A stretch of 64,000 nucleotides of DNA from Desulfomicrobium escambiense DSM 10707 (GTDB taxonomy: Bacteria; Desulfobacterota; Desulfovibrionia; Desulfovibrionales; Desulfomicrobiaceae), in NCBI RefSeq assembly GCF_000428825.1, contig NZ_AUAR01000001.1:1-64000 (forward strand), in the 5' to 3' direction. Position 1 is the first letter of the stretch; each line of letters opens with the position of its first letter. Made by a program: the position numbers and the translations under genes. Shown in pieces: positions 1-64,000 of this stretch. The notes under the pieces were generated by a model, which worked only from the letters and a program-made list of their open reading frames with translations, did no database searches and was not told where the DNA came from.

Positions 1-179
1 CTGCGATAGCCCAGACGGCCCTCTGTGCGCTCACCCTTGGATGCTCCAAGGGCTGCGTCCATCTCGGCCTCCAACGTTTGCTGGACAACCGCACGCACGA
101 GTTCCTTCAAAACATCCTGTTCGCCTTCAAGAAGCCCTTTCAGTTCAGACGACGATAGAATAGAATTCTTCCTGACCAT
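1..179 (-). CDS. IS256-family transposase, N-terminal fragment cut by window edge
   Basis: Reading the minus strand from an ATG at 179 gives 59 codons that stay open to the window edge. The peptide runs MVRKNSILSSSELKGLLEGE and later contains EAEMDAALGASKGERTEGR followed by LGYR. That second stretch is the conserved start of IS256/mutator-type transposases, in which a short helical N-terminus precedes the DDE catalytic domain. A GGGAGGAG ribosome-binding site lies just upstream of the ATG. The catalytic residues are outside the window, so it cannot be told whether the element is intact. Confidence 0.75.
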   Translation of the reverse strand, partial: MVRKNSILSSSELKGLLEGEQDVLKELVRAVVQQTLEAEMDAALGASKGERTEGRLGYR

Positions 180-231
180 GGCAGACTCCTCCCGGAGTTG
201 TGGATTGGTGGTACAACCCACACATGCCATG
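1..231 (-). mobile_element. Probable end of an IS256-type insertion sequence
   Basis: The transposase start lies about 50 bases inside a plausible element end. On the minus strand, the stretch 231-194 reads as a G-rich end followed by TACCACCAATCCACAACTCC, which resembles IS256-group terminal repeats. The other terminus is outside the window, so neither the inverted repeat nor a target-site duplication can be confirmed. The outer boundary at 231 is an estimate. Confidence 0.35.
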
Positions 232-267
232 GTCTTTCTTTTTGCTGAAGATCCCGCACACTACCTG

Positions 268-329
268 CCGCGTCGAAGACTCCTCGCAATGACGCATTGT
301 CACGGCCGTCACCGCGAGCGCAGCGCGGC
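268..329. repeat. REP-like pair of inverted repeat units
   Basis: Two related units face each other. On the minus strand, 293-268 reads GTCATTGCGAGGAGTCTTCG and continues ACGCGG. On the plus strand, 308-329 reads GTCACCGCGAGCGCAGCGCG and continues GC. Both fit the common intergenic GTCA-NN-GCGAG...GCG motif seen as a dispersed palindromic repeat in many bacteria. The rest of the 180-502 gap holds the IS end and the opgH terminator; no gene is seen there. Confidence 0.4.
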
Positions 330-420
330 CTAGTCGGGCAACGCGCGAGATCCATCTTCGATGTGAATCGGAATGCATCTGGAACAGAGAGCGAAAGGAT
401 AATGACGGATTGCGGCAAAA

Positions 421-458
421 AGAAGTCCCGGAGGTTTTTTGCAACCTCCGGGACTTCT
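421..458 (-). terminator. Intrinsic terminator of the opg operon
   Basis: A perfect 16-bp stem (421-436 with 443-458) encloses a 6-nt loop. On the minus strand it is followed by TTTTG. It lies 45 bases past the opgH stop codon, as expected for the end of the glucan operon. Confidence 0.85.
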
Positions 459-502
459 GGTGGAATCAAACGTTCATCGCCCGCTTTGGGGCAGGCGTTC
501 CG

Positions 503-2599
503 TCAACTCAGGCGCACGTTCCACAGCTTTTCCAGCGTCTCCTCCGGGAGTTCCCAGATGCCGTGGTGCAGCCGCTCCATGCGCTCGCTGTCGTAGAGGA
601 GCTCCTTGCGCTCTTTCTTGTTCAGGGCAGCCGGGCCGTGTTGCAGGACCCTGTCCAGCAGATCGTCGCGGCGCTTGGCGATTTCAGGGGCGAGGGCTCG
701 CGGCCCGCGCAGCAGGCTGCGGTGCAGCGTGTTGATGGCCGGGACGACGGCGGCGCGTACGAACCCGTCCTCGGAGGGGATGCCGAATCCGCTGCGATCG
801 TTGGAGGTGCTCTGCATGTAGGCGTCGATGTCCTCATACTCGCGTGGCAGGCGGACTTCCTCGGGGGTGACGAAGATGCGCAGGCGGCGCAGGAACCTGC
901 CGACTTTGGCCTGGCTGGTGATCATGGACACCGGGATGGACAGCAGCAGCGAGATGACCAGCGGCGAACTCCACCAGAAGAAGACGCGGTTGATCTGAAA
1001 GAGGGCCGCGCCCCAGACCAGGGCCAGGAGCGTGCCGCCGCCGTGAAAGCGCAGGGCGTCCCAGAAACTGGTTCCCTCGTCGTCACGCTGTTGCGTGCCC
1101 CAGCCGATGCCCATGCCCATGAGGGTCAGGAAGACGTACTTGCTGTGGAAGAGCATGCGCACGGGGGCGAGCAGGGTCGAGAGGACGACTTCCGTCATGA
1201 TGCTGCCGCACAGGGCGAAAAAGCCGCCGAACTGTTTGCGGCGCCCCTTGATCAGGGCCAGGAGCAGGGCGCAGACCTTGGGCAGGAACAGCACGATGGC
1301 CGTTCCGGCCAGAAGGCTCAGGGCCGGGATCGGGTCCCAGACCGGCCAGACGGGGAAGAGGGATTTGGTTGGAGTGAAGTAATCGGGCTGGACGAGAGCC
1401 TCGGACACGGCTTCGGCCGTGGCCAGGGCCAGGAACAGGAACCACAGCAGCGCCGAGCCGTAGGCCATGACGCCGTTCAGGAACAGGGCCCGGTGGCCGG
1501 GGAAGATGCCGCGGGTGAAGACCAGCCGCAGGTGCTGGAGGTTGCCCTGGCACCAGCGGCGGTCGCGCTTGAGCTCGTTCAGCAGGTTGGGCGGCACCTC
1601 CTCGTAGCTGCCCTCGAGATCATACGCCAGCCAGACCGAATAGCCGGCTCGGCGCATGAGGGCCGACTCCACGAAGTCGTGGGACATGATGTCCCCGCCC
1701 AGGGGCGGTTTGCCGGGCAGGCGCGTCAGGGCGCAGTGCTTCATGAACGGCTTGACCCGGATGATGGCGTTGTGCCCCCAGAACTGCGCGTCGCCCAGGA
1801 ACCAGTGGTGCAGGCCCGCCGCGTACATGGGGCCGTAGGCCCTGTTGGCGAACTGCTGGGCGCGGGCGATGAAGGTTTCGCGGCCCGTGCAGGCCGGCGC
1901 CGTTTGCAGGATGCCGACGTTGCGTCTGCGCTCCATGATGCGCACCATGCGGATGAGCGTCTCGCCGGACATGACCGAGTCCGCGTCGAAGACGATCATG
2001 TAGGTGTAGTGGTCGCCGTAGCGGCGGCAGAAGTCGGCCACGTTGCCGCTCTTGCGCTTGAGATTGATGCGCCGGCGGCGGTAGAAGATGTGCCCGTGGG
2101 CCGACAGGTCGTTGCAGAGGCGGTTCCAGGCGGCCTCTTCCTGCACCCAGCGTTCGGGGTCGTTGGAATCGCTCAGAATGTGGATGTCGAAGCGGTCCGC
2201 GGCGCCAAGCCGTGTCAGGGAACGCCACACGGCCTGGATGCCGGCCATGATCCTCTCGGGGTCTTCGTTGCAGACGGGAAAGAGGATGGCGGTCCTGACG
2301 TTCTGGCGGATGGGCGCATCGAGCTCCCCGCGCGACCGGCTCACGGCGAAGCGGTCATCCCTCTTCAGCAGGGTCCAGAAACCTGCCAGGGCTGTCCAGA
2401 AGCCCAGTGAAATCCAGATGAAGAGCACGCAGTAGACGGCGATGATGGCGGCTTCAAGGACCGTCCGCCCCTTGTGCGGCAGAAGGCCGCCCATGACGTA
2501 GGCGGCAGTCAGGGCCGGAGCGAGGACCAGGATCAGGAGCAGGAGCCTGCGGCGTGAGGCGATCTTGCGCCACGGTTCATTCAGAAATTCGCGTTTCAT
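503..2599 (-). CDS. opgH: Glucans biosynthesis glucosyltransferase OpgH (MdoH)
   Basis: This is the inner-membrane family 2 glycosyltransferase that polymerises UDP-glucose into the beta-1,2-linked backbone of osmoregulated periplasmic glucans and passes it to the periplasm. Two N-terminal membrane segments lie at about residues 20-40 and 50-78. The cytoplasmic catalytic domain shows the metal-binding FDADS (D205, D207), SHDFVE (D308) and RRWCQGN (347-353). Several membrane helices follow between about 375 and 600. At 698 aa it is shorter than the 847-aa E. coli enzyme, mainly at the N-terminus. It is the last gene of the operon opgG - small membrane protein - opgH and is followed by a strong terminator. 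Confidence 0.93.
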   Translation of the reverse strand: MKREFLNEPWRKIASRRRLLLLILVLAPALTAAYVMGGLLPHKGRTVLEAAIIAVYCVLFIWISLGFWTALAGFWTLLKRDDRFAVSRSRGELDAPIRQNVRTAILFPVCNEDPERIMAGIQAVWRSLTRLGAADRFDIHILSDSNDPERWVQEEAAWNRLCNDLSAHGHIFYRRRRINLKRKSGNVADFCRRYGDHYTYMIVFDADSVMSGETLIRMVRIMERRRNVGILQTAPACTGRETFIARAQQFANRAYGPMYAAGLHHWFLGDAQFWGHNAIIRVKPFMKHCALTRLPGKPPLGGDIMSHDFVESALMRRAGYSVWLAYDLEGSYEEVPPNLLNELKRDRRWCQGNLQHLRLVFTRGIFPGHRALFLNGVMAYGSALLWFLFLALATAEAVSEALVQPDYFTPTKSLFPVWPVWDPIPALSLLAGTAIVLFLPKVCALLLALIKGRRKQFGGFFALCGSIMTEVVLSTLLAPVRMLFHSKYVFLTLMGMGIGWGTQQRDDEGTSFWDALRFHGGGTLLALVWGAALFQINRVFFWWSSPLVISLLLSIPVSMITSQAKVGRFLRRLRIFVTPEEVRLPREYEDIDAYMQSTSNDRSGFGIPSEDGFVRAAVVPAINTLHRSLLRGPRALAPEIAKRRDDLLDRVLQHGPAALNKKERKELLYDSERMERLHHGIWELPEETLEKLWNVRLS

Positions 2600-2669
2600 T
2601 TTTCTCCTTCAAGGAGTCGTCCGCCGCCGTATCTGTGGGCGCGGCAGCGGGAATATCGGGTGTTGCGGG

Positions 2670-3155
2670 TCAGGGCAGCTGCATGTCCATGATCCGCAGC
2701 CCGGCCAGGAGCAGCGCATAGAGCAGGAAGTCGATCAGCGCCGTGTTAAAGAAGCCTGCCGCCATGATCCACAGCGGCCGCATGAAGTTCAGGTAGACCC
2801 GCACCCACGGGCGACGATCCATTTCCTCCGGCCTCATGTGCCTTCTCCGGACGCCGGGTCCAGGAACGACATGCACTGCCGGTGTCTGCTCGGACAGCAA
2901 ACCGCGCAGGATCCTCATGCCCCTGGCTTCCGCCTGGACCGGGTTGACGCCCGGGTCCTTGGCCAGTTCCGTCAGGGCCGCCAGAGCCAGTTCGTGCCGT
3001 GTCCTTTCCGGCAGGGGCAGGTGCCGCAGGTAGACGGCCATGCGGCGGCCGGCGGCCTCCATACGGGCCTCCAGCAGCATGGCCGGAGTCTCGACCGGGG
3101 GGCGGAACATGTCCTGAAGGCCGGTCTGGGATGGGTCAGCCGTTTCTTTTTTCAT
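2670..3155 (-). CDS. Small membrane protein between opgG and opgH
   Basis: This 161-aa protein starts at an ATG that shares one base with the opgG stop codon (TGATG), a sign of translational coupling. The first 120 residues are hydrophilic, Arg-rich and probably helical. The last 40 hold one or two membrane segments (PLWIMAAGFF and IDFLLYALLLAGL). I do not recognise a named domain. Its position suggests a role with the glucan synthase OpgH in the inner membrane, but that is inference. The frame stays open far upstream inside opgG; that extension is antisense-type noise and was dropped in favour of the coupled start. Confidence 0.75.
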   Translation of the reverse strand: MKKETADPSQTGLQDMFRPPVETPAMLLEARMEAAGRRMAVYLRHLPLPERTRHELALAALTELAKDPGVNPVQAEARGMRILRGLLSEQTPAVHVVPGPGVRRRHMRPEEMDRRPWVRVYLNFMRPLWIMAAGFFNTALIDFLLYALLLAGLRIMDMQLP

Positions 3156-4705
3156 CACAGCTTGATGGCGTAGGACCATGTCTCCGTCAGCGGAGCCATG
3201 CCATGTTGCAGGGTGGCGCGCATCTCGATGAAGGGGCGCTTGTCCGATAGGACCAGGGAAAGGCCCGACGAGGCGTCGGGCTCGATCTCGAAGGCCAGGC
3301 GCCAGTTGCCCGTGACCTGATTCTTGTAGACGCGTTTTTCCAGAAGCTTGCCACCCTCGCCGATCCAGACGTTGGCGTCCAGGGCGGCGTCGTCGGGCAA
3401 GTCGTCGAGCTTGCCGCCCGCGAATTCGAGCACGAAGAGCCTGGACCTTTCGCCCTTGCCTTTGGCCGTGCGCGTGAAGATGACCTGCCCCTCGGGCGAT
3501 GTCACGCGATGCGGCGCCGTCCAGCGGGCCCTGTAGTCGAAGCGCAGGGGTTTGCCAGGTTCGGGCGTGACTTCCGGCGCCCAGAAGGAGACGATGTTGT
3601 CGTGAATCTCCTCGGGGGAGGGGATCTGCACCAAGTGCAGCTGTCCCGGACCCCAGTCTCCCTTGGGCTCGATCCACGCGCTGGGCCGGGCTTCGTACCT
3701 GGCTTCGAGGTCGAGGTAGTTGTCGAAGTCCGTGTCGCGCTGCATGAGGCCCATGCCGCGGATGTTGGGGGCGTTGAAGACGTTGACCGCCAGGGTCTTG
3801 GGGTTCTGCAGGGGGCGCCAGAGCCATTCCTCGTTCTCGAATCTGGCCATGAGGCCGTCGGAGTCATGCACTTCGGGGCGGAAGTCGTCGTTGACGCGCG
3901 GGTTCGAGTTCTCGCCGAAGATGAACATGCTGGTCAAAGGGGCGATGCCGAGCCTAGCCACCGGTTCCCGCAGGAAAACGACCGATTCGACGTCCATGAC
4001 GGTCTCGGCGCCGGGCGTCGCGTCGAAGCGGAAGGCGCCCGTGACGCGGCGCGAGTCGAGCAGGGCGTAGATGACGATGCTCTTGTCCTTCTTGCCCGGC
4101 TTCACGATCCAGAACTCCTTGAAGAAGGGGAACTCCTCGCCCGTGGCTTCGGCCGTGTCCACGGCCAGTCCGCGGGCCGAAAGCCCGTAGTGCTGACCCT
4201 TGCCCACGGCACGGAAGTAGCTGGCGCCAAGGAAGACCAGGAACTCGTCGAGATATTTCTTGGTGTTGATGGCGGAGTGGATGCGAAAGCCCGCATAGCC
4301 CATGTCCGCGGGAATCTGTCCGGCGAAGTTGTTGCCGCCGTAGTTGAAGGCCGTGGTATCGAAGTCCAGGCGCGCGGGGGCGTCCTTGTCGATGATGTTG
4401 ATGGCGACCGTGCGGTCGTAGAACAGCCCAGGATGGAAGAACTGCAGTTCGAAAGGCAGCTTTTCGTCGCGCCACAGGCTCTTTTCGGGGTCGAAGCGGA
4501 TGTCCCGCCACTGGTCGTAGGAGATGTCGCGCAGTATCTGGGGAACCTGGCCCTGGTTGTCCTCGAAGGGCTTGGCCGCGAGGTCCCTGGCCAGGGCCAC
4601 GACGTTCTCAAGTCCGAAAGGGGCGGGCTGGGCTGTGGCCTGGTTGGTCAGAACAAAAAGAAAAAGTCCGGCCACAAAGCCGAACGCTTTGAATCGCATG
4701 AACAT
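3155..4705 (-). CDS. opgG: Periplasmic glucans biosynthesis protein OpgG (MdoG)
   Basis: OpgG is the periplasmic protein needed to build or branch the backbone of osmoregulated periplasmic glucans made by OpgH. The chosen ATG gives 516 aa, close to the family's usual 510 or so, with a signal peptide (MRFKAFGFVAGLFLFVLTNQ, cleavage after ATA). GGGAG lies a short distance upstream of the ATG. The frame is open 28 codons further up, but that part is polar and would mask the signal peptide. Family-typical stretches include FGLENVVALARDLA near the mature N-terminus, FFHPGLFYD and LDLEARYEARPSAWIEP. A 7-bp hairpin (CCTTTGC/GCAAAGG, 4805-4821) lies in the 240-base upstream gap. Confidence 0.92.
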   Translation of the reverse strand: MFMRFKAFGFVAGLFLFVLTNQATAQPAPFGLENVVALARDLAAKPFEDNQGQVPQILRDISYDQWRDIRFDPEKSLWRDEKLPFELQFFHPGLFYDRTVAINIIDKDAPARLDFDTTAFNYGGNNFAGQIPADMGYAGFRIHSAINTKKYLDEFLVFLGASYFRAVGKGQHYGLSARGLAVDTAEATGEEFPFFKEFWIVKPGKKDKSIVIYALLDSRRVTGAFRFDATPGAETVMDVESVVFLREPVARLGIAPLTSMFIFGENSNPRVNDDFRPEVHDSDGLMARFENEEWLWRPLQNPKTLAVNVFNAPNIRGMGLMQRDTDFDNYLDLEARYEARPSAWIEPKGDWGPGQLHLVQIPSPEEIHDNIVSFWAPEVTPEPGKPLRFDYRARWTAPHRVTSPEGQVIFTRTAKGKGERSRLFVLEFAGGKLDDLPDDAALDANVWIGEGGKLLEKRVYKNQVTGNWRLAFEIEPDASSGLSLVLSDKRPFIEMRATLQHGMAPLTETWSYAIKL

Positions 4706-4895
4706 TCGCTGTGCTCCCTGAAGTGAAACTCTGCCGCGTGCGGGCAATTTTCGGTATCTCCCCTTGTGCTTTTCGGAAGCGCTCGTCAAGAGGCAAGTCG
4801 CGAACCTTTGCGAGGCAAAGGCTGCGGGTCGCCGCCTGGACGTTTGGCGCCTGCTTTGTTCATAGCACGGATGCTGGGGGAAAGTGAAGAAGGAA

Positions 4896-4938
4896 GCCCG
4901 GCCGGACGAGGGAGGTTGGTGCTGGGATCCGGCCGGGC
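4896..4938 (-). terminator. Terminator-like hairpin after the NifA-type regulator
   Basis: GCCCGGCCGGA (4896-4906) pairs perfectly with TCCGGCCGGGC (4928-4938) across a 21-nt loop. On the minus strand a pyrimidine-rich tract follows. It lies directly after the stop codon of the gene at 4946. Confidence 0.55.
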
Positions 4939-4945
4939 CTTGGGG

Positions 4946-6529
4946 TCATGGCTGATGTCTGCGGGATTCCACGCGCCCTTTGGCGATGAGCTCCTCCAGG
5001 TTGAACTTCCGGACGCGGTAGCCCATCTGGCGGGGGGTGAGATTGAGTTCGCGCGCGGCCTTGTACTGAATCCAGGCATTGCGTTTGAGGGCCGCCACCA
5101 CTTCCTTGCGCTCCGTTTCCCGCAACGGCTGGCACTGTTCCGTCGGCGGTGACGGCGGTTCCTGGATGGTGCGGGCGGCATGTGGGCGGTGCGTTTCCGG
5201 GTTCAGGAAACCGCGGATGAATTCGGCTTCCACCGGCTTGTCGTCGGTCAGGATGACGAGGCGCTCGACGAGATTTTCGAGTTCACGCACATTCCCAGGC
5301 CAGTCGTAGCCCAGCAGAAGGTTCAGGGCCTCGGCGGTCAGGGTCAGGCTGCGCCCGTATTCGCGCTCCAGTTCCTTCTGGAAGTGGTTCAGCAGGCGCG
5401 GGATGTCCTCCTTTCGTTCACGCAGGGCCGGCACGCACACGGGGAAGACGTTCAGGCGGTAGTAGAGGTCCTCGCGGAAGAGGCCTTGGGAGACCAGGAG
5501 GTCCAGCTCTCGGTTGGTGGCGCTGATGATGCGCACGTCGACCTTGCGCGTGCGGTTGCTGCCGATGCGCTCGAACTCCCGCTCCTGCAGGACGCGCAGG
5601 AGTTTGGCCTGCAGGGTCAGGGTCAGCTCCCCGATTTCGTCCAGAAAGATCGTGCCCAGGTGGGCGTCCTCGAAGCGTCCGGGCTTGGCGCTGTTGGCGC
5701 CGGTGAAGGCGCCCTTTTCGTAGCCGAAGAGTTCGGCCTCCAAGAGATTTTCAGGGATGGAGGCGCAGTTGACCTTGATGAAGGGGTGGGCCTTGCGGTC
5801 GGACAACTCGTGAATGATGCGGCCGATGAGCGTCTTGCCGGTGCCGGATTCGCCGAGCAGCAGCACCGTGGCCTTGGTCGTGGCAACCTTGGCCACGTAC
5901 TGCTCGACCTCCAGCATGGCCTGGCTCTTGCCCACGATGTAGGGACCGTGGTTCTCCTTGGCGATCTGGTATTTGAGGGACGTGTTTTCCTGCTTGAGGG
6001 CCGCTTCCCTGTTTTTGACTTTTTCGTTCAGGCTCAGGAACTGCGAGATGAGGGTGGCCACCACGGTCAGGAACTCGGTGTCGGCGTCGAGCTGCTCCTG
6101 GCCCGTGAAAACCCTGTCCACGTTGAGGACGCCGATGGGGCTGCCGTGCAGCAGGATCGGCACGCCGACGAAGGAGATGCGCTCGCGGCTGATGCGCCTT
6201 GTGCCGGTCTTGTCCAGGAAGAGCGGTTCCATGGAGATATCGGGCACCACGTAGGGCCTTGCCGTGCGGAAGATGGTCCCGGTGATGCCCTCGTCCATGC
6301 GGTACACGCCGCGCCGCTTTTCCTGGTCGGACAGGCCGTTGGACGTGGAGATGGCCAGACGGCCGGATTGGGGGTCGTAGAGGGTGACCGTGGCCCGCCG
6401 CATGCTCATGGTGTCCGAGAGGATCTTGAGGATGGACTCCAGGGCGCTCTCCAGATCCAGGGCCTGGTCGATGACCTTGCTGATGGCCAGCAGGACTCGC
6501 AGTTCGGTGGAACAGGTGGAGGTGCTCAT
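4946..6529 (-). CDS. NifA-type sigma54-dependent transcriptional activator
   Basis: This 527-aa enhancer-binding protein has three parts: an N-terminal GAF sensor domain (about 15-165), an AAA+ sigma54-activating domain (about 195-430) and a C-terminal Fis-type HTH (last 45 residues). The AAA+ domain has Walker A GESGTGKT (226-233), the sigma54 contact loop GAFTGA (273-278) and Walker B IFLDEIG (294-300). The GAF domain ([20 protein letters not shown], then [16 protein letters not shown]) and the HTH with [17 protein letters not shown] resemble NifA proteins. No nif genes occur in the window, so the target is open: it could be a true NifA or a relative controlling other sigma54 promoters. It should act with sigma54 RNA polymerase and ATP hydrolysis. 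Confidence 0.85.
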
Positions 6530-6722
6530 GCCGTGACGTGAGCAACAAGGATGCCGCGCAGCCCGCGCCGAAGGGGCTGAGATTTCAAATTTTTACAACA
6601 TGCTGAATATAAAGGATGAAAAATGAATTCTTCGTCGCCGAGGCCAAGGTGCGAAGAGGATGCCGGGCGATTATGCGTTGGTGGCTACTTTGAAAACGAC
6701 TTTTGTTTACTTTTTTGTGATT

Positions 6723-8192
6723 TTATTCCTTATTGTCTCTGTCATTTTGGTCATTTTTGGACAAAAATGACCAATTAGTGATGCCCGGTGTACCGCCATC
6801 AGTCGCCACGGAGCTTTCGAGCGGCACGTCGCGCAGCAGGGTTGCGTCCGGGATTCCATCTGCGGTGGGGCAAAGTCTGCGCAGACAGGCCGCCATGGCC
6901 GCCATTTTCGGGTGACGGTCCGGGAAGAATTTGCGGGCGTGGGCGTTGTCCACGGCCGAGAGGACGTCCTGGACCGTGATGCCGGAACTGTCGCGGGCCG
7001 GCTGCAGCACCGGAGTGTCATCGTGGGCCGTTCGGCAGAGGATACCCGCCTGGTCGAGCATGTCGGCCATTTCGTGCACTTCGGCCACGGAAGTGTCCAG
7101 TGCGGTCGCAAGCCCCTTCTCGTTCAGGGGCGCTTCGCCGCGATGAAAGCGGCTCACGACCTCGTGACTTATGGCCAGGGCCAGAACCCGCGTCTGCGTT
7201 ATGCTGCGGGCCGCGCAGCCCGATTCGGCCTCGGGGAAGTCCGAATCGGGGAATGCGTGCACGATCTCCGCCCCGAAGATGACGATGATCCAGCTCAGCT
7301 GCAGCCAGACCAGGAAGAGGGGCAGGGCCGCGAAGCTGCCGTAGATGGCGTTGTAGCTGCTCACCCCGATCTGGAACCGGACATAGGCGATCTGCAGGAG
7401 CTGATAGGCCGAGCCGGTCAGGACCGCGCCGAGCACGGCGCTGCCGAGGCGCACCCTGGTGTTGGGCATGATCAGGTACACCAGGGCGAACAGGACCCAC
7501 AGGAGCACGTACGGAGCCAGGGCCAGACCCAGGGACACGGCCGGGTCGACCACGTTTTCGAGGCCGACCTGCGAGGACAGGGCCGAGACCTGCGAGGCGA
7601 TGAAGACCGTGACGCTGCCCGACATGATGAGCAGGACCGGGCCGATGATCATGACCGTCAGGTAGTCGCTCAGCTTGCGCATCAGGGGGCGCGGGGCGAC
7701 GCCCCAGATGAGGTTGAAGCTCTCCTCGATGCGCCCCAGCACCTTGATCACGGACCAGAACAGCACGGCCACGCCCACTCCGGCGATGAGGCCGCCCTTG
7801 GTGTTGTCGAGCATGTTGCGGGCGAAGCCGATGACCTGCAGGACCACTTCCTGCTGCGCGGCGAAATGCCTGAGCAGTTCGCGTTCCAGCATCTGTTCGA
7901 AGCCGAAGCCCTTGGCCACGCCGAAGGCCATGGCCGCCAGCGGGACCAGGGACAGGAGGGAGTAGAAGGTCAGGGCCGATGCGTGCAGGGGGCCCTGCCT
8001 GGCGTCGAAGCCTTTGGTCGCCAGAAACAGGGTGCGGAGCAGGCGGACCGCGATCCAGGGGACGGGCCCGTGCCCGGGGCGGGCTCGCCACAGTGCGGCT
8101 GTCAGGGAGTCATTGAGGCGGTTCAGGGGATTGGTGCGTTCGTCCATGCTGTGTCCGGGTTGCGTTGAGACGCTTCCCGATTCTGTGGCCAT
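6723..8192 (-). CDS. YihY/BrkB-family inner membrane protein with C-terminal extension
   Basis: The first 340 residues or so match the YihY/virulence factor BrkB family. They contain about six membrane helices, the family stretch ALTFYSLLSLVPLAAMAFGV, and the late signature SSYNAIYGSFAALPLFLVWL. E. coli YihY is 290 aa; this protein is 489 aa because of about 150 extra residues. Part of the extension (TRVLALAISHEVVSRFHRGE...LATALDTSVAEVHEMADMLD) looks like a winged-helix fold. The function of the family is not settled. Met16 is a possible alternative start; neither start has a strong ribosome-binding site. Confidence 0.8.
   Translation of the reverse strand: MATESGSVSTQPGHSMDERTNPLNRLNDSLTAALWRARPGHGPVPWIAVRLLRTLFLATKGFDARQGPLHASALTFYSLLSLVPLAAMAFGVAKGFGFEQMLERELLRHFAAQQEVVLQVIGFARNMLDNTKGGLIAGVGVAVLFWSVIKVLGRIEESFNLIWGVAPRPLMRKLSDYLTVMIIGPVLLIMSGSVTVFIASQVSALSSQVGLENVVDPAVSLGLALAPYVLLWVLFALVYLIMPNTRVRLGSAVLGAVLTGSAYQLLQIAYVRFQIGVSSYNAIYGSFAALPLFLVWLQLSWIIVIFGAEIVHAFPDSDFPEAESGCAARSITQTRVLALAISHEVVSRFHRGEAPLNEKGLATALDTSVAEVHEMADMLDQAGILCRTAHDDTPVLQPARDSSGITVQDVLSAVDNAHARKFFPDRHPKMAAMAACLRRLCPTADGIPDATLLRDVPLESSVATDGGTPGITNWSFLSKNDQNDRDNKE
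6747..6774. other. Perfect 12-bp inverted repeat inside the 3' end of the YihY-like gene
   Basis: TTGGTCATTTTT (6747-6758) and AAAAATGACCAA (6763-6774) are exact complements around GGAC. The repeat lies within the last 20 codons of the gene, where the protein reads NWSFLSKNDQN. No T-run follows on the minus strand, so it is not a textbook terminator. It could stabilise the 3' end of the mRNA or serve as a binding site. Confidence 0.4.
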
Positions 8193-8267
8193 GAACCATG
8201 CGCGCTGTCAACCGGGGAGTGCGGAATCAGACGGCTGACGGCGACCCTGTTTGCAGAGCGCACGAAA

Positions 8268-8292
8268 AAGGCCCCGCGCGGGGCGGGGCCTT
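8268..8292 (-). terminator. Intrinsic terminator of hcp
   Basis: AAGGCCCCGC (8268-8277) pairs with GCGGGGCCTT (8283-8292) around a 5-nt loop. On the minus strand a TTTTTCG run follows, just past the hcp stop codon. Confidence 0.88.
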
Positions 8293-8317
8293 GTGGAGGA
8301 TGGCTGGCCGGTCAGGG

Positions 8318-9925
8318 CTAGCCGAGGATGGCTTTGAGGTCTTCGTCCGGGGTGGTGATGGGCTTGATGTCGAAGTTCTCGACCAGCACGTTCAGGACGT
8401 TGGGGGTGATGAAGGCCGGCAGGCTGGGCCCGAGGCGGATGCCCTTGATGCCGAGGGAAAGCAGCGTCAGCAGGATGGCCACGGCCTTCTGCTCGTACCA
8501 GGACAGGACCATGGACAGGGGCAGATCGTTCACGCCGCAGTTGAAGGCTCCGGCCAGGGCCACCGCGATCTGGATGGCCGAGTAGGCGTCGTTGCACTGG
8601 CCGACGTCCAGCAGGCGCGGGATGCCGCCGATGTCGCCGAGCTTCTTGTCGAAGAAGCGGAACTTGCCGCAGGCCAGGGTCAGGACCACGCAGTCGCTCG
8701 GAACCTTCTCGACGAACTCGGTGTAGTAGTTGCGGCCGGGCTTGGCGCCGTCGCAGCCCGCGACCAGGAAGAAGTGGCGGATGTCGCCGCCCTTGACCGC
8801 GGCGATGACCTTGTCGGCCACGCCCAGGACCGCGTTGCGGGCGAACCCGGTCAGGACGCTACCCTTGTCCTCGTCGGCGGCGAAGCCGGGCATTTCAAGG
8901 GCCTTGGCGATGACCTGGGTGAAGTCCTTGCCGACGTGGGTCACGCCGGGCCAGCCGACCAGACCGGTGGTGAAGATGTTGCCCTTGTAGGACTCGACCG
9001 GCTTCTGGATGCAGTTGGTGGTCATGAGGATGGCACCGGGGAACTCGGCGAATTCCTTCTGCTGGTTCTGCCAGGCCGTGCCATAGTGGCCGTGGAAGTG
9101 AGCGTGCTTCTTGAGCTCCGGGTAGCCGTGGCAGGGCAGCATCTCGCCGTGGGTGTAGATGTTGATGCCCTTGCCCGCGGTCTGCTCCAGGAGCATGGCC
9201 AGGTCCTTCAGGTCATGGCCGGAGACGAGGATGGCCTTGCCCTTCTTGGCGCCCAGGGGCACTTCCGTCGGGACTGGGTGGCCGTAGGTGCCGGTGTTGC
9301 CGCCGTCCAGGAGTTCCATGGCCTTGAGGTTCACCTGGCCGCACTCCATACACAGGCCGATGAGCTCTTCCAGGCCCAGCTTGTCCAGGCTCTTGGCCAG
9401 GGCGCGCTGCACGAATTCGTAGACGCTCTCGTCCTCGCGGCCGAGGATGGCGGCGTGGTCGGCGTAGGCGGCGACGCCCTTGAGGCCGTAGATGAGGATC
9501 TGCTTCAGGGAGCGAAGGTCCTCGTGGGCTTCCAGGGCTTCGGAGATATTGTGCTGTTCGCCCTGGGCCACGAGGCCTTCAAGGGTGGCGGCCGGGGCGA
9601 AGGTGGCGGCCGGGGTGGCGACATTGACGCCGGACTTGGCCTTGAGGGCCTCGCGGCGGGCCACGGCGTCCCTGATCAGGACTTCGAAGCGGGCCGGGTC
9701 GAAATCGACGTTGGTCAGGGTCGAGAAGACGCCTTCGTTGACGAAGCGGTTCAGGTCGGCTTCGGACACGCCCTTGGCGCGGGCCTGCACGGCCACTTCG
9801 GACAGCCCCTGCAGGGCGTAGATGAGAAGATCCTGGAGAGCGGCCACTTCGGGCTGCTTGCCGCACACGCCGACCTTGGTGCAGCCGGTTCCTTTGGCAG
9901 TCTGTTCACACTGGTTGCAAAACAT
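8318..9925 (-). CDS. hcp: Hybrid cluster protein (hydroxylamine reductase), class I
   Basis: Hcp is a cytoplasmic Fe-S protein with a cubane cluster and a hybrid Fe-S-O cluster. It acts on nitric oxide and hydroxylamine in nitrosative-stress defence. The N-terminus MFCNQCEQT...C...C has Cys at 3, 6, 15 and 21 (C-x2-C-x8-C-x5-C), the pattern of the class I [4Fe-4S] form from strict anaerobes. Hybrid-cluster signatures follow, such as LVAGCDGAKPGRNYYTEF and VLTLACGKFRF...LDVGQCNDAYSA. It is 535 aa with an AGGAGG ribosome-binding site. It is divergent from an oxidoreductase/ferredoxin pair, with two palindromic operators between them, which suggests control by a CRP/FNR-family regulator of the HcpR type. 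Confidence 0.96.
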   Translation of the reverse strand: MFCNQCEQTAKGTGCTKVGVCGKQPEVAALQDLLIYALQGLSEVAVQARAKGVSEADLNRFVNEGVFSTLTNVDFDPARFEVLIRDAVARREALKAKSGVNVATPAATFAPAATLEGLVAQGEQHNISEALEAHEDLRSLKQILIYGLKGVAAYADHAAILGREDESVYEFVQRALAKSLDKLGLEELIGLCMECGQVNLKAMELLDGGNTGTYGHPVPTEVPLGAKKGKAILVSGHDLKDLAMLLEQTAGKGINIYTHGEMLPCHGYPELKKHAHFHGHYGTAWQNQQKEFAEFPGAILMTTNCIQKPVESYKGNIFTTGLVGWPGVTHVGKDFTQVIAKALEMPGFAADEDKGSVLTGFARNAVLGVADKVIAAVKGGDIRHFFLVAGCDGAKPGRNYYTEFVEKVPSDCVVLTLACGKFRFFDKKLGDIGGIPRLLDVGQCNDAYSAIQIAVALAGAFNCGVNDLPLSMVLSWYEQKAVAILLTLLSLGIKGIRLGPSLPAFITPNVLNVLVENFDIKPITTPDEDLKAILG

Positions 9926-9997
9926 GAGGGGTAGCCTCCTGGGATGGTGTTGTCGTTTCCGTTGAGAAGGGGTTTACGGGCAACCCGCGCCGGGCGC

Positions 9998-10013
9998 TTT
10001 GACCCATGTCAAA
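9998..10013. promoter_or_regulatory. CRP/FNR-type operator 1 (HcpR-like site)
   Basis: TTTGACCCATGTCAAA is a near-perfect palindrome with TTGAC/GTCAA half sites, as expected for a CRP/FNR-family dimer. In sulfate reducers the regulator HcpR is known to control hcp through TTGAC-type palindromes. The centre lies about 80 bases upstream of the hcp start codon. The regulator gene itself is not in this window. Confidence 0.7.
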
Positions 10014-10090
10014 AAAGCTCTTTTCCCCGCGCCGGGACGGCCATGTCGTTCCCGTTGAGAAGAGCTTTACGCAGATGCTGCGACGCCGGC

Positions 10091-10106
10091 TTTGACCCAG
10101 GTCAAA
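10091..10106. promoter_or_regulatory. CRP/FNR-type operator 2 (HcpR-like site)
   Basis: TTTGACCCAGGTCAAA is the second copy of the palindrome, exactly 93 bases from the first. It lies about 120 bases upstream of the oxidoreductase start at 10227. Its position suggests one site per divergent promoter, or cooperative binding to both. Confidence 0.7.
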
Positions 10107-10226
10107 AAACGCGTGTTGCCCTCGCGCCAAGGACCGAACCCTTGTGAACGATTGCTCTTTCTTGACAAAGCACCGGCCCCGGCACAGACGTTGAGCATAC
10201 GTGCATCCAGCCATAGGGAGCGACTC

Positions 10227-11309
10227 ATGGACCCCATCAACTTCAATTTTCTCTGCTCCGAGCCGGCCATGCCCAACGGCCGCAGCGTCGGCATCATCGG
10301 CGCCGGCCCGTCGGGCCTGGCCGCCACGGGCTACCTGTCCTGCCTGGGCTACCAGGTGGAGGTCTACGACAAGCTGCCCAAGCCCGGCGGCCTCATGCTC
10401 TTCGGCATCCCCGGCTACCGCATCCCCAAGGAGCGCATCGACCTCGGCGCGCGAAGGCTGGAGCGGCAGGGCGGCGTCATCTTCCACACCCACACCAAGA
10501 TCTGCTGCAGCGGCCCCCTCCACGACGAGGAGGGTGACCATTTCTGTCGCGAGATCCTGGGCTTCGGCGACATGGTCAAGAAGCACGACGCCATCATGAT
10601 CTGCACGGGTTCCTGGCGCTCCCGCAAGTTGGGCATCCCCGGCGAGAACCTGCCCGGCGTCTTTTCGGGTCTTGAGTTCCTCTTCCCCATCCGCGCCGTC
10701 AAATACAGCGCGCCCAACGTCAAGCTGCCCGACGTGCAGGGCAAGGCCGTGGCCGTCATCGGCGCCGGCCACTCGGCCGTCGACGTGGCCCACAGCGCCA
10801 TCCATCTCGGCGCGGCCAAGGTCTACCACATCTACCGCCGCACCAGCCGCGAGGCGCCGTGCGGTTCCTTCGAGATCGAGCAGTTGAAGGCCATGGGCGT
10901 GGAATGGCTGGAGCGCAGCACTCCCGTGCGTGTCCTGGGGGAGGGCAGAGTCGAGGGCCTGGAGATTTCGCGTCCCGGCAAGGACGGGCCGGAGAACATC
11001 GTCCTGCCCGTGGACCTGGTGGTGGCGGCCATCGGCGAGGTGGCCACGCCGCCCTTCGCCAAGGAGCTGGGCCTTGAGAACGTGCGCAAGGGCGAGGTGC
11101 GCTGGCTGCACATGACGGCCATCGAGAACGTCTTCGTGGCCGGCGACGCCTTGAGCGGACCGAGCAAGATCGGCAAGGCGGTCTACAGCGGCCTGCGCGC
11201 GGCCCGGTCCTTGGCCAACTGGCTGGACCTCAAGGCCCAGGACCGCCTGGACGCCTACGACTACAACGACCTCGTGGCCAACGAGGCCGGATTCGGGAGG
11301 CAGGCATGA
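10227..11309 (+). CDS. GltD-like FAD-dependent pyridine nucleotide oxidoreductase
   Basis: This 360-aa protein has an FAD-binding Rossmann motif GIIGAGPSGLAA near the N-terminus, the family motif PGGLMLFGIPGYRIP, a second nucleotide-binding motif AVIGAGHSAVDVA and the FAD-closing VFVAGDAL. This is the layout of the glutamate synthase small-chain family, whose members pass electrons between NAD(P)H and Fe-S proteins. The start at 10227 has AGGGAG upstream; the open frame 45 codons further up runs through operator 2 and was rejected. The next gene, a polyferredoxin, overlaps by four bases, so the two probably form one electron-transfer unit serving Hcp. That last step is inference. Confidence 0.88.
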   Translation: MDPINFNFLCSEPAMPNGRSVGIIGAGPSGLAATGYLSCLGYQVEVYDKLPKPGGLMLFGIPGYRIPKERIDLGARRLERQGGVIFHTHTKICCSGPLHDEEGDHFCREILGFGDMVKKHDAIMICTGSWRSRKLGIPGENLPGVFSGLEFLFPIRAVKYSAPNVKLPDVQGKAVAVIGAGHSAVDVAHSAIHLGAAKVYHIYRRTSREAPCGSFEIEQLKAMGVEWLERSTPVRVLGEGRVEGLEISRPGKDGPENIVLPVDLVVAAIGEVATPPFAKELGLENVRKGEVRWLHMTAIENVFVAGDALSGPSKIGKAVYSGLRAARSLANWLDLKAQDRLDAYDYNDLVANEAGFGRQA

Positions 11310-11803
11310 GCTGCGGCAAGACCCTCTACATCGACTACAGCCTGTGCATCGGCTGCGAGACCTGCGAATACGTGTGCCGCTTCACCCACGACACCTCGCG
11401 CATCCACATGACGCGCACCGTGGACGGCGTCATGGTGCCCCTGTACTGCCTGCACTGCGAGAACCCCAAGTGCGCCAACGCCTGTCCGCGCGGCGCCCTG
11501 AAGAAGGACAAGGACGGGGCCGTCATCCTGCAGCCCATGCTCTGCCGCGGCTGCCAGACCAAGAACTGCATCCTGGCCTGCCCCCACAGCGCCATGTTCG
11601 AGACGGACCGCGGAGTCATGGTCGCCAAGTGCGACATGTGCGCCCAGCGCCGCCAGGTCGGCATGGGTCCGGCCTGCGTGGAGATGTGCCCCTGCGCGGC
11701 CATCCGCTATGTGGACCGCGACGAGATCCCGTCCCTGGAGACGGAGAAGTCGAAGCAGGCGCACCAGAAGGTCCTGGAGCATCTGAAGATGCCGGGGAAA
11801 TGA
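11306..11803 (+). CDS. 4Fe-4S polyferredoxin (electron-transfer subunit)
   Basis: This 165-aa protein has the Cys layout of HycB/DmsB-type ferredoxins: CIGCETCEYVC, CLHCENPKCANACP, CRGCQTKNCILACP and CDMC...CVEMCPC. That is enough for about four [4Fe-4S] clusters. No signal peptide is seen, so it should be cytoplasmic. Its ATG overlaps the stop codon of the flavin oxidoreductase (ATGA), indicating a two-gene operon. A ferredoxin-like gene beside hcp is known in Desulfovibrio and would fit as the Hcp electron donor. Confidence 0.9.
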   Translation: MSCGKTLYIDYSLCIGCETCEYVCRFTHDTSRIHMTRTVDGVMVPLYCLHCENPKCANACPRGALKKDKDGAVILQPMLCRGCQTKNCILACPHSAMFETDRGVMVAKCDMCAQRRQVGMGPACVEMCPCAAIRYVDRDEIPSLETEKSKQAHQKVLEHLKMPGK

Positions 11804-11839
11804 GCCGGTTCCGACCGCTCTGGAACCCGCACTGCAGAA

Positions 11840-11869
11840 AAGGCCCGCTTTCGATGGAAGGCGGGCCTT
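11840..11869 (+). terminator. Terminator after the polyferredoxin gene
   Basis: AAGGCCCGC (11840-11848) pairs with GCGGGCCTT (11861-11869), with further inner pairing. TGCTGTTTTCC follows on the plus strand. Confidence 0.7.
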
Positions 11870-11929
11870 GCTGTTTTCCAGGCGCGGAGCCGTTTGCAGT
11901 GGAGCCGGGGGCTGCGGATGGGCGGCCGT

Positions 11930-12979
11930 TCAGGCCTTGGCTCGCTTCTGGACCGACCTGACGAGGCGGCCGAAGGCCTTGTCCTTTCTGCGTCTGTCCA
12001 GGGCGGACATGGCGGCGTGGTCCGATTCCTTTTTGAGCTTCATGTAGTTGGCCAGGCGTTCCTCCGGCAGTTCGCCGCGTTCCATGGCAGCCCGCACGGC
12101 GCAGCCGGGCTCGTGGCGGTGCGTGCAGTCGGCGAAGCGGCAGGCGGCGGCCAGTTCCGCCAGCTTTCCGAAACCCGCGTCGACGTCGCCTCCGCCGCCG
12201 AGGACGCCCAGTTCGCGCATGCCGGGCGTGTCGATGAGCATGGCGCCGGAGTCGAGCAGGATGAGCCGGCGGCGGGTCGTCGTGTGGACTCCCTCGCCAG
12301 AGCCGCTGACGGCGCGGGTCGCGAAAGCCTCCAGCCCCAGCAGGCGGTTGACGATCGTCGTCTTGCCCACGCCCGAGGAGCCGAGCAGGCAGTGGGTTTT
12401 GCCTGGCTCCATGGCCGCGCGCAGCCCGTCGTACCCCGCGCCGGTCACGCTGCTGATTTCCATGACCCGCGCCTTGGTCACTGTGGACACGAGGGCTCGC
12501 AAGCGCTCCAGTCCCTCCGGGTCGAGCAGGTCCGTCTTGGTCAGGAGAACTATGGGCTCGACTCCGCCGTCCGCGGCCATGACCAGGTAGCGTTCCAGTC
12601 GGTTGGGGTTGAAGTCGAAATGGCAGGCCTGGATGATGAAGGCCGTGTCGACGTTGGCTGCGATCATCTGTTCCCGGGTGTCCTCGCCTGCGGCCCTGCG
12701 ACGCAGGAAGGTTCTGCGCGGCAATACCTCATGGATGAAGGCCGCCCGGCCGTTGTCGTAGTACTGTGCCGACACCCAGTCACCGACGCAGGGCAGGTCC
12801 GCCGCCCGGTCGGTCAGGTACGAGATCCTTCCGCACAGTTCCGCCTCCGCCTCTCCAGATTCGTTCCGGACTCGATACGATCCTCGGTCCACGGCACACA
12901 CGCGGGCCGGGACGCTGCCGTCCATCTCCCGGACCCGGGTCGTGAACCAGGGATCGAAACCAAGGCGTTGCAGGGTCAT
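11930..12979 (-). CDS. rsgA: Ribosome small subunit-dependent GTPase RsgA (YjeQ)
   Basis: RsgA is a circularly permuted GTPase that checks late 30S subunit maturation. The 349-aa protein shows an N-terminal OB-fold and the permuted order of GTPase motifs: G4 LLTKTD, then G1 GSSGVGKTTIVNRL, then G3 DTPGMREL. A C-terminal zinc site follows (CRFADCTHRHEPGC). The start at 12979 was chosen because the protein then begins MTLQRLGFDPWF, near the family start. The upstream open frame overlaps the methyltransferase. The 11-base gap to that gene suggests co-transcription. Confidence 0.94.
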   Translation of the reverse strand: MTLQRLGFDPWFTTRVREMDGSVPARVCAVDRGSYRVRNESGEAEAELCGRISYLTDRAADLPCVGDWVSAQYYDNGRAAFIHEVLPRRTFLRRRAAGEDTREQMIAANVDTAFIIQACHFDFNPNRLERYLVMAADGGVEPIVLLTKTDLLDPEGLERLRALVSTVTKARVMEISSVTGAGYDGLRAAMEPGKTHCLLGSSGVGKTTIVNRLLGLEAFATRAVSGSGEGVHTTTRRRLILLDSGAMLIDTPGMRELGVLGGGGDVDAGFGKLAELAAACRFADCTHRHEPGCAVRAAMERGELPEERLANYMKLKKESDHAAMSALDRRRKDKAFGRLVRSVQKRAKA

Positions 12980-12990
12980 GGCGGTTCTCA

Positions 12991-13698
12991 CTAGCTTCGC
13001 TTTTCGCCGATCAGGCCGTGGGTGGCGAAGTAGCGGCCTCGTTCCATGTCCATCATGGCCACGTCGGTCCTGGCGTGTTCGTTGTCGCTCTCCAGCCATT
13101 CGGCCCACGCCTGGTCATGGCAGCTCATGTCGAAGGCCTCGCGCAGGGTCAGGCCCGTGCATTGCAGACACAGTTCCCTCCACCACTGCAGAGTGCAGAA
13201 GTTCATGCCGTCCACCCAGTAGGGGCGCAGGTCGTCCGGCACGGCGTCGAAGGCGCGACGCAGTCCGGGGACGCCCACCGCGAGCAGGCCGCCGGGCCTG
13301 AGCAGGGGGAGCAGGTGCGTACCCAGGAAGGCCGAATCGGCGGCGAAGTAGTGCCAGGCGTCGATGCTGATCACGGCGTCGAAGGACTCCGGTTCGAAGG
13401 GCAGGGCGCGGGCCTCGCAGTGCACGGCCGTGACGCGGTCCTTCAGGCCCGCCTCGGCGAAGCGCCGGGCGTTGTCCTCGGCCGGGGTCCACAGGTCGGC
13501 GGCAGTCACGGTGCAGCCGTACCCCCTGGCCAGGGCCATGGAGGTCAGGCCCATGCCGCAGCCCAGGTCCAGCACGCGGGCCTCGGGCGGCAGGTCTAAG
13601 CGGGCGAGCAGTTCGTCCAGGATGCGCAGGCAGTTGGGCCCCATCATGGTTTCAAGCTGGTATTGGCGGGAAAACAGCGTGGTCGAATCGAAAGTCAT
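12991..13698 (-). CDS. Class I SAM-dependent methyltransferase
   Basis: This 235-aa protein has a Rossmann-type SAM-binding motif I (VLDLGCGMGLTSMALA) and the following acidic residue (VTAADLW). It also has the motif IV region AVISIDAWHYF and the post-motif GGLLAVGVPG. These mark a class I small-molecule or ubiquinone-type methyltransferase. The substrate cannot be told from the sequence. It lies directly upstream of rsgA in the same direction. Confidence 0.85.
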   Translation of the reverse strand: MTFDSTTLFSRQYQLETMMGPNCLRILDELLARLDLPPEARVLDLGCGMGLTSMALARGYGCTVTAADLWTPAEDNARRFAEAGLKDRVTAVHCEARALPFEPESFDAVISIDAWHYFAADSAFLGTHLLPLLRPGGLLAVGVPGLRRAFDAVPDDLRPYWVDGMNFCTLQWWRELCLQCTGLTLREAFDMSCHDQAWAEWLESDNEHARTDVAMMDMERGRYFATHGLIGEKRS

Positions 13699-13781
13699 GG
13701 TCGCATCTCCGTGTTTGTTTGATCGCGGAGTACACGAATGCGGCGCGTCCGTCGCGCCCCTGAACGGTTGTAAAACGAAAA

Positions 13782-13808
13782 AGCGCCACGGGGCGGGCCC
13801 GTGGCGCT
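13782..13808 (-). terminator. Intrinsic terminator of the CD3324-like gene
   Basis: AGCGCCACGGG (13782-13792) pairs perfectly with CCCGTGGCGCT (13798-13808) around a 5-nt loop. On the minus strand TTTTTCGTTTTAC follows. Confidence 0.88.
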
Positions 13809-13812
13809 GTGT

Positions 13813-14088
13813 TCACCTTCCGGCGGTTCGTGCGCTCAGAATTCTGGCGATGGTCTTGGGCGAGAGGTAGAACTGCTCGGCCAGTTCCCGCACTCCCATG
13901 CCCCGGGCGTGCCGGGCATGGATCTCGCGGTTCCTGGCCGCGATTTCGGCGCGCGTCCGCGTGCGCTCCCCCCAGGCCTTCCTGCGGTCATCCCGGCGCG
14001 GGATGTACACGCATTGGCCGTCGACATACTTCTGCACTGCCTCCAGAACGGTTTTCGGCAAGACTTCCGTGGCGTTGGTGTAGCCCAT
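13813..14088 (-). CDS. Small HTH protein, CD3324 family
   Basis: This 91-aa protein begins MGYTNATEVLPKTVLEAVQK and continues YVDGQCVYIPRR, the start typical of CD3324-family proteins. It ends with a helix-turn-helix (VRELAEQFYLSPKTIARIL) like that of Mor-type activators. It is likely a small DNA-binding regulator of unknown target. It stands alone, with its own terminator. The 240-base gap upstream (14089-14327) contains a 10-bp hairpin (14265-14274 with 14286-14295) and no recognisable gene. Confidence 0.75.
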   Translation of the reverse strand: MGYTNATEVLPKTVLEAVQKYVDGQCVYIPRRDDRRKAWGERTRTRAEIAARNREIHARHARGMGVRELAEQFYLSPKTIARILSARTAGR

Positions 14089-14327
14089 GATGCTCCTCCT
14101 CGTGATGCGCTGGTTGAGGACGGGGCAGGGGCCACGAAACCGGTCAGATCACCGGGCGTCGCCCCTGCGGAGCGTGCCGACAAAATCCTTCGATGCGCTG
14201 AACATCCAGACTCCGGGGTTAAAGGGTTGCAGCGGGACGTTGTCCCGATCGGAAGTCCGCATAGCGCGGGGAGGGAGCGTTGTCACCTCCCCGCGGCGGG
14301 CCTTTCGGGTTGAGGAGAGGGCCTGGG

Positions 14328-15188
14328 CTATTTGCCCAGCGTCCCCATGATGCCGCGCACGGCGGCCGGCAGGTCGGCGGGCAGGACCACGACCTTGGCG
14401 TTGTCCGTCTCGGCCATCTTGCGCATGGCGTCCACGTAGCGCTGGCCCAGGAGGAAGACCAGGGGCAGCTCGCCGGACTTGGCCGCCTCGGCCACCTTTT
14501 CGATGGCCGCGCGGTCGGCCTCGGCCAGGACGACCTTGGCCTGGGCGTCGCGCTTGGAGGCCTCCAGACGGCCGTCGGCCTGGAGAATGGCTGCGGTCTT
14601 GTCGCCCTCGGCCCGGGTCACGGTGGCGCGGCGGGCGCGCTCGGCCGCGGCCTGCTCCTCCATGGCCCGCTGCATGGTCTGGGAGGGGTTGATATCCTGG
14701 ATCTCCACGGTCTTGAGCATGATACCCCAGTCGGAGATGTCGTCGGAGATGGCCTCTTTCAGCTTGGACTTGATCATGTCGCGCGAGGACAGGGCGTCGT
14801 CCAGGTCCATCTCGCCGACGATGGAACGAAGCGAGGTCTGCACCAGGGTCTGGATGGCGATGCGGTAGTCCTCGACGCCGTAGACGGCCTTCTCGGGGGA
14901 GACGATGTTGATGTAGGCCACGGCGTTGGTGATGATGACGGCGTTGTCGCGGGTGATGACGTCCTGGGAGGGGATGTCCAGGACGATGTCCTTGGTGGTC
15001 ACCTTGAAGGCCACGGTGTCCATGTAGGGGATGATGATGTTCAGGCCCGGGGCCAGGGTGGTGTGGTACTTGCCCAGACGCTGGACCACGTACTTGTACC
15101 CCTGGGGCACGAGGCGCACGCCCATGGCGATGGTCACGATGACGAGGAAAAGCAGGAAGATGACGACGGTGAGTCCCGGACTGAACAT
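14328..15188 (-). CDS. SPFH/band-7 (stomatin-like, QmcA-type) membrane protein
   Basis: This 286-aa protein has one N-terminal membrane segment (VVIFLLFLVIVTIAMGV) followed by the SPFH domain with VPQGYKYVVQRLGKYHTTL and DIPSQDVITRDNAV. A long Ala/Glu-rich coiled coil comes next (EEQAAAERARRATVTRAEGD). Family members form oligomeric rings in membrane microdomains and act in membrane-protein quality control. It pairs with the NfeD-type gene directly upstream, a widely conserved SPFH/NfeD gene pair. Confidence 0.9.
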   Translation of the reverse strand: MFSPGLTVVIFLLFLVIVTIAMGVRLVPQGYKYVVQRLGKYHTTLAPGLNIIIPYMDTVAFKVTTKDIVLDIPSQDVITRDNAVIITNAVAYINIVSPEKAVYGVEDYRIAIQTLVQTSLRSIVGEMDLDDALSSRDMIKSKLKEAISDDISDWGIMLKTVEIQDINPSQTMQRAMEEQAAAERARRATVTRAEGDKTAAILQADGRLEASKRDAQAKVVLAEADRAAIEKVAEAAKSGELPLVFLLGQRYVDAMRKMAETDNAKVVVLPADLPAAVRGIMGTLGK

Positions 15189-15204
15189 GGTGTGCCTCCT
15201 GGGC

Positions 15205-15660
15205 TTATTTGTTGCTTTTGGGGACGACGATCAGGGTGTTCCCCGAGACGTCGCGAATCTGGACCCGGTCGCCGATGCGTACGGGTTCGTCACAGATGAA
15301 CGACCATTCGTCCGACCCCAGCAGGGGCTTGGAGAACCGCACGGTGCCGCGCCTGTCGCCCTCGGGCTCCCGGATGACCTGGCCGGTTTCGCCCAGCAGG
15401 GCCTCGCGGGACATGCCGGCGCGGGTCTTGTCGGTCATGCGCGGTTTCATGACCAGGAACCAGAAGGCCGTCAGCAGGGCTGAAAACAGCGCCCAGAGCA
15501 GAAGCTGGGCCGTTAGCCCCAGGGCCGGGACGACCCACAGGAGCCCCCCGACGGCCAGGGCGCCCAGACCGAACCAGAAGATGGTGAAACTCGGGACGAA
15601 GAGCTCGGCAATGATGAGAATCATGCCGAAAACAAGCCAATGCCAGTACTGAAGGTCCAT
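15205..15660 (-). CDS. NfeD-family membrane protein
   Basis: This 151-aa protein has N-terminal membrane helices (WLVFGMILIIAELFVPSF, then a Gly-rich pair) and a C-terminal OB-fold domain (LLGETGQVIREPEGDRRGTV, then WSFICDEPVRIGDRVQI). That is the short NfeD form. It lies 16 bases upstream of the SPFH gene, has an AGGAG ribosome-binding site and is the first gene of the pair. Confidence 0.88.
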   Translation of the reverse strand: MDLQYWHWLVFGMILIIAELFVPSFTIFWFGLGALAVGGLLWVVPALGLTAQLLLWALFSALLTAFWFLVMKPRMTDKTRAGMSREALLGETGQVIREPEGDRRGTVRFSKPLLGSDEWSFICDEPVRIGDRVQIRDVSGNTLIVVPKSNK

Positions 15661-16065
15661 GGTTTCTCCTGTGTGGAGTGATTGTTCGTCGCCTGCTGTG
15701 TCTAGCTATCAGGGTCGGGCCCGTAAATCCAGGAGCGCTTCGCCGCCGTTCTCCCGGCTGGGGCGCCCGACTTTCCCTTCCCCCGGTCGATGGCCTTCCC
15801 GTCCGATGCGGATGACCGGCCCATACGGCTCGTTTCCGCTCGTACACGTCTTGGTAGTCACTCTTTTTCGGTTCGCAATCCCGGCGGACGGGTGTCGTGG
15901 CCGTGTTCGCCCTGCGTGCGCATCCCACACGGACACAACTCTCCAGCTGCTGGAAATTATGTAAAGTATGTAGTGTCTGCAATTTCAATATACAAGTGTC
16001 CTCGGATTCACTTTCCGCGCTCAACTTCATATTCTTAATAAGAAAATGATACGAAGGAGGGAACC
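15661..16065. other. Intergenic region between divergent genes
   Basis: This 405-base gap separates the NfeD/SPFH pair (-) from the papain-like peptidase (+). The last 120 bases are AT-richer and probably carry the promoters. No convincing coding frame, RNA gene or strong hairpin is seen. Confidence 0.5.
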
Positions 16066-16851
16066 GTGGCTGAATTCAGAACGCGCATTCTCAACTGCAC
16101 ACCATCCCGGAACACGGCATCGGATTGGACTTTCGAGGACGCCGCGGCAGCGGACCTGACGGACATGGAGCTGCCCCTGCCCGAATCCAGGGATCTGCGT
16201 GAACCGCTGTGGTGGGGGGTGGACGATCAGGGCGAGACGGGGTCCTGCGTCGGGTGGGCGGCGGCCAATTCCGTGCTCAGATGGCATTTCGTCAAGGCGG
16301 GCCTGCTGCCCGATTTCGAGAGGCTTTCAGCCCGGTATCTCTGGATGGCTGCCAAAGAGGTCGACGAGTACACGTCCTTCCCGACCACGTTCATCGAGAT
16401 CGCCGGGACCAGCATCAAGACGGCCCTGGACATCGTCCGCAAGTTCGGCGCGGTGCCCGAGTCCGTTCTGCCGTTCGGCGAGGCGTCCCTCTTTCAGGGC
16501 CGCCCTAACTCCTTCTACGCCCTGGCCGCACGTTTCAAGATATCCAGCTATTTTTCCCTGGGCACGGACCCGCGCAAGTGGAGGGAGTGGATCGCCTTCA
16601 ACGGGCCCATCCTGACCCGTCTGAACGTTGACGATACGTGGTACCGGGCCACGGAGAACAAGGGGAGGCTTGAAGCCTACCGGGCCGATACGGCGGGCGG
16701 CGGGCATGCTGTGGCTCTCGTCGGCTACGACCGCGAGGGTTTCGTCGTCCGCAACACCTGGGGCGAGAGATGGGGCGACCATGGCTTCGGCTACGCTTCC
16801 GACGCCTATGCGCGGGAGGCGTTCACGGAACTCTACGGCGTGGTCATGTGA
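16066..16851 (+). CDS. Papain-like (C1A) cysteine peptidase
   Basis: This 261-aa protein carries the papain-family catalytic set: Cys61 in QGETGSCVGWAAANS, His214 in GGGHAVALVGY and Asn230 in VRNTWGERWGDHGFGY. A Gln before the Cys fits the oxyanion hole. There is no signal peptide or propeptide, so it would act in the cytoplasm or be exported another way. The start is GTG at 16066 with AAGGAGG eight bases upstream. The next gene, a small membrane protein, follows by 76 bases. The biological substrate is unknown. Confidence 0.88.
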   Translation: MAEFRTRILNCTPSRNTASDWTFEDAAAADLTDMELPLPESRDLREPLWWGVDDQGETGSCVGWAAANSVLRWHFVKAGLLPDFERLSARYLWMAAKEVDEYTSFPTTFIEIAGTSIKTALDIVRKFGAVPESVLPFGEASLFQGRPNSFYALAARFKISSYFSLGTDPRKWREWIAFNGPILTRLNVDDTWYRATENKGRLEAYRADTAGGGHAVALVGYDREGFVVRNTWGERWGDHGFGYASDAYAREAFTELYGVVM

Positions 16852-16927
16852 GGCGTCTTGCCGTCCGGCATGTTCGCGCCGGACAGGACCGGGTTGAGCC
16901 GGATACGTGAAACGAACGGAGGTGTAC

Positions 16928-17437
16928 ATGTTGTCCGCACCCGACGCGGCCTATGCGCGACTGCTTGACGTCAGCGGCGCGCTGGCGCTGCTCGTCGCCC
17001 TGGCCTTGCTCCTGGAGCGCGCCCTGGCGCTCGTGTTTGAATACCACTGGTTCCGCAAGGCTTCCGAGCGGATAGAGGGCCTCAAGAGTCCCGTCGCCTT
17101 TCTGGTCGCTTGGTACACGTGCCGGCACGTCGACTTCGATGTGCTGTCACGCTTGTTTCCCGCTTCCGACGGGTCGATCCAGCCGACCCAGGTCGGCATT
17201 CTGATCACCGCCGCGGTGGTCGCCGGCGGAAGCGCGGCGGCCATCACGCTGTTCCAGGGTGTCCTGCATTTCGGCCGCGACGCCCGCGTAGGCCTGATCG
17301 AGGCCAACAGGGCCAGAACAGAGGCGGACCTGGCCGAGGCAAGATCACGCAGGGAGAGGGCGGATACCGATTCGGCCCGCGCCCTGGCCGAGAGAGCGCA
17401 GGTTGAGGCGGGTGCGGTCAGCGCGATGCGAACGTAG
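16928..17437 (+). CDS. Small membrane protein with C-terminal coiled coil
   Basis: This 169-aa protein has a membrane helix at about residues 16-38 (ALALLVALALLLERALALVF) and a second at about 90-110 (VGILITAAVVAGGSAAAITL). Its C-terminal third is charged and Ala/Arg/Glu-rich, probably a coiled coil. The start at 16928 has GGAGGT upstream; the open frame begins seven codons earlier. I do not recognise a family. It is probably co-transcribed with the papain-like peptidase and may anchor or regulate it. Confidence 0.65.
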   Translation: MLSAPDAAYARLLDVSGALALLVALALLLERALALVFEYHWFRKASERIEGLKSPVAFLVAWYTCRHVDFDVLSRLFPASDGSIQPTQVGILITAAVVAGGSAAAITLFQGVLHFGRDARVGLIEANRARTEADLAEARSRRERADTDSARALAERAQVEAGAVSAMRT

Positions 17438-17657
17438 CGCCGCAAAAACCGCGCTTTCATTCCATGCCGTCTTGCCGCCTTGAGAGGCCGTCGAATATCC
17501 AACCCTATCAACGGTCGTGAGTTCATATTGACAATCGGCCTTTTTTTTTACTACCCGTTTCGCGATACAAATTATGAGTTCGCTCAGCGGAACGAGCCGT
17601 CCGTTATCCAGCTGGGTCCATTCTTTCAGCGTAGTTGCGGCGTCAAACGGGAAATCC

Positions 17658-18425
17658 ATGGCAGGCAAGGACAACAGTTCCGAAACATTGGCCAAGGGCC
17701 TCTGGATCCTCGACATTTTCGGCGATGACGACGTCGGTTACACCCTTTCCCAGATTTCCCGCCGCACCGGCATCAATAAGACTTCCATCTACAGATACGT
17801 CAACACGTTCTGCGAGCTCGGCTTCCTGAAGCGCGACGACCGCACGGGTCTCTACCGCCTGGGCGTGCGCATGCTGGCCCTGGCCCACGCCATGCTCGAA
17901 AAGAGCGAGTTGGAGCGCGCCGTCAAGACCCAGGTCGACGCCGCCCACGAGCGTCACGGCGTGCACATCGACGTGGGCATCCTGTCCGGCGACGCCATCT
18001 ACCTCATCTACCGCCGCGAGTCCCAGGACACCAAGGCCTTCCGTTCCTTCAGCTACGGCTCGGAGCCCTACTACCTGGCTGCGGGCAAGGCGGCCATGGC
18101 CTTCATGGACCGGGAGGAACTCGCGGCCCTTGTGGGCCGGCTGGAGCTTTCGCCCAAGACCGACAAGACCGTCACATCGCCCGAGGCGCTGCTGGCCGAC
18201 CTGCGCGAATCCGCCGAGCGCGGATACACGCGCAACCGGGAGGAGTTCGTGCCTGGGCTCATCGCCATCGGCGCCCCCCTGTACAGCCTGCGCACGGGCA
18301 AGGTGGTGGGCGGGGTCAGCTTCGACTCCTCCACGGACCGCTACTCCATGGATGAGTTCGAGAAGCGTTTCGCCGGCTACCTCGTGGAGCTGGCCAAGAA
18401 GATTTCCGCAGTGGTGTCCTGGTAG
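17658..18425 (+). CDS. IclR-family transcriptional regulator
   Basis: This 255-aa protein has an N-terminal winged helix (YTLSQISRRTGINKTSIYRY) and a C-terminal IclR effector domain (PYYLAAGKAAMAFM, RGYTRNREEFVPGLIAIGAP). It probably binds a small carboxylate or amino-acid-related effector. It lies 174 bases upstream of livK on the same strand, so control of the liv transporter is likely but not shown. The start at 17658 gives the usual family N-terminus (SETLAKGLWILDIF). The 220-base gap upstream has no recognisable gene. Confidence 0.88.
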   Translation: MAGKDNSSETLAKGLWILDIFGDDDVGYTLSQISRRTGINKTSIYRYVNTFCELGFLKRDDRTGLYRLGVRMLALAHAMLEKSELERAVKTQVDAAHERHGVHIDVGILSGDAIYLIYRRESQDTKAFRSFSYGSEPYYLAAGKAAMAFMDREELAALVGRLELSPKTDKTVTSPEALLADLRESAERGYTRNREEFVPGLIAIGAPLYSLRTGKVVGGVSFDSSTDRYSMDEFEKRFAGYLVELAKKISAVVSW

Positions 18426-18447
18426 GAAAAGGATTACTGTTGCGCAG

Positions 18448-18463
18448 GAACCCCGCGGGGTTC
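18448..18463. promoter_or_regulatory. Perfect 16-bp palindrome upstream of livK
   Basis: GAACCCCGCGGGGTTC lies between the IclR regulator and livK, 137 bases before the livK start. It could be an operator for the IclR protein or a weak hairpin ending its transcript. No T-run follows. Confidence 0.35.
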
Positions 18464-18599
18464 GTCCGGATGGGGAGAAAAGGGGCTGTGGCGTTGTGCT
18501 TCCGGCCCCATGGCAGACTCGCTGTGTCCTTCGCCGCTGAGGCGCCGGTACCGCCCTGCGAGGCATGTCGGATTTCAACATTCACTGGAGGAGTTTGAG

Positions 18600-19739
18600 A
18601 TGAAAAGACTTGTAGTCCTGTCTCTGGTTCTGGCCATGGTCTGCGGCTTTGCCGGCATGTCCCTGGCTGCCGACGACACCGTCCGCATCGGCGTGTTTCT
18701 TCCCCTGACCGGCCAGAACGCCTTCGGCGGCCAGCTGGAACTGGAAGGCGTGCAGATGGCCCACAAGGAAATGGGCGAGATCATGGGCAAGAAGGTCGAA
18801 CTGTTCGTCGTTGACAACAAGTCCGACAAGGTCGAGTCCGCCAACGCGGTCAAGCGCCTGATCGAAAAGGAAAAGGTCCAGGCCATCATCGGTACCTACG
18901 GATCCTCCCTGGCCATGGCCGGCGGTGAAGTGTCCGAAAAGGCCGGCATCCCCCAGGTCGGCACCAGCTGCACCAACCCGCTGGTCACCCAGGGCAAGAA
19001 GTACATCTTCCGCGTGTGCTTCATCGACCCCTTCCAGGGCGCCGGCGCAGCCACCTACGCCTTCAAGGACCTGGGCGCCAAGAAGGCCGCCCTGCTGATC
19101 GACGTGGCCAACGACTACTCCGTGGGTCTGGCCAACTTCTTCAAGAAGTCTTTCAACAAGATGGGCGGCGAGATCGTGGCCACCCTGAACTACCAGTCCG
19201 GCGACCAGGATTTCACCGCTCAGCTGCAGGAAATCATGTCCAAGGAGCCTGACGTTCTGTTCATCCCCTCCTACTTCGCCGAAGGCGCCATCATCATGAA
19301 GCAGGCCAAGGAGTTGGGCTCCAAGTTCAAGATCATGGGCGGCGACGCCATGGACAACCCCGAAATCACCGCCATCGGCGGCGACGCCGTGGAAGGCTTC
19401 ATGCACACCACCTTCCCCTACGATCCGTCCATGCCCGACATGAACCCCGTGGCCAAGAAGTTCACGGCTGACTGGTCCAAGGCCAACCCCGGCAAGGACC
19501 CCAACGTCAACGCCGCCCTGGGCTATGACGCCTACATGATCATCATGGACGCCATCAAGCGCGCCGGCTCCGCCGAGCCCCAGGCCATCACTGACGCCCT
19601 GGCCGCCACCAAGGGCTTCGTCGGCGTGACGGGCACCACCACCATCAACGAGACCCACGACGCCGAAAAGCCCGTCGGTCTGGTCATGATCAAGGGTGGC
19701 AAGAAGACCTACGTCGGCAGCATCACTCCCGAACTCTAA
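18600..19739 (+). CDS. livK: Branched-chain amino acid ABC transporter, substrate-binding protein
   Basis: This is a periplasmic Leu/Ile/Val-type binding protein (type I periplasmic fold, 379 aa). It has a signal peptide (MKRLVVLSLVLAMVCGFAGM, cleavage after SLA) and the family start of the mature protein (VRIGVFLPLTGQNAFGGQ). GGAGGAG lies upstream of the ATG. Codon use is strongly biased to GC-ending codons, as in highly expressed genes. It heads a complete liv operon. The ligand may be branched-chain amino acids or another amino acid or amide. Confidence 0.93.
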   Translation: MKRLVVLSLVLAMVCGFAGMSLAADDTVRIGVFLPLTGQNAFGGQLELEGVQMAHKEMGEIMGKKVELFVVDNKSDKVESANAVKRLIEKEKVQAIIGTYGSSLAMAGGEVSEKAGIPQVGTSCTNPLVTQGKKYIFRVCFIDPFQGAGAATYAFKDLGAKKAALLIDVANDYSVGLANFFKKSFNKMGGEIVATLNYQSGDQDFTAQLQEIMSKEPDVLFIPSYFAEGAIIMKQAKELGSKFKIMGGDAMDNPEITAIGGDAVEGFMHTTFPYDPSMPDMNPVAKKFTADWSKANPGKDPNVNAALGYDAYMIIMDAIKRAGSAEPQAITDALAATKGFVGVTGTTTINETHDAEKPVGLVMIKGGKKTYVGSITPEL

Positions 19740-19767
19740 TCCTCTGATCTCGCGCCTCGGGCGCGAC

Positions 19768-19794
19768 GGCGGCAGGGGTCCGGCCCCTGCCGCC
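19768..19794 (+). other. Stable intercistronic hairpin between livK and livH
   Basis: GGCGGCAGGGG (19768-19778) pairs perfectly with CCCCTGCCGCC (19784-19794) around a 5-nt loop, without a T-run. Such hairpins after the binding-protein gene of ABC operons often stabilise its message or attenuate read-through, giving excess binding protein. Confidence 0.6.
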
Positions 19795-19814
19795 ACATCA
19801 GAAAAGGACTTTCC

Positions 19815-20708
19815 ATGAACCTGGCAACTTTCATCCAGCATTTTCTGAACAGCCTGACCCTCGGCAGTCTGTATGCGCTCATCGCCATCGGCTACACCAT
19901 GGTCTACGGCATCCTGCGGCTGATCAACTTCGCCCACAGCGAAATCTTCATGCTCGGTGCCTATCTCGTGTTCTGGGGCATCACGCTTTTCCACCTGCCC
20001 TGGCCTGTGGCCATGGTCGCATCCATCATCCTGGTCGCGGGCATAGGCATCCTCGTGGACCGCATCGCCTACCGGCCCTTGCGCGACGCTCCCCGCATCT
20101 CGGCCCTGATCAGCGCCATCGGCGTCTCCTTTTTCCTGCAGAACGTGGCCATCGTCTTCTTCCAGGCCATCCCGCGGCAGGTCTACCGTCCTGCCTGGCT
20201 GGAGAACCCCATGCTCTGGGGCGACGTGCGCGTCCTGCCCCTGACCCTCTTCGTGCCGCTGCTGTCGCTCTTCCTCATGCTGGCCCTGGTCTACATCGTG
20301 TACCACACCAAGGCGGGCCTGGGCATGCGCGCCATCAGCAAGGACATCGAGACGAGCTACCTCATGGGCGTGTCCGTGAACAAGGTCATCGCCCTGACGT
20401 TCGGCATCGGCTCGGCCCTGGCCGCGGCCAGCGGCATCATGTGGGCCCTGCGGTACCCGCAGCTGCAGCCCATCATGGGCGCCATCCCGGGCTTCAAGGC
20501 CTTCATCGCGGCCGTGTTCGGGGGCATCGGCTCCATCCAGGGCGCGGTCATCGGCGGCGTGGCCCTGGGCTTCATCGAAATCATGACCGTGGCATTTTTC
20601 CCTGATCTGGCAGGATACCGCGACGCCTTCGCCTTTGTCCTGCTGATCGGCATCCTGCTGGTCAAACCGACAGGCCTGCTGGGCGTCAAGACGGAGGACA
20701 AGGTCTGA
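19815..20708 (+). CDS. livH: Branched-chain amino acid ABC transporter permease LivH
   Basis: This 297-aa inner-membrane permease has about eight helices. Family stretches include LGSLYALIAIGYTMVYGILR, INFAHSEIFMLGAY and the late IPGFKAFIAAVFGGIGSIQG coupling region. It forms the channel with LivM. The stop codon overlaps the livM start (TGATG), so the two are translationally coupled. Confidence 0.95.
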   Translation: MNLATFIQHFLNSLTLGSLYALIAIGYTMVYGILRLINFAHSEIFMLGAYLVFWGITLFHLPWPVAMVASIILVAGIGILVDRIAYRPLRDAPRISALISAIGVSFFLQNVAIVFFQAIPRQVYRPAWLENPMLWGDVRVLPLTLFVPLLSLFLMLALVYIVYHTKAGLGMRAISKDIETSYLMGVSVNKVIALTFGIGSALAAASGIMWALRYPQLQPIMGAIPGFKAFIAAVFGGIGSIQGAVIGGVALGFIEIMTVAFFPDLAGYRDAFAFVLLIGILLVKPTGLLGVKTEDKV

Positions 20709-21745
20709 TGAACCGCTCAACGACAATACTGCTCAACCTCGTCCTGATCGGCTGCCTGGGACTTTTCCTGTGGTGGGCCGAAGGGAATCTGGACGGCTAC
20801 AAGATCCAGATCCTGAACCTCATCGCCGTGAACATCATCCTGGCGCTGTCACTGAACCTCATCTACGGCTTCACGGGCATGTTCAGCCTCGGGCACGCCG
20901 GCTTCATGGCCATCGGCGCCTACGTCTGCTCCATCCTCATCATGACGCCGGAGCAGAAGGAGACGCTCTTCATCCTGCAGGAGGCCCTGCCCTGGGTGCA
21001 GAACTCCCACGCGCCGTTCCTGATGGCGGTGATCGCCGGCGGGGCCGTGGCGGCCCTCTTCGGGCTGGTCATCGGCGCGCCGCTGCTGCGCCTGGGTGAC
21101 GACTATCTGGGCATCGCCACCCTGGGCTTCGCCGAGATCGTGCGCGTCATCGCCAACAACATCCCGCGCGTGACCAACGGGGCGCTGGGTTTCAAGGGCA
21201 TCCCCGACCACGCCAACCTTTGGTGGAACTACGGATGGTGTCTGTTGACCCTCTACTTCGTGATCCGCATCCTGAACAGCAACACAGGCAACGTCTTCAA
21301 GGCCATCCGCGACGACGAGACCGCGGCCAAGGCCATGGGCATCAACGTGTTCAAGATCAAGCTCCTGTCCTTCACCTTCGGCGCCTTTTTCGCAGGGGTG
21401 GGCGGGGCGTTGCTGGCCAGCCTGCTGACCACCATCGACCCCAAGATGTTCCTCTTTACCCTGACCTTCAACGTGCTCATGATCGTCGTCACCGGCGGCC
21501 TGGGTTCCATCACCGGTTCCATCCTGGCCGGCACGGGCATCACTGTCATGCTGGAGTGGCTGCGCTTCGTGGAGAACCCCGTGACCATCGGCGACTGGAC
21601 CCTGCCCGGCATTCCCGGCATGCGCATGGTCGTCTTCTCCCTGGTGCTCATCCTCGTCATCCTCTTCCGCCGCGAAGGGATCATGGGCATGCGCGAAATC
21701 CACTGGGGCACCGTGGCTCGGTTCATGAAGGGAGGCAAGGCATGA
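20708..21745 (+). CDS. livM: Branched-chain amino acid ABC transporter permease LivM
   Basis: This is the second permease (345 aa), with about eight to ten membrane helices. Family signatures include LSLNLIYGFTGMFSLGHAGF, LRLGDDYLGIATLGFAEIVR, AIRDDETAAKAMGINVFKIK and TGGLGSITGSILAG. It overlaps livH by one base and livG by four bases (ATGA). Confidence 0.95.
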   Translation: MNRSTTILLNLVLIGCLGLFLWWAEGNLDGYKIQILNLIAVNIILALSLNLIYGFTGMFSLGHAGFMAIGAYVCSILIMTPEQKETLFILQEALPWVQNSHAPFLMAVIAGGAVAALFGLVIGAPLLRLGDDYLGIATLGFAEIVRVIANNIPRVTNGALGFKGIPDHANLWWNYGWCLLTLYFVIRILNSNTGNVFKAIRDDETAAKAMGINVFKIKLLSFTFGAFFAGVGGALLASLLTTIDPKMFLFTLTFNVLMIVVTGGLGSITGSILAGTGITVMLEWLRFVENPVTIGDWTLPGIPGMRMVVFSLVLILVILFRREGIMGMREIHWGTVARFMKGGKA

Positions 21746-22521
21746 GCATGATTCTCGAAACCAAGGGCCTGACCATGCGCTTCGGCGGCCTGGTCGCCGT
21801 CTCGGACTTCAGCGCCAGCATCCCCCAGGGCAGCATCACGGGCCTCATCGGACCCAACGGCGCCGGCAAGACGACCTGCTTCAACATGGTCACGGGCTTC
21901 TACAAGCCGACCGAAGGGCAGGTCTTCTTCGAGGGCAAGGAACTGACCGGCATGTCGCCGCACCAGGTCTGCCGCGCGGGCATCGCGCGCACCTTCCAGA
22001 ACATCCGGCTCTTCGGCAACGAAACAGCCATCGAGAACGTCATGATCGGCAGCTTCGTGCGCCAGCGCACGGGCTGGATCCAGTCGGTGCTCATGACGCC
22101 CATGTCCCTGCGCGAGGAGCGCGAGATCCGCGATCGGTCCATGGACCTGCTCGACGTCGTCGGCCTGGCCGGCATCGCCCAGGAGAAGGCCAACAGCCTG
22201 CCCTACGGCGCCCAGCGCCGCCTGGAGATCGCCCGCGCCCTGGCCACCAGGCCGCGCTTCCTGCTGCTGGACGAGCCCGCCGCGGGCATGAACCCGCAGG
22301 AATCCCTGGAACTGATGGATTTCATCCGCACCATCCGCACCCGTTTCGACCTGACGATCCTCTTGATCGAGCACGATATGAAGGTCGTCATGGGCGTGTG
22401 CGAGCACATGTGGGTCCTCGACTACGGCGTGACCATCGCCGAGGGCGGGCCCGAAGCCATCCAGTCCAACCCCAAGGTCATCGAGGCCTATCTGGGTGAG
22501 GAGTACGTGAAATATGCTTAA
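21742..22521 (+). CDS. livG: Branched-chain amino acid ABC transporter ATPase LivG
   Basis: This 259-aa ATP-binding subunit has Walker A GPNGAGKTT, an LPYGAQRRLEIARAL signature region, Walker B LLLDEPAAGMNP and the switch His in LIEHDM. It energises transport together with LivF. The start was placed at the ATG overlapping the livM stop, with GGAGG upstream. The frame is open much further into livM, but that part is an out-of-frame shadow. Confidence 0.95.
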   Translation: MSMILETKGLTMRFGGLVAVSDFSASIPQGSITGLIGPNGAGKTTCFNMVTGFYKPTEGQVFFEGKELTGMSPHQVCRAGIARTFQNIRLFGNETAIENVMIGSFVRQRTGWIQSVLMTPMSLREEREIRDRSMDLLDVVGLAGIAQEKANSLPYGAQRRLEIARALATRPRFLLLDEPAAGMNPQESLELMDFIRTIRTRFDLTILLIEHDMKVVMGVCEHMWVLDYGVTIAEGGPEAIQSNPKVIEAYLGEEYVKYA

Positions 22522-23218
22522 GATCAGCGACCTGCATGTATATTACGGGGGCATCCACGCCCTGAAGGGCATCTCCCTGGAGGCGCCCAAGGGCAAGGTC
22601 GTGACCCTTATCGGCGCCAACGGCGCCGGCAAGAGCAGCACCCTGCGGGCCATTTCGGGCCTCATCAAGAACAAGAAGGGCAAGATCACCTACAACGACC
22701 GCGACATCACGACGCTGGACCCGGTGGAGATCGTCAAGAGCGGCATCGTCATGTCCCCGGAAGGGCGGCGCATCTTCCCGCACCTCTCGGTGACCGAGAA
22801 CCTGTACCTGGGCGCCTACAGCCGCAGCGACAAGGACGGCATCGAGAAGGACAAGGAGTGGGTCTTCGACCTCTTCCCGCGCATGCGCGAGCGCCAGAAC
22901 CAGAAGGGCGGCACCCTCTCGGGCGGCGAACAGCAGATGCTGGCCGTGGCCCGGGCGCTCATGAGCTCCCCCGACGTGGTCATGCTCGACGAGCCGTCCC
23001 TGGGCCTGGCGCCGCTTCTGGTCAAGGACGTCTTCGAAATCATCAAGGTCATCAACGCCCAGGGCAAGACGGTCCTCCTGGTGGAGCAGAACGCTTTCGC
23101 CGCCCTGAAGGTGGCGCACTACGCCTACGTGCTCGAAACGGGCAGCATCGTGCTACAGGGCACGGGCGAGGAACTCCTGAACGACGAGCGGGTCATCCAC
23201 GCCTATCTGGGCGGATGA
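22514..23218 (+). CDS. livF: Branched-chain amino acid ABC transporter ATPase LivF
   Basis: This 234-aa second ATPase has Walker A GANGAGKSS, signature LSGGEQQMLAVARALM, Walker B VVMLDEPSLGLAP and the switch His replaced as usual in LivF by VEQN. It overlaps livG by eight bases and ends the operon before a strong terminator. Confidence 0.95.
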   Translation: MLKISDLHVYYGGIHALKGISLEAPKGKVVTLIGANGAGKSSTLRAISGLIKNKKGKITYNDRDITTLDPVEIVKSGIVMSPEGRRIFPHLSVTENLYLGAYSRSDKDGIEKDKEWVFDLFPRMRERQNQKGGTLSGGEQQMLAVARALMSSPDVVMLDEPSLGLAPLLVKDVFEIIKVINAQGKTVLLVEQNAFAALKVAHYAYVLETGSIVLQGTGEELLNDERVIHAYLGG

Positions 23219-23244
23219 CGCGGCGGGGGAGAGCCGGAAAGAAG

Positions 23245-23272
23245 AAAGGCAGGTCCGGAAGGGCCTGCCTTT
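23245..23272 (+). terminator. Intrinsic terminator of the liv operon
   Basis: A 12-bp stem (23245-23256 with 23261-23272, one G-U pair) closes a GGAA loop and runs into a T-tract. Confidence 0.9.
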
Positions 23273-23298
23273 TTTTGTGAGAGGGGGCTGGGTGGACT

Positions 23299-23392
23299 GG
23301 ATGGACGAGATGGACTTTATGGACGAACACGGACCAGGAGGATGTTGTGCCTTTTGTCCGTGCCAGTCCGTGTCAGTCCATCCCGTCCATCC
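23299..23392. repeat. Long imperfect inverted repeat of GGAC/ATGGAC units
   Basis: GGATGGACGAGATGGACT (23299-23316) matches the complement of 23375-23392 with one mismatch. Inner GGAC/GTCC units continue the pairing toward the centre. It fills the gap between the liv terminator and the end of the glycerate kinase gene. It looks like a REP/MITE-type element; no other copy was noticed in the window. Confidence 0.5.
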
Positions 23393-23394
23393 CC

Positions 23395-24753
23395 CTAAGG
23401 CACCAGCAGCACCTTGATATCACACACATTCGTATTCGTCGGCCCGGTCTTCAGCAGCTGCCCCAGCTGTTCGAAGTAGTGGTAGGCGTCGTTGTCGGCC
23501 AGGAAATGGGACGGTTCCAGGCCCAGGTCGCGGCCGTGTTCCAGGATCGCCGGGGAGGCGAAGGCGCCGGTGGCGTCGGTGGGGCCGTCGCTGCCGTCGG
23601 TGGAGGCGGCCAGGAAGACAGCGGCGCCTGCGTCCTTGGGCGAGCGGGCGTAGGCCGCCAGGTAGGCCAGGGCCATCTCCTGGTTGCGGCCGCCCTTGCC
23701 GCCACCGCGCAGGGTGACGGTGGTCTCGCCGCCGGCGATGACGCAGGCCGGGCGCTCCACGGGCAGGCCGTGGGCCGTGATGTCCTTGGCGATGCCCAGG
23801 AACAGGTGGGCCATCTCGCGGGCTTCGCCGGTCAGGTGCGAGGTCAGGAGCAGGGTATTGTAGCCCAGTTCCCGGGCCTTGTCGCGGGCGGCCAGCAGGG
23901 CCTGGTGGTTGGTGCCGATGAGCACCGTGCGCGAGTTGGCGAAGGCCGGGTCGTCGGCCTTGGGCGTGTCCGCGATGACGCCTTGGGCGGCGTCGCGCAG
24001 CAGGGATTCGGCTGCAGGCGGGAGCTTGCCGGCCAGGCCGTAGCGCTCGATGATGCCGCTCGCCTCGACGCAGGTGGTCCCGTCGGGCACGGTCAGGCCG
24101 CTGGCAATGGCGTCCAGGTCGTCGCCGATGACGTCGGACAGGATGAGGCTCAGGAACTCGGCCCGCGCCAGGGCCCGGGCCAGGCGTCCGCCCTTGATGT
24201 TCGAAAGCTTCTTGCGCACGCAGTTGATCTCCTGGATGGTCGCGCCGCAGGCCAGCAGGGACTTGGTCACGGCCTGCTTGTCCTCCAGGGTCAGGCTGCG
24301 GCCGTTTTCGCTCCAGGGGGCGGCGAGAATGGCCGAGCCCCCGCCCGAGACGAGAACAAAGACGAGGTCGCCGGGTTCGGCGGAGCGAGCCAGGTCCAGG
24401 ACCGCTTCGGCCGCGGCGGCGCTGCGTTCGTCCGGCACAGGGTGGGAGGCTTCCACAAGGCGGATGCGGTTCAGCAATTCGAGGTGTCCTTCCTTCACGG
24501 CCACGATGCCGTCGGCGATGCGTTGCCCCAGAAGCTTTTCCAGGCCCAGGGCCATGCGCGCCGAGGCCTTGCCCGCGCCGAGGACGAGGATGCGCCGGTA
24601 GCGGTCGAGGTCGTACTCGAAGGACTGCGATTCCGTGGTCACGCGCAGGGTCTCGCCGTCAAGGGTCAGGACGCGCTCCATCATCTTCACGGGGTCGACG
24701 CGGTCGAGGCCGGCGCGGAAGATCCGCTCGGCGTGGAGAAGGGGATCGGTCAT
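23395..24753 (-). CDS. Glycerate kinase (DUF4147/MOFRL type)
   Basis: This 452-aa protein of the glycerate 2-kinase family has the N-terminal DUF4147 domain (VLGAGKASARMALGLEKLLG, GGGSAILAAP) and the C-terminal MOFRL domain (GGETTVTLRGGGKGGRNQEM, ASTDGSDGPTDATGAF). It phosphorylates D-glycerate with ATP. It follows a D-2-hydroxyacid dehydrogenase on the same strand; together they could convert glyoxylate or hydroxypyruvate through glycerate into glycolysis. The ATG at 24753 has AGGGAG upstream and was preferred over an in-frame GTG that overlaps the previous stop. Confidence 0.92.
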   Translation of the reverse strand: MTDPLLHAERIFRAGLDRVDPVKMMERVLTLDGETLRVTTESQSFEYDLDRYRRILVLGAGKASARMALGLEKLLGQRIADGIVAVKEGHLELLNRIRLVEASHPVPDERSAAAAEAVLDLARSAEPGDLVFVLVSGGGSAILAAPWSENGRSLTLEDKQAVTKSLLACGATIQEINCVRKKLSNIKGGRLARALARAEFLSLILSDVIGDDLDAIASGLTVPDGTTCVEASGIIERYGLAGKLPPAAESLLRDAAQGVIADTPKADDPAFANSRTVLIGTNHQALLAARDKARELGYNTLLLTSHLTGEAREMAHLFLGIAKDITAHGLPVERPACVIAGGETTVTLRGGGKGGRNQEMALAYLAAYARSPKDAGAAVFLAASTDGSDGPTDATGAFASPAILEHGRDLGLEPSHFLADNDAYHYFEQLGQLLKTGPTNTNVCDIKVLLVP

Positions 24754-24776
24754 GGCGGTATTCTCCCTGGCCTGCG

Positions 24777-25754
24777 TCACTTCAGGACCTCCGGGTTCAG
24801 GATGGTCGGTGGTCTGGTCCCGGCAAGCATGGCCTCGATGTTCTCGGCCGCCAGCAGGGCCATATTGTCGCGGGTGGAATGCGTTGCCGAGCCGATGTGG
24901 GGCAGCAGGACGGTGTTGGGGCAGTCCTTGAGCCCCTCGGCCATGCGCGGTTCCATTTCGTAGACGTCGAGGCCCGCGCCACCGATTTCCCCGGCGCGCA
25001 ATGCAGCCACGAGGTCGTCCTCCCTGATCACGGGGCCGCGGCCGGTATTGATGAGGATGGCGGTGTTCTTCATCAGGCGGAAGGCGTCGGCGTTGAAGAG
25101 GTGGCGCGTGGACGGCCGCAGGGGGGTGTGGATGGAGATGAAGTCCGATTCGCGCAGAAGTTCGTCGAACTCCACCCTGCGGGCGCCGAGATCGCGCTCC
25201 AGTTCCTCGTTGCGGCTCGACGAGCTGGTGTAGAGGACGCGCATGTTAAAGCCCGCGGACATGCGGGCCATGGCCGTGCCGATGCGTCCTGCGCCGACGA
25301 TGCCGAGCGTCCGGCCGCTGACGTCGGCGCCGATGAACTGCAGCGGGCCCCAGCCCGTCCAGGCGCCCGAGCGCATGACGGCGTCGGTCTCGACCACGCG
25401 GCGGGCCACGGCGAAGAGCAGTGCCCAGGCCAGTTCGGCCGTGGCCATGGTCAGCACGTCGGGGGTGTTGGACACGGGGATGCCGCGGCGCGTGGCCTCG
25501 GCCACGTCGATGTTGTCGTAGCCCACGGCGTAGTTGGCGTAGCCCTTGAGGTTCGGCGCGGCGTCGAAGAAGGCGGCGTCGATCCTGTCAGTCAGGAGGC
25601 CGACGACCGCGTCGGCGTCGGCGACGCCGCGGTGCAGCTCCTCCGTGGTCAGGGGCCGGTCATCAGGGTTGACGACGACCTCGAAGCTGGCGCGGAGCCG
25701 GGTCAGTCCGGCCTCGGGTATGCGGCGAGTGACGAAGATTCTGGGGCGACTCAT
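24777..25754 (-). CDS. D-2-hydroxyacid dehydrogenase (glyoxylate/hydroxypyruvate reductase type)
   Basis: This 325-aa NAD(P)-dependent enzyme has the dinucleotide motif TLGIVGAGRIGTAMA, the substrate motif NYAVGYDNIDV, catalytic Arg in NTGRGPVI, Glu in the DVYEMEP region and His in LLPHIGSAT. The N-terminus (RIFVTRRIPEAGLTRL) matches GRHPR/GyaR-type enzymes. AGGAGG lies upstream of the ATG at 25754. The frame continues upstream for over 100 codons without a plausible protein. It is coupled in position to glycerate kinase. Confidence 0.92.
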   Translation of the reverse strand: MSRPRIFVTRRIPEAGLTRLRASFEVVVNPDDRPLTTEELHRGVADADAVVGLLTDRIDAAFFDAAPNLKGYANYAVGYDNIDVAEATRRGIPVSNTPDVLTMATAELAWALLFAVARRVVETDAVMRSGAWTGWGPLQFIGADVSGRTLGIVGAGRIGTAMARMSAGFNMRVLYTSSSSRNEELERDLGARRVEFDELLRESDFISIHTPLRPSTRHLFNADAFRLMKNTAILINTGRGPVIREDDLVAALRAGEIGGAGLDVYEMEPRMAEGLKDCPNTVLLPHIGSATHSTRDNMALLAAENIEAMLAGTRPPTILNPEVLK

Positions 25755-25833
25755 GTCGGTTCCTCCTGGTTGCGTGGTTGCTGCCGACCGTGGCGAGAGG
25801 CCGGCAGCGGAGCGCGCGGCGTCGCGGGACAGG

Positions 25834-27309
25834 TCAGCGTCCCGTCCTGCCGCGGCCTGGTTTTGCCGGTTTTGCCGGACGGGAAGCGGGGCGGGCGGGT
25901 TTCCCGCCTGTGCCGCCGGCCTTGGGCTTGCCGCCGCGTTCGTCGCTGCGTCCGGCCTTGGGGCTGCGGACCTTGCCCCCGGCGGTGTCGCCGGGTTTTC
26001 CGGACCTGCCGGAATCGGATTTCGTGCGGGTTGGGCCATCACCTGCGGGCTTGGGCCCTTTGCCGCGGACCGGCAGCTTCGCGCCCTTCTTGTCGGCCAC
26101 AAGGGCCTTGATGGCCTTGGGCGCCTTTTTCTCGCTGACCGGGTTGCCGGGGCGGTAGAGCACGCCGTCGGGGATGTCGCTGTCCTGGGTGTAGCCCTTG
26201 ACCGCCTCCACCGGGATCTTGCGGCCCAGGGCCTTCTCGATGGCCGCCAGCAGGTCGTGCTCCTCGGGACAGACCAGGGACACGGCCACGCCGCTGTGCC
26301 CGGCCCGGCCCGTGCGGCCGATGCGGTGGATGTACTCCTCGGGGAAGCCGGGCATGTCGTAGTTGACCACCAGCGGGAGGTCCGAAATGTCCAGGCCGCG
26401 GGCCGCCACGTCCGTGGCCACGAGGACGTGGATCTCGCCGGCCTTGAACTCCTCCAGGGTACGCTTGCGCAGGGATTGGCTCTTGCTGCCGTGCAGGGCC
26501 GCGACGTTCACGCCGTGGGCCGCGATCTTGTCGGTCAGCCGGTTGGCCCAGGTGCGGGTGCGGGCGAAGACCAGGATGCGATTCCCCTTTTGCCTGTCGA
26601 TGAGGTGGAGGAGCAGCGGGAGCTTGTTGTCGCGCTCCACGAAATGGATTTTCTGGGTCACGGCCTCGGCCGTGATGACCTCGGGGGTGATCTCCACGTT
26701 CTCCGGGTTCTTCAGCATGCGCGAGGCCAGGGCCCTGATCTGCGGCGAGTAGGTGGCCGAGAAGAGCATGGTCCGGCGGTCTTCGGGCAGGAGTTCGAGA
26801 ATCTGGCCGATCTCGCGGGAAAAGCCCAGATCGAGCATGCGGTCGGCTTCGTCGAAGATGAGAAACTCAATGAGCGCCAGGTTGAGGAAGCCCTGTTCCG
26901 CCAGGTCCAGCAGACGGCCGGGCGTGGCCACGAGGATGTCGATGCCGCGCTGCAGGCGTTCGATCTGCGGTTCGATGCGCACGCCGCCGAAGGCCACGGT
27001 GCAGCGCAGACCGACTTTGCGCGCGTAGGCCTTGATGCTTTCGCCGACCTGCAGGGCCAGTTCGCGGGTGGGTGTGAGGACTAGGGCGCGGGGGTGGTGG
27101 CCGTTGCCGTGGCTGCCGCTCAGGACTTCGACGATGGGCAGGGCGAAGGCGTCGGTCTTTCCCGTGCCGGTCTGGGCCCTGGCCAGGATGTCGCGTCCGC
27201 CGAGGATGACGGGGATGGCCCTGGCCTGGATTTCGGTGGGGGCCTCGTAGCCCTTCTTGCTGACGGCCTTGAGCAGTTCGGGGCGCAGGCCGAGATGGTC
27301 GAATGACAT
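25834..27309 (-). CDS. DEAD-box ATP-dependent RNA helicase, RhlE-like
   Basis: This 491-aa protein begins with the Q-motif region MSFDHLGLRPELLKAVSKKG, then EAPTEIQ. Helicase motifs follow: ARAQTGTGKT (I), PTRELALQV (Ia), ATPGRLLDL (Ib), DEAD (II), SAT (III), VATDVAARGLD (V) and HRIGRTGRAG (VI). The last 120 residues are Lys/Arg/Gly/Pro-rich and probably bind RNA. It unwinds short RNA duplexes in ribosome assembly or mRNA decay. The frame is open for a further 1,700 bases antisense to the next gene; that extension is not real. Another RhlE-like helicase lies 2 kb away. Confidence 0.93.
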   Translation of the reverse strand: MSFDHLGLRPELLKAVSKKGYEAPTEIQARAIPVILGGRDILARAQTGTGKTDAFALPIVEVLSGSHGNGHHPRALVLTPTRELALQVGESIKAYARKVGLRCTVAFGGVRIEPQIERLQRGIDILVATPGRLLDLAEQGFLNLALIEFLIFDEADRMLDLGFSREIGQILELLPEDRRTMLFSATYSPQIRALASRMLKNPENVEITPEVITAEAVTQKIHFVERDNKLPLLLHLIDRQKGNRILVFARTRTWANRLTDKIAAHGVNVAALHGSKSQSLRKRTLEEFKAGEIHVLVATDVAARGLDISDLPLVVNYDMPGFPEEYIHRIGRTGRAGHSGVAVSLVCPEEHDLLAAIEKALGRKIPVEAVKGYTQDSDIPDGVLYRPGNPVSEKKAPKAIKALVADKKGAKLPVRGKGPKPAGDGPTRTKSDSGRSGKPGDTAGGKVRSPKAGRSDERGGKPKAGGTGGKPARPASRPAKPAKPGRGRTGR

Positions 27310-27618
27310 GTGGGTATCCTGAAAATGTTCTTGGGTATGTTCCGTATGGGGCGAATCGGTTCGATGATGGCCCGTGTCCATGACGCACGGGCCGCAAGCA
27401 TGACGTCGTTCAGGTTCATTGTATAGACGGTAACCGGCCGGGTGTCCACCGCGGCACCCGGTTGTGCCCGGAATCTGCGGGCAGGCGAGGCGAGCGCCCG
27501 GCCTGATGCGTTTTACCGCGCATTGTTTCGACAGATGCCCGCAGTGAGGCGTGGCCTGGTTGCGCTTGGCTTGATGGGGAAAATATGTTTCACAAGGAAA
27601 AACGATTCTGAGGGCGGC

Positions 27619-28962
27619 ATGGCACCGGAGCATCATTTCACACTGGCGACATTCATCGGCAACAACGGCAGGATATGCATCCTCTGCCGCGAGATGGGTA
27701 TCCGCAAGTCCATTACCGGCATCACGGCGGAACTCGGACTGACCCCGCTCGTCCACATTGCCTCGGATGATTTCAGGGAACCCAAAGTCCAGAAGAGTTT
27801 CCTGAGCTTCCTGGCGGATGCCAGGGAACTGCTGCTGATCATGGACTTCAACAACGAAAACAGCCCGTCCTATTTCCATCTGCTCGACACCCTCTACGAC
27901 CAGTACCGGGAGCGCCTCAAGGTCGTGGCCATCGTCGACAAGGCCTACCAGGGGCTCATCAGCCTGCTCTACGCCCGCGGAGCCAGGGCCGTGCTGGTCA
28001 AGCCGTTCATGCCCAAGGATCTCAAGGCCAGGGTCGTGTCCGTGTTCGCCGAACCGACGGTTCTGGAGCGGCTGGTCGAAGCCGGGCGCGAGTGCCTGGA
28101 TAAGGGCGAACTGGCCAGGGCGCAGGCCATCTGCCGGAAAATCGAGGCCGAATACGAGCATACGCACCAATCCCTGCTGTATTGCGGAGACGTTCAGCTT
28201 GCGCTGGGCGAACACAGGAACGCCGGGCGGTACTACATTCGTGGCTTCAGGGACGAACAGTTGAGCTTCCAGGCCTACGCCAGCCTGGCCAAGCTCTGCG
28301 CGGCGACCAAGAGGACCCGGGGAGAGATTTTCTGGCTCAAGAAGTTCGCGCAGATCAACACCCTCGACTACACGAATTTCATCAGGATCGGCGAGCTGTG
28401 CCTTGCACAGAACAGGGGGGAGGAAGCCAGGGAGTTCTTCGCCAAGTCCATCAGCGCGGCGCGCAGGATCACGTCCGAGGAGCGTACGTCCGGCGTGATT
28501 TTCGAGATCGCCAACACATGCGTCGACAACGAGTCCCTCGACATGTCCAGGGAGTATGCGACGCTTTTGCTGCGCAACGGCAACGTGGACAAGACGCTCC
28601 TGAGCGAAGTCGCCTATTTCCGGATGAACAGGCTGGGCGACCCGGACGGGGCGTGCGGCATCTATTCGCTCCTGGCGGTGCGCGAGGAGAAGCGGGGCGC
28701 CAAGATGGACGTCGGGTTCTGGTCGACGGCCCTGTACAACGCCGCGATCTGTCACCACACGGCATACGGGGACCGGAAAATGATCAGGCAGAGGCACACG
28801 TCCAAGCGGGCAAGCGACTACATCCTCGAAATCTTGAGCGTCAATCCAGATTTCGGCAAGGACGACCCGGTCGTCTCCGCCAACATCACGGCTATCGCCA
28901 CCAACCCGCTGCAGCAGAACATCCCCCTGGCCACGCTGTTGGTCAAGCTGGGGCGCGCGTAG
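27619..28962 (+). CDS. Pseudo-receiver domain protein with TPR-like repeats
   Basis: The first 130 residues fold like a response-regulator receiver: beta strands GRICILC and LLLIMDF, and the late conserved Lys in AVLVKPFMPKDLK. The acidic pair normally found at the end of the first strand is missing, so normal phosphorylation is doubtful. The remaining 300 residues are helical TPR-like repeats (for example AGRECLDKGELARAQAICRK and YIRGFRDEQLSFQAYASLAK). It is likely a scaffold or signalling protein. The ATG at 27619 has GAGGG upstream; an ATG 45 bases earlier is possible. Confidence 0.7.
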   Translation: MAPEHHFTLATFIGNNGRICILCREMGIRKSITGITAELGLTPLVHIASDDFREPKVQKSFLSFLADARELLLIMDFNNENSPSYFHLLDTLYDQYRERLKVVAIVDKAYQGLISLLYARGARAVLVKPFMPKDLKARVVSVFAEPTVLERLVEAGRECLDKGELARAQAICRKIEAEYEHTHQSLLYCGDVQLALGEHRNAGRYYIRGFRDEQLSFQAYASLAKLCAATKRTRGEIFWLKKFAQINTLDYTNFIRIGELCLAQNRGEEAREFFAKSISAARRITSEERTSGVIFEIANTCVDNESLDMSREYATLLLRNGNVDKTLLSEVAYFRMNRLGDPDGACGIYSLLAVREEKRGAKMDVGFWSTALYNAAICHHTAYGDRKMIRQRHTSKRASDYILEILSVNPDFGKDDPVVSANITAIATNPLQQNIPLATLLVKLGRA

Positions 28963-29108
28963 TCGGGAATCGAGAAGCCGCCCGCAGTCGAAGCGCCCCG
29001 AGACGACGGGATCCGGCCGGATGCGGGCACGAGAAAATTTATTGCGGGGATGCATTTTTTCGTTTGACAATCCAGCCCCTCCTGTCTACTTAGGCCTTCC
29101 GTTTGCGC

Positions 29109-29184
29109 GGGCCAATAGCTCAATTGGTAGAGCATCTGACTCTTAATCAGCAGGTTCAAGGTTCGATTCCTTGTTGGCCCACCA
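29109..29184 (+). tRNA. tRNA-Lys (anticodon CTT)
   Basis: A 76-nt cloverleaf with acceptor GGGCCAA/TTGGCCC, D-arm AGCTCAATTGGTAGAGC, anticodon loop CTCTTAA (anticodon CTT), T-arm GGTTCGATTCC and encoded CCA. It is followed by a terminator. It reads lysine AAG codons. Confidence 0.97.
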
Positions 29185-29193
29185 CGAAAGATC

Positions 29194-29224
29194 AGGCTGC
29201 ATCGGTGACGGTGCAGCCTTTTTT
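29194..29224 (+). terminator. Terminator of tRNA-Lys
   Basis: An 11-bp stem (29194-29204 with 29209-29219, one G-U pair) with a GTGA loop, followed by six T. Confidence 0.88.
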
Positions 29225-29440
29225 CTTGCCCGGCCGCGATTTTCTTTGCAATTCGCCCCCGGTGCGCTTATGGGTCACATCTCTCGCGTGTGCAGACTTG
29301 CGCCTTGAAGCCCTGCGGAACATTTCCGTCTGCGGCCCGTCATCGTCTCGTCTTGGAGATTATTCCGTCCATCCGGTACGCCCGGCCTTCGATTGCTCAT
29401 CACGCCAGTCGTCGATTTTCCTCCAACCACAGGATCTTTT

Positions 29441-30838
29441 GTGGATTTTTCCTCTTTTTCCCTCGACCGGCGTCTGCACGCCGGAATCCGTGACTGCGGC
29501 TATGTTTCCCCCACCCCCATCCAGGTTCAGGCCATCCCATCGGTGCTCGAAGGCCGTGACGTCCTCGGCCTGGCCCAGACCGGCACCGGCAAGACGGCCG
29601 CCTTCGCGCTGCCCCTGCTGCAGCGCATGATCGAGGCTTCGGTCCCGCAGCGCGGGCCCGTGCGCGTCCTCGTCCTGGCCCCGACCCGCGAATTGGCCCT
29701 GCAGATTCACGAGACGTTCATCGCCCTGGGCAAGCAGACGGGCATCCGCAGCGCCGCGGTCTTCGGAGGGGTGGGCGAGACGCCCCAGATCAAGGCGGCC
29801 TCCCAGTCCAGCATCCTGGTGGCCTGCCCCGGGCGTCTGCTCGACCTGCTGAACCGCGGCCTCATCGACCTGTCCCACGTGGACGCCCTGGTCCTGGACG
29901 AGGCCGACCGCATGTTCGACATGGGCTTCCTGCCCGATCTGCGCCGCATCATGGCCAAGCTGCCGGCCAAGCGCCAGAACCTGCTCTTTTCCGCCACCAT
30001 GCCCCCTGAGATCCGCAAGATCGCCGACCAGATCCTGGAGCAGCCCGCCGTGGTGCAGGTGGCCAACACGGCCCCGCCGGAAAAGATCCGGCACAGCGTC
30101 TATCCCGTCCAGCCCGCCCAGAAGATGGCCCTGCTTGAGGCCTATCTCGGCGCGGAGAACTACGACTGCGTGCTTGTCTTCACCCGAACCAAGCACCGCG
30201 CCAAGAGCCTGGCCCGCAAGCTCGACCAGAAGGGCATGGCGGCCACCTCGCTGCAGGGCAACCTGTCCCAGAACCGTCGCCAGGAGGCCCTGGACGGCTT
30301 CCGCGCCGGCCGCTACCGCATCATGGTCGCCACGGACATCGCGGCCCGCGGCATCGACTGCACCCGCGTGACGCACGTGGTCAACTTCGACGTGCCCGAC
30401 ACGGCGGAGAACTACACCCACCGCATCGGGCGGACCGGCCGTGCCGACAGAAGCGGCCAGGCCGTGACGCTGGTCTCGCCTGAGGACGAAATCCAGATTC
30501 GGGCCATCGAGCGCATCCTGGGCGAGCGGTTGCCGCGGGTGCAGCTGGACGGATTCGTCTACGACCGTTCCGCCGCGGGCAGCGACTCCTCCTTCGAAGA
30601 GCCCAGGCCGCCGCGCGCTCCGCGCCGCAATCCGTCCTCGTCGCCGCGGCAGGGTGCGCCAGCCGGCAGATCCTCCCGTCCGGCACCTGCCGGGCGCGAC
30701 GCCGGCGTCAGGGCCGATCGCCCGGCTGCTTCGGGCCGTCGCCAGTCGGCGGAACGCCCCGATGCGTCCGGCCGGACTGCTCCGCAGCCCCGCCCCGCTT
30801 CTTCGCGCCGCGGAGTTTTCGGACTCGGCGCGTCCTGA
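29441..30838 (+). CDS. DEAD-box ATP-dependent RNA helicase, RhlE-like
   Basis: From a GTG start with AGGA upstream, the 465-aa protein begins DFSSFSLDRRLHAGIRDCGY, the usual RhlE N-terminus. It contains GLAQTGTGKTAAF (I), APTRELALQI, CPGRLLDLL, DEAD (II), SAT (III), VATDIAARGID (V) and HRIGRTGRA (VI). The C-terminal 110 residues are Arg/Ser/Pro/Ala-rich and probably disordered. It shares a bidirectional terminator with motAB. Having two RhlE-type helicases so close suggests partly separate roles in RNA metabolism. Confidence 0.92.
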   Translation: MDFSSFSLDRRLHAGIRDCGYVSPTPIQVQAIPSVLEGRDVLGLAQTGTGKTAAFALPLLQRMIEASVPQRGPVRVLVLAPTRELALQIHETFIALGKQTGIRSAAVFGGVGETPQIKAASQSSILVACPGRLLDLLNRGLIDLSHVDALVLDEADRMFDMGFLPDLRRIMAKLPAKRQNLLFSATMPPEIRKIADQILEQPAVVQVANTAPPEKIRHSVYPVQPAQKMALLEAYLGAENYDCVLVFTRTKHRAKSLARKLDQKGMAATSLQGNLSQNRRQEALDGFRAGRYRIMVATDIAARGIDCTRVTHVVNFDVPDTAENYTHRIGRTGRADRSGQAVTLVSPEDEIQIRAIERILGERLPRVQLDGFVYDRSAAGSDSSFEEPRPPRAPRRNPSSSPRQGAPAGRSSRPAPAGRDAGVRADRPAASGRRQSAERPDASGRTAPQPRPASSRRGVFGLGAS

Positions 30839-30863
30839 TCCGCACCCGACGGAATGAAATGAG

Positions 30864-30896
30864 AAACCCCCGGCAGCAGTTCGCTGTCGGGGGTTT
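30864..30896. terminator. Bidirectional terminator between helicase and motB
   Basis: A 14-bp stem (30864-30877 with 30883-30896, one G-U pair) flanked by an A-run and a T-run. It can end both the plus-strand helicase transcript and the minus-strand motAB transcript. Confidence 0.85.
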
Positions 30897-30924
30897 TGCA
30901 CTTTTTGGGGTATGGATTTTCCGC

Positions 30925-31863
30925 CTATCGTCTGGGCAGGACCAGGCCTTCCGTGGTGTTGTCCTGCAGCGGCGCGACCTTGAAGAGCTGCCTGCCGCCG
31001 TTGGCGGGGGGCTGGGGCAGGGGGTTGAGCTTCATGGGGTCGGGCGGCCGGCCGCTGGCGTTCTGCGCGTCGGCGGGCGTCTGGGTCGGGTCGTTGAAAA
31101 GCAGGATGCTGACGCGCCGGTTGCGAGGGTCCTCGGGGTTATCCCTGATCAGGGGCTGGGTGGCGGCGTAGCCGGCCACGCGGACCATGCGCTTGGGGTC
31201 GATGCCGTACTCCTGCAGGATGAGTCTGGCCGAAGAGGCTCTGTCCGTGGAGAGTTCCCAGTTGGTGTAGCGTGAATTCGGCCCGCCCAGGGGTTTGGCG
31301 TCGGTGTGGCCCTCGACTGCGACATGGTTGGGCATGTCGCGCACGGTCTCGGCGATGACCTTGAGCACATGGCGGGCGTCCTCAGTCAGCTGGGAGCTTG
31401 CGGATTCGAAGAAGGGGTTGCCCTCGCCGTAGAGCATCTGGATGCGCACGCCGTTGTCGAAGGTGTCGACGATGAGCTCGTCCTTGTAGTCCTTCAGTTT
31501 CTCCTCGATGGCCTTGGCCATGGCCTCCTTGAGGATTTCCTCCTGCGATTTGCCTTCGCTGTACATGCCCACGGTCCCCTCCATCATGATGGGGACCAGG
31601 CGTTCTGTCTCGCTCGAACTCTTGCCGCCGGCGCCCATGGTCATGGACGGCGGCGGGCCGTCGAAGACGGAGAACTCCTTGAAATAAATGGAGAGCTGCT
31701 CCTTCTTTTCCTCGCTGACGTTGTTCAGAAGCCACATGAGCAGGAAGAAGGCCATCATGGCCGTGACTAGGTCGGCGTAGGCGATCTTCCAGGCGCCTCC
31801 GTGGTGACCGCCGTGACCGCCTTTCTTGACCTTCTTGATGATGACCGCTTTTTTCTCGGCCAT
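30925..31863 (-). CDS. motB: Flagellar motor stator protein MotB
   Basis: This 312-aa stator subunit has a positively charged N-terminus, a single membrane helix (WKIAYADLVTAMMAFFLLMW) with the proton-binding Asp in YADL, and a C-terminal OmpA-like peptidoglycan-binding domain (VAVEGHTDAKP, NWELSTDRASSARLIL, NRRVSILL). It anchors the stator to the cell wall and forms the ion channel with MotA. It begins two bases after motA ends. Confidence 0.93.
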   Translation of the reverse strand: MAEKKAVIIKKVKKGGHGGHHGGAWKIAYADLVTAMMAFFLLMWLLNNVSEEKKEQLSIYFKEFSVFDGPPPSMTMGAGGKSSSETERLVPIMMEGTVGMYSEGKSQEEILKEAMAKAIEEKLKDYKDELIVDTFDNGVRIQMLYGEGNPFFESASSQLTEDARHVLKVIAETVRDMPNHVAVEGHTDAKPLGGPNSRYTNWELSTDRASSARLILQEYGIDPKRMVRVAGYAATQPLIRDNPEDPRNRRVSILLFNDPTQTPADAQNASGRPPDPMKLNPLPQPPANGGRQLFKVAPLQDNTTEGLVLPRR

Positions 31864-31865
31864 GG

Positions 31866-32717
31866 CTACTTCTTGCGCACGGCGCTTTCGAGTTCTTCAA
31901 AGGTGGGGCGGGCCGAGCTGGGCACGGCCCGGCGGGCGGCCTCCAGGGCCAGGGCCGGAGCCCAGCCGAGGGCGAAGGACATGATGGCGGTCTTGGCCAC
32001 ATTGAGGAGCGTGTGCTGGTCGCGGACCTGGTGCTCGACGTTGGTGGCGAAGGGCGCGACGAATCCGTAGGCCATCAGGATGCCGAAGAACGTGCCGACC
32101 AGGGCCGCGCCGATATGCGCGCCCAGGACCTCCGGCGGTTCGCTCAGGGCGCCCATGGTGATGACGACGCCCAGGACGCAGGCCACGATGCCCAGGGCAG
32201 GCATGGAGTCGGCGAGCTTGCTGATGGAGCCGGACGCGATCATCTCCTCTTCGTGGTGGGCCTCCATGTCGATGTCCATGATGGATTCGAATTCATGGGG
32301 CTCCATGCCGGCCATGGCGTAGGTCTTCACGTTGTCGCAGATGAAGTCGAGGACGTGGTGGTTTTTGACGACAAAGGGGTAGGGCGTGAAGATGCTGCTT
32401 TCCTTGGGCTTGTTGGCGTGGCTTTCCAGGGCGATGATGCCTTCGTGCTTGGCCAGGGTCAGCAGGTCGTAGAGCGCCCGCAGCAGCTGGAGATATTCGT
32501 CCTTGCCCGGGGATTTGGCCTTGAAGGCGCTGGCGAAGCCCTTCAGCGTGAGCTTGATGACCTTTATGGGCGACGCGACGAGGAAGGTGCCGATGGCGGC
32601 ACCGAGAATGATGACGAATTCCGCGGGCTGCCACAGGACGCTGAAGTTTCCGTGCGCCATGATGTAGCCGCCCGCAACGCATCCCATGACAACCACAAGG
32701 CCTATGATCGCAAACAT
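31866..32717 (-). CDS. motA: Flagellar motor stator protein MotA
   Basis: This 283-aa protein has four membrane helices, the first being MFAIIGLVVVMGCVAGGYIM. It contains the MotA/TolQ/ExbB-type late region (PALGIVACVLGVVITMGAL, HIGAALVGTFFGILMAYGFV). The charged cytoplasmic loop (residues 60-170) contacts the rotor. It is the first gene of the motAB pair. The 160-base upstream gap has no convincing sigma28 promoter. Confidence 0.94.
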   Translation of the reverse strand: MFAIIGLVVVMGCVAGGYIMAHGNFSVLWQPAEFVIILGAAIGTFLVASPIKVIKLTLKGFASAFKAKSPGKDEYLQLLRALYDLLTLAKHEGIIALESHANKPKESSIFTPYPFVVKNHHVLDFICDNVKTYAMAGMEPHEFESIMDIDMEAHHEEEMIASGSISKLADSMPALGIVACVLGVVITMGALSEPPEVLGAHIGAALVGTFFGILMAYGFVAPFATNVEHQVRDQHTLLNVAKTAIMSFALGWAPALALEAARRAVPSSARPTFEELESAVRKK

Positions 32718-32877
32718 TGAGGTTTGACCTGCCCCTCTCTTTGAAGTGTAGCGTGATGGCGGTCAGCGGGGTTGCCCGCTGTCGCCTGCCGACTTGAAAA
32801 ATCTACCGAAAAAAAAGCCTGACGTCTAACGCCGGATGCCGGGCGCAGAGGCGCGGTCCGGTTCCCTCTCACAAGGC

Positions 32878-34206
32878 TCAGGGCAACCTGGACCGTATGG
32901 CCTGGGCCTGCTGTGAGTACCTGGCCGCCTCGTCCTCGCGGCCCGCGTCGGTCATGGTCATGGCCAGGCTTTCCAGGGTCAGGGCCACGGAAAGGTCCTC
33001 GGGGCCGAAGAGGGCCCGCCGAACTTCCAGGGCGCGCAGGAGGGCGCCCTCGGCGCGCTGCAGGTTGCCCAGGCGGCGATTGACCACGCCGAGATTGAAC
33101 AGGAGCTGGGCCACGTCGGGGTGCTGCGGGCCGAGGCTCGCCTCGCTGATGCCCAGAGCCCGGTCGTAGAGCGCGTCGGCTTCGGCGAAGCGTCCCCGCG
33201 CATACTCCAGGGAGGCCAGGTTGCCAAGGGATATGGCGATGTCGATGTGATCCTGCGGCAGGGAGGCCTCGCGCAGGCTCAAGGCGCGTTCGTAGGCCTC
33301 CTGCGCCTCGGTCAGGCGATCCTGGGCGCGCAGGACGTTGCCGAGGGTGGTCAGGGGCACGGCCGTGCGCACATTGTCGGCGCCGTAGGCCTTGGAGGCG
33401 ATGTCGACCGCACGCCGCGCCGGCGCTTCGGCTCCCGCCGCATCGCCCTGGGCCGTGAGCACGTCGGCGAGGTTGGTCAGGGTGTTGACCAGCCAGGGGT
33501 GCCCGGGTCCCAGTGCCTTCTCCTTGATGGCCAGGGAGCGCTCCAGGAGCAGCCTGGCCTGGTCGGTGCGCCTGCGGGCCTGCTCGATGCCGGCCAGGTT
33601 GTCGAGGGTTCGCGCCACTTGCGGGTCTTCAGGTCCGAGGAGGCGTTCACGGATGGCCAGGGACCGGCGGAGCATGTTCTCGGCTTCGCCCAGCAGGTTC
33701 TTGCGGAAGTAGAGTTCCCCGAGGTTGTTGAGCAACTCTGCCAGGTCCTTGTCTTCGGCGCCGAACCGCTTCTCGCGGATGTTCAGGGCCCGGATGAACA
33801 TCTCCTCGGCCTCGGCGGCCCGGTCCTTGGCGACCAGGAGTTCGCCGAGGTTTCCAAGGGTGGTGGCAACCTCGGGGTGTTCGGGGCCGAGGACCTTCTC
33901 CCGCATGGCCAGGGAGCGGCGCAGCGGTGATTCGGCCTCGTCGTACCTGCCCAGGGCGGCGTAGGCCACGCCCAGGTTGTTGAGGGACGTGGCCATGTCG
34001 GCGTTGTCGCGCGGCGTGAAGGCCTGGGCCAGATCGATCTCGCGCAGGGCCACGGCCAGGGCCTGATCGAAATCGCCACGGGCGTGGAGTTCGATGTAGG
34101 TTCTGTTCAGGGCCAGCCATTCGTCCTGGGCGGCGGTGGAAGGCGCCTGCCGCGCCGCGCAGCCGACGGCAAGCAGAAGGAAAAGGAATATGGTCAGTCG
34201 CTTCAT
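32878..34206 (-). CDS. TPR-repeat lipoprotein (kinesin light chain-type repeats)
   Basis: This 442-aa protein starts with a lipoprotein signal (MKRLTIFLFLLLAVGC; Cys16 lipidated). At least eight 42-residue tetratricopeptide repeats of the kinesin-light-chain kind follow, with the recurring LGPEHPEVATTLGNLGEL pattern. It should sit at the outer or inner membrane facing the periplasm and act as a protein-binding scaffold. The partner is unknown. It lies downstream of the multi-PAS regulator on the same strand. Confidence 0.85.
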   Translation of the reverse strand: MKRLTIFLFLLLAVGCAARQAPSTAAQDEWLALNRTYIELHARGDFDQALAVALREIDLAQAFTPRDNADMATSLNNLGVAYAALGRYDEAESPLRRSLAMREKVLGPEHPEVATTLGNLGELLVAKDRAAEAEEMFIRALNIREKRFGAEDKDLAELLNNLGELYFRKNLLGEAENMLRRSLAIRERLLGPEDPQVARTLDNLAGIEQARRRTDQARLLLERSLAIKEKALGPGHPWLVNTLTNLADVLTAQGDAAGAEAPARRAVDIASKAYGADNVRTAVPLTTLGNVLRAQDRLTEAQEAYERALSLREASLPQDHIDIAISLGNLASLEYARGRFAEADALYDRALGISEASLGPQHPDVAQLLFNLGVVNRRLGNLQRAEGALLRALEVRRALFGPEDLSVALTLESLAMTMTDAGREDEAARYSQQAQAIRSRLP

Positions 34207-34308
34207 GAAGTTGCGCTCCCGGGGTTCAGATTCAAAGTCGCGATACTATCCATCTCCCTCGCCGAGCACAACAGCTCCCATGAGGCCGGGGCCGCGGGAT
34301 TTTCGACT

Positions 34309-35940
34309 TCAGCAGGGAAGGGCCTGGGTCCCGCAGACAAGCCAGTCGATGGACCGGCCCGTGCGCAGCCCCGTGTCGATGAGCCAGTCCGGCGGGATGC
34401 GTCCGCTCTTGCGGGCGTTGGAGATGGCTGCGGCCGAGACGTTCAGGAAGGACGCCAGCTCCCGGTCCGTGCGTGCGCCCGAGGCCTGCCGCAGGCGCTC
34501 GATGACCATCGGGGCCGTGCGCAGGCCCACCTGGCCGGAGATGTCCCGCACCACGGCGTACATGCGCGGCTCGCCGTAGAACGTGTCGTTGAACACGAGG
34601 CGGGTCAGAACCGTCGAGTACTCGCCGGCCTGGTTGCGGATGCGGCATTCCAGATGCTGCTCGCGGTGTTCGCGCAGGGCGTTGTGCATGGCCTGGCGGA
34701 CCTTGGGCAGGTCCTCGGCGTGGAGCAGGTCCAGCACGGGGCGCATGTCCAGGGTGTAGGCGTCGAAGGCCTCGGGCCGTCCGAAGATCGACGGGTTCAG
34801 GGTCTGGGCCGAACGGCGCAGGATGCGGCCCTGGTCGTCGGTGACCACGACCACGTCACCCTCGCCGCCGCGCAGCTGCTCCATGAAGGCGTTCTCCTGC
34901 AGGACCTTGGCCGAGATGTCCTGGGCGATGCCCAGCAGCCCGATGACCTCCTGGCGGTCGTCGTCGAAAATGGGCCGGCGGATGACCCGGTACCAGACCC
35001 GCGGGTCCGTCAGGTGGGGCACGGCCGGGTGGAGGAGCTCCTGCTTCTCCTCGAAGACCTTGATGGCCGCCTCGATGGGGAAGCGGGCCTGGCGCGGTTC
35101 CAGGAAATCGTATTCCGTGCGGTCGATGACGTCGTGGCGGGCGCGGCCGTAGGCCTGCAGGTAGGCCTGGTTGGCGGCCACGATGCGCAGGTCCCGGCCG
35201 CAGACCCAGGCCAGGTCGGGCAGGGCGTCGACGATGCGCGTGAACTCGCTGGCCAGCTTGGACGAGAACGGGAAGGGGCGCTCCTGGAAGTAGCCGCTGT
35301 AGGCGCGGATGCGGCCTTCGGCGTCCCGGATGGCCTCGGCGCTGTACCACAGGGTCAGGGGTGAGCCGTCTTTGCGGCGCAGGGTCACGGCGCCGTTTTC
35401 CACTTCGCTGCGTTCGTTGAGCTGGTTGACGATGCGCCGGCGCGAGGCGGCGGTGTAGTAGAACTGCCGCGCCGGGCGGCCGACCAGTTCGTCGCGCGAA
35501 TAGCCGCAGACGCCGCACAGGGCCGGGCTTGCGGCTTGGATGATGCCGCTGGGCAGGACCGTGAAGCCCATCTCCCGGCCCGGCCCCGTGGACCTGAAGG
35601 TTCCCCAGGCCAGGATCGCGATGCCGTCGCTGGTTGGGACGGCCGCGCACTTCCAGTTCACGTGGCGCGTGCCCGCACCGTCGGGCAGGACCACGCGCAG
35701 CCGGAATTCTCGCACCGGCGGGCGGTCGTCGCCAGGGGCCTCACGTTCCCGGCCGCGGACCATGGATCGAAGCTCCTCCGTGATGTTCCCGGGCGCAAGG
35801 GCGCCGAGCGGGGTGTTGCCCATTTCCCGCAGGGTGCTGTTGGCGTAGAGCACGTCGCCGTCCTGATTCATGACCAGGGCCGGGTCCGGCATGCTTTCGA
35901 GACGGGGCGCATAGAACGCGACGAGATCGGAGCTGTTCAT
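34309..35940 (-). CDS. Multi-PAS sensor with C-terminal CI-type helix-turn-helix
   Basis: This 543-aa cytoplasmic protein has about four PAS-like domains: 10-110, 120-235 (with the PAC-like end LRRKDGSPLTLWYSAEAIRD), 245-365 and 370-480. The last 60 residues form a phage CI-repressor-like HTH (RTDRELASFLNVSAAAISNA). There is no kinase or GGDEF module, so it looks like a one-component sensor-regulator. It is divergent from a FadL-type porin, and an inverted repeat lies directly upstream of its start, suggesting it controls itself and the porin. The PAS ligand is unknown. Confidence 0.83.
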   Translation of the reverse strand: MNSSDLVAFYAPRLESMPDPALVMNQDGDVLYANSTLREMGNTPLGALAPGNITEELRSMVRGREREAPGDDRPPVREFRLRVVLPDGAGTRHVNWKCAAVPTSDGIAILAWGTFRSTGPGREMGFTVLPSGIIQAASPALCGVCGYSRDELVGRPARQFYYTAASRRRIVNQLNERSEVENGAVTLRRKDGSPLTLWYSAEAIRDAEGRIRAYSGYFQERPFPFSSKLASEFTRIVDALPDLAWVCGRDLRIVAANQAYLQAYGRARHDVIDRTEYDFLEPRQARFPIEAAIKVFEEKQELLHPAVPHLTDPRVWYRVIRRPIFDDDRQEVIGLLGIAQDISAKVLQENAFMEQLRGGEGDVVVVTDDQGRILRRSAQTLNPSIFGRPEAFDAYTLDMRPVLDLLHAEDLPKVRQAMHNALREHREQHLECRIRNQAGEYSTVLTRLVFNDTFYGEPRMYAVVRDISGQVGLRTAPMVIERLRQASGARTDRELASFLNVSAAAISNARKSGRIPPDWLIDTGLRTGRSIDWLVCGTQALPC

Positions 35941-35971
35941 GGATTCACCGGGAATGAACGGGTTGGGGTGG

Positions 35972-35990
35972 TATTCATGAAATATGAATA
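35972..35990. promoter_or_regulatory. Candidate operator in the PAS-HTH / fadL-like divergent region
   Basis: TATTCAT-GAAAT-ATGAATA is a perfect 7-bp inverted repeat, 32 bases upstream of the regulator start. More ATTCA/TGAAT half sites lie on both sides (35943, 35953, 36005). The spacing suits a dimeric HTH protein. Confidence 0.5.
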
Positions 35991-36009
35991 ATTTTTATGG
36001 TGTGATTCA

Positions 36010-36037
36010 TTGACGTTTTATCTTTGCCTGCTACAGT
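36010..36037 (+). promoter_or_regulatory. Sigma70-type promoter of the FadL-like gene
   Basis: TTGACG (36010-36015) and TACAGT (36032-36037) are separated by 16 bases, about 50 bases before the start codon at 36089. Confidence 0.45.
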
Positions 36038-36088
36038 CCCCGGGCCCTGTCAACTTCGACCGGGAAAATCACAAGAGGGGGAGAAGAG

Positions 36089-37363
36089 ATGCGCAGATGG
36101 ATCGTGGGCTTGGCGTTGGCGCTTTTGCCGTGGCAGGCATGGGCGGCGGGATACGGTATCTACGAATGGAGCGCCAGGGGCAACGCCCTGGGCGGGGCGA
36201 TGGTGGCCAGGGATGCCGACCCTTCGGCCGTGGCCTACAACCCTGCGGCCATCACGGATCTGCCTGGCGATCAGTTCCAACTTGGCTTCACGGCCGTGGC
36301 TCCTTCGGGGACCATGGAAGTCCACGAGGCGGGCCTCGAAAGCATGGATTTCGAGGATCATGTCTGGCCTCTGCCGACCATGTATTACACCAAGCAACTC
36401 TCGGACAACTACTGGTTCGGCATGGGCATGTTCTCGCGCGTGGGCCTGGGCACGGACTACGAAGACCCCGACACCTGGGCCGGACGCTACAGCTGCTCCT
36501 ACGCGGCCATCAAGTCCGTGAGCTTCACGCCCAACCTGGCCATGAAGTTCTCCGACGCCTTCTCCCTGGCCGTGGGCGTGGACATGACCTATCTGGATTT
36601 TGGGTACCACATGACCTCGGACGCAAGTTTAACTCCTACATACAACCCCGCAACGAACTTGACCGATATCAAACAGGAAATCTCGGCTGACGGATGGGGG
36701 TACGGTATGAACCTAGCGGCCCGCTACCGCCCCTATGATTGGCTTGCTTTCGGCATCCTGTGGCGCAGCGAGATCCAGCTCACGGTCGACGGGGAGGCCG
36801 AATTCACGCAGAAGGGCGTCGTTCCTCTCTCTGTGGCGCATCTCAAGGACAGCATCGATGTCTCCGGCACCGAGCCCGTGCCCGAGTCCGTGACCATGGG
36901 CGTCATGGTCAAGCCCATGGATCGTCTGAGCCTGGAGTTCGACGCGGTGTGGACCAACTGGAGCGCCTACAAGGAACTGGTCATCGAGTACGATGAACTC
37001 CTGCCCAGTGGAAAAGACAAAGCCACGGCCCCCAAGAACTGGAGCAACGCCTGGCGCTTCGAATTCGGCGCAGAATACGCCCTGACGGATACCGTGGACC
37101 TGCGCGCCGGCTACGTCTACGACCAGTCCCCGGTCAACGACGACTACGAGGACTTCGCCGTGCCCTGCACCGACCGCCAGATCGTGACCCTGGGCGCGGG
37201 CTGGACCTTCCAGGACGCCTGGACCGTGGACGTGTCCTACGGCTACCTATGGATGAAGGACCGTGATTACGAGCCGCGGGAGCCCAAGGACGGCATCGTG
37301 GATCTGACCCGCGAGGACTCCCACGCCCATATGGCCGGCCTGAGCCTGACCTACAGGTTCTAG
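36089..37363 (+). CDS. Outer membrane FadL/OmpP1/TodX-family transporter
   Basis: This 424-aa protein has a signal peptide (MRRWIVGLALALLPWQAWAA) followed by the FadL hatch region (YGIYEWSARGNALGGAMVAR and the DPSAVAYNPAAI motif). Beta-barrel strands follow, ending in an aromatic residue (GLSLTYRF). Family members take up long-chain fatty acids or other hydrophobic compounds. It is a single-gene unit divergent from the multi-PAS regulator. Confidence 0.92.
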   Translation: MRRWIVGLALALLPWQAWAAGYGIYEWSARGNALGGAMVARDADPSAVAYNPAAITDLPGDQFQLGFTAVAPSGTMEVHEAGLESMDFEDHVWPLPTMYYTKQLSDNYWFGMGMFSRVGLGTDYEDPDTWAGRYSCSYAAIKSVSFTPNLAMKFSDAFSLAVGVDMTYLDFGYHMTSDASLTPTYNPATNLTDIKQEISADGWGYGMNLAARYRPYDWLAFGILWRSEIQLTVDGEAEFTQKGVVPLSVAHLKDSIDVSGTEPVPESVTMGVMVKPMDRLSLEFDAVWTNWSAYKELVIEYDELLPSGKDKATAPKNWSNAWRFEFGAEYALTDTVDLRAGYVYDQSPVNDDYEDFAVPCTDRQIVTLGAGWTFQDAWTVDVSYGYLWMKDRDYEPREPKDGIVDLTREDSHAHMAGLSLTYRF

Positions 37364-37390
37364 CCCCCTTCCCGGCGCAGAGAAAACACG

Positions 37391-37425
37391 AAGGCCGCCG
37401 CTTCCGATGAGGACGCGGCGGCCTT
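37391..37425. terminator. Terminator between FadL-like gene and HDOD gene
   Basis: AAGGCCGCCGC (37391-37401) pairs with GCGGCGGCCTT (37415-37425). It lies between two convergent genes and may serve both. Confidence 0.75.
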
Positions 37426-37445
37426 TCCGTTTCTGCGTTCCGAGA

Positions 37446-38318
37446 TCAGGAAAACATCTGCACGATCCTGCCCATCTGTTCTTTGACGTCCAGGGCGAGC
37501 TTCTGCAGGTCGACGTGGCCGAGATCGAAAACGTTGCCTTGGAGCCAGTAGCCCTCCGGGGCGCTGGGCAGGGCCGCGTAGCCCCATTCCTGGGCGAGGT
37601 GGCGGGCATGGCGCAGCAGGGAGTGGAGCGTGCGCGTGTCCTTGTCCAGGGCCGGGTCGGGCAGGTTGTAGGTTGCGATCACCTCCGGCACGAAGTCCGG
37701 GAACGCCCAGCGTTTGACCAGCTCCGCGCCGAGTTCGAAGTGGTCGAAGCCGTCGAAAAGCTCCCGCTCCCGTTCGTATATCTCGGGCAAGGGACGGGTC
37801 ATGTCCTCGCGGATGAATCTGGCGAAGGCCGTGTACCTGTTGATGATCAGCACGGGGATGCCGATGACGTGCATGAGCCCCAGGGGGTAGATGAGGGTCA
37901 CCATCTCGACGGGCAGGGCCGCGACCTGCGGGCATTCCGGAACGAGCCGCTGCATGGTCAGGGAAACGGCCAGGTTCTGGGCCCAGATGTTCCGCAGGAG
38001 CTTGTTGATGTCGGCGTTGTCCGAGCGGAAGGCGGATTCCAGGACCACGTGGAAGACGATGCGCCGGATCTCCTTCAGGCCCAGCCGGTTGATGGCCACG
38101 CGCAGGTCGATGATCTCCGAGACGCCGCAGAAGAGGGGTGAGTTCGCGCAGGCCAGGACGGAGCCGAAGAGGGCCGGGTCCAGCTCTATGGTGCGGGCGA
38201 TGGCATCCATGTCGGGATCCGCAGCGTTCAAAAGCTTCATGAGTTCCATCCCGACGTTCTTGATGCCGGGGATGTTGAAATCGATCTGTGCGAGTCTTCT
38301 GACCGAATGCGCATGCAT
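37446..38318 (-). CDS. HDOD-domain protein
   Basis: This 290-aa protein consists of an HDOD domain (degenerate HD phosphohydrolase fold). Recognisable parts are MKLLNAADPDMDAIARTIEL, then DPALFGSVLACANSPLF, then INRLGLKEIRRIVFHVVLES. The HD metal residues are not fully conserved, so it is more likely a signalling adaptor than an enzyme. HDOD proteins often act in c-di-GMP or chemotaxis-linked control in deltaproteobacteria. Confidence 0.85.
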   Translation of the reverse strand: MHAHSVRRLAQIDFNIPGIKNVGMELMKLLNAADPDMDAIARTIELDPALFGSVLACANSPLFCGVSEIIDLRVAINRLGLKEIRRIVFHVVLESAFRSDNADINKLLRNIWAQNLAVSLTMQRLVPECPQVAALPVEMVTLIYPLGLMHVIGIPVLIINRYTAFARFIREDMTRPLPEIYERERELFDGFDHFELGAELVKRWAFPDFVPEVIATYNLPDPALDKDTRTLHSLLRHARHLAQEWGYAALPSAPEGYWLQGNVFDLGHVDLQKLALDVKEQMGRIVQMFS

Positions 38319-38558
38319 GGCTGTTTCCGGGGTTCAGGTTGAAGTTTGCCGTATAGCGATACAATTTCAGCGTGCATGCATCAAGCTCCCAGGCAGGCTG
38401 AACATAAAGTTCGACTCCGCCGCGTACCATCGGGCGTCGATAGCGCAAAAATTCATCGAGGCCGCGGCAGGCGGGATGCGGAAACCTTGTGGTTGTTCGT
38501 CGCCCGGCTTTGAAGTAAGGTTGCTGACGCAGCCCGGTTTACCTGTGCAGGAGTGTCC

Positions 38559-39479
38559 ATGATCGTGCGTTTCCTCCTTTTTTTTCTCCTGTCCTGCCTG
38601 TTCGCGTGTTCGGAGGACGAGCCCGTGGTCAAGGTGGACATGTCGAGGGTGGAGAGCGTCGCCCCCCCCGGGACGACGGAAGCCATCACGTACGCCTATC
38701 TGCCCCAGTATTCCCATTCCGTCTCCTTCGAACGTCACCGCAGGCTGCTGGAATATCTGCGCCACAAGACCGGGCTTTCCCTGCGCCAGATATTCCCCAA
38801 TACCTTCGCCGAGCACATCAAGATGGTCGAGAGGGGCGAGATCGACATCTCCTTCACCAATCCCTTCGTCTACATCTCCCTGGCCCGTCTGGGTTCGGAG
38901 GCCTTCGCCCGCATCGTCGAGGCCGACACCGGCGCGGACTTCCAGGGCCAGGTCATCGTGCGGGCGGACAACCCGGCCATCAACCGCCTGGAGGATTGCC
39001 GGGGCAAGAGGCTCATCGCCGTGGACCCCAATTCCGCCGGCGGCTATCTCTACCCCATGGGCCTTTTCTACGACCACGGCATCACCCGCCAGGATTTCCA
39101 CGAAGTCTCCTTCGCCACGGGTTCCGGCGGCCGCCAGGAGGCGGTCGTGCTGGCCGTGTATGCGGGGGCCTACGATGTCGGCACCATCCGCAAGGGAACC
39201 TTGGACGTGGTGCGGGACAAAATCGACCTGGACCAGATACGCGTCCTGGCCGAAAGCCGGCCCTATCCGGGCTGGGTCTATTCCGCGCGCAAGGGGTTCG
39301 ACCCGGTCGCCAGGGACAAGATCGCCAAGGCCATGCTGGGGTTGCAGATCAGCAATCATGATCATGCGAAGATTCTCTCGGCTGCAGGCATGATCGACAT
39401 CATCCCCGCCCGCGATGAGGACTTCCGCCCCATCCGCGACCTGATATCGCGCCTGCATCTGAACGAGAATGCGCAATGA
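38559..39479 (+). CDS. PhnD-like phosphate/phosphonate-type substrate-binding lipoprotein
   Basis: This 306-aa protein of the PhnD/PhnX binding-protein family has a lipoprotein-like signal (FLLFFLLSCLFAC; Cys after a hydrophobic run). Family stretches are YLPQYSHSVSFERHRRLLEY, GEIDISFTNPFVYI and LEDCRGKRLIAVDPNSAGGY. No permease or ATPase follows. Instead its stop overlaps a membrane histidine kinase by four bases (ATGA), so it probably serves as a periplasmic ligand sensor for that kinase rather than for transport. The ATG at 38559 has CAGGAG upstream; an in-frame GTG lies two codons earlier. Confidence 0.87.
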   Translation: MIVRFLLFFLLSCLFACSEDEPVVKVDMSRVESVAPPGTTEAITYAYLPQYSHSVSFERHRRLLEYLRHKTGLSLRQIFPNTFAEHIKMVERGEIDISFTNPFVYISLARLGSEAFARIVEADTGADFQGQVIVRADNPAINRLEDCRGKRLIAVDPNSAGGYLYPMGLFYDHGITRQDFHEVSFATGSGGRQEAVVLAVYAGAYDVGTIRKGTLDVVRDKIDLDQIRVLAESRPYPGWVYSARKGFDPVARDKIAKAMLGLQISNHDHAKILSAAGMIDIIPARDEDFRPIRDLISRLHLNENAQ

Positions 39480-41509
39480 CGGGCCGCATCTCCCGCCTGA
39501 AATTCGAAACCAAGCTGAACCTGGGCATTATAGCCATCGTCCTCGGCATGGCCGTTTTCCTGCTGCCCGTCGTGGCGCGCATGACGTCCTCGGCCCTGGT
39601 GGCGGAGAACAAGCTGCGCGGAGCGGCCCTGGCCGAGAGCCTGGCGGCCAGGGCCGTCAACCCGCTCCTGTCTCAGGATTACCTGACCCTGCGCAACATG
39701 GTCGGGGAGACAGGGGACGTGGTCTACGCCTTCGTCATGAACGCGGACGACCGGGTCGTCACCCATTCCTTCATCAAGGGGTTTCCCGTGGAGCTCATCG
39801 CGGCGAATGTCGTGGCGAGCGGAGAAAAGGTCAGGGTGCAGCTCATCGATACCGGCGAGATTTTCATCTATGACTTCGCCGCGCCCATCCTCGTTTCGGG
39901 CGAGCGCATCGGCACGGTCCGCGTAGGCCTGTCCAAGTCGCGCCTGAGCGCCACCACCAAGCAGTTCATCTCCGCCCTGGCCACCATGTTCGGCGGTGTC
40001 CTGCTGGCCGCCATGGCTCTCGGCAGCGTTTTCGCCCGCACGGTGACGCGGCGGCTGGCGCGCTTGCGCTCCCACGCCGAGGAACTTGTCGGCGGGAGCC
40101 TCGACAATCTTTCCGTCCTGCCCGGCGAGCATTTCTGCTGGGAGATCATGAGCTGCAACGAAAAAAGCTGCCCGGCGCACCACGACCTCGTGCGCAGGTG
40201 CTGGCTGGTGCCCGACACCAAGTGCGCCGGCCATGCCTGCAAGCTCGGCCCCAAGCCCGCCAGCTGCCGGGACTGCCCGGTCTTCCTGCAGTCCGTCGGC
40301 GACGAGATCCAGGACCTGGCCGAGTCCCTCGACTTCATGGCCTTCACCCTGCGCGACCACATCCGCGGGCTGCGGCAGGCCGAGCAGACCCTGACCAACC
40401 AGCAGCGGCTCCTGTCCACGGTGCTGGACATGAATCCGGACCTCATCTCCCTGGTGGACACGCGCATGATCTACCAGACCTGCAACCGGGCCTTCGCCCA
40501 GAGCGTGGGCAGGAGCGTGGAGGAGATACAGGGCCTGAACGACTTCCATCTCTTCCCCGAAGACGAGGCCGAGCGCCGCAACCTCGAAGGCCGCGAGGTG
40601 CTGCTCACGGGCGGCCGCGTGGACCGGCAGGAAAAGGTGGAGGCTCTGGGCGGGGTCAAGTGGTTCCATGTGGTCCAGATCCCGGTGCAGGACGAGTCCG
40701 GCCGCATCGTGGGGCTTTTGCGCATGGACCGGGACGTCACGGACATCAAGGAGTACGAGCAGCAACTGATCCAGGCCCAGAAGATGGAATCCATCGGCAA
40801 GCTGGCCGGGGGCGTGGCCCACGAGATCAACACGCCGTTGGGGATCATCCTCGGCTACGCCCAGCTCCTCAAGGAGGACGCGCCCGTCGACAGCCAGCTC
40901 AGCCAGGACCTGGCCATCATCGAGAAGCAGACCAAGGTCTGCCGCAAGATCGTGGCCGATCTCCTGGGCTTTTCCCGGCAGGGCGAATCCGAGAAGCGCG
41001 AGATGTGCTTCAACAACTCCGTCATGGAGGCCATTTCCCTGGTCCGGCATTCCTTCGCCCTGGATCATGTGGACATCGTGACCCGTCTGGACGACAGCTT
41101 TCCCATCATTTACGGCGATCCCGAGAAGCTCAAGCAGATCTGGATCAATCTGCTGACCAACGCCAAGGACGCCATGCCCGAGTCCGGCGGCGTCATCGTG
41201 GTCAGGACCAAGCTCAAGACGCCCCAGGGCATCGTCACGCTGGAGGTGGCCGACAGCGGGTCGGGCATCGACGAGGCGACGGCCAAGAAGATCTTCGACC
41301 CCTTCTTCACCACCAAGTCCGTGGGCAAGGGGACGGGGCTCGGGCTTTCCGTGTCCTTCGGCATCGTCAAGGACCACATGGGGGACATCCGGGTGGACAG
41401 CCCCCTGCCGGAGGACTTCGACCTGCCGCCGCTGCCGGCCGGGGCGACCAGCGGTCCGGGGACGATTTTTACGGTGGACATCCCTCTGGACCACTGCACC
41501 TTTCCCTGA
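39476..41509 (+). CDS. Membrane sensor histidine kinase with 8-Cys insert and PAS domain
   Basis: Order of parts in 677 aa: membrane helix (17-36), periplasmic sensor domain (37-163), second helix (165-188), short HAMP-like segment, a Cys-rich insert (Cys 221, 227, 232, 242, 250, 255, 264, 267) beginning CWEIMSC, PAS domain (about 310-425), HisKA with H449 in AGGVAHEINTPLG, and HATPase_c with N, G1 and G2 boxes (DSGSGID, GKGTGLGLSVSFG). The Cys insert resembles the two-CW type and could bind metal or an Fe-S cluster just inside the membrane. The partner regulator is the single-domain receiver encoded next. Confidence 0.9.
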   Translation: MTGRISRLKFETKLNLGIIAIVLGMAVFLLPVVARMTSSALVAENKLRGAALAESLAARAVNPLLSQDYLTLRNMVGETGDVVYAFVMNADDRVVTHSFIKGFPVELIAANVVASGEKVRVQLIDTGEIFIYDFAAPILVSGERIGTVRVGLSKSRLSATTKQFISALATMFGGVLLAAMALGSVFARTVTRRLARLRSHAEELVGGSLDNLSVLPGEHFCWEIMSCNEKSCPAHHDLVRRCWLVPDTKCAGHACKLGPKPASCRDCPVFLQSVGDEIQDLAESLDFMAFTLRDHIRGLRQAEQTLTNQQRLLSTVLDMNPDLISLVDTRMIYQTCNRAFAQSVGRSVEEIQGLNDFHLFPEDEAERRNLEGREVLLTGGRVDRQEKVEALGGVKWFHVVQIPVQDESGRIVGLLRMDRDVTDIKEYEQQLIQAQKMESIGKLAGGVAHEINTPLGIILGYAQLLKEDAPVDSQLSQDLAIIEKQTKVCRKIVADLLGFSRQGESEKREMCFNNSVMEAISLVRHSFALDHVDIVTRLDDSFPIIYGDPEKLKQIWINLLTNAKDAMPESGGVIVVRTKLKTPQGIVTLEVADSGSGIDEATAKKIFDPFFTTKSVGKGTGLGLSVSFGIVKDHMGDIRVDSPLPEDFDLPPLPAGATSGPGTIFTVDIPLDHCTFP

Positions 41510-41590
41510 GTGCCTGGTTCTCACGACTGAACGAATCGAACCCGCGCGGTCCGCACCCATCCGGGCCGCGTCTGGAACAAGGAGAAACGC

Positions 41591-41962
41591 ATGGCTTCGA
41601 TCATAGTCCTGGATGACGTTTCCGATGCGGGAGTGCTGGTGAAGAGGATTCTGGAACGCCAGGGTCATCAGGTCACGGCCTTCACCGAAGAGGAGGATGC
41701 CATCCGGCACGTGGCCAAGGGCGGGACCACCTTGGCCATCCTCGACATCAAGCTGAAGAAGATGACGGGCGTGGAGGTCCTGGCCGAGCTGAAGAAGCAC
41801 GATCCCGGCATCCGGGTCATCATGCTGACGGGGTACCCCACGCTGGAAACGGCGCGCGAATCCCTCAAGCTCGGAGCCAGCGAATATTGCGTCAAGCCCA
41901 TCGACAAAGAGGAGCTGGAGTCCAAGGTAGCTGAAGTCCTGAAAAGCGGGCCCCAGGGCTGA
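41591..41962 (+). CDS. Single-domain response regulator
   Basis: This 123-aa receiver domain has the acidic pair in VLDD, the phospho-acceptor Asp in LAILDIKL, the switch Thr in VIMLTGYP and the Lys in YCVKPID. It has no output domain, so it must act by protein contact, probably with a product of the same operon such as the PEP-synthase-like protein or the CheX-like phosphatase. AAGGAG lies upstream of the ATG. Confidence 0.93.
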   Translation: MASIIVLDDVSDAGVLVKRILERQGHQVTAFTEEEDAIRHVAKGGTTLAILDIKLKKMTGVEVLAELKKHDPGIRVIMLTGYPTLETARESLKLGASEYCVKPIDKEELESKVAEVLKSGPQG

Positions 41963-41977
41963 GGCGGGAGGGGCTGC

Positions 41978-44434
41978 ATGATCGCGTCACGTCTGCTGCG
42001 TCACTGGTTCACCCGCCTGCTGGCTCCCAACCGTCATATCCGGGAGAAGTACGAACACTTCAAGGAGTTGCTGCGCAGCGACTCCAGGGCGCTGGACCTC
42101 GTCGCCGACCTCGACGCGCATCTCTACGGGCACGACCCGGCCGACATGGCGCGGATCAGGTTTCTGCTCGGGGAACTGACCCAGGGCGTGGGCGAGATGG
42201 CCGACCGCCTCTGTCTCATGAACCCGCAGGCGTATGAATCCCTGCCCGAGAATCTGGACCGGATCTCCGCGGAGATATCGAGGCTCGTGACGCAACCGCC
42301 TCCCGCCGCGGATCCCCCGTATGTCCTGAGCCTCGACGAGGCCTGCGACCATGCCGGACAGGCCGGGGGCAAGGCTGCCAACCTGTCCTTCGCGCGCCGT
42401 CACGGCGTTCCGACCCCTCCGGGGTTCGTGGTCACGGCCTCGGCCTTTGTCCGCTACCTGCGCGACAATGCCCTGGAAGAGGAGGTCGAACGCCATTTTC
42501 GGGACATATCCCTCTCCAACCACGACGCCATCGTGCGCGTGACCGGGGAGCTGCAGGAGCTGATTCTCGCCGCCGAAGTCCCCTCGGACGTCGCCGCGGA
42601 GATCATGGACGCGCTGCGGAGCAGCGGCCTGGAGGGTCGGCGCCTGGCCGTGCGATCGAGCGCCGTGGCCGAGGACGGGGAGATCTCCTTCGCCGGGCAG
42701 TACGCCAGCGAACTCGACGTGGCCCCCGGCGACGTCCTGGGCGCCTACAAGCGGGTCCTGGCCGGGAAGTACTGCCCCCGCGCCGTGGCCTACCGCGTGC
42801 GGCACGGCCTGACGGACTTCGACACGGCCATGGCGGTGCTGGTCCTGCCCATGGTCCGCGCCCGGGCCGCGGGCGTGGTCTACACCCGCGACCCGGCCTG
42901 CGCCGCGGTGGGCGGGAAGGCCGTGGGCGTGTACGTCGTCGGTGGCCTGGCCGCAAACCTGGTCGACGGTTCGGCCACGCCGGGCAAACACTACCTCTCG
43001 CGGGAGGCGCAGCCGGACATCCTCATGGGCTGCGCCTGCGAAAGCGCGCCGATGGTCGACGACGCCGTGCTGCGGGAACTGGGGGCGTGGTGCATGCGCC
43101 TGGAGAACGTTTTCGACGAGCCTCAGGACGTGGAATGGGCCCTGGACACCGACGGCCTCGTCATCCTGCAGTCGAGGCGCCTCCAGCAGGACGAGGACCG
43201 AGAGGCCTTTTCCTCCGAGGAGGCCAAGGCGGCCCCGCTGCTCATGTCGGAACTGGACTGCGCCTCGCCAGGGGCGGCGTGCGGTCCGGTCTTTCACGTG
43301 GCCTCGGGGGCGGACTTCCGTTCCATCCCGCCGGGTTCCGTGGTTGTGACCGCTTCGCTGCGGCCGGCCCTTTCGCAGTTCCTGGACCGCATCGCCGGCA
43401 TCGTGGCCGGCAGCGGAAGCCGGGCCAGCCACTTGGCCTCCGTGGCTCGTGAGCGCGGGGTGCCCGTCGTGGTGGGGTGCGGACCGGGCGTGCTTGGCGA
43501 AGGGGAGGTGGTGACCGTGGACGGCGGCGCCGGAAAGATCTTTGCCGGCTGCCTGCCGGGCGTCATGGCGCAAAGCCGCGACGTCGAGAGAATGCACGCC
43601 AGAATTCGGGCCGGGAACGAAGACTTGGCCGCCGTGGCGGTCCATCTCGGCCTGATCGACCCGGACGCGGATAATTTCACGCCCGAGGGGTGCCGGTCCC
43701 TGCACGACGTGGTCCGTTTCTGCCACGAGAAGAGCGTGGCCGAGATGTTCTCCCTGGTCGGCAGGGGCGGCAGGGGTTTGGGTCGGTCGCGCAGGCTGGC
43801 CACGGATCTGCCCCTTGTCATGTACGTCCTGGACCTGGGAGGGGGGCTTTCGCCGCAGGCCGGGGGCAAAGGGCCAGTGGACGTCGAGCACTTGGACAGC
43901 GCTCCGCTGCGCGCCATGTGGGACGGGCTGGCCGACGGGCGCGTGACTTGGGACAGCGGCCAGCTGCATGTGGACTGGGAGGAGTTCGACCGGGTCAGCT
44001 CGGGCATCTTTCGCATGGATTCCAGGATTCTCGCCAGCTACGCCATCATCGCCAGGGAATACATGCACCTGAACATTCGTTTCGGATACCACTTTTCCAT
44101 CGTCGACGCGCTGTGCGGCGACACGCCCGGGGCGAATTACGTCAAATTCCGCTTCAAGGGCGGCGGGGCCGCCCTGAACCAGCGCGCCTACCGGCTGATC
44201 TTCGTGCGCGATGTCCTGGAGCGGTTCGGATACGAGACCGTCATCCGGGGGGACATGCTCGACGCGTCCCTGGCCCGCGTGGGCATGGAGGAGACGGCAA
44301 GGGCCCTGCACGCCTTGGGCCTTGTCCTTGCCGTGACGCGGCTCATGGACATCCGGCTCTCGGATGTGCCGCAGGCCAAGCGGGAAGCGGCCTCCTTCAT
44401 GCAGAGCTTTTTTCCGGAGGCCGCCCATGAGTGA
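41978..44434 (+). CDS. PEP-synthase-like phosphotransferase with unusual C-terminal domain
   Basis: This 818-aa protein has a helical N-terminal extension (1-110) and a PPDK/PEP-synthase ATP-grasp domain: GGKAANLSFARRHGVPTPPG, VRSSAVAEDGEISFAGQYAS, the EWA motif near 385 and LQSRRL. A phosphohistidine mobile domain follows with H485 in SRASHLASVARERGVPVVV. The usual PEP/pyruvate-binding barrel is absent. Instead about 290 residues of unknown fold follow, with a conserved-looking block NIRFGYHFSIVDALCGD. This makes it a phosphotransferase of unknown acceptor, like the dikinase-related rifampin phosphotransferases in layout. It overlaps the phosphatase gene by eight bases. Confidence 0.82.
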   Translation: MIASRLLRHWFTRLLAPNRHIREKYEHFKELLRSDSRALDLVADLDAHLYGHDPADMARIRFLLGELTQGVGEMADRLCLMNPQAYESLPENLDRISAEISRLVTQPPPAADPPYVLSLDEACDHAGQAGGKAANLSFARRHGVPTPPGFVVTASAFVRYLRDNALEEEVERHFRDISLSNHDAIVRVTGELQELILAAEVPSDVAAEIMDALRSSGLEGRRLAVRSSAVAEDGEISFAGQYASELDVAPGDVLGAYKRVLAGKYCPRAVAYRVRHGLTDFDTAMAVLVLPMVRARAAGVVYTRDPACAAVGGKAVGVYVVGGLAANLVDGSATPGKHYLSREAQPDILMGCACESAPMVDDAVLRELGAWCMRLENVFDEPQDVEWALDTDGLVILQSRRLQQDEDREAFSSEEAKAAPLLMSELDCASPGAACGPVFHVASGADFRSIPPGSVVVTASLRPALSQFLDRIAGIVAGSGSRASHLASVARERGVPVVVGCGPGVLGEGEVVTVDGGAGKIFAGCLPGVMAQSRDVERMHARIRAGNEDLAAVAVHLGLIDPDADNFTPEGCRSLHDVVRFCHEKSVAEMFSLVGRGGRGLGRSRRLATDLPLVMYVLDLGGGLSPQAGGKGPVDVEHLDSAPLRAMWDGLADGRVTWDSGQLHVDWEEFDRVSSGIFRMDSRILASYAIIAREYMHLNIRFGYHFSIVDALCGDTPGANYVKFRFKGGGAALNQRAYRLIFVRDVLERFGYETVIRGDMLDASLARVGMEETARALHALGLVLAVTRLMDIRLSDVPQAKREAASFMQSFFPEAAHE

Positions 44435-45464
44435 AGCGTACAGGGCGACCTGGGTCACGGACCAGCTGGCCGTGGGCGCCGCGCCCATGAGCTACGAACA
44501 GCTCGATTACCTGCGGGCGGCCGGAGTCGGGGCCATCCTCAACCTCTGCGGCGAGTTCTGCGACCTGCACGACATCGAGTGCGCGGCAGGATTCGAGGTC
44601 TACCACATGCCCCTGGCCGACGAGGAGGCGCCCGAGCTGGAGGAGCTGGAAAAGGCCCTGGCCTGGCTCGACGAGGCCATCTATCTGGGCAAGAAGGTGC
44701 TCATCCATTGCCGGCACGGCATCGGGCGTACCGGTACCGTGCTCAACGCCTACCTGCTGCGCCGGGGCCTGGGGCACCGGTTGGCCTGGTTCAAGCTGCG
44801 CACCCTGCGCTCCAAGCCGGCAAACTTCTCGCAGTGGTGGACCATCCGCAAATACGGGCGGCAGAGCCCCAAGCTGACCGTGCGGGAGCCGTCGCTGGAG
44901 ATGCACAAGGCCGTGGACCTCAGCCCGTTCTTTCGCGACTACGAGGCGCTGCAGGCCAGGGTCGACGACGAGGCGGGCAGGCCTCTGGAAATGTGCGGCC
45001 GGGACCACGCCAGATGCTGCAGCACGCCCATTCAGTTGACCATGGTCGAGGCCGTGTACGTCACCCAGAGGATGAACGTCGTGCTCAGCAGCGAAAAGCG
45101 CCTGGAGGTAATTTCGCGGGCCGTGGAGACGGCGCGGCGCGAACGCCTTGCGGCCAGCCAGGTCAGCGCCGAGGAGTTCTGCCTGTCCGACGCCGACGCC
45201 CGGTGTCCGCTGCTGGAGAACGGGTCGTGCATCCTCTTTTCCTCCCGTCCCCTGCAATGCCGTTCCTTCAGCATGAACGAAGAAAAGGCAGGTAGACTCT
45301 GGGAAACGGTGCTCGCCCCCGCACTGGAAGCCTTGTCCCTGGAACTGTGGTTCGCTTTCGCCGGCACCATCGCACGGGGGGCCCTGCCGCATTTCGCGCT
45401 GGCGGATGTGGTTTCGGGGCGTTATGTACAAACGCTGTTCCACCTCATGGTGAAATCGCAGTGA
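44427..45464 (+). CDS. Dual-specificity protein phosphatase fused to YkgJ-type Cys-cluster domain
   Basis: Residues 1-150 or so of 345 form a dual-specificity/tyrosine phosphatase domain with the active-site loop HCRHGIGRTG (nucleophile Cys95) and the general-acid region MPLADEEAPELEE. Residues 190-330 carry a YkgJ/Fe-S-type Cys pattern (CGRDHARCCSTP, FCLSDADARCPLLENGSC, RPLQCRSF). The start overlaps the previous gene and has GGAGG upstream. The fusion suggests phosphatase activity under metal or redox control. A possible target is the phosphorylated product of the neighbouring phosphotransferase. Confidence 0.88.
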   Translation: MSEAYRATWVTDQLAVGAAPMSYEQLDYLRAAGVGAILNLCGEFCDLHDIECAAGFEVYHMPLADEEAPELEELEKALAWLDEAIYLGKKVLIHCRHGIGRTGTVLNAYLLRRGLGHRLAWFKLRTLRSKPANFSQWWTIRKYGRQSPKLTVREPSLEMHKAVDLSPFFRDYEALQARVDDEAGRPLEMCGRDHARCCSTPIQLTMVEAVYVTQRMNVVLSSEKRLEVISRAVETARRERLAASQVSAEEFCLSDADARCPLLENGSCILFSSRPLQCRSFSMNEEKAGRLWETVLAPALEALSLELWFAFAGTIARGALPHFALADVVSGRYVQTLFHLMVKSQ

Positions 45465-45513
45465 CACGTCGCAGTTTTTCATCACCTCAAGACAATGAGA
45501 CAGGTGCATCAAT

Positions 45514-45990
45514 ATGAATGATACGATAAAGGGGATCATCGCGCAGTTCGTGGAGGCAACGACATCGGTCCTGCAGACCATGGCCATGACGGAGGCCAAG
45601 GCAGGAACGCCCTTTGTGAAGCAGGATGCCAGCGCAAAGGGAGACATTACGGGCGTCATTGGCTTTTCCAACCCCAAGGGCAAAAGCAGGGGGACGATGT
45701 CGCTGACGTTCACGGCCGCAACTGCACTGGGTATCGTCAGCGCGATGATCTATGAGGAGCAGACCGAGATCAACGATGCGGTGACCGACGCCGTCGGGGA
45801 ACTGACCAACATGATCTCCGGACAGGCGCGCAAGGGCCTTGTGGGCATGGGCATGATTTTCGAAGGCGCCATCCCTTCGGTCATCACCGGCTCCGGTCAC
45901 ATCATCCGCCACGTTTCCACGAGCGCCGTACTGGCCATACCATTTGAAACGCAGTACGGACCGATGATGGTGGAGGTCTGCTTCAGCTGA
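45514..45990 (+). CDS. CheX-like chemotaxis phosphatase
   Basis: This 158-aa CheX/CheC-type protein has the phosphatase helix with a conserved Glu and Asn (DAVGELTNMISGQARK). The family strands surround it (GVIGFSNPKGKSRGTMSLTF). CheX removes phosphate from CheY-like receivers. It lies 49 bases after the phosphatase gene, so it probably dephosphorylates the single-domain receiver of this operon. Confidence 0.88.
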   Translation: MNDTIKGIIAQFVEATTSVLQTMAMTEAKAGTPFVKQDASAKGDITGVIGFSNPKGKSRGTMSLTFTAATALGIVSAMIYEEQTEINDAVTDAVGELTNMISGQARKGLVGMGMIFEGAIPSVITGSGHIIRHVSTSAVLAIPFETQYGPMMVEVCFS

Positions 45991-46080
45991 GGCCCCTTTT
46001 TGTCAGTTGCGCGATCAATAATCTTTTACTATCCGAAAAAATCCCGGGAGGGGTTTTATTCATTCGTGAGAGGAGAAGAT

Positions 46081-47238
46081 ATGAAGCGCAGGGTATATTT
46101 CATCGAGGGAGACGGGATAGGAAAGGAAGTATGGGCCGCCGGCCGCCCGGTTCTGGACAGGGCGGTGGAGGTTGCCTATGGCGACGGACGCGGATTCGAG
46201 TGGGTGGAACTGCTGGCGGGCAAGAAGGCCTTTGCCGAAACGGGCTCCTACCTGCCCGAATCGACGCTCGAAGCCCTCAAGGGTGCCGACCTGGCCATGA
46301 AGGGGCCCCTGGAGACCCCGGTGGGCAAAGGGTTTCGCAGCCTGAACGTGACGCTCAGGCAGACGCTCGACCTCTTCGCCTGCATCCGTCCAATCCAGTA
46401 TTTCAAGGGCATTGAAAGCCCGGTCAAGCACCCCGAGCGGGTGGACATGGTCGTGTTCCGCGAGAACACCGAGGACGTCTACGCGGGCATCGAGTGGCAG
46501 GCGGGCAGCCCCGAGGCCAAGCGGCTCATCGCCTTCCTCCGTGACGAGATGGGCGCAAACGTCGACGCCGAGAGCGGCATCGGCATCAAGCCCATGACGG
46601 CCAAAGGCTCCAAGCGCCTCATCCGGCGGGCCATCCAGTTCGCCCTGGATCAGAAGCGCCGCAGTGTGACCATGGCCCACAAGGGCAACATCATGAAGTT
46701 CACCGAAGGCGCCTTCCGCAACTGGGGATACGAACTGGCCGCCGAGGAGTTTGCCGGCCGCCTCGTCCTGGAAGGCCAGGACTGCTGCCCTCCCGGCGCC
46801 CTAGTGCTCAAGGACAGGATCGCCGACGCCATGTTCCAGGAGGTGCTCATCCGCCCCGAGAACTACGATGTCATCGCCACGCCGAATCTGAACGGCGACT
46901 ACCTGTCCGACGCCCTTGCCGCCCAGGTCGGCGGCCTTGGCCTGGCCCCCGGGGTCAACATGAGTTCCGAACTGGCCTTCTTCGAGCCCACCCACGGCAC
47001 GGCCCCGACCATCGAGGGCAAGGACCTCGCCAACCCGGGCAGCCTCATTCTCTCTGGCGCGCTCATGCTCGATCACGTCGGCTGGCACGAGGCCGCAACG
47101 AAAATTCGCAAGGCCGTGGAACTGGCCATTGCCGACGGACGCGTAACCGTCGATCTGGCCTCGCAGATGACGGGCGCTCGCCAGGTTGGATGCGTTGAGT
47201 TCGGACAGATCCTTCTGGCCAATCTGGAACGGATTTAG
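46081..47238 (+). CDS. icd: NADP-dependent isocitrate dehydrogenase
   Basis: This 385-aa enzyme of the isocitrate/isopropylmalate dehydrogenase family converts isocitrate to 2-oxoglutarate. Signatures are GDGIGKEV, the substrate-binding LRQTLDLFACIRPI, ENTEDVYAGIEW, TMAHKGNIMKFTEGAF, the metal site NLNGDYLSDALAAQVGGLG and the cofactor loop EPTHGTAPTIEGKD. The sequence follows the bacterial NADP type; the cofactor is not proven. The ATG at 46081 has GAGAGGAGA upstream and was preferred over an open frame 27 codons longer. Confidence 0.9.
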   Translation: MKRRVYFIEGDGIGKEVWAAGRPVLDRAVEVAYGDGRGFEWVELLAGKKAFAETGSYLPESTLEALKGADLAMKGPLETPVGKGFRSLNVTLRQTLDLFACIRPIQYFKGIESPVKHPERVDMVVFRENTEDVYAGIEWQAGSPEAKRLIAFLRDEMGANVDAESGIGIKPMTAKGSKRLIRRAIQFALDQKRRSVTMAHKGNIMKFTEGAFRNWGYELAAEEFAGRLVLEGQDCCPPGALVLKDRIADAMFQEVLIRPENYDVIATPNLNGDYLSDALAAQVGGLGLAPGVNMSSELAFFEPTHGTAPTIEGKDLANPGSLILSGALMLDHVGWHEAATKIRKAVELAIADGRVTVDLASQMTGARQVGCVEFGQILLANLERI

Positions 47239-47357
47239 GACGGCGCGCGTCGGACTGCGCAGAAATCCCCTACAGGGTGATCCTGCGCGATGCATCCGGT
47301 ACGTATGGATCATGCCTGCCGTCATGATTCATCGGGTTTGGGCTGTTGAACTACTGC

Positions 47358-47384
47358 AAGCCCGCTCCTTTCCGGAGCGGGCTT
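47358..47384 (+). terminator. Intrinsic terminator downstream of icd
   Basis: AAGCCCGCTCC (47358-47368) pairs perfectly with GGAGCGGGCTT (47374-47384) around a 5-nt loop, followed by TTTTCG. Confidence 0.85.
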
Positions 47385-47778
47385 TTTTCGTCGCATAGGG
47401 GCGGTGCTGCGAAAGCCAGCCTTGGCGATGCTACATAGTGCGAGGGGATGCGTGCGGCTGATTCTCGACCCTGGAGCCGTTGTGTGATCCTTTTTGGAGC
47501 GACGCGGTGCGTATACGAGGCGTGAATCGAATTCAGCATGACGCATCGATGCGGGCATTGTGTGGCTGTTTGGATCGAGTGTGTACGTGTATTGACAAAA
47601 AGAGTCAGGATTTGAGCCAAAGCGTCTGTATCAGGATGCGAAAAGTTCTTTAGCTCGCGCATTGTTTTTCTACTCATTATTTCTTGCTTTGACGACGCAT
47701 TTTGTGTTAGTTAAAAAAGTATCAACGAATAAATGCAGGGTCTTGGGTCGCGAAAATAATCACTGAGGACGTAACGCT
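47385..47778. other. Intergenic region upstream of pilM
   Basis: About 390 bases without a convincing gene, AT-richer toward the end. A weak sigma70-like promoter is visible: TTGACG (47689-47694), 16-base spacer, TTAAAA (47711-47716), about 65 bases before the pilM start. The short frames here are not supported by ribosome-binding sites or protein-like composition. Confidence 0.4.
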
Positions 47779-48831
47779 GTGAAAAAATTAGGTTTTTTTT
47801 CAAAGAAAAACGCCGGCGTAGGATTGGATCTTGGAAGTGAATGGCTGAAGATGGTGAAGATTCGGCCGGGAAAAGGCGACTTGGTCCTGGAAAGCATAGC
47901 CCGTTGCCCATGGCAGCCGGGTGATCTGGACAACAGTTCGGCCACCGCAAAGAAGATCAACGGGCTTTGGTCCGAGCTTCAGCTCAAGGAGCAGGTGGTT
48001 GTATCATCCATGGCCGGCCATGCGGTCATCGTGAAGCGGGTCGTGTTCGAGGCCGAATCTGCGAAGGCCATCGGCGATACGGTCATGAAGGACGCGCGTC
48101 AGTACATTCCTTTCGACATCAACGACGTCTTCCTCGACTACCAGGTCCTTGGCCCCGGTCAGAAAGAAAAGAGCTACGACGTGCTGCTCGTGGCCAGCAA
48201 GAAGAAGGTGGTGCAGAATCTGAGCGACGTCATTTCGCAATCGGGCCTTTCCCTGTCGGTGATCGACGTTGACTCCTTCGCCCTGTGCAACAGCTTCGAA
48301 CACAATTATCCCGAGTTTCAGGAAAAGCCCGTCTATCTTCTCGACATAGGCGGCGCGCAGAGCGTTTTTTGCATCTACCACAACGGCCAGCCTTCCTTTT
48401 TGCGCGAGGTTTCCTTTGGCGGCAGGGCTGTCACGGAGTCTCTCGCATCCATTCTGAACATCAAGCGTCTGGACGCGGAGCGCATCAAGCTCAGCGGAAA
48501 GGACGATCTCGGGGAAAAGGAACTGCGGTCCATCTCCGAGGCCGTGAACAAGATTTTCAAGAACTGGTGCGACGAACTGAGGCGCCTCATCGGATTTTAT
48601 CATTCGTCATCGAGTAACGTAACTCCTGCTGAATCTCTTTACTTGTCCGGGGGAGGGGCATTGCTTGGAGGGCTTCGGGATGTTTTTCATAAGGAATTGA
48701 ATCTTGAAGTGCATTATCACAATCCTTTCCGCAAAATTTACGTTGATAACAATACGTTCCAGAAAGAGTACCTTGATGAGATAGGACCACAGATGGTTGT
48801 TCCTTTCGGCCTTGCCTTGAGAGCAATTTAA
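47779..48831 (+). CDS. pilM: Type IV pilus assembly protein PilM
   Basis: PilM is an actin-like cytoplasmic ATPase-fold protein that binds the PilN tail and links the pilus motor to the inner-membrane alignment complex. The 350-aa protein shows the phosphate-binding starts of the fold (GVGLDLGSEWLKMVKI and VYLLDIGGAQSVFCIYHNG) and the late LYLSGGGALLGGLRDVF. The start is GTG at 47779 with GAGGA upstream. It heads pilMNOPQ. Confidence 0.94.
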   Translation: MKKLGFFSKKNAGVGLDLGSEWLKMVKIRPGKGDLVLESIARCPWQPGDLDNSSATAKKINGLWSELQLKEQVVVSSMAGHAVIVKRVVFEAESAKAIGDTVMKDARQYIPFDINDVFLDYQVLGPGQKEKSYDVLLVASKKKVVQNLSDVISQSGLSLSVIDVDSFALCNSFEHNYPEFQEKPVYLLDIGGAQSVFCIYHNGQPSFLREVSFGGRAVTESLASILNIKRLDAERIKLSGKDDLGEKELRSISEAVNKIFKNWCDELRRLIGFYHSSSSNVTPAESLYLSGGGALLGGLRDVFHKELNLEVHYHNPFRKIYVDNNTFQKEYLDEIGPQMVVPFGLALRAI

Positions 48832-48846
48832 TACTGGAAACTTATT

Positions 48847-49431
48847 ATGATAAAAATCAATTTACTCCCTCAGCAAAAACGATCGAAGTCGACCAATGTC
48901 GAAAAAGGCGCAGTCTTCTTCATTCTGGGAATTTTGTTGATGCTTGGGTCTGTCTATGGTGTCGATTATTATTTTTCTTCAGAACTCAGTACGCTGCAGG
49001 CATCCGTGGCCGCGAAGCAGCAAACGAAGGCGCTGCTTGAAAAAGAGGTCGCCATCGTCAACAGCGTCATTCAGGAACTCAAGGACATAGAGACGCGGAT
49101 CAAGGTCATCAAGGACATCCGCCTGCGCCAAGGACTTCCCGTCAAATACATCGACGAGATCGTCGTGAACATGCCCAAGGACAAGATGTGGTTCGAGACT
49201 TTCACGATTAACGCCAACGGCAATATCGCCCTGAGCGGGGTCGCCTTGGACAACCAAGTATTCGCCAGTTACGTGGAGCGCCTCAGATTGTCGAAGTATA
49301 TCAAATTGGTGGATACTCGCAGGACGTCCCGCCGGGCCGTGGACGGGCTCGGGTTGGTGGCCTTCGAGTGCTCCGTGATGGCCCAGGAGTATTTTGAAAA
49401 CACAAATACGAATGGAACGACAAATGGATAA
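48847..49431 (+). CDS. pilN: Type IV pilus assembly protein PilN
   Basis: This 194-aa inner-membrane protein begins with the conserved cytoplasmic tail MIKINLLPQQKR, which binds PilM. One membrane helix (VFFILGILLMLGSVYGVDYY), a coiled coil and a ferredoxin-like periplasmic domain follow. It pairs with PilO. Its end overlaps the pilO start by eight bases. Confidence 0.94.
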   Translation: MIKINLLPQQKRSKSTNVEKGAVFFILGILLMLGSVYGVDYYFSSELSTLQASVAAKQQTKALLEKEVAIVNSVIQELKDIETRIKVIKDIRLRQGLPVKYIDEIVVNMPKDKMWFETFTINANGNIALSGVALDNQVFASYVERLRLSKYIKLVDTRRTSRRAVDGLGLVAFECSVMAQEYFENTNTNGTTNG

Positions 49432-50047
49432 ATCCGCAGTTTCCAAAAAATTAGGTGCGTTGTCCGCCCTGCAGAAGTTTCTGATATTTCTGGGCCTGAC
49501 GCTCGCGGTCTACGGTGGGTACTGGTACTTCATCCTGGACGACAAGCTCACCCAGATCGCCAAGGCCACGCAGGAGATCGAAAAGCTCGACAAGGACATC
49601 GCCATGTTCAGGGCGCAGGTCGCGAACCTGCCCGAGTTGCGTCGCAGCCTGGAATTGCGGAAGAAGGAGCTGTACTACGCCAAGACGCTTCTGCCCGAAG
49701 ACGCCAGGGCGCTGGAGATGCTCCTGTCCTCCTTCGAGCAGCTCGGGCGCGACGAAAACGTGGAATTCATCCTGTTCCAGCCCGGCGCCGAGCAGGTCCA
49801 GGAGTTCTACGCCACGAGGAGCATCCAGCTGCAGATCAGCGGGACCTTCCACCGTCTGGTGACCTACTTCGACCGGCTGTCCAGGCTGGATCGCCTCGTC
49901 AGCATCCAGAATGTCACCTTCAGCCCGGTGTCCGACTTCTCCCCGACGGAGAAATATCTGAACACCAGCCTGACGCTGCAGGTTTACAGGGCCCTGACCG
50001 AGGCGGAAATCAAGGCGCGTGAAGCCGCAAAACAAGCAAAAAAGTGA
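49424..50047 (+). CDS. pilO: Type IV pilus assembly protein PilO
   Basis: This 207-aa protein has one membrane helix (LQKFLIFLGLTLAVYGGYWY), a coiled coil and a periplasmic PilO core (FHRLVTYFDRLSRLDRLVSI). It forms the PilN/PilO heterodimer of the alignment complex. The start at 49424 overlaps the end of pilN; ATGs ten and four codons earlier are possible but less likely. Confidence 0.93.
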   Translation: MDKSAVSKKLGALSALQKFLIFLGLTLAVYGGYWYFILDDKLTQIAKATQEIEKLDKDIAMFRAQVANLPELRRSLELRKKELYYAKTLLPEDARALEMLLSSFEQLGRDENVEFILFQPGAEQVQEFYATRSIQLQISGTFHRLVTYFDRLSRLDRLVSIQNVTFSPVSDFSPTEKYLNTSLTLQVYRALTEAEIKAREAAKQAKK

Positions 50048-50054
50048 CGCAGCC

Positions 50055-50547
50055 ATGAAAGCACTTCTTTTACTCCCCACCCTGGTCCTTTTCCTCTGCG
50101 TCTCGGCCAGCGCGCAGACGCCCCAAGCCGGTCAACCCGACGGGGAATTCCCCGACTGGATCACGTTCCCGTACCCCCCCCTACAGCGGGGCGGGGAAAA
50201 TCGATCCCTTCGTCTCGTTCATCAAGATTCGTGAATTCGAAGCGATGCAGGCGGCCAAGAAGGCCAAGCTCGAAAAGAAGGCGACCACTCCTCTGGAGAC
50301 GGTCGACGTCCACAGCCTGAAGCTCATCGGCATCCTGAACAAGGGCGCCGGGGTTTCCCTGGCCATGGTCGAACTGCCTGACGGCAAGAGCTACCTGATA
50401 CGCCCCGGTATGACCATAGGACTCTATGACGGTGTCGTGACATCCATCGGAAACGAAATGCTCGTTGTTGAAGAGGATGTCATCGACGTATTCGGTGAAG
50501 CGAAAAAGAGAACAATTAATTTAAGATTGCGGCAAGAGAAGGAGTAG
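50055..50547 (+). pseudogene. pilP: Type IV pilus assembly lipoprotein PilP, frameshifted
   Basis: The first part (from 50055) encodes a signal peptide (MKALLLLPTLVLFLCVSASA) and the start of the mature protein through WITFPYPP. The frame then shifts at a run of eight C (50174-50181). In the +1 frame the protein continues YSGAGKIDPFVSFIKIREFE and ends with the PilP HR domain (VDVHSLKLIGILNKGAGVSL, DVFGEAKKRTINLRL). Removing one C restores a single 163-aa PilP. The gene sits in its normal place before pilQ. The break is either a real mutation, a phase-variable switch or a sequencing error. Confidence 0.88.
50174..50181 (+). repeat. Run of eight C inside pilP
   Basis: A homopolymer C8 at the exact point where the PilP frame breaks; seven C would keep the frame open. 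Such runs are prone to slipped-strand errors in replication and to sequencing error. Confidence 0.9.
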
Positions 50548-50553
50548 AGTGCT

Positions 50554-52632
50554 ATGAAGATTTTCAGAGCGATATCTGGATTCTTACTTGTAAGTTGTAT
50601 CGTTGTGCTGACTTCATGCGCAACACACTCCAAGCCTGCCCTCACCGATACCGGTACCGCGGATGCCCAGCAGCCCGCCTCCGGTCGTGAAGCCGTGCTG
50701 TCGGAATCCCTGGGCAAGACCATGATCGACGTGCCCATCGACGCGGGAACGCAGCTCTATGCGGACTTCGACGGGGACAAGCTCGTGAAGATCCTCTTCA
50801 CTCCCGGTGTCACGGATTTCGTTCTGCCCCTCAACGAGACGGCACTGGTCAGCCGGCTCGAAAAGGAGATGGACGGCGGACAGGTCAAGGCGCTGAACGT
50901 CTTCCTGAATTCCAAGAGCAAGTTCCTGCTCTCCCGCCAGTCCGACAGCCTCGGGCGGTTGATGCTCGTTTCCGATGACATCCCGGCCCCGGAGCTGCCG
51001 AAGAACGTCATCAGTACCCTCAATTTCAAGCCGACGAAGGATTCGTTGCAGGTCGTGACCTATTCGAGCCTGCCCTTCGAGGTCGTGCCCGAGCAGGCCG
51101 ACGGGTTCAAGCTGACGTTCCGCAAGGCGCAATTCCAGCCATCCCTGCTCAAGAAGTATGACGTGAGCAAGCTCGGCACCAAGATCGAGACCGTGACCGC
51201 CTATAACGACAAGGACGGCAACGCCTATCTGGTCTTTGCCGGCGCCGAGAACCCGGCTCTGTCCGTGCTGCGCAAGGGCGATGAAACGTATGTCCTCGTC
51301 AAGACCGGCAAGTCCGCCCAACCCGCGGCCATGGCCGACGTCGACAAGGCTGCATCCGATGACCCGGTGTACAAGGAGAGCGAGATCCAGGAGCTGAACA
51401 CGCTCTTTCCGGGCATGAAGGAAAACTACACGGGTGAGAAGATTTCCATCGACCTGCAGAACGCTTCCGTCGAACAGGTATTGCGCCTCATTTCCGAAAT
51501 CAGCGGTTACAACCTCATCCTCGACGACGACATTTCCGGGAACATCTCCCTCAAGCTTGTGGACATCCCCTGGGATCAGGCCCTTGACCTCGTGCTGCTG
51601 CAGAAGAATCTGGGCATGGTCATCAAGGGCAACATCATGCGCATCGCCTCGGCCACGAAGCTCGAAGCCGAACGCGCCCAGTTGCAGAAGGCCCGCGAGG
51701 CGGCCATCCAGGCCCAGGAGAGCATGCGCAACCTGGCCCCGCTGAAGACCGAGTACATCCAGATCAACTACAACACGGCCGCCGAATTCGAGGGCAAGGT
51801 CAAGACCCTGCTGACGCCGAACCGCGGCACCGTTTCCTCCGATCCGCGCACGAACATCCTGATCGTGACCGACACCGAGGAGACCCTCGACCGGATCGAC
51901 AGCTTCATCAAGAAGCTGGACCGGGCCGAGCGCCAGGTCATGATCGAGGCCCGCCTTGTCTACGCCACCGACGAATTCCAGCGCAGTTTGGGCGTCAAGT
52001 GGGGCACGACCTATCAGACCGAAACCACTCCGAATCTGCCGAATGAACAATGGCGCGGCACCTTCACGTCAACCGGCTTGAACGCCATCAACACCGCCAA
52101 CGGCATAACGTTGGGCGGAACAGTCGGCAAATTCCTCGGTGAGGACCTTTTCGCCTTGGATGCATCCTTGCAGCTTGGTGAGCAGAAGAACCTGGTCAAG
52201 ACCATATCCTCGCCGCGTGTCCTCACCCTGAACAACAACCGTGCGGAAATTCAGCAGGGCACGAAGCTCGCAACGGCCACGGAGTCGGAAAGCGGCGGTA
52301 CGACGACCGAATACGAAGAAGCGGTGCTGAAGATATCGGTGCTGCCGCAGATTACGCCTGACAACAAATTGATCCTCGACCTCGACATCAGCGACGACAG
52401 CCCCAAGAGCGACGGCCGGGACATCGACACCAAGTCGACCAAGACGAAAATGATGGTCAGCGACCGCGAGACCATCGTCATAGGCGGCGTACTCAAGACG
52501 ACGGAAACTTCCGAGAAGAGCCAGATTCCCGGACTGGGTGACGTTCCCGGCCTGGGCTGGCTGTTCAAGAACAAGTACGACACGAAGAACAAGGCCGAAC
52601 TCCTGATCTTCATCCAGCCGCGAATTCTGTAG
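50554..52632 (+). CDS. pilQ: Type IV pilus secretin PilQ
   Basis: This 692-aa outer-membrane secretin forms the pore for the pilus. It starts with a lipoprotein-like signal (SGFLLVSCIVVLTSC; Cys22). AMIN-type domains fill the N-terminal half, then a secretin N0/STN domain (ISIDLQNASVEQVLRLISEI), an N1 domain (IQINYNTAAEFEGKVKTLLT, NILIVTDTEETLDRI) and the secretin core ending VPGLGWLFKNKYDTKNKAEL. AAGGAG lies upstream of the ATG. It ends pilMNOPQ. Confidence 0.95.
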   Translation: MKIFRAISGFLLVSCIVVLTSCATHSKPALTDTGTADAQQPASGREAVLSESLGKTMIDVPIDAGTQLYADFDGDKLVKILFTPGVTDFVLPLNETALVSRLEKEMDGGQVKALNVFLNSKSKFLLSRQSDSLGRLMLVSDDIPAPELPKNVISTLNFKPTKDSLQVVTYSSLPFEVVPEQADGFKLTFRKAQFQPSLLKKYDVSKLGTKIETVTAYNDKDGNAYLVFAGAENPALSVLRKGDETYVLVKTGKSAQPAAMADVDKAASDDPVYKESEIQELNTLFPGMKENYTGEKISIDLQNASVEQVLRLISEISGYNLILDDDISGNISLKLVDIPWDQALDLVLLQKNLGMVIKGNIMRIASATKLEAERAQLQKAREAAIQAQESMRNLAPLKTEYIQINYNTAAEFEGKVKTLLTPNRGTVSSDPRTNILIVTDTEETLDRIDSFIKKLDRAERQVMIEARLVYATDEFQRSLGVKWGTTYQTETTPNLPNEQWRGTFTSTGLNAINTANGITLGGTVGKFLGEDLFALDASLQLGEQKNLVKTISSPRVLTLNNNRAEIQQGTKLATATESESGGTTTEYEEAVLKISVLPQITPDNKLILDLDISDDSPKSDGRDIDTKSTKTKMMVSDRETIVIGGVLKTTETSEKSQIPGLGDVPGLGWLFKNKYDTKNKAELLIFIQPRIL

Positions 52633-52653
52633 CCGGTTGAGAATTCAATCCTC

Positions 52654-52684
52654 AAGGCCGCCTGTCACTAGGCGGCCTTTTTTT
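52654..52684 (+). terminator. Intrinsic terminator of pilMNOPQ
   Basis: AAGGCCGCCT (52654-52663) pairs with AGGCGGCCTT (52670-52679) around a 6-nt loop, followed by eight T including the stem end. Confidence 0.92.
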
Positions 52685-52811
52685 TCGCGCATACCGCACG
52701 GTCACCAATCTGAATACAAAGAAAAAGGCATGTGCCGCTTACGTTGCTGCGGTACATGCCTTCGTGCAACCAGGCTCGGGACCGTGGTTGGGCTATGTTC
52801 GTCCGAAACCG

Positions 52812-53480
52812 TCAGTCGGATATTTTTTCAGGGAAGAGGGTGTTGGCGTCGAAGTAATGGCCGCGCACGCATTGGGCATAGGCGTTGATGTCGGCGCCAG
52901 CGATGGCCTCGTACATCATGCGGTGCTTGTCAACTTGTGCATTGAGCAGGGACGCAGCGTGGTCGTAGTAGACCGCGATATAGGTCCAGTAGTAGTTGCC
53001 GAGGGAGTGCCAGGCCTTGGCCAGAGATTCGCTGTGGGCGCCCTGGACGATGGCGAGATGAAAGGCCATGTCGTTCTTGCGCATGTTCTTGGTGTCGTTC
53101 ATTTCGACGCAGACGGCCATGTTGTCGACACAGTTCTTGAGGTAGTCGAGGTCCAGGTATCTTGAGCGGTGCTTGATCACGCTCCAGCGGACAGCGAGGG
53201 CCTCGATTTCGGTGCGCACGTCATAGTAGTCGTTGAGTTGTTCCTTGCTCAGCGTCCTGATCCGCGTTCCCTTGTACGGCTCTGTCTCCAGAACGCCCTG
53301 CGCGATAAGGTCCCGGATGGCTTCGCGTACGGCTCCCTGGCTGATGGACAGCTCGCGGGCGAGTTTGGATTCTATGATCTTGTCGCCAGGATTGAGGTCT
53401 CCGCGCAAGATGGATTCCATGAGGTATTCTGCAACGTCGTCGCGCAATACCCTTCTTTTCAACAAACTTTTCGTTTCCAT
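52812..53480 (-). CDS. GntR-family transcriptional regulator (FCD/FadR subfamily)
   Basis: This 222-aa protein has a GntR winged helix (LNPGDKIIESKLARELSISQ, GAVREAIRDLIAQGVLE) and an FCD ligand domain (YYDVRTEIEALAVRW, FHLAIVQGAHSESLAKAWHS). FCD regulators usually bind organic acids through a metal ion. No target is obvious: it converges with pilQ, and the gene on its other side is an RHH-PilZ protein. The ATG at 53480 has AAGGAT upstream; an in-frame TTG lies two codons earlier. Confidence 0.87.
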   Translation of the reverse strand: METKSLLKRRVLRDDVAEYLMESILRGDLNPGDKIIESKLARELSISQGAVREAIRDLIAQGVLETEPYKGTRIRTLSKEQLNDYYDVRTEIEALAVRWSVIKHRSRYLDLDYLKNCVDNMAVCVEMNDTKNMRKNDMAFHLAIVQGAHSESLAKAWHSLGNYYWTYIAVYYDHAASLLNAQVDKHRMMYEAIAGADINAYAQCVRGHYFDANTLFPEKISD

Positions 53481-53515
53481 TGTCAATATCCTTGCATGCA
53501 GTCAGGAAGCTGTAG

Positions 53516-54067
53516 TCACCTGTGCCTCTTTTTTGCGAGGCTGTCATTCGTCAGATTGCAGTTCGTCAGGAAATGCTTGATAATGTTTTCTTCGACAGGA
53601 TTCGTAGATTTGAAATGAGCGACAAGCATAGTTTCCCCATGAAGATAGCTTGCCCTCACAAAACGACATGGAAGCAGCATTGGATGGTCGCAATGAGGGA
53701 GAGAAAAAAGAATTTCAAACCCACTTTGAAACGCATGCTCGGCGTGAACATTTTTCAAAAGAATCTGCATCGAAGATAAGGACATGTCTACAATCGTACC
53801 ATGATAGAAAAAAGCAGATTCATCTTTTGTTGAGAATATGACAGCTGAAATAGAACACTGCTTTCGTTGACATTGCCGTTTTTCATCAGGAGAAGTCATG
53901 GGCGCTTCCTGACGCAGAACATGTTCCGTGAGAACGTCTTCGATCAGAGATGAAATTGTCTTGTTTTCGATCCGACAGGCAGCCTTGAGTTTAGCGAGCG
54001 TGAGTTCATCGGTACGAAATGAAATTTTGGTATTTTTGCGTGGAGCGGATTTTTCAAGAGCGTCCAT
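53516..54067 (-). CDS. Ribbon-helix-helix-like domain fused to a PilZ-like domain
   Basis: In this 183-aa protein, residues 12-52 look like a ribbon-helix-helix DNA-binding fold (KISFRTDELTLAKLKAACRI, KTISSLIEDVLTEHV). Residues 62-175 look like PilZ: an RxxxR motif in KRQCQRKQ, then DMSLSS where the consensus has D/NxSxxG, with Gly replaced by Ser. That would make it a DNA-binding protein that may sense c-di-GMP, or a degenerate version that no longer does. Codon use is less GC-biased than in the neighbours, hinting at weaker expression or later acquisition. Confidence 0.68.
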   Translation of the reverse strand: MDALEKSAPRKNTKISFRTDELTLAKLKAACRIENKTISSLIEDVLTEHVLRQEAPMTSPDEKRQCQRKQCSISAVIFSTKDESAFFYHGTIVDMSLSSMQILLKNVHAEHAFQSGFEILFSLPHCDHPMLLPCRFVRASYLHGETMLVAHFKSTNPVEENIIKHFLTNCNLTNDSLAKKRHR

Positions 54068-54401
54068 GATGCACCAGGACCTGCCGGATCACGAGTCACA
54101 AGTTTATTTGTTCAATAATTTTTTTTAGTTATTTCATAATTCCGATTGGGTTTCAATAATCTTTTTTCTGTAATAGTTTTCAGGTTCCCGGTGATCCGTG
54201 CGCGCGGCACTGAAACGCGGCTGCGAGTGTTGCATGAGTACTGGGCGCAGACTGCAATGATCCTGGGGGAGTGCGATTATTTTCGAAAAGTTTGTCTTCG
54301 GTATGAAGTTGCGTGAATCTGGTCGGTTGGCACGATGCACCATGATGCAAAAGAGGGGGATTGACGATCCGTTCCGAGGACAAAGTGGAGGCAAAAAAGA
54401 A
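54068..54401. other. AT-rich intergenic region
   Basis: About 330 bases between the RHH-PilZ gene and tRNA-Met. The part next to the RHH-PilZ start (54090-54180) is strongly AT-rich and probably holds its promoter. No gene was recognised. Confidence 0.5.
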
Positions 54402-54424
54402 AAGGCTCCGAAAATCGGAGCCTT
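54402..54424 (-). terminator. Terminator of tRNA-Met
   Basis: AAGGCTCCGA (54402-54411) pairs with TCGGAGCCTT (54415-54424) around AAA. On the minus strand a TTCTTTTTTGC run follows. Confidence 0.85.
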
Positions 54425-54431
54425 GAATTTT

Positions 54432-54508
54432 TGGTAGCGAGGGAGGGAATTGAACCCCCGACACTGCGGATATGAGCCGCATGCTCTAACCGTCTGAGCT
54501 ACCTCGCC
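54432..54508 (-). tRNA. tRNA-Met (anticodon CAT)
   Basis: A 77-nt cloverleaf on the minus strand: acceptor GGCGAGG/CCTCGCT (G1-U72 wobble), D-arm AGCTCAGACGGTTAGAGC, anticodon stem-loop TGCGG-CTCATAT-CCGCA (anticodon CAT), T-arm GGGTTCAATTCCC and encoded CCA. It lacks the C1-A72 mismatch of initiators, so elongator Met is most likely. A CAT tRNA modified to read the isoleucine codon AUA cannot be fully excluded. Confidence 0.92.
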
Positions 54509-54708
54509 GTATTCGCGGTTTCGGGTCTCCCCGAAAGCGAAGTCGGTTAATATAGAGCGGGCTTCCAAATGGCAAGCACTTTTTTTGTCGAACCGCGATT
54601 TTGGCGATTTGCCTCTTGGGCGGGTTTGGGGTAGTGATTAAAGAAAGTTCATCGGAACATGTCCGGATCCCGACGATCGGGTTCCTGCGCATGAGTAAGG
54701 AGGTCGAT

Positions 54709-55011
54709 ATGATTGCCAACAAGCGCACCCACATTCGCAAGGATTGTCTCGTGCCTGTCCGGTACACCTACGAGGGACAGCACAAGACGCATTACGCCCG
54801 CATGATCAACTACGGCGACGGCGGGCTTTGCCTCAAGACCCGGACGCCCATCGAGCCCGGGGCCAAGCTTGAGCTTTCGCTGGAAGGGTACACCCCCAAT
54901 GAATCCTCCCTCGGCGAGTTCGACCGCTATCCTGTGGCCGTCTGCTGGACCAAGCAGATCCCCGAGCGGGGGCTGCCGGTGTACGAGACGGGACTCAAGT
55001 ACAGAGGGTAA
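54709..55011 (+). CDS. PilZ-domain protein
   Basis: This 100-aa single PilZ domain has RTHIRKDC (RxxxR) at the N-terminus and NYGDGGLCLKT in place of the D/NxSxxG motif, with Ser replaced by Gly. It may bind c-di-GMP. The ATG at 54709 has TAAGGAGG directly upstream. The frame is open 36 codons further up, but there is no ribosome-binding site there. It is a single gene followed by its own terminator. Confidence 0.82.
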   Translation: MIANKRTHIRKDCLVPVRYTYEGQHKTHYARMINYGDGGLCLKTRTPIEPGAKLELSLEGYTPNESSLGEFDRYPVAVCWTKQIPERGLPVYETGLKYRG

Positions 55012-55037
55012 AGGGCCGGCCATCCGGCCCTTTTTTT
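55011..55037 (+). terminator. Terminator after the PilZ gene
   Basis: AAGGGCCGG (55011-55019) pairs with CCGGCCCTT (55024-55032) around CCAT, followed by a run of T. Confidence 0.88.
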
Positions 55038-55056
55038 GCGCCTTGTGCCCGGGGCC

Positions 55057-56079
55057 TTACGCCCGGAAGCCGTTCCAGAGGATGTTTGCGGGCATCTGCG
55101 TGACGGCCCGGGTGCCGGTCATGACCATGGCCTGCATGAGTTCCGTGCGCAGCGTCTGGGCATAGGCCGTGACGCCCTCGGTCAGGCCACCCATGGCCGC
55201 GATGCTGAAGGGTCGGCCGAGCATGACCGCGTCGGCCCCGAGGGCCAGCATCTTCAGCACGTCCCCGCCGCTGCGGATTCCGCCGTCCGCGATGATGGCG
55301 ATCTTTCCCTTCATTTCCTTCGCGATGCCCGGCAGCACCTTGGCCGTTCCCGGCGTGTGGTCGAGCACGCGCCCGCCGTGGTTGGAGACGACGATGGCGT
55401 CCGCGCCCGCCTCCGCGGCCAGACGGGCGTCCTCCACGGTCATGACGCCCTTGACGATGAACTTGAGGCCGGCCCTGGCGATGATCTCGCGCAGGGTGGC
55501 CACCGGCTTGGGCGACACCGGCCGTCCCATCTTGCGCAGGGTGATGAGGCCGGCGGCGTCGATGTCCATTCCGACGACGGATGCGCCCGTATCCCTGGCC
55601 TTGGCGAGCTTGTCATAGAGCTCCGCGTCCTCCCAAGGTTTGATGAACGGGATGCCGTGTCCCCCCGCGGCCGTGATGGCGGCGAAGCCGGCCTCGTGGA
55701 TGAACGGCGGGACCCCGTCGCCGGTGCAGCCGATGATCCCGGCCTGTCTGCAGCCGTCGATGATGGCGGTGATGTACTCCTCTTCGGACCTCTTCCCGCC
55801 CATGTTGAAGGACACGCCGCCGATGGGGGCCGCCATGACGGGCATGGACAGCTTAAGGCCCAGCAGGGACGTGCTCGTGTCCGGCTCCGTGATGTCGTGC
55901 ACGAGGCGCATGTTGAACGTGCAGTCGGCCAGGGCCTGCACATTGGCCATGAAGGCCGTTCCCGTGCCCAGGCCGCCCATGCCCGGAACCTCGCCGGCGC
56001 AGGCCTTCCCGTTGCAGACGGGGCAGACGCGGCAGTAGCCAGTCATCAGGTCGCGGGCTGTTTTGCGAATTTCCTTCAT
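55057..56079 (-). CDS. FMN-dependent alpha-hydroxyacid oxidoreductase with N-terminal Cys motif
   Basis: This 340-aa TIM-barrel enzyme belongs to the lactate/glycolate oxidase family. It shows VVSNHGGRVLDHTPG, the phosphate-binding IADGGIRSGGDVLKMLALGA and MLGRPF, and the active-site Lys in KFIVKGVMT. Unlike ordinary family members it has four Cys near the start (16, 19, 22, 27; CRVCPVCNGKAC), enough for an Fe-S cluster or a zinc site. That suggests electrons leave through Fe-S chemistry rather than to oxygen, which suits an anaerobe. It is transcribed with the GntR regulator four bases upstream, so the substrate may be lactate or a related 2-hydroxyacid. Confidence 0.85.
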   Translation of the reverse strand: MKEIRKTARDLMTGYCRVCPVCNGKACAGEVPGMGGLGTGTAFMANVQALADCTFNMRLVHDITEPDTSTSLLGLKLSMPVMAAPIGGVSFNMGGKRSEEEYITAIIDGCRQAGIIGCTGDGVPPFIHEAGFAAITAAGGHGIPFIKPWEDAELYDKLAKARDTGASVVGMDIDAAGLITLRKMGRPVSPKPVATLREIIARAGLKFIVKGVMTVEDARLAAEAGADAIVVSNHGGRVLDHTPGTAKVLPGIAKEMKGKIAIIADGGIRSGGDVLKMLALGADAVMLGRPFSIAAMGGLTEGVTAYAQTLRTELMQAMVMTGTRAVTQMPANILWNGFRA

Positions 56080-56083
56080 GAGT

Positions 56084-56782
56084 TCATGCTCCTTTTTTTG
56101 AGGTGAATACGATTTCCCGTGTGTGTTCGAGATGTTCCGTCATGGCGGCGCAGGCACCGTCGGCATCGCGCAGGCGCAGCGCCGCCAGGATTTTTCGGTG
56201 GTCCTCCAGCGCGTTGCGGCTGCGCTCCGGCGACTGCAAGGTTTCGTCGCGACTTTCGAAGAGCATGTCGTGCATCTGCTCCATAAGCCTGACGATGGCG
56301 TGGTTGCCCGTGGCCGCCGCGATGGTATCGTGGAGGTCCTGGTCGATCTCCAGGACAGGCTCCCCATGCCTCACGGCGTCTTCATAGGTGTGCATGAGGT
56401 CGTCCAGCCGTTCGATGGCCCGCGGGGAGACGCGCCGCGCCGCAAGGCGCGCGATCTGCGGCTCCAGCAGGAGGCGAAGTTCGAAAATGTCCTCAAGCCT
56501 GTGCCGTTCCCGGGCGAAGGCCTCGCCGAGTTGCCGGGCCAGTTCCGTCGGGCTGGCCGCCGCGATGTAGGTTCCGGCTCCCGGCCTGCTTTTGAGCAGC
56601 CCCGTCTGTTCCAGACTCTTGATGGCCTCGCGCATGGAATTGCGCGAAACGCCGAACAATTCCGCCAAGCGGCGTTCGGGCGGCAACCGGTCTCCCGGCT
56701 GCAAGTCGTCGACTTCCACCAGCTCCTGCAGACGCACGGCAATTTCTTCGTAGATTCTTTTTTGCTGTTGCGGTGTACTCAA
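56084..56782 (-). CDS. GntR/FadR-family regulator (LldR/PdhR-like)
   Basis: This 232-aa protein has a winged helix (LQPGDRLPPERRLAELFGVS, RNSMREAIKSLEQTGLL) and an FCD domain (FELRLLLEPQIARLAARRV, DLHDTIAAATGNHAIVRLM). It resembles LldR and PdhR, which respond to lactate or pyruvate. The start codon is TTG at 56782 with GGGAG seven bases upstream. A PdhR/LldR-type operator lies 18 bases before the start, pointing to autorepression of the operon with the FMN oxidoreductase. Confidence 0.87.
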   Translation of the reverse strand: MSTPQQQKRIYEEIAVRLQELVEVDDLQPGDRLPPERRLAELFGVSRNSMREAIKSLEQTGLLKSRPGAGTYIAAASPTELARQLGEAFARERHRLEDIFELRLLLEPQIARLAARRVSPRAIERLDDLMHTYEDAVRHGEPVLEIDQDLHDTIAAATGNHAIVRLMEQMHDMLFESRDETLQSPERSRNALEDHRKILAALRLRDADGACAAMTEHLEHTREIVFTSKKGA

Positions 56783-56799
56783 GGTTGTGCTCCCGTGAA

Positions 56800-56814
56800 A
56801 TTGGTCCTACCAAT
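56800..56814. promoter_or_regulatory. LldR/PdhR-type operator
   Basis: ATTGGT-CCT-ACCAAT is a perfect 6-bp inverted repeat with a 3-base spacer. This is the ATTGGTnnnACCAAT form known for PdhR and LldR of the FadR subfamily. It lies directly upstream of the TTG start of the regulator. Confidence 0.78.
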
Positions 56815-56903
56815 ATTGCGGGGAGTGGTCAAAGGCAAGGGGAATCCGGACCTGTGGATGCACAGGCGTTGAATTTCAGAAAACCAGTCGCGAGGAGGGA
56901 ATC

Positions 56904-57203
56904 ATGGACAACGCGCGCATCGTGGAGGTGTTCGAGGCCTACTTCGAAAAGTACAAGAAAACGGAAGGCGACCGGACGAGCTGGTCCGCGTATTGGACGG
57001 TCTATGCGTCCGGACGCAGCTTCGAGATCAATCTGACCAAGTGCCCCCGGGGGACGCGCTTCAAGATTTTCGCCGACAGGAAGAAGGTCGGCGAGATCGA
57101 GGGTTGGGACGCGTTTTTGGGCAGTCTGGACCGGTTGGAGGGGGAATACGGCCCGGTTTTTGAGCGCGGCGATTTCTTCGCCCAGATGGAGGAGATGCTC
57201 TGA
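56904..57203 (+). CDS. Hypothetical protein, 99 aa
   Basis: A small acidic soluble protein with no recognised domain, beginning MDNARIVEVFEAYFEKYKKT. It has an excellent ribosome-binding site (GAGGAGGGA) seven bases before the ATG, which supports it as a real gene. It stands alone, divergent from the GntR/FMN oxidoreductase operon. Confidence 0.7.
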   Translation: MDNARIVEVFEAYFEKYKKTEGDRTSWSAYWTVYASGRSFEINLTKCPRGTRFKIFADRKKVGEIEGWDAFLGSLDRLEGEYGPVFERGDFFAQMEEML

Positions 57204-57252
57204 GCGTGCCGGCGCACTTCCGCTCCGAAAGCGCGCCGGGTCAGCTGGCCGG

Positions 57253-57837
57253 CTAGCGGAAGATGGCGTCGGCTTCCTGGCGGCGCAGGTCGACGACGGC
57301 AACCTTCATCCTCTCCACGACGTTGCGGATGTCCTGGCCGTCCCCTTCGATCCTGGGCATGAGGGATTCGGTGAAGGCGTTCTCGGCCTTGTTGAGGACG
57401 TTGCACTGGAGCAGATAATCCGTCTTGCTGCGGTATCCAGACCGGATCAGGGCTTCGGGCGTGCCGCCGGAGGCCTCGAAGAGCGTGCGGTAATGATCCG
57501 TGAGGGCAGCCATCCAGTCCTGGAAAAGCGGACGGGATTGCTCGGGAATCGCGCCGGCGCGTTCGAGCAGGCCGGCCGTGTCGATGGGCGCGCCGGTCTC
57601 CTGCGAGTCCAAGGCCGCGTCGAGAGCGAGGCGGCGCGGCTTGGTGTAGTTCTGGACGAATTCTTCCAACCCGCTCGAATATTGTTTCATTTTCTGCGCG
57701 AAAAAGACGAAGAAGACCGGGACAAAGATCATCCACAAGGGCGGCTTGGGCTTGTCGAGCACGAAGGCGGCCAGTTTGTGGGCAAATTTCTTCTCGTACT
57801 CCAGGATGAGCTGCTTTTTTTGGGCTGTTGTGGTCAT
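57253..57837 (-). CDS. Hypothetical membrane-associated protein
   Basis: This 194-aa protein starts with a charged helix (TTAQKKQLILEYEKKFAHKL), then one membrane segment (PLWMIFVPVFFVFFAQKM) and a helical C-terminal domain (YSSGLEEFVQNYTKPRRLAL, SLMPRIEGDGQDIRNVVERM). Conserved-family relatives probably exist in sulfate reducers, but I cannot name a function. The ATG at 57837 was chosen; two in-frame ATGs just upstream are possible. Confidence 0.65.
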   Translation of the reverse strand: MTTTAQKKQLILEYEKKFAHKLAAFVLDKPKPPLWMIFVPVFFVFFAQKMKQYSSGLEEFVQNYTKPRRLALDAALDSQETGAPIDTAGLLERAGAIPEQSRPLFQDWMAALTDHYRTLFEASGGTPEALIRSGYRSKTDYLLQCNVLNKAENAFTESLMPRIEGDGQDIRNVVERMKVAVVDLRRQEADAIFR

Positions 57838-57902
57838 GGGCATGTTCAGTAGTAAGCGGGCCATCGGCGGTCAAGGCCGGTTTTCGGATCCGTCGGCGCT
57901 GC

Positions 57903-58886
57903 TCACGGGACCATGACGGCCTGTGCGCGTATCGCGTCGGGCAATTTGATCCCGAACCGGTCCAGTTCAAACGCGCTGAACGTGTACGTTCCGGCCTGGG
58001 CGGTTTGGGGGAGTATTGACGAGGGCGGGGTCCCGGCCAGTATCCGGCAGGCGATTTTCCCTGCCGCCTGCCCCTGGTCGAAAGCGCTCAGCACATGCCC
58101 GCCGATGGTCTTTCCCTTGCCCACTGCGAAATCCCAGAAGGCGAAGATCGGAACGGGCGTGTTGGCGTTGGCCCAGGCCAGGACCTCGTCCTCGGGCACG
58201 TGCTTGCCGGCGCTGTCGCGCAGGGTGTGGTACAGCCCGATGTAGACCGTGTCGAACCCTTCGGCCTTGGCGTTCAGAAGCGCCTCCCGCCAGTTGTCGA
58301 GCAGGGAGAACTGCTTCAGCTCAACCTGCACCTTGCCGAGGTTGAGCCTTGATTTTCCCTCAAAGGCCTCGTGGACCACCGCGTCGGACGTCGCGTCGGA
58401 GTCGAAGAGAATGAGGACCTTGGTGTCGTCGGTGTTCACGAGTTTGCACATGGAGTGCAGGGAGCGTTTGAGCAGGGGGCGTTCGAGGACCCCTGTCATG
58501 TTCGGGGCGGGAAAGAGCCCGTAGTCGCGCGGGTTGCGGTTGATCCCGAGGTACACCACGGGGGTGGGGCCGTTTTTCAGCCGGGGGCCAAGGTATTTGG
58601 CCGCGTTGTCGTCGCAGAGGATGATGAGGCTCCACGCCGCGGCTCTGATTTCCTCCCAGACCGCGTCGGCCCGCGCGCGGTGTTCGGCCTGCGGCGTGCG
58701 CTTGGTGTCGAGGTAGAAGTGGCGGATGGCCGCGCCACGTGGCAGGGATTGCAGCAGTCCTTCGGTGAGGCTTTGTTCCCAGGCGTACTCCTTGTGGTAA
58801 CTGTGGATGATGCTTATAGTGCATTCGGAAAAGGCGGCGGAAGTGTCGAAGAGGATTGCAAGAAACGCTGTGAGAAGAATTCGCAT
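57903..58886 (-). CDS. ABC-type periplasmic substrate-binding protein (PF04392-like)
   Basis: This 327-aa protein has a signal peptide (MRILLTAFLAILFDTSAAFS) followed by a type I periplasmic fold: IIHSYHKEYAWEQSLTEGLL, DNAAKYLGP, PVVYLGINRNPRDYG, VLILFDSDATSDAVV, TIGGHVLSAFDQGQAAGKIA. It resembles uncharacterised ABC binding proteins and the sensor part of some deltaproteobacterial kinases. No permease or ATPase is adjacent. The start at 58886 was chosen because it begins the signal peptide; the open frame extends 86 codons further up without support. Confidence 0.8.
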   Translation of the reverse strand: MRILLTAFLAILFDTSAAFSECTISIIHSYHKEYAWEQSLTEGLLQSLPRGAAIRHFYLDTKRTPQAEHRARADAVWEEIRAAAWSLIILCDDNAAKYLGPRLKNGPTPVVYLGINRNPRDYGLFPAPNMTGVLERPLLKRSLHSMCKLVNTDDTKVLILFDSDATSDAVVHEAFEGKSRLNLGKVQVELKQFSLLDNWREALLNAKAEGFDTVYIGLYHTLRDSAGKHVPEDEVLAWANANTPVPIFAFWDFAVGKGKTIGGHVLSAFDQGQAAGKIACRILAGTPPSSILPQTAQAGTYTFSAFELDRFGIKLPDAIRAQAVMVP

Positions 58887-58949
58887 TGCTTCCCCCGGTG
58901 GTGGATGTGAGCCGTTTTTTGAATACCACCGCACAGGCCAAAGAACAAC

Positions 58950-59825
58950 ATGAACGCACCCGAGTTGTCGCTTTCCCTTCTTGCCTGCAAGAATGCCTCC
59001 CGCCACGGACCGGAAACGGGCGAGAGGGAATCGGACGCCGGGCGACCCGCTGGAGGCGTGCCTTTTCTCGTCCTGTGCGCGCTTCTGTCCATTGCCCTGC
59101 ATGCGGTCCTTCTCCTGGGGCTGGACCTCCGAACGGTCGGACACGTTGAAGACAGGACCTTGCTGCTCGACATCGTGGCCCCGGCGGTCAAACCGGCGCA
59201 GGTTCCTCCCGAGCCGGCGGCGTCAGCCAAAGAGCGGATCGAGGATGCGCCGAAGCCGCTCCCGAAGACGCCCGTTCACCGGCCCAGGCCGGCCCGCCAG
59301 CCTGAGGCGGCGGCAAAGGGCGCCACGCCCAGGGCCCCGGCCGCAATCTCCGGCCCTGAGCCGGTAGCGCAAACCCCTCCGCCCGAGCCCCGGCTCCCCG
59401 AATCCGCCGCGCAGAACGCGGTGCCCATCGGACAGGTGGCGCAGCGGCCCGGTACGACGGTCCTGGCCAACGAGTCGGGGCAGGACGCCCTCAAGCACGG
59501 CGCCGAGGCCAGGTTCATGCATGGCGTGGCCACGGAGGAGTTCGTCGAGGAAAACTATGTCGGCGAGTACACCCTGCACGATTCCAGCCGTGTCTGGATC
59601 GAGGACGACCGGGCCCGCAGCGGCCATCTCATCCTGCACGCCGAAAGGATGGGATTGCACCGGAAGCTCTACCGTTTCAACCGCTTCATCTATGTCTACG
59701 GCGACACGTCCGACTCCCCGTCGCCCATTCTCGGCTCTGTGACCTTCTTCTCCGACGGTTACCACATTCACCAGTTCCTGTGGGAACACAATTCCACGAC
59801 CGCCTATTTTCCCCGCAGAAAATAA
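58950..59825 (+). CDS. TonB-like protein with novel C-terminal domain
   Basis: This 291-aa protein has a cytoplasmic N-terminus, one membrane helix at about 36-57 (FLVLCALLSIALHAVLLLGL), a Pro/Ala-rich periplasmic linker of roughly 90 residues and a folded C-terminal part of about 110 residues (EEFVEENYVGEYTLHDSSRV to the end). The first two parts are like TonB; the C-terminal domain does not match the TonB fold I know. There is no ExbB or ExbD in the window. The ribosome-binding site is weak. Confidence 0.7.
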   Translation: MNAPELSLSLLACKNASRHGPETGERESDAGRPAGGVPFLVLCALLSIALHAVLLLGLDLRTVGHVEDRTLLLDIVAPAVKPAQVPPEPAASAKERIEDAPKPLPKTPVHRPRPARQPEAAAKGATPRAPAAISGPEPVAQTPPPEPRLPESAAQNAVPIGQVAQRPGTTVLANESGQDALKHGAEARFMHGVATEEFVEENYVGEYTLHDSSRVWIEDDRARSGHLILHAERMGLHRKLYRFNRFIYVYGDTSDSPSPILGSVTFFSDGYHIHQFLWEHNSTTAYFPRRK

Positions 59826-60215
59826 CGCCCCCCTTCGATACCCCCAGGTTTTGGCGCAGACGGCTTTCGTGTGTTCAACCCTGCACGTGCGCCGGTGGCG
59901 CCACGACGCGAAAGGTCAACGAAGTTCGCCGGCTCGGTGGACCATGGGGTGCGCGTGCCGCAATTCATGGTTGATTGACCAGTGTAATCGGGAATTCGTA
60001 ATACTCTAGTCAAAAAAGGTGTCACCTGTCGCGTCCCAATTTTGAAGGGCCCCTCGCATTTCGCGCGATGTCCTACACCGCCGTATGCAGATTGCAACAA
60101 TCGTGAATTTCGATCCAAAGCGCGTTGACACATTGAATATTTAGAGGATATCGAAGCGCTCGTGAAAAAAAGGCCGAAGTCTCTGCACGCTATTACCTTT
60201 TTGAAGGAGGAGGGT
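59826..60215. other. Intergenic region upstream of the hydrogenase
   Basis: 390 bases without a convincing gene. A TTGACA hexamer at 60125-60130 is followed after 16 bases by GATATC (60147-60152), a possible but weak hydrogenase promoter ending about 65 bases before the start codon. No CRP/FNR-type palindrome or sigma54 motif was seen. Confidence 0.4.
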
Positions 60216-61163
60216 ATGAGTTTAAGCAGACGTGAGTTCGTCAAACTGTGCTCCGCAGGTGTCGCCGGACTGGGCATTTCCCAGATCTATCATCCGGGCA
60301 TCCTGCATGCCATGACCGAAGGGGCGAAAAAAGCCCCGGTCATCTGGGTACAGGGTCAGGGCTGCACCGGGTGTTCCGTGTCCCTGCTCAACGCCGTTCA
60401 TCCCCGGATCAAGGAGATCCTGCTGGATGTCATCAGCCTTGAGTTCCATCCCACCGTCATGGCCAGCGAAGGCGAGATGGCGCTTGAGCACATGTACGCC
60501 ATCGCCGAAAAGTTCAAGGGCAACTTCTTCCTGCTGGTCGAAGGTGCCATCCCCACCGCCAAGGAAGGCCGTTACTGCATCGTCGGTGAAACCCTTGACG
60601 CCAAGGGCCATCACCACGAAGTGACCATGGCCGAGCTGATCAGGGACCTTGCGCCCAAGTCCCTGGCCACCGTGGCCGTCGGCACCTGTTCCGCCTACGG
60701 CGGCATCCCGGCCGCGGCCGGCAACGTCACCGGCGCCACAAGCGTGCGTGACTTCTTCGCCGCCGAAAAGATCGACAAGCTGTTGGTCAACGTGCCCGGA
60801 TGCCCGCCCCATCCGGACTGGATGGTCGGCACCCTTGTCGCCGCCTGGAGCCATGTCCTCAACCCCAACGAGCACCCGTTGCCCGAGCTTGATGATGAAG
60901 GCCGCCCGATGCTCTTCTTCGGCGAGAACATCCACGAAAACTGTCCGTACCTCGAAAAGTACGACGCGTCGGATTTCGCCCCCACCTTCACCAAGCCCGG
61001 CTGCAAGGCCGAGCTCGGCTGCAAGGGCCCGTCCACCTATGCCGACTGTTACAAGCGCCGCTGGAACAACGGCATCAACTGGTGTGTCGAGAACGCCGTG
61101 TGCATCGGCTGTGTGGAACCGGATTTCCCGGACGGGAAGTCTCCTTTCTATGTAGCGGAATAA
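60216..61163 (+). CDS. hysB: Periplasmic [NiFeSe] hydrogenase small subunit
   Basis: This 315-aa electron-transfer subunit carries three Fe-S clusters. It begins with a Tat signal peptide (SRREFVK motif in MSLSRREFVKLCSAGVAGLG), so the folded heterodimer is exported to the periplasm. The proximal cluster region GQGCTGCSVSLLNAVHP and the later NVPGCPPHPDW, FGENIHENCPYLEKY and NWCVENAVCIGCVEPDFPDG are typical. AAGGAGG upstream sets the ATG at 60216; the frame is open 18 codons further. The sequence closely matches the Desulfomicrobium baculatum subunit as I recall it. hysA follows after 15 bases. Confidence 0.96.
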   Translation: MSLSRREFVKLCSAGVAGLGISQIYHPGILHAMTEGAKKAPVIWVQGQGCTGCSVSLLNAVHPRIKEILLDVISLEFHPTVMASEGEMALEHMYAIAEKFKGNFFLLVEGAIPTAKEGRYCIVGETLDAKGHHHEVTMAELIRDLAPKSLATVAVGTCSAYGGIPAAAGNVTGATSVRDFFAAEKIDKLLVNVPGCPPHPDWMVGTLVAAWSHVLNPNEHPLPELDDEGRPMLFFGENIHENCPYLEKYDASDFAPTFTKPGCKAELGCKGPSTYADCYKRRWNNGINWCVENAVCIGCVEPDFPDGKSPFYVAE

Positions 61164-61178
61164 TCAAGGAGGACGCAC

Positions 61179-62723
61179 GTGTCACAAGCAGCTAATCCCG
61201 CCACTGACGGGAAAATCAAGATTGCCATCGACCCGTTGACCAGGGTCGAAGGGCACCTCAAGATCGAGGTCGAAGTCAAGGAAGGCAAGGTCGTCGACGC
61301 CAAGTGCTCCGGCGGCATGTTCCGCGGGTTCGAGCAGATTCTCAAAGGTCGCGATCCCCGGGATTCCTCCCAGATCGTACAGCGCATCTGCGGCGTCTGC
61401 CCCACGGCCCACTGCACCGCTTCGGTCATGGCCCAGGACGAGGCCTTCGGCGTGAAGGTCCCGACCAACGGACGCATCACCCGCAACCTGATCTTCGGCG
61501 CCAACTACCTGCAGTCCCATATCCTGCACTTCTATCATCTGGCCGCCCTGGACTACGTCAAGGGACCCGATGTCTCCCCCTTCGTGCCCAGATACGCCAA
61601 CGCGGACCTGCTCACGGATCGCATCACGGACGGTGCCAAGGCCGAGGCCACGAACACCTACGGCCTGAACCAGTACCTGAAGGCCCTTGAAGTCCGCCGC
61701 ATCTGCCACGAGATGGTGGCCATGTTCGGCGGCCGCATGCCGCACGTCCAGGGCATGGTCGGCGGCGGCGCGACCCAGATTCCCACCGCCGAGAAGCTGG
61801 CCGAATACGCCGCCCGCTTCAAGGAAGTGCAGAAGTTCGTGGTCGACGAGTACCTGCCCCTCATCTACACTCTGGGTTCCGTGTACACCGACCTGTTCGC
61901 GACCGGCGTCGGCTACAAGAACGTCATCGCCTTCGGCGTCTTCCCCCAGGACGACGAGCAGAAGACCTTCCTGCTCAAGCCCGGCGTCTTCCTCGACGGC
62001 AAGGACGAAGCCTTCGATCCCAAGCTGATCAAGGAATACGTAGGCCATTCCTTCTTCGACTATTCCGCTCCCGGCGGCCTGCATTACAGCGTCGGCGAGA
62101 CCGTCCCCAACCCGGACAAGAAGGGCGCCTATAGTTTCGTCAAGGCTCCGCGCTACAAGGACAAACCCTGCGAAGTGGGCCCCTTGGCCCGCATGTGGGT
62201 GGAAAACCCCGAACTCAGCCCCGTGGGCCAGAAGCTCCTCAAGGACCTGTATGGCATCGAGGCCAAGAACTTCCGCGACCTGGGCGACAAGGCCTTCTCC
62301 ATCATGGGCCGCCACGTGGCCCGCGCCGAGGAGACCTGGATGGTGGCCACGGCCGTTGAGAAATGGCTCAAGGATGTCACGGCCGGCGGAGAAACCTACG
62401 CCAAGCCCGAGCTCCCGGACGTCGGCGAAGGCACCGGCTTCACCGAGGCCCCCCGCGGCTCCCTGCTGCACTACCTGAAGATCAAGGACAAGAAGATCGA
62501 AAGCTACCAGATCGTGTCCGCCACCCTCTGGAACGCCAACCCCCGCGACGACATGGGCCAGCGCGGTCCCATCGAGGAGGCTCTGATCGGCGTGCCGGTT
62601 CCGGACATCAAGAATCCCGTCAACGTCGGGCGCCTCGTTCGCGCCTTTGACCCGTGACTGGGCTGTGCCGTGCACGTGCTGCACGCTGAAACCGGTGAAG
62701 AACACGTCATCAACGTTGACTGA
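61179..62723 (+). CDS. hysA: Periplasmic [NiFeSe] hydrogenase large subunit (selenoprotein)
   Basis: This is the catalytic subunit for H2 oxidation or production. Ni ligands near the N-terminus are C71 and C74 in RICGVCPTAHC. The frame meets TGA at 62655-62657 directly after AFDP and stays open for 21 more codons (LGCAVHVLHAETGEEHVINV, D) to TGA at 62721. The first TGA stands exactly where Ni-Fe enzymes have Cys in DPCxxC, so it is read as selenocysteine 493, with C496 as partner. A SECIS-like hairpin follows. The full 514 aa matches the known [NiFeSe] length. The last residues after the conserved His are removed by the maturation protease encoded next. Confidence 0.97.
62655..62685 (+). promoter_or_regulatory. 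Selenocysteine UGA and SECIS-like hairpin in hysA
   Basis: Eleven bases after the UGA (62655-62657), CGUGCA (62669-62674) pairs perfectly with UGCACG (62680-62685) around the loop CGUGC. The loop contains the G-U expected for SelB binding. Position and size suit a bacterial SECIS element, which must lie directly after the UGA within the coding region. Confidence 0.8.
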
Positions 62724-62743
62724 TTCGTATCCGATGGATCATG

Positions 62744-62768
62744 AAGGGCCGGGCGACCGGCCCTTTTT
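62744..62768 (+). terminator. Intrinsic terminator of hysBA
   Basis: AAGGGCCGG (62744-62752) pairs with CCGGCCCTT (62757-62765) around GCGA, followed by a run of T. It lies between hysA and the maturation protease gene. Confidence 0.88.
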
Positions 62769-62831
62769 TTTGAACGACGCCACAACGCAACGCGCCGCAA
62801 CCAGGCGGCGCAGGATTTCGGAGAGCATGGC

Positions 62832-63299
62832 ATGAAAAGACTTTTGGTGCTTGGGGTGGGGAATCTGCTGCTGACCGACGATGGGGCGGGGGTGCACGCG
62901 GTGCAGGACCTGTCCCGGGAGGAGTGGAACCCCGATGAGGTCGATTTTCTGGATGGCGCGACCTTCACCCAGGACATTTTCTACGTTTTTCAGGAATACG
63001 AGCGGGTGCTGGTCCTCGATTGCGTCAAGGGCGGCCGCGAGCCCGGCACCATCTACCGCTTCACCGAGGAAAATCTGCGGGAGAACGGGGAGCAGCGCCT
63101 CTCGCTGCACGACATCGACCTTCTCGATTCCCTCAGGATGGCGGAGCTGCTCGGCCACAAGCCGCAGACGCTCGTCGTCATCGGCATCGAACCCCTGACC
63201 ATCAGCGACTGGTCCATGGAACTGTCCGAACCCGTCAAGGCGAACTACCCGAAGTACCTGGAGGCCGCCCGGCGGGAAATCCGCGCCCTGTTGGCCTGA
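62832..63299 (+). CDS. hysD: Hydrogenase maturation protease (HysD/HybD type)
   Basis: This 155-aa endopeptidase of the HybD/HycI family removes the C-terminal tail of the large subunit after nickel insertion. It shows the family start VLGVGNLLLTDDGAGVHAVQ with the metal-binding Asp, VLDCVKGGREPGTIYRF with the second Asp, and LSLHDIDLLDSL with the His. GGAGAG lies upstream of the ATG. It sits 108 bases after hysA but behind a terminator, so it depends on read-through or its own promoter. Confidence 0.93.
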   Translation: MKRLLVLGVGNLLLTDDGAGVHAVQDLSREEWNPDEVDFLDGATFTQDIFYVFQEYERVLVLDCVKGGREPGTIYRFTEENLRENGEQRLSLHDIDLLDSLRMAELLGHKPQTLVVIGIEPLTISDWSMELSEPVKANYPKYLEAARREIRALLA

Positions 63300-63309
63300 C
63301 ATCAATATA

Positions 63310-63343
63310 AAAGGCTCCGCCGGCAGCAACCGACGGAGCCTTT
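63310..63343. terminator. Terminator between hysD and the DUF2059 gene
   Basis: AAAGGCTCCG (63310-63319) pairs with CGGAGCCTTT (63334-63343) across a 14-nt loop. The flanking A and T runs allow use in both directions by the two convergent genes. Confidence 0.78.
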
Positions 63344-63364
63344 CATTCACTTCGCGCGCAAAAC

Positions 63365-63928
63365 CTATTCTTTCTTGCCTTCCTTCGATCCGGCCGGCGC
63401 GGCCTTGGCGGCCGGAGCCTCCTGGCCGGGAGCCTTGGCGCCCGCGGGCTCGAATTCCTTGCGCATTTCCTCGGTCAGGGTTTCGAGCTTGGGCACCACG
63501 CCCTGCATGTAGGTGCGGGCCACGGTCATGCTCTGCTGCATGAGCTCGGGCATCTTGGACGTGACCTTCTTGCCGAGGTCGGACTTGTAGAAATCCACCA
63601 GGCCCTTGGTCTCCTCTTCGGTGAAGACGGACGTGTACAGGTCCAGATACTGCGGCTTGACCTTGTCCCAGGCCATGTCCTCCTTGAGGATGGCGTCGAA
63701 GCGCTTGGAATACTTGTCGAGCTTGGGCTTGTCGGCTTCCTGGACGTTCATCTGGGCCGTGATCTGCTGGAAGATCATGGTCACCTGGGCCTTCATCTTT
63801 TCCATGACCATGTCGCCTTCGGTGATCTTGATCAGTTCCTCGGCCAGGGCCCGGTGCTCCTTTTCCCCGGCGACGGCCGTGGAGCAGGCAAGCATGAAAC
63901 ACAAAACAAAGGCAAATTTTCTCAACAT
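63365..63928 (-). CDS. DUF2059-domain periplasmic protein
   Basis: This 187-aa protein has a signal peptide (MLRKFAFVLCFMLACSTAVA) and a DUF2059 helical domain (EEETKGLVDFYKSDLGKKVT, then SKMPELMQQSM) whose function is unknown. The last 35 residues are Ala/Pro/Lys-rich and low in complexity. The Cys at position 15 lies inside the signal but is not in a clear lipobox. The remaining bases to the window end hold its promoter region; nothing else is seen there. Confidence 0.85.
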   Translation of the reverse strand: MLRKFAFVLCFMLACSTAVAGEKEHRALAEELIKITEGDMVMEKMKAQVTMIFQQITAQMNVQEADKPKLDKYSKRFDAILKEDMAWDKVKPQYLDLYTSVFTEEETKGLVDFYKSDLGKKVTSKMPELMQQSMTVARTYMQGVVPKLETLTEEMRKEFEPAGAKAPGQEAPAAKAAPAGSKEGKKE

Positions 63929-64000
63929 GTTGTCTCCTTAAGGGAAGGGCAGGGACCGGTCGTTTGGGCTGGGCGGATGCGCGCCGCTCGCGTGCCGGAG

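Follow-up and report, generated by a model that had tools for sequence, protein, structure and literature searches.

A conserved sensor, phosphotransferase and phosphatase cassette of Desulfovibrionales with a possible role in sulfur-oxyanion transport

Results

A five-gene cassette conserved within and beyond Desulfovibrionales

Five adjacent genes of Desulfomicrobium escambiense form a conserved cassette and are a real unit. They encode a PhnD-like lipoprotein, a membrane histidine kinase, a receiver, a PEP-synthase-like phosphotransferase (PEPS) and a dual-specificity-type phosphatase fused to a Cys cluster (DSP). They lie in the 64,000-nucleotide stretch of DNA analysed here (the window), where an initial annotation had described an operon of six genes on one strand; gene coordinates and Pfam matches confirm all six (Table 1). 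The PhnD-like and kinase genes overlap by 4 bp and the PEPS and DSP genes by 8 bp, and gaps of 81 bp, 15 bp and 49 bp separate kinase from receiver, receiver from PEPS and DSP from CheX. A scan of the region returned 1 promoter-like and 4 terminator-like sites, versus 2.1 and 7.2 in shuffles, and is uninformative. No description of this gene set was found in the open-access literature searched, which most subscription papers lie outside.

Table 1. Features of the locus, in window coordinates
Feature	Position	Strand	Basis
PhnD-like periplasmic binding lipoprotein, 306 aa	38559..39479	+	PF12974, E 3.3e-58; lipoprotein signal by eye
Membrane histidine kinase	39476..41509	+	sCache_3_2, Cys-rich insert, PAS, HisKA, HATPase_c (Pfam)
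Single-domain receiver, 123 aa	41591..41962	+	PF00072 alone
PEPS-like phosphotransferase (PEPS), 818 aa	41978..44434	+	PPDK_N and PEP-utilizers (Pfam)
PEPS C-terminal domain, proposed acceptor/substrate domain	43583..44431	+	AlphaFold2 model; Pfam blank
Dual-specificity-type phosphatase with Cys cluster (DSP), 345 aa	44427..45464	+	DSP families (Pfam)
CheX-like phosphatase	45514..45990	+	PF13690, E 2.7e-23

When co-occurrence was checked, as the initial annotation had proposed, the gene order proved to recur beyond chance in the genus, the order and other orders. With loci cut by contig ends included, all five core genes are found at 11 of 13 loci of the genus, 31 of 42 from the rest of the order and 6 of 22 from other orders. 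Of the 88 genomes in which PEPS had a match, 37 gave weaker or fragmentary best matches and were left out of the cassette regions. A binomial estimate for 7 of 20 takes a 5% background as an assumption and carries no weight here. At L101, L102, L116, L138 and L072, the PhnD-kinase-receiver and PEPS-DSP blocks are rearranged and still together (L138 and L201, both on contigs of 73,864, are probably one locus). Five further loci (L053, L054, L056, L060 and L062) retain only PEPS-DSP.

Single-domain receivers often act at a distance, and the five loci that hold PEPS-DSP without a sensor could likewise suggest that the receiver controls something else, such as flagella or transcription via another partner, with PEPS-DSP as a co-transcribed passenger. 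We consider this improbable, as the sensor and PEPS-DSP blocks stay joined after rearrangement and across orders, and divergent PhnD-kinase-regulator sets adjoin PEPS at L082 and L122.

The CheX-like phosphatase had been counted as a core member, and this did not hold up. It is present at 10 of 13 loci of the genus, 0 of 42 elsewhere in the order and 0 of 22 in other orders, and thus at none of the 64 cassette loci from outside the genus. CheX is an addition at the level of the genus and lies outside the conserved core. Its ExxN motif (E96/N99) is kept in 10/10 proteins, and at L046 and L048, both of the genus, CheX and the isocitrate dehydrogenase gene that follows it are missing beside the cassette.

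Sensor proteins and phosphatase

The assignment of the lipoprotein as PhnD-like stands at the superfamily level (PF12974). It is not PhnD itself, because its 99.5 bits fall short of the 261.1 required for the PhnD equivalog. A lipobox pattern occurs in 23 of 39 relatives, a count that hinges on the called starts and is unused as evidence. The kinase carries the predicted Cys insert among its Pfam domains, with a HAMP score slightly under the cut-off. Its phospho-acceptor H449 and the insert cysteines 221, 227, 232, 242, 264 and 267 are kept in 40/40 aligned sequences; the insert is weakly two-CW-like (NF045718, 25.5 bits, under the cut-off of 35). The receiver was rightly described as having no output domain (Response_reg is its sole Pfam family), and D8, D9, D52, T80 and K102 are kept in 41/41.

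The fusion of a dual-specificity phosphatase to a Cys cluster was also recovered. The HCX5R active-site signature occurs in 43/43 DSP sequences, as do Cys 211, 218, 219, 281, 289 and 299 (numbered from a longer open frame at 44364). A CxxCxxCC match (PF03692) falls just under its cut-off (21.7 versus 23 bits). DSP adjoins a PEPS gene in all 14 phylum genomes that carry it (L069 included), one of these PEPS genes being truncated.

A PEP-synthase-like enzyme with a distinct C-terminal domain

PEPS comprises a helical N-terminal domain (~1-110), an ATP-grasp domain (~113-404), a swivelling phosphohistidine domain (~405-530) and a C-terminal domain (~540-818). Across 35 sequences, the invariant residues include K132, R226, E232, E386, Q398 and R400, of which all except E232 count as catalytic residues of the ATP-grasp domain (PF01326), and the catalytic H485 of the phosphohistidine domain (PF00391). 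Also invariant are H576, D577, H583 and H705, inside the C-terminal domain, and R580 and R739. The initial annotation's reading of a PEP-synthase-like enzyme lacking the usual barrel is borne out: no C-terminal barrel family matches, and the modelled helix and strand order differs from that of a (beta-alpha)8 barrel.

The C-terminal domain has no Pfam family at E<=1. Structure prediction, which the annotation had called for, gave an AlphaFold2 model with a mean pLDDT of 89 and no clear fold match. Foldseek returned nothing at E<=0.001 (best 2plg_A, E 0.014), a profile search of solved structures reached E 0.15 at best, and the best VIA-align hit had Z 7.7 over 62 residues, with a weak arginine-kinase row at Z 5.4; all of these values lie in the range given by unrelated models.

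Could PEPS be a gluconeogenic enzyme, a metabolic PEP synthase or dikinase, that just happens to sit in a signalling operon? Its ATP-grasp and phosphohistidine domains match PEP synthase, but it scores 209.7 bits against an equivalog cut-off of 739.75, the pyruvate/PEP barrel is missing, and the protein is one of a family of paralogues with links to receivers and TSUP permeases. We dropped this highly improbable reading on the far too low score and the missing barrel. The Rph equivalog match is 156 bits, with a cut-off of 999.

Linkage to TSUP permeases

A TSUP (TauE/SafE-type) permease gene lies within 26 of the 42 cassette loci elsewhere in the order, and at 24 of the same 42 it occurs with an unannotated protein of ~206 aa and all five core genes. 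The order's permease matches PF01925 well (98.1 bits versus a cut-off of 32.6, L080). At six loci in other orders (L099, L114, L172, L199, L202 and L207), a second TSUP type, above the PF01925 cut-off in 6/6, lies ~7 kb or less from the cassette. In the window itself no permease adjoins the cassette, and the initial annotation missed the permease and its ~206-aa partner because both lie outside it. In the genus, the permease gene lies away from the cassette, where it neighbours a PEPS relative that lacks the phosphohistidine domain.

The genomes of L102 and L116 carry the full cassette, yet the order's permease was found neither in them nor in 7 genomes with Nitrospirae, Thermodesulfovibrionales or Thermodesulfovibrio in their titles; of 14 genomes reached through loci, just 1 yielded it. 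Within the phylum it occurs in 24 of 148 genomes, and all 24 carry dsrA; the corresponding counts are 23/23 for the ~206-aa partner, 12/14 for DSP and 25/47 for a SulP control, statistics that ignore kinship. DSP and the permease show no excess co-occurrence beyond chance across the phylum, where 4 of the 14 genomes with DSP also have the permease (P 0.17).

Part of the cassette loci have a PhsA-like oxidoreductase or its Fe-S partner alongside, which fits thiosulfate as well as sulfate. Rather than sulfate uptake, the cassette might govern how a sulfur oxyanion such as thiosulfate is respired, with sensor, permease and a cytoplasmic PhsA-like Mo reductase forming one system in which PEPS and DSP tune the reductase or electron flow. 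Among 76 cassette loci, 20 have the Fe-S subunit and 13 the Mo subunit, with L200 and L202 as examples from other orders; the best NCBIfam match is thiosulfate reductase PhsA (512 bits, under the 694 cut-off), and the PhnD-like proteins weakly resemble the sensor part of the tetrathionate kinase TtrS. However, the Fe-S gene is missing from 56 of the 76 loci within the stretch examined, and oxidoreductase genes are at no locus of the window's genus. We judge control of respiration unlikely.

PEPS paralogues and relatives without the phosphohistidine domain

The association with TSUP permeases extends to PEPS paralogues. A TSUP gene lies <=6 kb from the paralogue at 18 of 65 non-cassette loci (a set that includes L123, with a partial DSP, and L104, cut by a contig end), 17 of them upstream on the same strand, and PF01925 matched 22/22 permeases scanned. 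In the D. escambiense genome, a TSUP gene precedes a tandem PEPS triple, and the permease orthologue and its partner precede the PEPS relative without a phosphohistidine domain. Of 58 PEPS paralogue genes, 15 have a receiver-like gene directly upstream. G006 and G012 have a short PEPS relative beside the permease, and no close full-length cassette PEPS was found in them. In six well-aligned relatives without the phosphohistidine domain, H583 and H705 are both lost, and both are therefore likely catalytic. Lectin-like domains at the end of some PEPS paralogues give weak Pfam matches below the cut-off; two loci of this type, L204 and L205, are probably the same as L105 and L125.

These observations bear on what PEPS phosphorylates. 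The solved relatives found (PEP synthase, PPDK and RPH) all act on small molecules, the PEPS C-terminal domain occupies the place of the substrate-binding domain, and the sub-threshold lectin-like ends seen in some paralogues would be in keeping with a glycan acceptor. PEPS could thus be a small-molecule kinase, much as rifampin phosphotransferase is a kinase for a drug, and be reversed by DSP; firing of the sensor would then yield a phosphorylated messenger or storage compound. This seems to us rather unlikely, given that the linked genes encode sensors, receivers and TSUP permeases and no visible biosynthetic pathway, and that the persistence of relatives without the catalytic domain beside the permease better suits protein contact.

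Discussion

So, what does the cassette control? The initial annotation proposed sensing through lipoprotein and kinase, and opposed action of phosphotransferase and phosphatase. Since the unit is real and the catalytic residues are conserved, this remains the natural reading, with CheX removed from the core. In that annotation's further proposal, the receiver would tip the balance between the two enzymes. The TSUP permease and its ~206-aa partner in most other cassettes of the order suggest transport as the controlled process. We tentatively propose, at somewhat less than even chances, that the five core genes use reversible phosphorylation to control a TSUP permease that takes up (or releases) a sulfur oxyanion. 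The gene linkage and the conserved residues are observed, and from them we infer the ligand, the target and the direction of control. Sulfate and thiosulfate are the likeliest ligands of the sensor.

In the proposed transport control, the PhnD-like lipoprotein would bind a periplasmic oxyanion and dock on the Cache domain of the kinase, which, judging from the conserved residues, would phosphorylate D52 of the receiver. The receiver may then act directly on PEPS, because it has no output domain and receiver-like genes also lie upstream of PEPS paralogues. PEPS would phosphorylate its own H485 with ATP, by the chemistry of the PEPS/PPDK/RPH family to which its domains point, and the phosphohistidine domain would swing to the C-terminal domain, which would hand the phosphate to the acceptor. 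DSP, with its conserved active site, would take the phosphate off. Linkage suggests that the acceptor is part of the TSUP permease system, perhaps the ~206-aa partner, so that transport would follow the outside supply. In the genus, CheX would make the phosphorylated receiver shorter-lived.

More broadly, the cassette may represent a new class of regulatory phosphotransferase, with receiver-controlled phosphorylation of a transporter component, phosphatase reset, a layer of paralogues with TSUP permeases and non-catalytic relatives; we hold this wider proposal to be doubtful. If true, an enzyme that joins ATP-grasp and phosphohistidine domains to a new acceptor domain acts on a membrane-transporter component, and the many paralogues, each often with its own TSUP, form a phosphorylation-controlled layer of sulfur-anion transport in sulfate reducers. 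Relatives minus the phosphohistidine domain would then be non-catalytic permease partners.

Comparison with known systems

Like PEP synthase and PPDK, PEPS has an ATP-grasp domain followed by a swivelling phosphohistidine domain, with catalytic residues kept. It differs in having an unrelated alpha/beta domain in place of the C-terminal PEP/pyruvate barrel, an extra helical N-terminal domain and linkage to signalling genes. In plants, reversible glucan phosphorylation pairs the dikinases GWD and PWD with the phosphatases SEX4 and LSF2. A dikinase of the same superfamily is there opposed by a dual-specificity phosphatase, as PEPS would be by DSP, but the window's proteins have no carbohydrate-binding domain. 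Glycan phosphorylation of the plant starch type was considered and rejected: the lectin-like matches are sub-threshold and the window's PEPS has none. Sensor kinases coupled to periplasmic binding proteins, such as those of the TtrS type, combine a PhnD-like binding protein with an adjacent kinase that has a periplasmic domain. The cassette shares this pairing, but its lipoprotein is separate, its kinase contains a Cys insert and its receiver has no output domain.

The best VIA-align match to the PEPS model is rifampin phosphotransferase (RPH; Z 36.9, residues 112-524). According to the available part of its description, RPH shares the two-step logic with PEPS and has a different acceptor domain (PMC4844700). 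The phosphohistidine domain is last in RPH, with the acceptor domain in the middle, whereas that of PEPS is central, and no resemblance was found between the two acceptor domains. If the proposed control is correct, a superfamily known from metabolism and antibiotic resistance gains a regulatory role and a new acceptor domain.

In the portion of Marietou et al. 2018 available (PMC5840216), every one of the 44 genomes is reported to encode TSUP permeases, which are put forward as possible primary sulfate transporters; their clade B is said to span six phyla. The cassette's neighbouring permease is likewise a PF01925 protein, but the same portion mentions no regulatory gene cluster for the TSUP/CysZ-type permeases of sulfate reducers (PMC5840216). 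In D. vulgaris, sulfate reduction persisted after deletion of the three SulP genes, according to a partly available account. Sulfate sensing and the shut-off of high-affinity uptake at plenty are described for sulfate reducers as physiology, with the regulator unnamed in the text available (PMC5840216). The cassette may be part of this missing control, and it supplies named candidate genes for the control of sulfur-compound uptake in sulfate reducers.

A recurrent five-gene cassette

Six genes lie on one strand at 38559-45990 of the window, as the initial annotation claimed, and Pfam assignments bear out its further points that the receiver has no output domain (a receiver domain alone is detected) and that the PEP-synthase-like phosphotransferase (PEPS) lacks the usual C-terminal barrel (PPDK_N and PEP-utilizers are detected). 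The likeness of the kinase Cys insert to two-CW is weak. The set is flanked upstream by a divergent HDOD gene and downstream by isocitrate dehydrogenase; beyond the latter is a strong terminator-like hairpin (47358-47384). The window also encodes a PAS-domain protein with a DNA-binding end of phage CI-repressor type (34309-35940).

PEPS matches were found in 88 of 101 relatives, and regions were taken from 50 of those genomes and from that of the window. Named public genomes supplied a further 79 loci, and 12 more from the phylum were picked via the dual-specificity-type phosphatase fused to a Cys cluster (DSP). By profile counts, the five core genes (PhnD-like lipoprotein, histidine kinase, receiver, PEPS and DSP) occur at 11 of 13 loci in the window's genus, 31 of 42 in the rest of Desulfovibrionales and 6 of 22 in other orders; the corresponding counts for CheX are 10/13, 0/42 and 0/22. 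The proposed six-gene unit thus holds across taxa for the five core genes, which recur in and beyond the order, but not for CheX. CheX and isocitrate dehydrogenase move separately from the cassette, since both are missing next to it in L046 and L048, two loci of the same genus. The CheX-isocitrate dehydrogenase pair is common to ten loci of the genus, the window counted in.

The core genes are linked. The sensor and PEPS-DSP blocks are rearranged yet still close in L101, L102, L116, L138 and L072, and PEPS-DSP occurs without sensor genes at L053, L054, L056, L060 and L062. The full-length DSP fusion is present in 14 of 148 sampled phylum genomes, with an adjoining PEPS gene in all 14; PEPS is truncated in L200 and lies on the strand opposite to DSP in L204/L205. 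Divergent PhnD-kinase-regulator sets adjoin PEPS in L082 and L122, possibly as separate recruitments of a similar sensor type.

Coordinates of features in the window and at compared loci (G000, the window's own genome; C4 and C10, its contigs; A3, alignment of the ~206-aa protein)
Feature	Location	Remarks
PhnD-like binding protein	first gene of set in 38559-45990	Pfam
Sensor kinase (sCache_3_2, PAS, HisKA, HATPase_c)	within 38559-45990	Pfam
PEPS	41978-44434	
Dual-specificity-type phosphatase, Cys-rich end	within 38559-45990 (DSP, 44427-45464)	Pfam
CheX	last gene of set in 38559-45990	Pfam
Isocitrate dehydrogenase	window 46081-47238	directly 3' of CheX
~206-aa partner	L074:3307-3924 and homologues (A3)	unannotated; paired with TSUP permease in dsrA genomes
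PEPS relative without phosphohistidine domain	G000:C10:122734-124533 (L087)	directly after TSUP permease and partner; 16 similar loci
Tandem PEPS triple	G000:C4:203054-210998 (L085)	preceded by universal stress protein and another TSUP permease
~237-aa protein	L159:7300-8010; L168:8215-8904; eight further loci	unannotated
PhsA-like molybdenum oxidoreductase and Fe-S protein	L200:1566-4141; L202:17449-19001; L049-L052	near cassette

Conserved active sites in PEPS

Across 35 diverse sequences, K132, R226, E232, E386, Q398, R400 and H485 are invariant in the ATP-grasp/phosphohistidine part of PEPS, as are H576, D577, R580, H583, H705 and R739 in the C-terminal domain. The full-length AlphaFold2 model (mean pLDDT 84.5, pTM 0.79) resembles PEP synthase, RPH and PPDK solely between residues 112 and 545, the best match being RPH 5hv3 (Z 36.9, rmsd 3.1, 395 aligned). 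Modelled in isolation (AlphaFold2, mean pLDDT 89.1), the C-terminal domain matches neither a Pfam family (E<=1) nor any structure in Foldseek (E<=0.001), and its highest VIA-align Z is 7.7; by these searches, it may or may not be a new fold.

TSUP permeases near PEPS genes

In the rest of the order, a TSUP (TauE/SafE-type, PF01925) permease occurs at 26 of 42 loci and a ~206-aa partner at 26 of 42, and at 24 of 42 both accompany all five core genes. The partner matches no Pfam family and, judged by eye, is probably a membrane protein. The permease/partner portion is on the opposite strand in L068 and L072. Among other orders, L197 carries the same permease and partner type, and L099, L114, L172, L199, L202 and L207 have a longer TSUP of a different type, no more than about 7 kb away from the cassette.

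TSUP genes lie within 6 kb of PEPS at 18 of 65 non-cassette loci (17 upstream on the same strand), and at 12 of 32 where the full 6 kb upstream is covered; the chance expectation of a few per cent is an estimate from the >300 TSUP proteins across 44 genomes given in an excerpt of PMC5840216, not from a control set. A scan of 22 permeases, of which 21 come from non-cassette PEPS loci, confirmed PF01925 in every one. A ~237-aa protein shares the cluster in ten loci, mostly directly between permease and PEPS paralogue, and two sequences scanned gave no Pfam match. Some PEPS paralogues reach ~1060 aa through a C-terminal extension (L105, L107-L111, L113, L117-L119, L128, L147, L157, L161 and others), which in three scanned is weakly lectin-like (concanavalin-type), under Pfam cut-offs.

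The window's genome has a permease orthologue (59% identity) and partner on a different contig from the cassette, and the next gene encodes a PEPS relative of 600 aa. Short relatives of this kind come after the pair at 17 of 41 permease loci (11 in the window's genus, 3 in another genus of the same family, 3 in one further genus). It is precisely the phosphohistidine domain that they have lost: none of the 17 matches the phosphohistidine-domain model positions (about 405-543). ATP-site residues, H583 and H705 are altered in six that align well. In the tandem triple, the middle gene gives no match to PPDK_N and its ATP-grasp motifs are lost, but the phosphohistidine and C-terminal domains are retained.

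Association with sulfur metabolism

The sulfate/sulfite reduction marker dsrA, found in the window's own genome, occurs in 74 of the 148 phylum genomes. Within this sample the permease (24 genomes, 13 families) is confined to dsrA genomes (24/24), as is the partner (23/23), which by its coordinates lies <= 2 kb from the permease on the same contig and strand in all 23. With kinship ignored, the hypergeometric test gives the permease a P of 6e-9 and the SulP control (dsrA in 25 of 47) a P of 0.36. DSP genomes carry dsrA in 12 of 14 cases; the two exceptions are MAGs that are 67% and 62% complete. Two counts speak against a close bond between cassette and permease: only 4 of the 14 genomes with DSP have the permease (P 0.17), as does 1 of 14 that were reached via loci.

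Part of the loci encode a molybdenum oxidoreductase whose closest match is PhsA, with a score of 512 bits that falls short of the cut-off of 694. The oxidoreductase gene is found at 13 of 76 cassette loci and 4 of 41 permease loci, and an Fe-S protein gene at 20 of 76 and 8 of 41. With these neighbours, thiosulfate therefore stays a possible substrate.

A candidate signalling pathway

Published background was taken from portions of PMC5840216, PMC7531388 and PMC4844700. The most economical reading is a sulfur-oxyanion sensor, a lone receiver and an opposed kinase-phosphatase pair, with TSUP transport as the endpoint. The sensor, responding to a sulfur oxyanion in the periplasm, would signal via the receiver, the receiver would act upon PEPS and DSP, and their opposed effects would land on the TSUP transport system; here we infer the ligand, the receiver-PEPS contact, the acceptor and the direction of control. 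The reaction expected of PEPS is based on the two-step logic of RPH, as set out in the part of PMC4844700 drawn on: by analogy, ATP would phosphorylate H485, which would then swing to the C-terminal domain.
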